From: a virus | Length of the DNA: 20,258 nucleotides | Strand: one strand, 5' to 3' | Virus record (IMG/VR): IMGVR_UViG_3300028571_000159 | Coordinates: 1 to 20,258 of that record | Part shown: positions 1 through 20,258 of the stretch, piece after piece | Position numbering within the stretch: position 1 is the stretch's first letter | How the letters are laid out: every line of letters starts with the position of its first letter | The notes under the pieces: model-generated | Seen by the model: only the letters and a program-made list of their open reading frames with translations | Told to the model about the DNA's origin: nothing | Database searches by the model: none | Program-made: the position numbers and the translations under genes

Positions 1-38
1 AATATAAAGAAACGATTATACGCCCAGGAGTGTTATAG
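1..38 (+). CDS. C-terminal end of an upstream gene (partial, unidentified)
   Basis: Only the last 11 codons are in the window. Read in the frame that starts at base 3, they give YKETIIRPGVL followed by a TAG stop at 36-38. The stop shares one base with the GTG start of the next gene (TAGTG), the tight junction seen elsewhere in this operon. By position just before a head-closure-like gene it is probably a head-tail connector or other head protein, but 11 residues are too few to assign a family. No other open frame in these bases is better supported. Confidence 0.5.
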   Translation, partial: YKETIIRPGVL

Positions 39-487
39 TGGAATGTGTTTCAGGAACAGACTTTCTTTATCCAATGAAGGCTGATGTTTATCATCCTATT
101 ATTAAACAGACTCAATACGGACAAGCAACAAAAGACTGGGTATACGATAGAACAATTAGTTGTAATGCCACATCCGTAGGTGGGGCGGGTACAGAAGATA
201 TCAAGCCAGAAACATTTTTACATTACGAAAATAAACTTATTGCTAGAACTAGGAATGACCCAAGAACATCTTCAACAAACGCAGATAACGCAATTACAAA
301 CATTTTAATAGCAAATATTCGTAGTACAGACGATTCTTTGATATACAGAGAAACAGCAGGCGCTAGATCAGGCCGTGGAACAATTTATGAAGTAGCAACA
401 GTAGAGCCATTTAGTGGCCCATTTCAATCAGTAGAATACTACAAGATGGTTTTGCGTAGAGCAGAAAACCAGACCGTAGGTGACTAA
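38..487 (+). CDS. Putative head-closure / head-tail joining protein
   Basis: A 149-residue protein, probably a neck component that joins the portal or adaptor ring to the tail. The GTG start at 38 is preferred because AGGAG (26-30) lies 7 bases upstream. An internal ATG at 74 (MKADVYHP) has no Shine-Dalgarno sequence, although homologues could begin there. The fold looks beta-rich: an early block around YHPIIKQTQYGQATKDWVYDR (a Y-x-P and YG-x-x-x-x-x-W pattern) and a late block ending in GPFQSVEYYKMVLRRAE, which resembles the small beta-barrel head-closure family. Its position, before a gp10-like gene and a terminator-like gene and ahead of the major tail protein, supports the role. It joins the next gene by a TAATG overlap. 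The function is inferred from order and general pattern; no catalytic motif is expected. Confidence 0.55.
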   Translation: MECVSGTDFLYPMKADVYHPIIKQTQYGQATKDWVYDRTISCNATSVGGAGTEDIKPETFLHYENKLIARTRNDPRTSSTNADNAITNILIANIRSTDDSLIYRETAGARSGRGTIYEVATVEPFSGPFQSVEYYKMVLRRAENQTVGD

Positions 488-1164
488 TGATAGTTAGAAC
501 AAACACACAAACTTTTAACAAACAAATGAATAATATTGTTCAGTATGCCATGGGATTTTTAGATGGGGTAAACAAGGGCAAAAGAATTTTTTTACAAAAC
601 TTAGGTGCTGGAACAATAGGGGCTTTATCAGCCTACGTTGATGTTTCTGCAAGAGGAAATCCTTCTGCACTACACCATGTGTATGAATGGTATCAAACAG
701 GAAGTCCAAGTGCAAGACTTTTTGACATAAGATATACCGTTAGTAACCTTGGATTAAGCATTAATTCAACATTTAGTCAATCAAGAACTGTCAAAGAAGA
801 TTCAAACGTTCCATTTTATAATAAAGCAAAGATTATGGAAAATGGAATTCCTGTAACAATATCTCCTAAAAGGTCATCTGTTCTTGCATTTACACAAGGT
901 GGAAAAACAATATTTACCAGAAAATCTGTAACAGTTAGAAATCCTGGCGGAGATTTTGTCGAAGGATCTTTTGAAAAAACTATGGATGAATTTATACTTA
1001 GATACTTTAAGCAATCGTTTTTACGTGCTAGTGGGATATATGACTATATTAAAAAACCTACAGTATTTAAGAAAAACATTAAGTCTGGCTCTAGGGGTGG
1101 CAAGTCAAAAGGTGTAGAGACTGGATTTAAGTGGATTGCTAACGCAAAGATTGGTGTAGAATAG
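487..1164 (+). CDS. Putative neck / tail-completion protein (HK97-gp10-like position)
   Basis: A 225-residue protein whose ATG overlaps the upstream stop (TAATG), indicating translational coupling. The N-terminal third is alpha-helical (residues about 8-60, including FNKQMNNIVQYAMGFLDG). The centre carries an aromatic stretch at about 60-80 (ALHHVYEWYQTGSPSARLFDI), and the C-terminus is basic and glycine-rich (GSRGGKSKG). A helical start followed by a beta-rich, basic tail fits the HK97 gp10-like tail-completion family, which is normally encoded between the head-closure and tail-terminator genes, exactly as here. No enzyme motif is seen. It could instead be another minor neck protein; the assignment rests mostly on gene order. 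Confidence 0.5.
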   Translation: MIVRTNTQTFNKQMNNIVQYAMGFLDGVNKGKRIFLQNLGAGTIGALSAYVDVSARGNPSALHHVYEWYQTGSPSARLFDIRYTVSNLGLSINSTFSQSRTVKEDSNVPFYNKAKIMENGIPVTISPKRSSVLAFTQGGKTIFTRKSVTVRNPGGDFVEGSFEKTMDEFILRYFKQSFLRASGIYDYIKKPTVFKKNIKSGSRGGKSKGVETGFKWIANAKIGVE

Positions 1165-1168
1165 TATT

Positions 1169-1747
1169 ATGACATTAGAAGTATCTAAACAAACTGGCTT
1201 TCCGCCAACCTTTCTAAATGCTTATATTAATAGCGAACTTCAAGCATTTAACTTAATGCCTACTGGACCTAATCCATTTCAACCATTTTTCCCAGCCCAA
1301 AGTCCAATGAGCATAGAAGATGTTTATAATGATAGTGTTTATATTGTTAACAATCCTGATGGAGTTGTTATCATGTTTGATAGGCTTATTAGATTTAGGC
1401 CAACACCATTTTATAGACACAAAAGAGAGCAACTAGTTTATTTTATTTATGGACCAAACCTTTCAAAATTATTTGATACTACCAGAGTAATAATTGAATG
1501 TCTTGATAGAGAAGATGCCGCCGCTCAAGACCTAAACTCTTGGATGGCCTCAAATGAAATAGTAGATGAAAATAATGAAACTATAGAGCCAAACGTGTAT
1601 TTTCATAATATCAAGGTATACCAGGCAGACGAAGCAAGAGATATAGCAGAGTTAGCATCAGCCAGAACCTTATTTTTAAACAAGTTAGTTATAGAGTATG
1701 ACTATCACACAACAGGTGTAGACCAGATAGCCCAAAGATATACATAA
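1169..1747 (+). CDS. Putative tail terminator protein
   Basis: A 192-residue protein directly before the major tail protein, where tail-terminator genes usually sit; the terminator caps the tail tube and docks it to the neck. The sequence mixes helix and strand: a central beta stretch (residues about 60-90, VIMFDRLIRFRPTPFYRHK, then LVYFIYG), a long helix around RVIIECLDREDAAAQDLNSWM, and a C-terminal strand LNKLVIEYDYHTTG. The start ATG lies 4 bases after the previous stop. No strong Shine-Dalgarno sequence is present (GGTG ends 12 bases upstream). A weak TAGAAT sequence ends 6 bases before the ATG, a layout like the apparently leaderless starts elsewhere in the window. The function is inferred from order and size. 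Confidence 0.45.
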   Translation: MTLEVSKQTGFPPTFLNAYINSELQAFNLMPTGPNPFQPFFPAQSPMSIEDVYNDSVYIVNNPDGVVIMFDRLIRFRPTPFYRHKREQLVYFIYGPNLSKLFDTTRVIIECLDREDAAAQDLNSWMASNEIVDENNETIEPNVYFHNIKVYQADEARDIAELASARTLFLNKLVIEYDYHTTGVDQIAQRYT

Positions 1748-1749
1748 AA

Positions 1750-1764
1750 AGGCATTATAATTAG
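1750..1764 (+). promoter_or_regulatory. Possible -10 box upstream of the major tail protein
   Basis: TATAAT at 1756-1761 lies in the 79-base gap before the major tail protein, one of the longer gaps in the window. No TG at the extended -10 position and no convincing -35 box are seen, so it is weaker than the other promoter candidates. A transcript from here would have an untranslated leader of about 59 bases ending in a good Shine-Dalgarno sequence (GAGGTG, 1814-1819). Separate transcription would suit a protein needed in hundreds of copies per virion. Confidence 0.3.
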
Positions 1765-1826
1765 TACTGAGGAAACACAAACGCCGTACAACTTAATATC
1801 TATTCTTATGAAAGAGGTGAAAAAAT

Positions 1827-2459
1827 ATGCCATATAGCCGTGGTTCGTCAAATAACATTATCGTTGGCGCAGCAGCACTTTTTGTTGCAGACACAACTTT
1901 AACTCCAGCAACTCTGGAGGCATTTGATGCAAGCGAGTCTTTTAAAGACACACTTACAGACAATGCAGATTACACTAACGTAGGTTATACAATGAACGGT
2001 CTTGAACTACAGTTCCAACCAGACTTCGGTGAAGTCCAGGTAGATCAGGTTCTTGACGTTGCTAGACTTTTCAAGCAAGGCATGCAGGTAAATCTTGCAA
2101 CAGCATTTGCTGAAGCAACATTAGAAAACTTGCTTCTTGCTCTAGCGTATTCTGATTCAAAGATTTCAGGAAACAAGAATGCATCTACAGGAAGAATTCT
2201 AGATGTTTCTGCAGGCGACATTGGAGAAGTTCCATTGGAGCGAGGACTTGTTGCCGTTGGCCCAGGAACTGGAAACCCAGCAACTGCAGCCGATGTTGAA
2301 AGAGTTTACTCAGCATACCGTGCTTTGTCAATCGAAAACGTTACAGTTTCAGCAAAGCGTGATGAGGCTTCAATGTTTGAAGTATCATTCCGTCTATTAC
2401 CAGAAGATACATCAGGATCTTACGGTAAGATCGTAGATCGTACATACGGTCAATCATAA
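1827..2459 (+). CDS. Major tail (tube) protein
   Basis: A 210-residue protein, probably the repeating subunit of the tail tube. The ATG at 1827 follows AAAGAGGTG (1811-1819) at good spacing. The sequence looks like a single-domain tube subunit: an N-terminal strand block with NIIVGAAALFVAD, a central GYTMNGLELQFQPDFGEV beta hairpin, then LDVARLFKQGMQVNLATAFAEATLENLLLALA, where a strand leads into the long helix typical of tube proteins, and a C-terminal strand (MFEVSFRLLPED). Codons look somewhat richer in G and C than in neighbouring genes, consistent with high expression. It lies between a possible promoter and a strong terminator, and before the tail chaperones and tape measure, the normal place for the tube gene in long-tailed phages. 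Confidence 0.75.
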   Translation: MPYSRGSSNNIIVGAAALFVADTTLTPATLEAFDASESFKDTLTDNADYTNVGYTMNGLELQFQPDFGEVQVDQVLDVARLFKQGMQVNLATAFAEATLENLLLALAYSDSKISGNKNASTGRILDVSAGDIGEVPLERGLVAVGPGTGNPATAADVERVYSAYRALSIENVTVSAKRDEASMFEVSFRLLPEDTSGSYGKIVDRTYGQS

Positions 2460-2461
2460 TC

Positions 2462-2474
2462 TAATCTTAGATTA
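2462..2474. repeat. Short perfect inverted repeat before the terminator
   Basis: A 13-base palindrome with 6-base arms (TAATCT / AGATTA) around a central T, starting 3 bases after the major tail protein stop and ending 6 bases before the terminator stem. It could add a small hairpin to the mRNA 3' end or be a protein-binding site. It is short and AT-rich, so chance is possible. Confidence 0.35.
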
Positions 2475-2480
2475 ACAAAG

Positions 2481-2507
2481 ACCCACTTCTTCGGAGGTGG
2501 GTTTTTT
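2481..2507 (+). terminator. Intrinsic terminator with a cUUCGg tetraloop
   Basis: A 9-base-pair stem (2481-2489 pairing with 2494-2502, one T-G wobble) closes a TTCG loop flanked by C and G, the extra-stable cUUCGg tetraloop, and runs into six T residues at 2502-2507. This is a textbook rho-independent terminator. It sits 21 bases after the major tail protein stop, so it would end or attenuate transcripts carrying that gene and lower expression of the chaperones and tape measure downstream. The T-tract overlaps the -35 element of the next promoter. Confidence 0.92.
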
Positions 2508-2534
2508 GTATGAATAGCCGTTTTATGGTAAAAT
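2506..2534 (+). promoter_or_regulatory. Extended -10 promoter for the long tail chaperone
   Basis: TTGTAT (2506-2511), a 17-base spacer, then TAAAAT (2529-2534) with TG at 2526-2527 in the extended -10 position. The -35 box starts inside the terminator T-tract, so termination and re-initiation are packed into about 50 bases. Transcription would start around 2541-2543, at or just before the ATG at 2543, giving an almost leaderless mRNA. That agrees with the lack of a Shine-Dalgarno sequence before this ATG. Confidence 0.55.
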
Positions 2535-2542
2535 GGAATTCT

Positions 2543-3238
2543 ATGGCAACCACAATATATAATAGTCAAATTATACATTTATTTGACGGTACTGAACTAG
2601 AAATAGTTCCATTAAAAATTAAGTATTTGCGTGAGTTTATGAATTCTTTTGAGGATATTAAAAATACAAAAAACGACGATGAGTCTATAGCCACTCTTGT
2701 TGAATGTGTTAGAATATGCATGAAACAATACCATCCAGCAATATCTGAAACAACCAGCCAAATTGAAGATTCTATAGATATGCCAACTATATATAAGGTA
2801 TTAGACACTGCTGCGGGTATTCGTATTAATAAAAAATCATCAGAGCCAGTAAAGGATCAAGCCCTTGACAGTGGCCAAACTTGGGAAACCCTAGACCTTG
2901 CAAAGTTAGAGTCAGAGGTATTTTTGCTAGGTATATGGAAAGATTATCAAGAACTAGAAAAGTCTCTATCAATGCCAGAACTTATAGCAACTCTTGAAGT
3001 AAGCAGAGAGTTAGACTACACAGAAAAAAAATTCTTAGCAGCAATTCAAGGTGTAGATTTAGACGGTCAAACAGATTCAAACAAAGGTCAAAAAGAATGG
3101 GAAGATATGAAAGCAAGAGTTTTTAGTGGTGGAAAAACAGGTGACTCAAATGATATTTTATCTTTACAAGGACCAAATGCAGCCAAAGCAGGGTTTGGTA
3201 TAAACGAGGGTATAGAGTACGAAGACCTAAGAAAATAG
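2543..3238 (+). CDS. Long tail assembly chaperone (GT-like form, no frameshift)
   Basis: A 231-residue protein, probably a chaperone that binds the tape measure protein and recruits tube subunits during tail assembly. Residues 1-96 are homologous to the whole separate downstream gene (about 41 identities in 97 aligned positions counted by eye; shared MATT start, DGT, PLKI, LVECV, QY, PT-x-YK and GI). Residues from about 105 on form an extra domain with ELEKSLSMPELIATLE and DYTEKKFLAAIQGVDLD, resembling the T part of fused GT chaperones. The frame can be opened upstream to an ATG at 2510, but 2543 is preferred: the paralogue begins MATT at the same point, and the promoter places the transcript start there. 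An A6 run (2831-2836, codons 97-98) marks the domain junction, with the reading frame continuous across it. The chaperone role is inferred from position, paralogy and the T-like domain. Confidence 0.7.
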   Translation: MATTIYNSQIIHLFDGTELEIVPLKIKYLREFMNSFEDIKNTKNDDESIATLVECVRICMKQYHPAISETTSQIEDSIDMPTIYKVLDTAAGIRINKKSSEPVKDQALDSGQTWETLDLAKLESEVFLLGIWKDYQELEKSLSMPELIATLEVSRELDYTEKKFLAAIQGVDLDGQTDSNKGQKEWEDMKARVFSGGKTGDSNDILSLQGPNAAKAGFGINEGIEYEDLRK

Positions 3239-3246
3239 CCTTCCTA

Positions 3247-3255
3247 TGCTATAAT
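3247..3255 (+). promoter_or_regulatory. Extended -10 promoter for the short tail chaperone
   Basis: TGCTATAAT at 3247-3255 is a perfect extended -10 element in the 40-base gap between the two chaperone genes. No good -35 box is seen, which extended -10 promoters tolerate. The start would be near 3262, leaving a leader of about 17 bases that contains AGGAGG (3269-3274) before the ATG at 3279. Confidence 0.55.
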
Positions 3256-3278
3256 TGACATAACCTATAGGAGGAAAT

Positions 3279-3602
3279 ATGGCGACAACCGTGCATGAGG
3301 CTGACCAAGTCACCCTTATCGATGGAACAAAAATAACAGTTCGCCCGTTAAAAATCTCTCTTCTTCGTCCGTTTATGAAGAAGTTTGAAGGGGTGGCTAA
3401 GGTTGCAGAGGACAATGAAAAATCAATGACTCTGCTTGTTGAATGTGTACAAATTGCTATGGAGCAGTACAAGCCAGAATTGGCTGGGGACATTCAAAAA
3501 CTAGAAGATCTTCTTGATCTTCCAACTGTGTATAAAATTGTTGAAGCAGCATCTGGCATTAATTTGTCATCTGTTACAGACATTCTTAACACACAGGAAT
3601 AA
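3279..3602 (+). CDS. Short tail assembly chaperone (G-like form, separate paralogous gene)
   Basis: A 107-residue protein matching the N-terminal domain of the preceding chaperone along its full length (about 42 percent identity by eye, one single-residue gap) and lacking the C-terminal extension. It corresponds to the G form that long-tailed phages usually make by reading a G-T locus without frameshifting. Here it is an independent gene with a perfect AGGAGG Shine-Dalgarno sequence (3269-3274) 4 bases before the ATG and its own extended -10 box. Only 25 bases separate its stop from the tape measure gene, leaving no room for a downstream T frame. It probably coats the tape measure protein as the more abundant chaperone. 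The role is inferred from paralogy and position. Confidence 0.7.
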   Translation: MATTVHEADQVTLIDGTKITVRPLKISLLRPFMKKFEGVAKVAEDNEKSMTLLVECVQIAMEQYKPELAGDIQKLEDLLDLPTVYKIVEAASGINLSSVTDILNTQE

Positions 3603-3627
3603 TTACATATTAGAGAAGGTGTGATAC

Positions 3628-6600
3628 ATGGCTGATGTTAATGCTAATATTGGCGTAAGTATAGATACGTCTGAAGCATTAGCACAGTTAAAGGCTTTAC
3701 AAAGACAAATATCTCAGTTTCACTCTTCTATCGCTAGGTCTAGCGAATCAGCAGCACTTGCTCAAAAGTCTCTGCAGAAAAACTTAATTGGTAGTATTAA
3801 TTCCATTGGTGCTTTTTCTGCAGAACTTAGAACTGTTAGAACAAGTGCGGAAACATTTACCAACTCTTTAGAAAAAAACAAGTTTGGAATGCGGGAGTAT
3901 TTCCGCTATGCTGGTGCATCTACAAAAACTTTTGGAAGACTGTTTAAATCAGAATTTGACACAATTGGCAAAGTAGCAGAAGAACGTGTAAAAACACTAC
4001 AAACCCAATACATTAAAATGGGTCGTAATGCTAGTGGAGCAATGGAATCAATTGCTATCAGGCCTACTTCTCTTAACATGCAAGATTATGGTACAAGAAC
4101 AGCCATAGCAGCACAAAAACAAGCATTATTTAATCAGTTAATGAAGCAAGGAACTACCAACCTTTTAAACTTTGGTAAAAATACACAATGGGCTGGACGC
4201 CAACTTATGGTTGGTTTTACAATACCATTGGCTGTTGTTGGGTCAACTGCTACAAAAACATTTATGGACATGGAAGCCCAAGCCCTTAAGTTTAGAAAAG
4301 TTTACGGAGATCTATTTACTCCAAAGGCTGAGACTCAAGAAGCGTTAGACAATATTACAGAACTAGGCAGACAGTTTACAAAATATGGAATTGCAGTTTC
4401 CACCACTGTTGGTTTAGCAGCAGAGGCTGCAGCAGCAGGTTTTCAAGGTTTAGACTTACAACGTCAAACAACAGAAGCAACTCGCCTTTCTATTCTTGGT
4501 CAAATAGATACACAAAAGGCCCTTGAAACAACGATTTCATTACAAAACGCATTTGGTATGTCTTCTGACAAACTTGCAGATTCAATTAACTTTTTAAACG
4601 CAGTAGAAAACCAAACCGTTGTATCTCTTGACGATATTACTACCGCTATTCCAAAGGTAGCACCAGTTATTCAACAGTTAGGCGGAGATGTAAAAGATTT
4701 AACATTCTTTATTGCAGCAATGAAAGAAGGCGGTATTAATGCATCAGAAGGTGCTAACGCACTTAAATCTGGTCTTGCAGCATTAATTAATCCTACTGGT
4801 AAAGCATCTGAAATGCTTGCTCAATTTGGAATAAATGCAAGAGAGATTGTTGTAAAAAATAAAGGTGATTTAAAGGCAACAGTTATTGAATTTGCAGAAG
4901 CCCTAAACCAACTAGATCCATTAAATAGAGCACAAGCAATTGAACAAATGTTTGGAAAATTTCAATTTGCTCGTTTGTCAGCATTGTTTGCTAACGTAAC
5001 TAAAGAAGGAAATCAGGCTTCTCGTGTTCTTGACTTAGCAAATTCATCAGTACAAGAACTTTCTGATTTGTCTGAACAAGAATTAGGAATGACTGCAGAT
5101 TCTGCAATGAATAAATTTAAAAAGAGTGTTGAAGATCTTAAGTTTGCACTCATACCAGTTGGTCAAGCATTTTTAGAAGCAGCAACCCCAATTATTGAAT
5201 TTGTTGGCGGAGTATTAGAAAAATTTGGAAATCTTTCAGACGGAACTAAAAGACTTATAACATTTTTAACTGTAGGAATAGGTGCAATTGGACCAATCTT
5301 TTTAATGACATTTGGTTTAATTGCTAACGCAATTGCAAACGGACTTAAGGGTGTAATGCTTTTACGCCAAGGATATCTAAGATTAACAGGTCAATCACAA
5401 ATTCTTGGAGAACAAACACAATACTTAAACACAGAACAACTTGAGGCTGCTGCTGCAGCACACTCATTGGATCAATCACATGCAAGACTAACGCAACGGT
5501 TTACTGCTGAAACAGCAGCACTAAATGCTTTAATTGCTGCATATCAAAGTGCTACTAGAGCAGGTCAATCATTTATGTTTAATAATCCTGGAATGATGAT
5601 GCCAACAAGAGGACCTGTTAGAAAACTAGCCAGTGGTATTGTTTCAGTACCAGGACCAAAGGGTGCAGGCGATATAGTTCCAGCAATGCTATCTCCAGGA
5701 GAAGCGGTTATTCCAGCAGAATTTGCAAAAAAATATGCACCATTAATTCAAGGAATGGTTGCTGGAAATATTCCTGGATACATGGCTGGAAAAGATGTAG
5801 CATTTGCTCATGCAGCAATGCCTTTTTCTCCAGGGTCTTCACAATTTCAACAAGGAATAAAGATTGCTGGCTTAGAAAAATTGGCACAAGAATTTCCACA
5901 ATTTATTAAAGTTGTTTCAAACCTAGTATCAGAACTTCCACAATCTTTAAACGTAGCAATGAAAAAAGGCGCAGGCGCTGGAGAATTTTCTAGAGAATAT
6001 GGAGCAAGAACTGGAAAATTTGCAACTGCTGCTAAGTTAGGTGGCTTAGACATTGCTAATCCAGAATCCGCAATAGCATTACAAAAATTAGAAAATGAAA
6101 TTGGTGAAACAACTATATCTCTTGCAAAACAACAGGCTGCTGGAGGAAAAGTAGTAGTTTCAGATGAAATGTTTGCTAAAGCAACTAGATCTGTTATTGA
6201 TAAATATAAACTTGTTGAAGGAGCAGCAGGAAAAGCAGCAAAAGCATTAGATGCTTCATCACAACAAATTGGTCAAGTAAGAGTAAGCGCTAAAAAAGAA
6301 GACATAGTTGCTGGACTAGAAAGTGGAAGATTTAGAAGAACTAGAACTGCAAATCAAACTCAAAATCAAATAATGTTTGATGATATTAACGTTGGAAGAG
6401 AAAGCGTTTCTAGTCCAGGACAGTTTCAGTCTGGAAACCCTAAGAGTCCAAGAGGAACATATAGAGGAAAACAAAAAAGATCAATATTGGTTAGTCAAGC
6501 AACAAGCCCTAGTGCAAATAGGTTAGACCCAAGAGTAGCAAGTGCTGGCGGAGGCGCAGCCTTAGTTGCTGGATTAAGATCAGCACAACAAGCAAGGTAT

Positions 6601-9600
6601 AACAGAGAAGATGCCTCTATATTAGAAGCAATGGGGGCACAAAATGCAAGATCTGCAATTAGTGCTACAGAAAAAGAAGCACAAACCGCATCTCCATCTA
6701 GAAAAACAATAAAAATTGGTCAAGATATTGCCCGTGGTCTTGAAGTTGGAATGCAAAATAGACAAAAGGCTGTCGCTGCCGCTGGAACAAAATTAGCAAA
6801 TTCTGCAGTTGATGCAACAAGATCTGCAAAAGCAACACAGTCATATGAAAGACTTTATGGCGCAGGAAACCCAATTGATGCTACAGACAAATCAATTAGA
6901 AGAAATTTACAAAAACAATTACCACTTTCTCAAATTGGGCCTAATATAGCAATGAGTCCACAAATTTCTCAAGGTGTAAAAGATCAAGCAAAAAACCTAC
7001 AAGCATCAAATGAAAAATTTGCTGGTTTTAATAGCAAAATCATGGGTGGAACATTTGCCCTTACATCACTTGCTGGAGTTGCCTCTATGGCAGGTGGCAA
7101 TTTAGGAAAACTTTCTGGAATTGTATTTCAACTTAGTGGAGTAATGTTTGCTTTGTCAACTGTATTACAAATATTGCCTAAAAAACTTTTAGCATCTTCT
7201 GCTGCAAAAGCATTTTTAAAACCAGGACCACTGTTATTATTTACTGCCGCACTTTTGGCAGGGGCTGGAATAATTAAATTAATTAATAATGCTAGAGAAA
7301 AAGAAAGAATGGCTATTGAAGGTGTTGGTAAGGCTGCTAACTTAACTTCAAGTCAAATAGAAAAACTTGGTAAGGTTCTTGGTTTTACTCCAGTAAAAAG
7401 TAATTTAGAATTATCAAAACCAGCAGTTTCTGGTCTAACAGTAGAAAAAAGTCAACAAGTAGAAGAAACAAGAAAATTATTAGCAGAAGACAAAGATTTT
7501 AAAAATCAAATTGCTGCATTAAAAAATACAACAAATGAACAAGCAGATATAATATTTAAATCTTTGGCATTAAGGCTTACTGGCCAAGGAGCGACAAAAG
7601 AACAAATTACCAACTACATTTATGCTCTTCAGCAAGAAGCAGGTAAAACAGATGTAAAATTTGATTTAAAATCAATTGATCTTTCTACAAAAGAAGGACA
7701 GGCTGGTTTGCAAAATTCTGTTAATACATTACTTAAGGATTATAAGACTGCATTTGATAAAGGATACAAAACCACAAAGGTTCAATCAAGAACCACTGGA
7801 GACATTATTGAAATTGGAATTGCATCTGATGAATTAAAAACAAAATTATCAACAACTGCAAACGTTATTTCAAACACTTTTATGTCATTAGACACTCAGT
7901 TGCGTAGTGGAAAAATTAGTGCTGATCAATTTAATCAATCTTTTGATAATATTTCTACCAGCATTAATGAAATGCCAAAAGCAGAAGGACTGTTTTTAAT
8001 GGGAGAATTATTAAAAACCTTACCTTCAGAACTTGTTAAATCAGCAAGTGGTTTAAAAGAAACTGCTAATCAACTTTTAATTATAAAGGCAGCCGCACTG
8101 GGCGTTGCAGTTTCTACAGAAATGATTCAAGCATTACTTATAGCAGAAACTGATAAAAGTGCAGATTCTCAAATTAGAGCATCAACAATTAAAGCAGAGT
8201 TAGAAAGAAAAATGAAGGTTGCTCAACAAGTTATATCAAGTTTAGTTACAAAAGACTATGTAGACGTCGGAGAAAAAAGTAAAAGTGCAAAAGAATTAGC
8301 AGAAAAAAGATTTTCAATTATTCAAAATTATTTTAGTGCAAAAGAGGCTCTAATTAGACAAGATAGACAATTAGAAGAAGACGCACTACAAGCATCAATA
8401 GACGGAACACAAAAAAGAATTGATGATGAGCAAAAATTAATTGACATAAATGAGCGCCAAATTGATTTATTGAACCGTAGAATTGATCTTGAATATGACA
8501 GACCAATTCAAAAATTACAAGATGAATCAACAATATTAGGAAACAATCTTGATATTATTCGTAAACAAGAAGATGCTATTAATAGTCAATATGATAAACA
8601 AATTCAATCGCTTGAAAAAATATCATCTATTAATCAAGAGATTGCAGGTCAAGAAAAATCAAGACTAACTATTGCTGATGCTTTAACATCTGGAGATATA
8701 GCCGCCGCCGCAGCGGCCGTTCAAGATGCTAGATCACAGGCTGCAGCATCTAGAATAGATCAACAAACAAAAGCACTTGAAGTGTCTCGTCAACAAGCAC
8801 TTACTGGAATTACCGCTGGGGGAATGACAAAAGATCAAATTGAAGCCCGTACATATGCAATTGGTCAACAAGTTTTTTCACTTGAACAACAAAGAAAAAC
8901 CTTACAGGATCAAGTAGTTGTTCTTCAGGATAAAAACTATGCGACTGAGCAAAACATTTATAAAATTAAAGAAGATTCACTAATACCACAACAAAAAGCC
9001 CTTGAGACATATCAAAAATTAACAACATCACTGATTGAAGGCCAACTAGTTCTTGGAAAAACTCAAAAAGAGTGGGTAACTGCTGAAGGAAAGGTAAATC
9101 TTTATAATGCCGCACTTGATTTGTCAAACGAAAAATTAAGTGGCATGGATAAACTTTTAACAAGTATTGCAAAAAAATCTTCTAGTCTTCAGACTAACTT
9201 AGAAAATAAAGGAACAATAGGTGCGTTATCTGTAACACCAAAAACATTTACAACTGGCACTGGTCAAACTAAAATAACAACACCGTTTGACACAGGATCT
9301 GCAATTAAAAAAAGCCTAGGGGGCATGGTTCCTAAATATATGGCTCGTGGTGGAAAGATTGGTTCTGATACCGTGCCAGCAATGCTAACTCCTGGAGAGT
9401 TTGTAATGAATAAACAAGCAACAAAATCTTTTGGCCCACTACTTTCAATGTTAAATGAATCAAAATATCCATCAATGATAGGATCATCATATGCTGGACA
9501 GGGTGGATCTGGATCAAACATAACATCTGTTAGTGACAACTCCAGTAGCGTGTATAATTATAATGTTGGAATTACCGTTCCACAATCAAGTGCTAATCCA

Positions 9601-9672
9601 AATGATATTGCCAGAGCAGTAATTGGACAGATTAAGTATATTGATAATCAAAGAATTAGGGGACAAAGATAA
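3628..9672 (+). CDS. Tail tape measure protein
   Basis: A 2014-residue protein, the longest in the window, that sets tail length and probably helps DNA cross the host envelope. The start ATG follows AGAGAAGGTG. Visible order: a helical N-terminus; a TP901-like tape measure core at about residues 213-450 (TTVGLAAEAAAAGFQG, then EGGINASEGANALKSGLAAL); a strongly hydrophobic stretch at about 542-572; DIVPAMLSPGEAVIP at about 682-696; further hydrophobic stretches at about 1142-1219; long coiled coils at about 1565-1810 with an alanine-rich SGDIAAAAAAVQDARS segment near 1690; and a second copy of the motif, DTVPAMLTPGEFVMN, at about 1914-1928. At the usual rule of about 0.15 nm per residue the tail would be near 300 nm, if the protein is not processed. 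No lysozyme or peptidase domain was recognised. It ends in a TAATG overlap with the next gene. Confidence 0.92.
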   Translation: MADVNANIGVSIDTSEALAQLKALQRQISQFHSSIARSSESAALAQKSLQKNLIGSINSIGAFSAELRTVRTSAETFTNSLEKNKFGMREYFRYAGASTKTFGRLFKSEFDTIGKVAEERVKTLQTQYIKMGRNASGAMESIAIRPTSLNMQDYGTRTAIAAQKQALFNQLMKQGTTNLLNFGKNTQWAGRQLMVGFTIPLAVVGSTATKTFMDMEAQALKFRKVYGDLFTPKAETQEALDNITELGRQFTKYGIAVSTTVGLAAEAAAAGFQGLDLQRQTTEATRLSILGQIDTQKALETTISLQNAFGMSSDKLADSINFLNAVENQTVVSLDDITTAIPKVAPVIQQLGGDVKDLTFFIAAMKEGGINASEGANALKSGLAALINPTGKASEMLAQFGINAREIVVKNKGDLKATVIEFAEALNQLDPLNRAQAIEQMFGKFQFARLSALFANVTKEGNQASRVLDLANSSVQELSDLSEQELGMTADSAMNKFKKSVEDLKFALIPVGQAFLEAATPIIEFVGGVLEKFGNLSDGTKRLITFLTVGIGAIGPIFLMTFGLIANAIANGLKGVMLLRQGYLRLTGQSQILGEQTQYLNTEQLEAAAAAHSLDQSHARLTQRFTAETAALNALIAAYQSATRAGQSFMFNNPGMMMPTRGPVRKLASGIVSVPGPKGAGDIVPAMLSPGEAVIPAEFAKKYAPLIQGMVAGNIPGYMAGKDVAFAHAAMPFSPGSSQFQQGIKIAGLEKLAQEFPQFIKVVSNLVSELPQSLNVAMKKGAGAGEFSREYGARTGKFATAAKLGGLDIANPESAIALQKLENEIGETTISLAKQQAAGGKVVVSDEMFAKATRSVIDKYKLVEGAAGKAAKALDASSQQIGQVRVSAKKEDIVAGLESGRFRRTRTANQTQNQIMFDDINVGRESVSSPGQFQSGNPKSPRGTYRGKQKRSILVSQATSPSANRLDPRVASAGGGAALVAGLRSAQQARYNREDASILEAMGAQNARSAISATEKEAQTASPSRKTIKIGQDIARGLEVGMQNRQKAVAAAGTKLANSAVDATRSAKATQSYERLYGAGNPIDATDKSIRRNLQKQLPLSQIGPNIAMSPQISQGVKDQAKNLQASNEKFAGFNSKIMGGTFALTSLAGVASMAGGNLGKLSGIVFQLSGVMFALSTVLQILPKKLLASSAAKAFLKPGPLLLFTAALLAGAGIIKLINNAREKERMAIEGVGKAANLTSSQIEKLGKVLGFTPVKSNLELSKPAVSGLTVEKSQQVEETRKLLAEDKDFKNQIAALKNTTNEQADIIFKSLALRLTGQGATKEQITNYIYALQQEAGKTDVKFDLKSIDLSTKEGQAGLQNSVNTLLKDYKTAFDKGYKTTKVQSRTTGDIIEIGIASDELKTKLSTTANVISNTFMSLDTQLRSGKISADQFNQSFDNISTSINEMPKAEGLFLMGELLKTLPSELVKSASGLKETANQLLIIKAAALGVAVSTEMIQALLIAETDKSADSQIRASTIKAELERKMKVAQQVISSLVTKDYVDVGEKSKSAKELAEKRFSIIQNYFSAKEALIRQDRQLEEDALQASIDGTQKRIDDEQKLIDINERQIDLLNRRIDLEYDRPIQKLQDESTILGNNLDIIRKQEDAINSQYDKQIQSLEKISSINQEIAGQEKSRLTIADALTSGDIAAAAAAVQDARSQAAASRIDQQTKALEVSRQQALTGITAGGMTKDQIEARTYAIGQQVFSLEQQRKTLQDQVVVLQDKNYATEQNIYKIKEDSLIPQQKALETYQKLTTSLIEGQLVLGKTQKEWVTAEGKVNLYNAALDLSNEKLSGMDKLLTSIAKKSSSLQTNLENKGTIGALSVTPKTFTTGTGQTKITTPFDTGSAIKKSLGGMVPKYMARGGKIGSDTVPAMLTPGEFVMNKQATKSFGPLLSMLNESKYPSMIGSSYAGQGGSGSNITSVSDNSSSVYNYNVGITVPQSSANPNDIARAVIGQIKYIDNQRIRGQR

Positions 9673-10319
9673 TGGCTACCGCCGCATATTTGACGGGTAG
9701 AAAAAGATATCAAAGACCACAAGCCATATTATGGTCAGAGAACCCAGGAACTCTTTCAGGTGGAGTCTATGTACCAACAGGGTTTGAAATAGGCGCTACA
9801 GTGCCTGCAGAGACCGCTACAAGCCTTATAGATCAGTTCTTAATACTTTCTGATCATAATCGTGGAGAGTTACAATTTACTCCAGTTAGAATTGAACAGC
9901 GTCAAAGAACTATCAATGGTAGGATGAGGTCTTACCATATTGCAGATAAATTAAATATGTCAGTATCTTGGAATAATTTACCATCAAGAGCCTACTATCA
10001 AGACGCAGCATTTAACTCTACTGGGTCATCAACTTATAAAAATACAAGTGGAGAGTTTACATCAGATGGTGGCGCTGGCGGAGTAGAACTTCTTGAGTGG
10101 TATGAAAATCATCAAGGCCCATTTTGGATGTATTTGGCATACGACAAGTATAGTAATTTTACAGTTGATGGAGAAATTACAAACGCATCTTATGGACACC
10201 TTGCACAATATAATCAAATCGTGCAAGTTTATATTTCAGACTTTAACTATTCAGTTGTAAAACGTGGTGGTTCTAATCACGACCTTTGGAATATATCGGT
10301 AACACTGGAAGAGGTCTAG
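9672..10319 (+). CDS. Putative distal tail protein (Dit-like) / minor tail protein
   Basis: A 215-residue protein encoded directly after the tape measure gene and before the large hub-like protein, the normal place of the distal tail protein that forms the ring between tube and tip. The ATG overlaps the tape measure stop (TAATG), and GGGG at 9659-9662 can act as a Shine-Dalgarno sequence. The sequence is rich in aromatic and beta-strand segments (LNMSVSWNNLPSRAYY, GPFWMYLAYDKYSNF, VQVYISDFNYSVVKR) and ends in a strand with acidic residues (LWNISVTLEEV), as in tube-fold tail proteins. A glycine-rich loop (SDGGAGG) lies near residue 135. No enzymatic motif is seen. The Dit role is inferred from order and length. 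Confidence 0.55.
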   Translation: MATAAYLTGRKRYQRPQAILWSENPGTLSGGVYVPTGFEIGATVPAETATSLIDQFLILSDHNRGELQFTPVRIEQRQRTINGRMRSYHIADKLNMSVSWNNLPSRAYYQDAAFNSTGSSTYKNTSGEFTSDGGAGGVELLEWYENHQGPFWMYLAYDKYSNFTVDGEITNASYGHLAQYNQIVQVYISDFNYSVVKRGGSNHDLWNISVTLEEV

Positions 10320-10320
10320 A

Positions 10321-13300
10321 GTGTTTGAAGGACAAGAATTAAAAACACACCTAGAAACATCAGCAACTGTTAAACTTCAGTCATTAGTTTTGGCTGAGTG
10401 GAACATGAACATGCCAGATAATATTTTTAAATTAGGAAATTATAGATATAGACCAACAGATAATACGTCTTTATATTTTACATTGCCTAATGATTTTGAT
10501 AGCCTAGACGCTGGTAATTATTATACTGGGGCAACAAATGCAGATGTTGTAATCGATGGAGGGTTTGAAGACAATGACACTCCTCAAAGTTTTACATTAA
10601 AAAAAGATAAACTAAAATTAATTTATTCGTTGGAAGATTGTTTAAATCCTTTTAGACCAAGGTCTGGAATCAATAAAGCAGCATTTTTTAATAATAGGTT
10701 TTTTGCAAACTCTGGGGCATCTATGGCACAAAGACCTAGATATTACATGCCATCTAGATATGATCAATTTAGATATTGGACTTCTTACAGAACAGAAAAT
10801 AATATTGAACGTGGAATTTCAAACATAGTATCAAATGGTTTGTATTATATAGACGACTCAGTTCCTTTTGTAGTTTATAAAGAAAGTGTTCCAGCAAATA
10901 GACTTGTAGTAAAAATGCAAACAAATGTTGGAGATGTAGACCTTGGTCCATTTACAACAAATACTGCATCTATCGCAGATCCACTCCATGGAAATGCAAA
11001 TAGAACAACTCCTTCTAGATGGAAAATACAATATCTTAGAAACAATCAATGGATTGATGCATATAACTTTAGAGAAAATGACACACTTGCGTCTGGAGAA
11101 CCAATCATTGGATCAGATGGGTATGTGGAGTTAGAATATGGACTAGTTATTCCAGAAGAATACCGTTCTATATTTGTGTTTGCAGATACAGTATCTTCAA
11201 ACACCTTATTGCCAGAATCAAACGTACAGGGTTATGCCTACCTTGTTGTAGAAAATGCAGGGGATAGAGGAACATTCTACATTTGGAACAACGGAGACTA
11301 CTCAACATTCTCACCAGAGTATGCATGGCAATTAGGATCTGAAACAATCAATCTTAATACTAACTTTATAAGCGATCTAACTTCACCAGCCTCTTTTGAA
11401 AATAGTACAGAGGGTGGAACTACATATCGTGACTTTGCCTACATAGATGGAATAAGGATTGTTGTAGATGTTATGAACAAGTCTGATTCTACTTTTGATT
11501 TAATTGAAATGTCTCCAAGGCTAGTAGTCGATATTTCTGATAAGGTTATTGATTATAAAATTACTAAAACGCTTTCTGATATAGGAATTACCTCTTTGCC
11601 AGTAGGACAACTGCTTGCTTCAAATGGTCAGATATCTTTGTTTGATGATGACCAAGCATTTAATGATCAAAACTCTAATAGCATTATCGCAGACTATGTT
11701 AGAAAAAATATTAAATTTACATTTCATGAAATTATTCTTGATGTTGAAGGGTTTGACTACTATATTCCTATAAAAACATTATACTCAGAAGGTTTTCCAC
11801 AAGCAGATATCACTGCTGGAACAATATCAATTGACCTGAGAGATTTCTTTTTCTTTTTAGAGTCTATGCCAGCACCAAGATTGTTAACAACACAATCATC
11901 TTTAAGTTATGCAATCACTACATTACTTGACTACATTGGTTTTAGCAATTATGTTTTTAGAAGGGTTGAAGGAGAGTCTGAGCCAGTAATCCCGTTTTTC
12001 TTTATTGCACCAGATCAAAACGTAGCGCAGGTATTAAATCAGTTAGCGCTTGCAACACAAACAGCAATGTTTTTTGATGAATACAATAATTTTATCGTAA
12101 TGAGTAAAGATTACTTAATGCCAACAGCAGATCAAAGGAGCACAGACTTTGTCTTTTCTGGGTCTAATAATCAAACAAACTCAGGCGTAATTCAAAATGC
12201 ATCATCTGGAAACTTACCTAATATTCTATCTATAGCCTCTCAAGATAAAAAAATTTATAATGATGGAAAAATAAATTATACAACTAGGTACATTCAAAGA
12301 TCTTATGGATCAATTAGGCAATCAAGTATGATTGATCAAGATAAAACTTGGACGTACAAACCTTCCTTACTATGGGAAGTGTCTGGAACAGAAAATACAA
12401 AAACTATAAATGAAGTTGCATCAAATCAAAGCAACTATGTTTTAGCAGCAATGCCTTTAAACTCTGACTTACCAGCAGTCGCACCAACAGTAGTTAGCAA
12501 TGCAATTATAAACAATGTTTTTGATCTTGGAGAAAATATATATTGGCTTACAAGGTATCAAGGATACTTTTATTCTAATGCAGAGGTAATAAAATATGAC
12601 GCTGTGCAGTTTAATATAACTGGAACTGGAAATGTTTTTATTAGTAGTAATCAAGAATATCAAAGTTATTTTTCTTCATTGCCTTTTAATGGAAAAATAT
12701 ATCCAACTGGATTAGTTCGTATATATGCAACTCCGTTCTATGAGACTGTTGACGGAATTACAAGATTACAAAATGGAGCGGTTGTAGACCATGGTCGTGG
12801 TCAATTTGGAACATCTATTACATCTCACGGAGCAGGAATAAGTTCTTATTGGTCTGACAATGAATATGTGCGTGGTGTAGACATGCAGTCACAACTTTTA
12901 TTTACAACTCAATTAGACTCAGAAGTAACCTATCCAGAAACAACTACGGGAGCGGCAGGAGTTAATGATACGCTAGCAAGACAAACTACTCGTAATGGTA
13001 TTATTAAAAACTTTATGGCAACAAACTTTTTAACAGAAACTGCAGTTAATAATCTTAAATCAACCCAGTCTGGAACTATTCAGTCATCTGCACTTGTGAT
13101 GAATGGCCCATCTTTTAAAACTACAGAAATTCCATTAAATTTTGTTTCTTACGTTTATAAAAATTTAAATGGAGCCTACAAACACTTTGGAACTAGGTTA
13201 AGAATTATTGGTAAAATAGAAAACAACACAAGTAGAACTCAAACACCGATTGGTAGCACAACCTACTATCAAACTGCTGGAACTCAACCAGATCAAAACG

Positions 13301-14631
13301 TAAGCATTGGCGGAGGCTCTGGAGGCCTTGCAGTACTTCTTAATCCAGAAACAAACAATGGATATTACTTTGAAATAATTGCATTAACTGAAGATAATAT
13401 CAACTCTTATTTAAAACTTGACACAAAGGGTAACGCTGAAAAATCAATTAATAATATAGTGTTTTATAAAATTAAAAAAGATTCATCTAACAATAATGCA
13501 ATTCCAATTAAACTTTGGGGAGGTCTTTCAAAAATTCTTGTTGATGATGGAAGATTTACTGGTCAGTACAGAATGGCGGGGGAAGAAAATCCAACAGTAT
13601 ATGATTTATCGGTAGAGTATCAAGACATTGGAAAAATAAGAAGATTTTATTTATACATTAATAACAAGTTAATTAAGGTAGTTGATGATACAGATCCACT
13701 TCCAATTTACAACAATATGGCTTTATTTGCTCGTGGCTCATCTAGATGTATGTTTGAAAATGTATATGCATTATCTGAAAACTATTCTCAAAACACTGTA
13801 TTTACCGTAGGCGAAACACTTTCTTCAGCATTATCAGAAGGAAAGATAAATGCTAATGAGTCTTTTAGAAAATATGCAATGAGTGGAATTGTTCAAGCAA
13901 CACATTTGTCTGGAATTAGTGCACAAGAGCCACCAAAATACAATATGTACTTTGAAGAGTTTGGCTCTATTATGCGTGAATGTGCATATTTTGATATTAA
14001 ATATGACCGTGCATATCCCGCATTATATGCTCAACTTTCTCCAACATTTAATAGAATTAAAGGATACACAACATCTGGATTTACAGCAGACTCTTATGGT
14101 GCTGAGTTTTTAATTTTTAATGCTACAGATACAGCCTTAAGTCTTGATGAAACTAGTGGTAACTATTTAAGAATTCAAGGAGTAACATTTACACAAGACA
14201 CAACTCATGAATTAACCGTGGATGAATACTTTAAAAAACGTGGCAACCTTTCGGACCCAGAGTTTAAAGGTAACTCTTTAGTGTTTTCCCCTCTTGTAGA
14301 AAAAGCAAAATACGATGAAATTAGACAAAGCAGAATGATTTATGGAAAAAATGAATTTTCTATTGACAGTTTATACATTCAAACGGATGATGATGCTCAA
14401 GCGCTTATGGGTTGGATCATTAATAAAATTATGCATCCTAAAAAATCAATTGGTGTAAATTTATTTTCAATACCAACATTACAACTTGGAGATATTGTAA
14501 CTGTAGACTATAAAGATGCATCTGGCTTAGAACTTGTTACACCAGACTCAAATCGTTTTGTAGTATATAATATTGAATACTCTAGAAGCAACAATGGACC
14601 AAGTATGACTGCATATTTGAGTGAGGTGTAA
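10321..14631 (+). CDS. Large tail hub-like protein with a probable lectin-type insert
   Basis: A 1436-residue minor tail protein starting at GTG 10321, preceded by GGAAGAGG (10306-10314). The central part (about residues 400-610: VVDISDKVIDYKITKTLSD, YYIPIKTLYSEGFPQ, VAQVLNQLALATQTAMFFDE) and the C-terminus (about 1336-1436, with LGDIVTVDY and a final FVVYNIEYSRSNNGPS) resemble a tail-hub or baseplate-hub scaffold. Between them, about residues 945-1150 look like a concanavalin A-type beta sandwich: alternating strands, an aromatic NNGYYFEIIAL segment, FYLYINNKLIKVVDD and a closing MALFARGSSRCMFENVYAL. Such domains bind sugars or contact other proteins. The protein probably forms the tail tip and contributes to host-surface recognition. 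The hub and lectin-like calls are pattern-based inference. Confidence 0.6.
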   Translation: MFEGQELKTHLETSATVKLQSLVLAEWNMNMPDNIFKLGNYRYRPTDNTSLYFTLPNDFDSLDAGNYYTGATNADVVIDGGFEDNDTPQSFTLKKDKLKLIYSLEDCLNPFRPRSGINKAAFFNNRFFANSGASMAQRPRYYMPSRYDQFRYWTSYRTENNIERGISNIVSNGLYYIDDSVPFVVYKESVPANRLVVKMQTNVGDVDLGPFTTNTASIADPLHGNANRTTPSRWKIQYLRNNQWIDAYNFRENDTLASGEPIIGSDGYVELEYGLVIPEEYRSIFVFADTVSSNTLLPESNVQGYAYLVVENAGDRGTFYIWNNGDYSTFSPEYAWQLGSETINLNTNFISDLTSPASFENSTEGGTTYRDFAYIDGIRIVVDVMNKSDSTFDLIEMSPRLVVDISDKVIDYKITKTLSDIGITSLPVGQLLASNGQISLFDDDQAFNDQNSNSIIADYVRKNIKFTFHEIILDVEGFDYYIPIKTLYSEGFPQADITAGTISIDLRDFFFFLESMPAPRLLTTQSSLSYAITTLLDYIGFSNYVFRRVEGESEPVIPFFFIAPDQNVAQVLNQLALATQTAMFFDEYNNFIVMSKDYLMPTADQRSTDFVFSGSNNQTNSGVIQNASSGNLPNILSIASQDKKIYNDGKINYTTRYIQRSYGSIRQSSMIDQDKTWTYKPSLLWEVSGTENTKTINEVASNQSNYVLAAMPLNSDLPAVAPTVVSNAIINNVFDLGENIYWLTRYQGYFYSNAEVIKYDAVQFNITGTGNVFISSNQEYQSYFSSLPFNGKIYPTGLVRIYATPFYETVDGITRLQNGAVVDHGRGQFGTSITSHGAGISSYWSDNEYVRGVDMQSQLLFTTQLDSEVTYPETTTGAAGVNDTLARQTTRNGIIKNFMATNFLTETAVNNLKSTQSGTIQSSALVMNGPSFKTTEIPLNFVSYVYKNLNGAYKHFGTRLRIIGKIENNTSRTQTPIGSTTYYQTAGTQPDQNVSIGGGSGGLAVLLNPETNNGYYFEIIALTEDNINSYLKLDTKGNAEKSINNIVFYKIKKDSSNNNAIPIKLWGGLSKILVDDGRFTGQYRMAGEENPTVYDLSVEYQDIGKIRRFYLYINNKLIKVVDDTDPLPIYNNMALFARGSSRCMFENVYALSENYSQNTVFTVGETLSSALSEGKINANESFRKYAMSGIVQATHLSGISAQEPPKYNMYFEEFGSIMRECAYFDIKYDRAYPALYAQLSPTFNRIKGYTTSGFTADSYGAEFLIFNATDTALSLDETSGNYLRIQGVTFTQDTTHELTVDEYFKKRGNLSDPEFKGNSLVFSPLVEKAKYDEIRQSRMIYGKNEFSIDSLYIQTDDDAQALMGWIINKIMHPKKSIGVNLFSIPTLQLGDIVTVDYKDASGLELVTPDSNRFVVYNIEYSRSNNGPSMTAYLSEV

Positions 14632-14632
14632 A

Positions 14633-15466
14633 ATGGCAAAACCAAAAATGTCAAAGGAAGAAAAAGCAGTAAGAGATGCACTGGCAGCAGTTCAAGCAGA
14701 TACTGGAGTTCAAAAGGCTCAACAAATATTGGGAATTGATACAACGAGCAAGGTTTATCAAAATGTTCAAACAGCAGGGGCCGCTTTAGAAGCAATTAGT
14801 GCAAAGCCAGGATCAACAACAAAACAAATTCAAAGTGCTTTAAATGCATACGAAATTGCTTATCAAACACAGGTACAGTCACAACAGTCTCCATTAACAA
14901 CTGCATTAGATGGTGGAACTTCAGGTGGAACATCATCTGGGGAAAGTAGTTTTAGTCCATCATCAGTTCCACCTACACCGTCAGCAATACCAGCAACCAC
15001 TCCTACCGTTGCAGTTGTTGCAACTCCACCAGTTAAAACAGCGTCAATAGACACAGTTTTGTTTGATGATGAAGCGGTTCCAATTGAGGTAATGACTGAT
15101 TTAATATTTGAAAATATTGGTGGTCATGAATTAATAAATATAGCACGCAACGATATTGTTAATGGCCAGCAAGTTTCCTATCAGCCAATTAAAAATTTGT
15201 CATCAATTCAACAACAGTTTAATCCAAATAATATTCTTAGTCTTCAGTCTACCTCTGATAAATATTTTGCAAATTTTTCTATAAAACTTGAAAATAAAAT
15301 ACCACAACCTGGAACTGGACCAAATGGAGCCCATGTCTATTTAGATAATAACACAGGAAGCATGATTATTGAGGCTATAAATCTTGAAGTTGATGAGCAA
15401 ATTGAGGTAGAAATAACCACAAGTGGTACAATATATGAAGCGGAATTTGGAGAATCGAACTCTTGA
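14633..15466 (+). CDS. Tail-tip / minor tail protein with a Pro-Ser-Thr-rich linker
   Basis: A 277-residue protein. The frame is open to a GTG at 14621, but ATG 14633 is preferred: GAGGTG (14623-14628) is its Shine-Dalgarno sequence, and it begins just after the upstream TAA (14629-14631). Residues 1-80 are helical and basic to polar (MSKEEKAVRDALAAVQAD). Residues about 85-140 form a flexible Gly/Ser/Thr/Pro linker (DGGTSGGTSSGESS, then PPTPSAIPATTPT). Residues about 145-277 form a compact mixed domain (IEVMTDLIFENIGGHELINI, then FNPNNILSLQSTSDKYFANFSIKLENKIP). This suggests an anchored head, a spacer and an exposed domain. I do not recognise a named family; the tail role comes from its place between the hub-like and fibre-like genes. 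Confidence 0.55.
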   Translation: MAKPKMSKEEKAVRDALAAVQADTGVQKAQQILGIDTTSKVYQNVQTAGAALEAISAKPGSTTKQIQSALNAYEIAYQTQVQSQQSPLTTALDGGTSGGTSSGESSFSPSSVPPTPSAIPATTPTVAVVATPPVKTASIDTVLFDDEAVPIEVMTDLIFENIGGHELINIARNDIVNGQQVSYQPIKNLSSIQQQFNPNNILSLQSTSDKYFANFSIKLENKIPQPGTGPNGAHVYLDNNTGSMIIEAINLEVDEQIEVEITTSGTIYEAEFGESNS

Positions 15467-16620
15467 TAACTAACACTGGTAAGACTATTATTGGTAAATA
15501 TATGCTTGGTCAAGCACCTGCATATGCATCATTTCTTGCTGTAGGTTGTGGCCCTACCCCGTTAGAAACGGAAGATGTCGCAGATAATTTTGCAACAAAA
15601 GAAAGTCTTGATTTTGAAATGTTTCGTGTTCCAATTTCATCTAGAGGTTTCGTAAATGAAAACGGTATAAATAAAATTGTACTAACAGCAGAACTACCAA
15701 CAGAAGAGAGATATGAGATATCTGAAGTAGGCCTATACTCTGCAGGCTCAAACCCTTCTGCTGGAGCCTATGACAGTAAGACAGTATTTGCTTTTACTAC
15801 TGGAGAGAACTGGCAATACCATACTGCATCTTCAGCAACAGCAATTGAGACTGTTACTGCTCCACTAGATGATCCAGAAGATGATAATGTTATAAGCGTA
15901 GCAAATGCAGTGTTTCAAACAAACGCAGACAATGCTATATTTTTTAAGACCTCTCGTGCAAACAGATATGAAAGATCTAGGTTTTTAAACAATGTAATTT
16001 TAATTCAAGGTGATGATTCAGACATTACAATTAGCGAAGATAGTGGACCAACACTTGATCGATTTGTTATTGAGGCGGGGTCAAACCATATTCACTTAAC
16101 TGGTCCAGATGTTGATTTTAGTAAAAACTCACCCATAGATGAATTAAGATTAGCATTTTCTTTAATAAGTAAAACTGGCAACTCTTCTGCAATTCCAGAA
16201 ACAATTAGAATTCTTGTAGACTTTGCAGAAACCGACACCTTGACTGGAGAGTTTGCAAGGTTTGAAGTAGAACTTAATCATGGAAGTTCTGGCAACCTAG
16301 AGGACACAATTGCAGATTTTGAAACAAATAGATATTTTGTAGTTTCCAAGCAACTGCAAGAACTTTACACAACTGGAAATTTTACATGGGATGCAGTAAC
16401 GGTTGTTAAAATTTATGCCTGTGTTATTGATGCAGGCAATCCATCAGAAGACTACTACATTGCTTTAGATGCTATGAGACTAGAAAACGTGGCAACAACA
16501 AACCCACTTTATGGTTTAACTGGGTATTCAATTATAAAAAATGATGCTGCACAAACTATTGTAAAGTCTCCTAATACTAGCAACTATGTTGAATTTAGAT
16601 TTTCTATTGGGGTAACCTAA
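15463..16620 (+). CDS. Putative tail fibre / receptor-binding protein
   Basis: A 385-residue protein starting at TTG 15463, which overlaps the previous TGA stop (TTGA), with GGAG at 15449-15452 as Shine-Dalgarno. The N-terminus (TGKTIIGKYMLGQAPAYASF, AVGCG, then RYEISEVGLYSAG near residues 80-92) resembles the N-terminal attachment domains of phage tail-collar and fibre proteins, which share a G-K-x-x-I start and an ISEVGLY-type strand. The rest is beta-rich without coiled coil: about residues 170-345 read like one or two beta sandwiches (DRFVIEAGSNHIHLTG, ARFEVELNHGSSG, YIALDAMRLENVA), plausible for glycan or receptor binding. The rare TTG start suggests expression coupled to the upstream gene. 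The role is inferred from the N-terminal pattern and context. Confidence 0.55.
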   Translation: MITNTGKTIIGKYMLGQAPAYASFLAVGCGPTPLETEDVADNFATKESLDFEMFRVPISSRGFVNENGINKIVLTAELPTEERYEISEVGLYSAGSNPSAGAYDSKTVFAFTTGENWQYHTASSATAIETVTAPLDDPEDDNVISVANAVFQTNADNAIFFKTSRANRYERSRFLNNVILIQGDDSDITISEDSGPTLDRFVIEAGSNHIHLTGPDVDFSKNSPIDELRLAFSLISKTGNSSAIPETIRILVDFAETDTLTGEFARFEVELNHGSSGNLEDTIADFETNRYFVVSKQLQELYTTGNFTWDAVTVVKIYACVIDAGNPSEDYYIALDAMRLENVATTNPLYGLTGYSIIKNDAAQTIVKSPNTSNYVEFRFSIGVT

Positions 16621-17036
16621 TGGCTGTAAAAAAAGCAATTATTCAAAAAGAATCTTTGCCACCAGTTGATTCAGAAAGTGCTGGATATGTAGTAAGATAT
16701 AGAATTATATCTGAAGATAAAAACAGAACATCTCACTGGTCTCCAACCTTTGTTACAAATGCTGTTCCAGTTGCATCAGTTAATGGTGCGTTATCTGTTA
16801 CAGCATCTATTATTACAGCAGTATGGGGTGACGAGTTAAACAGACCAGCATACGATGTGTTTGTAAAGTTTGATTCTGGATCATTTTTTTACCACGGAAC
16901 AACTCCAATACATACGTATCAATTTTTAAATACTGGAACAACATCTGTTCATGTTAAGGTGCAAATAGCATCTTCAATAAAAGAAATAAAAGCAGGGCTA
17001 GTTATCTTTGACTCAGGCTTAGAGTCTTTGGTATAA
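16620..17036 (+). CDS. Small tail protein with a fibronectin-III-like fold
   Basis: A 138-residue protein joined to the previous gene by a TAATG overlap. The sequence looks like one immunoglobulin or fibronectin type III-like beta sandwich: YVVRYRIISEDKNRTSHWSP resembles the B-C strands of an FN3 domain, followed by AYDVFVKFDSGSFFYHGTT and VHVKVQIAS strands. Such domains are common decorations of tail tips and fibres and often aid weak cell-surface binding. Its stop codon (17034-17036) lies inside the -10 box of the next promoter. I do not recognise a specific family, and the structural role comes from context. Confidence 0.5.
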   Translation: MAVKKAIIQKESLPPVDSESAGYVVRYRIISEDKNRTSHWSPTFVTNAVPVASVNGALSVTASIITAVWGDELNRPAYDVFVKFDSGSFFYHGTTPIHTYQFLNTGTTSVHVKVQIASSIKEIKAGLVIFDSGLESLV

Positions 17037-17037
17037 T
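17008..17037 (+). promoter_or_regulatory. Strong sigma-70-type promoter with extended -10
   Basis: TTGACT (17008-17013), an 18-base spacer, then TATAAT (17032-17037) with TG at 17029-17030 in the extended -10 position. This is the best all-round promoter match in the window. It overlaps the last codons of the FN3-like gene and would start near 17044, leaving a very short leader before the ATG at 17054. AGGAGG (17043-17048) lies at the predicted transcript start, so the exact start decides how much of it is transcribed. Confidence 0.6.
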
Positions 17038-17053
17038 TAAATAGGAGGAATAC

Positions 17054-17497
17054 ATGGCAAAAGTACCGCTACCAGAACGAGGTCAACCATTAGATGTACC
17101 ATACATTTATAGATTAGTTGATACAGTAAATCAGTTATCTACTGAGGTTTCTTCGGCGACCTATAATTATACGACAGTGGACACAATTAGCGCTGGCAAG
17201 CAAAGTGTTAAAACATCTGAAGTTCGTATGATTGGTGGATATGTAGAAGTAGCAAACAACTCTACCGTAACTGCAGCCTCTGAAAAATCTTTTGCTTATG
17301 ACTTTCCTACTGATTTTAAATATCAGCCAATTGCAACAGCAACTCCAGTAAACATAGGAAATACTCCAGCAGGACAAAACGTAAACGTTATTTTAAAAAC
17401 AGTAACAACTTCAAGGGTAGAAGGAATTGTTAGATTTGGTGCTTCTGGAGATTTATCTTTAGCAGTTAATTTAATAATTATTGGTATTCCTAACTAA
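17054..17497 (+). CDS. Small tail-fibre-tip-like structural protein
   Basis: A 147-residue protein with AGGAGG 5 bases before the ATG. An N-terminal polar helix (PYIYRLVDTVNQLSTEVSSAT, residues about 15-36) is followed by a beta-rich domain with evenly spaced strands (VRMIGGYVEVANNS, NVNVILKTVTTSRVEGIVRFG, LAVNLIIIGIPN). A short helix before a repetitive beta domain fits a trimeric fibre or spike tip, but trimerisation is inference. It is the last structural-looking gene before the regulatory and replication genes and has its own strong promoter, so it may be expressed at a level different from the upstream fibre genes. Confidence 0.5.
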   Translation: MAKVPLPERGQPLDVPYIYRLVDTVNQLSTEVSSATYNYTTVDTISAGKQSVKTSEVRMIGGYVEVANNSTVTAASEKSFAYDFPTDFKYQPIATATPVNIGNTPAGQNVNVILKTVTTSRVEGIVRFGASGDLSLAVNLIIIGIPN

Positions 17498-17512
17498 CAC
17501 TAAGGGTGGTAA

Positions 17513-17704
17513 ATGCTTTTTTGTAAAAGATGTAAGGGTCGTATGTTTGTTGATAGACAATACAGCACGATAGATCATATGGAAACGTTTTGCATATTGT
17601 GTGGTTGTCGTGACTTCTTTCATCCTCCTTCAGGAAGTGAGAGGGGTAGATGGATACTGCAAAAGGAAAAATCCAGAGCCAGCAATACAATAACGACTCT
17701 GTAA
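17513..17704 (+). CDS. Small zinc-ribbon protein
   Basis: A 63-residue protein with a good Shine-Dalgarno sequence (GGGTGG, 17504-17509) before its ATG. Two cysteine pairs, CKRC near residues 4-7 and CILC near 27-30 followed by another Cys, form a typical four-cysteine zinc ribbon, probably binding nucleic acid or protein. The last 55 bases overlap the start of the next gene in another frame. The strong ribosome-binding site and the metal-binding motif argue that it is real rather than a shadow. It opens the non-structural part of the window. The function is unknown; a role as a small transcription factor or adaptor is possible. Confidence 0.6.
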   Translation: MLFCKRCKGRMFVDRQYSTIDHMETFCILCGCRDFFHPPSGSERGRWILQKEKSRASNTITTL

Positions 17705-18192
17705 TAAAAGGAAGTAAAAAACTTTGGTTTCTAAATGGAGACCTTGTTCGCTTGTATCATAGTTCTCGTTCTACTGGAATGGTTACGTTTTATAATATTA
17801 CTAAAGATAGACTTGAAACATGTCTTCGTACAGACTTTAGAAAAAATAGACAAAGAGCCTATACTGTTGCAGAGACATCTAGGTTAGTTAATCGTCATAG
17901 AAAGTATATGCCTACATTAATTAAAAAAGGAATTATACCGCCGCCAATAGGTGCAAAGGTTGACGGCAAAAGGGGATGGCAAATAAGATCATATTATTCA
18001 GAAGAGCACATAAGAGAGATACGTGCTATACTGGGATCTAGACACATGGGGCAGCCCAGAAAAGACGGATTAATAACAAATAATAGTATTCCAACAAGCC
18101 AGGAGTTGACGAGACGAATGGGGGACGGTATACTTACATATACGAAGACTGAAGATGGAAGATATATTCCTGTTTGGTCTGAGAACATTTAA
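17650..18192 (+). CDS. MerR-like helix-turn-helix DNA-binding protein
   Basis: A 180-residue protein starting at ATG 17650 after GAGAGGGG (17639-17646), overlapping the zinc-ribbon gene by 55 bases. Residues about 76-130 read as a winged helix-turn-helix of MerR type: YTVAETSRLVNRHRKYMPTL (first helices and turn), a G-I-I-P-P-P wing region, then RSYYSEEHIREIRAIL. The N-terminal part (LVRLYHSSRSTGMVTFYNIT, then RTDFRKNRQRA) is basic and may also touch DNA. The C-terminal part (from about 135) is polar with no recognised domain. No MerR effector domain or metal-binding cysteines are seen, so it is probably a phage regulator or DNA architectural protein. Its targets are unknown; the extended -10 promoters of this window are candidates only. 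Confidence 0.65.
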   Translation: MDTAKGKIQSQQYNNDSVIKGSKKLWFLNGDLVRLYHSSRSTGMVTFYNITKDRLETCLRTDFRKNRQRAYTVAETSRLVNRHRKYMPTLIKKGIIPPPIGAKVDGKRGWQIRSYYSEEHIREIRAILGSRHMGQPRKDGLITNNSIPTSQELTRRMGDGILTYTKTEDGRYIPVWSENI

Positions 18193-18212
18193 ATTCAAGA
18201 ATAGGTGGGGTA

Positions 18213-18425
18213 ATGGAAAACGAAAATACAAAAGTATCAGTAACACTTGGATATACTCTTAATTTAGGCAATTTTCAATCATTAAGACTTGATCTTGGAG
18301 TTGTTGATTCTAAGCGTGATAGTGAAAATACAGAGCAGGCTTTTGATAGAGTCTATAAGTTTGTTGAAGATAAACTAACAGAAAAGATTCAAGAAGCACA
18401 ATCAGAGGCTGACAACACTAACTAA
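18213..18425 (+). CDS. Small acidic protein of unknown function
   Basis: A 70-residue protein preceded by AGGTGGGG (18203-18210). The first half is beta-strand-like with a clear pattern (VSVTLGYTLNLGNFQSLRLDLGVVD), and the second half is an amphipathic acidic helix (AFDRVYKFVEDKLTEKIQEAQSEA). It ends in a TAATG overlap with the next small gene, which in turn overlaps the helicase gene, so the three are probably one translation unit. I do not recognise a named family. The location suggests an accessory replication role, but that is context only. Confidence 0.6.
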   Translation: MENENTKVSVTLGYTLNLGNFQSLRLDLGVVDSKRDSENTEQAFDRVYKFVEDKLTEKIQEAQSEADNTN

Positions 18426-18733
18426 TGGCTGAACGCAAAGACCGTATGGCTTTGCTTAGTAGGTATAGTAAATTGCATACAGCAAGATACGAGCATAAGC
18501 CATCTTTAAATTTAAATGTAGAGCAGTGGGCAGCCGACTCTCTTATAGAGTCTTATGGTGTTGTTGGTTGCTATGACCTAATTGAGTATTATTTTAGTAT
18601 TGCACAAGAGCCAAGTTGGAATTATTTTGCTTATAACGCAGAGAAAATTCTTAATGGTAAACTAGATGTAGAGCAAGATATTAAAGAAAGAACAGAGCGC
18701 AGGAAATTAGCAAGAAGGTGGCTGAGTGAATAA
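18425..18733 (+). CDS. Small protein before the helicase; possible helicase partner
   Basis: A 102-residue protein, helix-rich with many aromatic residues: MALLSRYSKLHTARYEHKP, ADSLIESYGVVGCYDLIEYYF, EPSWNYFAYNAEKIL, and a highly charged end (DIKERTERRKLARRWL). It overlaps the upstream stop by one base and the DnaB-like helicase start by 8 bases, indicating tight coupling. Phage helicase loaders are small helical proteins often encoded next to the helicase, so a loader or partner role is a reasonable guess; no loader motif (such as an AAA+ Walker A) is present. The function is not assigned. Confidence 0.6.
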   Translation: MAERKDRMALLSRYSKLHTARYEHKPSLNLNVEQWAADSLIESYGVVGCYDLIEYYFSIAQEPSWNYFAYNAEKILNGKLDVEQDIKERTERRKLARRWLSE

Positions 18734-19952
18734 TACAGAAGCAAAAGTTATTTCAGCATTATTACAAGATAAACAGATGCACGTATTGTTGCAGGCTAAT
18801 GTAGAAAACCTTCTTAGAACTCATAACGATGTATGGAATTTTATTCGTTTATATTTTGATAATAATGGATCTATTCCACCAACCTCTCTAGTTGTAGAAA
18901 AGTTTAGAGACTTTCAACCAGTAGAGGGTATTGGCGCTACTAAACATCATCTTGAAGAGTTACAGACAGAGTATTTGAATGATAGCCTTAAGGACATCCT
19001 AAGATCTGCAGCAGGTGAAGTGCAGGTTGGCAATGGCACAGAGGCACTAAATGGACTGATTACAAAAACATCTGAGTTAAAGAAAAACACTTCTGCTATA
19101 CGTGATATTGATGCTACAGATCTTGATTCTGCCGTCGCATATTTTGAAAAGATTCAGCAACAAAAACTAACTGGTCAGGTTGGAATTAAAACAGGTTTAC
19201 CAGGATTTGATAACTATCTCCCTTCTGGAATTATGCCAGGACAACTTGGTGTATTTTTAGCCTATCCAGGAATTGGCAAATCTTGGCTTGCTCTTTATTT
19301 TGCAGTACAAGCATGGAAACAGGGCAAGTCTCCGTTAGTCATATCCCTTGAAATGTCTGAGACAGAAGTTCGTAATCGTGTATTTGCAATTATGGGTGAA
19401 GGTCTTTGGTCTCATCGTAAACTAAGTAATGGTGAAGTAGAACTTGATATGCTAAAGAATTGGCATGCTAACAAAATAGCAGGCAAGCCAGAGTTTCATA
19501 TTATCTCAAACGATAATGGTGGAGAGGTAAACCCATCTGTAGTTCGTGGAAAAATTGATCAATACAAGCCAGACTTTGTTATTGTTGACTACTTGCAACT
19601 TATGTCTCCAAACCAAAAGTCTGAAAATGAGACGGTACGTATGAAGAACCTTTCAAGAGAACTTAAACTTATGGCTATTGGTGAAGAGGTTCCCATTATT
19701 GCTATTTCATCTGCCACCCCTGATGATGTAAAAGATTTAAGCAGTGCTCCAACACTTGGTCAAACAGCATGGTCAAGACAGATTGCCTACGATGCTGACT
19801 GGGTAATGGCATTAGGTCGTGCTACCAATAGTGATATTATTGAATGCGTATTTAGAAAAAATAGAAATGGTTTTATGGGAGACTTTTTAGTACAAGTAGA
19901 TTTTGACAAAGGCTACTATCGTTATAAAGACATGGAAGACCTAAACCTATGA
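18726..19952 (+). CDS. DnaB-like replicative DNA helicase
   Basis: A 408-residue protein that probably unwinds DNA at the phage fork using ATP. The GTG start at 18726 overlaps the previous gene by 8 bases. Residues about 1-100 are a small helical domain like the DnaB N-terminus. After a linker, the RecA-like core shows Walker A PGIGKSW (about residues 180-186), LEMSE (about 218-222), and Walker B FVIVDYLQLM (about 283-292) with the conserved Asp then Q-L. A later SSAPTLGQTAWSRQIAYDADW segment matches the DnaB C-terminal motif with its Gln and Arg. It is slightly shorter than bacterial DnaB (about 450-470). No primase domain is attached, so a separate primase is expected elsewhere. Confidence 0.88.
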   Translation: MNNTEAKVISALLQDKQMHVLLQANVENLLRTHNDVWNFIRLYFDNNGSIPPTSLVVEKFRDFQPVEGIGATKHHLEELQTEYLNDSLKDILRSAAGEVQVGNGTEALNGLITKTSELKKNTSAIRDIDATDLDSAVAYFEKIQQQKLTGQVGIKTGLPGFDNYLPSGIMPGQLGVFLAYPGIGKSWLALYFAVQAWKQGKSPLVISLEMSETEVRNRVFAIMGEGLWSHRKLSNGEVELDMLKNWHANKIAGKPEFHIISNDNGGEVNPSVVRGKIDQYKPDFVIVDYLQLMSPNQKSENETVRMKNLSRELKLMAIGEEVPIIAISSATPDDVKDLSSAPTLGQTAWSRQIAYDADWVMALGRATNSDIIECVFRKNRNGFMGDFLVQVDFDKGYYRYKDMEDLNL

Positions 19953-19961
19953 TCAAAGTCG

Positions 19962-19970
19962 TGATATAAT
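19962..19970 (+). promoter_or_regulatory. Extended -10 promoter for the endonuclease VII-like gene
   Basis: TGATATAAT (19962-19970) is an extended -10 element 6 bases before the ATG at 19977. No convincing -35 box is seen. The expected start, about 7 bases after the -10 box, falls on the A of the ATG, so the mRNA would be leaderless. No Shine-Dalgarno sequence lies before the ATG, which agrees. Confidence 0.55.
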
Positions 19971-19976
19971 TTGATT

Positions 19977-20258
19977 ATGAAAAGATGTAATAGGTGTAAT
20001 CAAGAAAAACCCAAAAACGATTTTTTTATTAATTCAAGAAGATCTGATGGGTTACAAACATATTGTAAACCATGCCATTTAGAGTATGGACGAGAAAGAT
20101 ATGCTAATCCAGAAGCGTTTGAACGCAGAAAAATGAATAGAGACATATATAAGCAACGTAGAAAACAGTCTTCTAGAAAATGGTATTTAAAATCTACACA
20201 CAACATAACAGAAGAGCAATATGATAAACTGTTTAATAAAGGTGACGGAGAGTGCTGG
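19977..20258 (+). CDS. Endonuclease VII-like HNH protein (partial, 5' end)
   Basis: The first 94 codons of a gene that runs off the window, starting at ATG 19977. The N-terminus MKRCNRCNQEKPKNDFFIN, then GLQTYCKPCH, gives two CxxC pairs (Cys 4, 7, 30, 33), the zinc-binding start of the recombination endonuclease VII family of HNH nucleases. A basic helical region (PEAFERRKMNRD to KQSSRKWYLK) and NITEEQYDKLF follow, then GDGECW, where the family normally begins its catalytic Cys-x-x-Cys/HNH core. The catalytic residues lie outside the window. In T4, endonuclease VII resolves branched DNA before packaging; many relatives in other phages are freestanding HNH enzymes of uncertain role. Confidence 0.8.
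   Translation, partial: MKRCNRCNQEKPKNDFFINSRRSDGLQTYCKPCHLEYGRERYANPEAFERRKMNRDIYKQRRKQSSRKWYLKSTHNITEEQYDKLFNKGDGECW

Follow-up and report, generated by a model that had tools for sequence, protein, structure and literature searches.

Long and short tail assembly chaperones as two separate paralogous genes in a phage lineage related to frameshifting Stanwilliamsviridae

Few recoding events in tailed phages are as well conserved as the G/GT frameshift, and a locus that carries the long and the short tail assembly chaperone as separate genes raises the question of what has taken its place. Such a locus lies in the window analyzed here, the whole of a virus record of 20,258 bases, in which the tail module runs in the order probable major tail protein, long chaperone (GT), short chaperone (G) and tape measure protein (Table 1). 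An earlier note, made from the letters of the window only, had proposed that GT and G are separate, paralogous, in-frame genes, and both open reading frames are present as proposed. A mechanical list of open reading frames starts GT at the ATG at 2510. Because GT homologs begin at the MAT codon, and because 2510 falls between the terminator and the -10 element of the GT promoter, position 2543 is the likely start.

Table 1. Features of the tail chaperone locus, in positions of the window.
Feature	Position	Strand	Remarks
Probable major tail protein gene	1827..2459	+	phrog_2175, 1.7e-31; syntenic Streptomyces phage family annotated major tail protein
Intrinsic terminator hairpin and T-run, between major tail protein gene and GT	2475..2509	+	dG -19.2 kcal/mol, z -4.9
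Extended -10 of GT promoter, TGGTAAAAT	2526..2534	+	8 nt before ATG; probable leaderless start
GT, long tail assembly chaperone, in-frame fusion	2543..3238	+	231 aa
G-like N-terminal domain of GT, residues 1-98	2543..2836	+	phrog_10504 match over residues 1-100; tree
Variable linker of GT	2837..2872	+	site of slippery heptamer in frameshifting relatives; none conserved here
T-like C-terminal domain of GT, residues 111-231	2873..3235	+	phrog_10474; -1 frame in relatives
Extended -10 of G promoter, TGCTATAAT	3247..3255	+	TGnTATAAT motif
Shine-Dalgarno AGGAGG of G	3269..3274	+	Shine-Dalgarno in 130/131 loci
G, short tail assembly chaperone	3279..3602	+	107 aa
Tape measure protein gene, expected chaperone partner	3628..9672	+	phrog_10030, E 7e-102

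The relationship between the two proteins was evaluated by BLASTP, which aligned them with 41 of 97 positions identical, exactly the number previously counted by eye, and 66 of 97 positive (E=3e-29). Profile searches placed the N-terminal domain of GT and G in one family, phrog_10504 (2.7e-23 and 1.1e-20), and not in unrelated families, the outcome that the earlier note had named as contradicting paralogy; the second half of GT matched phrog_10474 (5e-14). Neither phrog has an assigned function. Using tblastn, both genes were linked to annotated Streptomyces phage chaperones, and the homologous genes of these phages, at about 35-44% identity, are mostly annotated as tail assembly chaperones and lie between the same neighbors. 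Members of the family also match phrog_1932, 344, 330 and 393, weakly. The predicted model of GT (pLDDT 77.7) comprises an N-terminal domain with a beta hairpin and helices, and a helical T domain. Searched against BFVD with Foldseek, this model matched a tail assembly chaperone from an uncultured phage (7e-5); weaker matches were to the Arthrobacter phage Kitkat chaperone (0.01) and the N15 GT protein (0.02). Nothing significant was obtained with Foldseek against the PDB, a search of solved structures by sequence gave no match, and a Pfam search gave nothing above its cut-off. The predicted model of G was poor (pLDDT 67.5) and was left out of the structural comparison.

The survey of related phages that had been suggested with the proposal was conducted on 345 loci, collected by scanning IMG/VR with GT, with G and with divergent members, together with four phage records. 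According to profile searches, 266 of the 345 loci carry an in-frame GT followed by G, as in the window, and 63 have a single G and a T in a different frame. The latter are Streptomyces phages of the Stanwilliamsviridae and related metagenomic contigs. The 16 remaining loci show incomplete patterns, and those whose length was checked stop at, or close to, the place of the missing part. In a phage collection of 50,697 records, 124 matched G, each in one place, and the duplicate arrangement was not found; a scan of bacterial genome contigs for relatives found none. The Streptomyces phages among the relatives hint at an actinobacterial host. One locus (L318) presents a GT-G spacer of 172 nt, against the usual length of about 45, apparently due to an insertion or an altered GT end upstream of a conserved G promoter.

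The earlier note had also attributed to each gene its own promoter-like sequence and a different type of start, and both attributes are real and conserved. A generic sigma-70 and terminator scan missed the relevant sites, since it relies on a -35 box and since some of the T-run is taken up in the terminator stem; control elements were assessed by direct folding and by motif counts, with chance levels taken from dinucleotide shuffles and with the reservation that the loci counted are related and not independent. Ahead of GT, a strong hairpin before a T-run is present in 99% of loci versus 11% of shuffles. It is followed by an extended -10 element, TGnTAnnnT, ending 3-11 nt before the GT start in 117 of 132 loci (3.4 in shuffles) and 6-9 nt before it in 115. 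This element is mostly imperfect, with TAGAAT in 57, TAAAAT in 37, TATACT in 20 and TATAAT in 13 of the 132 loci, and none of them has a Shine-Dalgarno sequence ahead of GT. Leaderless genes are common in actinobacteria, and from the observed spacing the GT start is probably leaderless. In a minority of loci (14 of 132), 14-15 nt separate the -10 element from the start and a G-rich stretch is found instead; in the sub-group of L287, L206, L081, L071, L057 and L047, with about 14-15 nt and such a stretch, GT may have a short leader. In another locus (L034, about 3196-3270) the terminator hairpin ahead of GT seems to be missing, and the open reading frame taken as the major tail protein fails to align with the others, a possible insertion or rearrangement.

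The control region of G is of a different kind. No terminator separates it from GT. The motif TGnTATAAT precedes G in 130 of 131 loci, in 128 of them at a distance of 20-32 nt (0.15 in shuffles), and a leader with an AGGAGG-like Shine-Dalgarno sequence (130 of 131) stands between promoter and start codon. The single G of the frameshifting relatives follows this same pattern, with TATAAT in 40 of 43, a Shine-Dalgarno sequence in 41 of 43 and a terminator upstream, which indicates that the standalone G keeps the older control region and that GT has a changed one. Two more TGnTATAAT sites are found in the window, at 17029-17037 and 19962-19970, the first of them 16 nt upstream of the start of an open reading frame at 17054, with AGGAGG in between; the phage thus seems to use this extended -10 as a general type of promoter.

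In a maximum likelihood tree of 96 G domains, the N-terminal domains of GT all form one clade (99/99) and the standalone G proteins all form another (95/89). The copies therefore parted a single time, ahead of the diversification of this group, and have not exchanged sequence since. In a careful tree of the tape measure protein, phages with GT and G form one clade with moderate support (76/99); in quick trees of the tape measure protein, the tail protein and the T domain, a single origin was not resolved. The G-domain tree also bears on the route by which the second copy arose. The standalone G clade adjoins the G of frameshifting metagenomic relatives, and the GT N-domain clade has a long stem and branches outside the other relatives, not beside G, as might be anticipated if GT had been gained by recombination from another phage beside an existing G, instead of by tandem duplication. 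A topology with both copies together, however, is not rejected (p-AU 0.41), a long stem is also expected after duplication with faster change, and a donor phage was not found, so that we regard acquisition as unlikely, although it is the alternative to which we give the most weight, and infer tandem duplication as the route.

The two copies within one genome share only 28-47% identity, and each has conserved residues of its own; K27/Y28 of GT, for example, correspond to S27/L28 of G. Such divergence would also fit genes that have become different proteins, with GT alone performing assembly and G serving a new role. All three domains are nevertheless under purifying selection (median dN/dS 0.12 for the GT N-domain, 0.08 for T and 0.13 for G), and the copies always lie side by side ahead of the tape measure gene, with G retaining the ancestral control region; a new role for G is therefore improbable. 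Of the two copies, G is the better conserved in 82% of genome pairs.

The slippery site was compared between GT and the frameshifting relatives. In the latter, T is in the -1 frame in 25 of 25 distinct junctions, and most G/T overlaps have, where the G domain ends, C_CCA_AAC, C_CCA_AAT or G_GGA_AAC, in many cases immediately preceded by a TGA in the -1 frame. One of CCCAAAC, CCCAAAT and GGGAAAC is present in 41 of 43 non-redundant relatives, where synonymous resampling gives 11.7 ± 2.8. Two Streptomyces phages of the Boydwoodruffvirinae, BoomerJR and Coruscant (L004 and L006), carry a non-canonical heptamer, CCCGGAA, at the presumed frameshift site where others have CCCAAAY. Across 133 GT junctions, canonical heptamers in the 0 frame occur in 9, versus 14.2 ± 2.9 expected from synonymous resampling. 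They are thus not above the synonymous expectation, and the conserved functional slippery site that had been named in advance as evidence against a two-gene arrangement is not seen in GT, the linker of which varies in length and sequence and has no A run conserved in position. Codon shuffles (9 observed versus 31) made GT appear to avoid slippery heptamers, but the deficit shrank to the difference given above under synonymous resampling, and no avoidance is claimed. That GT still yields the short form by dnaX-like frameshifting out of its own frame at AAT AAA AAA TCA (near 2828-2839), the second gene being a mere extra copy, is very hard to credit, for although the window does have an A6 run at the end of the G domain, where a -1 or +1 shift soon reaches a stop, it has no canonical heptamer there, the run is not conserved in relatives, and junction heptamers do not exceed expectation in GT yet are strongly selected in the frameshifting relatives.

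The reading that we prefer, to which we assign a probability of roughly 0.8, is that the two genes derive from one duplicated frameshifting unit and that two promoters and two start types now set the ratio of their products. The ancestor would have had a single unit of promoter, G and T, with a minority of GT arising by -1 frameshifting at a C_CCA_AAY site that ended G. One duplication of this unit would have followed. In its upstream copy, the frames of G and T would have been fused with loss of the slippery site, and the leader and Shine-Dalgarno sequence would have been lost as well, leaving the start codon just past a weakened -10 element. The downstream copy would have lost T and kept the strong promoter, the leader and AGGAGG. 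Transcripts from the major tail protein gene would end at the terminator, and the weaker promoter would then produce a leaderless GT-G-tape-measure transcript, whereas the stronger promoter between GT and G would produce a G-tape-measure transcript with efficient initiation. G would be made from both transcripts, and would hence exceed GT. As judged from the paired control sequences, the G:GT ratio would thus be set by promoters and start types. By analogy with lambda, G would form a coat on the tape measure protein, and GT would connect that protein to the tail tube subunit. We lean, with less assurance than for the account as a whole, towards the broader view that this lineage swapped a conserved frameshift for a duplication, maintaining the ratio through a weak promoter with leaderless GT and a strong promoter with Shine-Dalgarno-initiated G, and leaving the two chaperones free to specialize.

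Here phages that shift frame can be set directly beside relatives that do not, the slippery site being under selection in the former and lost from the latter, and the comparison opens to study the course and causes of frameshift loss and the means by which the product ratio is maintained. From the paired control regions follows a clear prediction on leaderless versus Shine-Dalgarno initiation. For annotators, an absent slippery site need not mean an absent long chaperone.

With respect to known systems, GT and G resemble lambda-type G/GT in their position between the major tail protein and the tape measure protein, ahead of the gene for the latter, in the N-terminal domain common to a short and a long form (266 loci), and in the T-like extension of the long form. 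In lambda, low-level -1 programmed frameshifting produces a 30:1 excess of G over GT (PMC5009743, review), whereas here the long form is an in-frame fusion without a conserved heptamer, and there are two genes with separate promoters and different start types. The Stanwilliamsviridae (BillNye, TunaTartare, BoomerJR, Coruscant) and IMG/VR contigs such as L264-L286 have homologs of both domains between the same neighbors, and differ in having one G only, from which T is reached in the -1 frame at CCCAAAY or a similar site. In some T4-like phages, a short gene and a longer fusion gene replace the frameshift, as described in the PRFect paper (PMC10274946), which cites Vladimirov, Gautam and Davidson 2022. 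By that second-hand description, GT and G are of the same kind, a separate short gene and a long fusion gene without frameshift; the T4-like phages belong to another phage group, and the likeness is one of arrangement, for which no common descent is claimed. Some Microbacterium cluster EA phages, which are phages of actinobacteria and also depart from frameshifting, have two separately expressed chaperone ORFs with no evident frameshift (PMC7302621), reported as two ORFs and not as paralogous short and fused long forms. Given the T4-like and Microbacterium EA reports, the principle of two-gene chaperones is already known, and GT and G are, as far as the second-hand account of the T4-like genes goes, an independent variant of it. 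What appears to be new is the occurrence of this arrangement in a large lineage that is related to the Stanwilliamsviridae and has frameshifting relatives in which the slippery site persists, together with the conserved architecture of two promoters and two start types.
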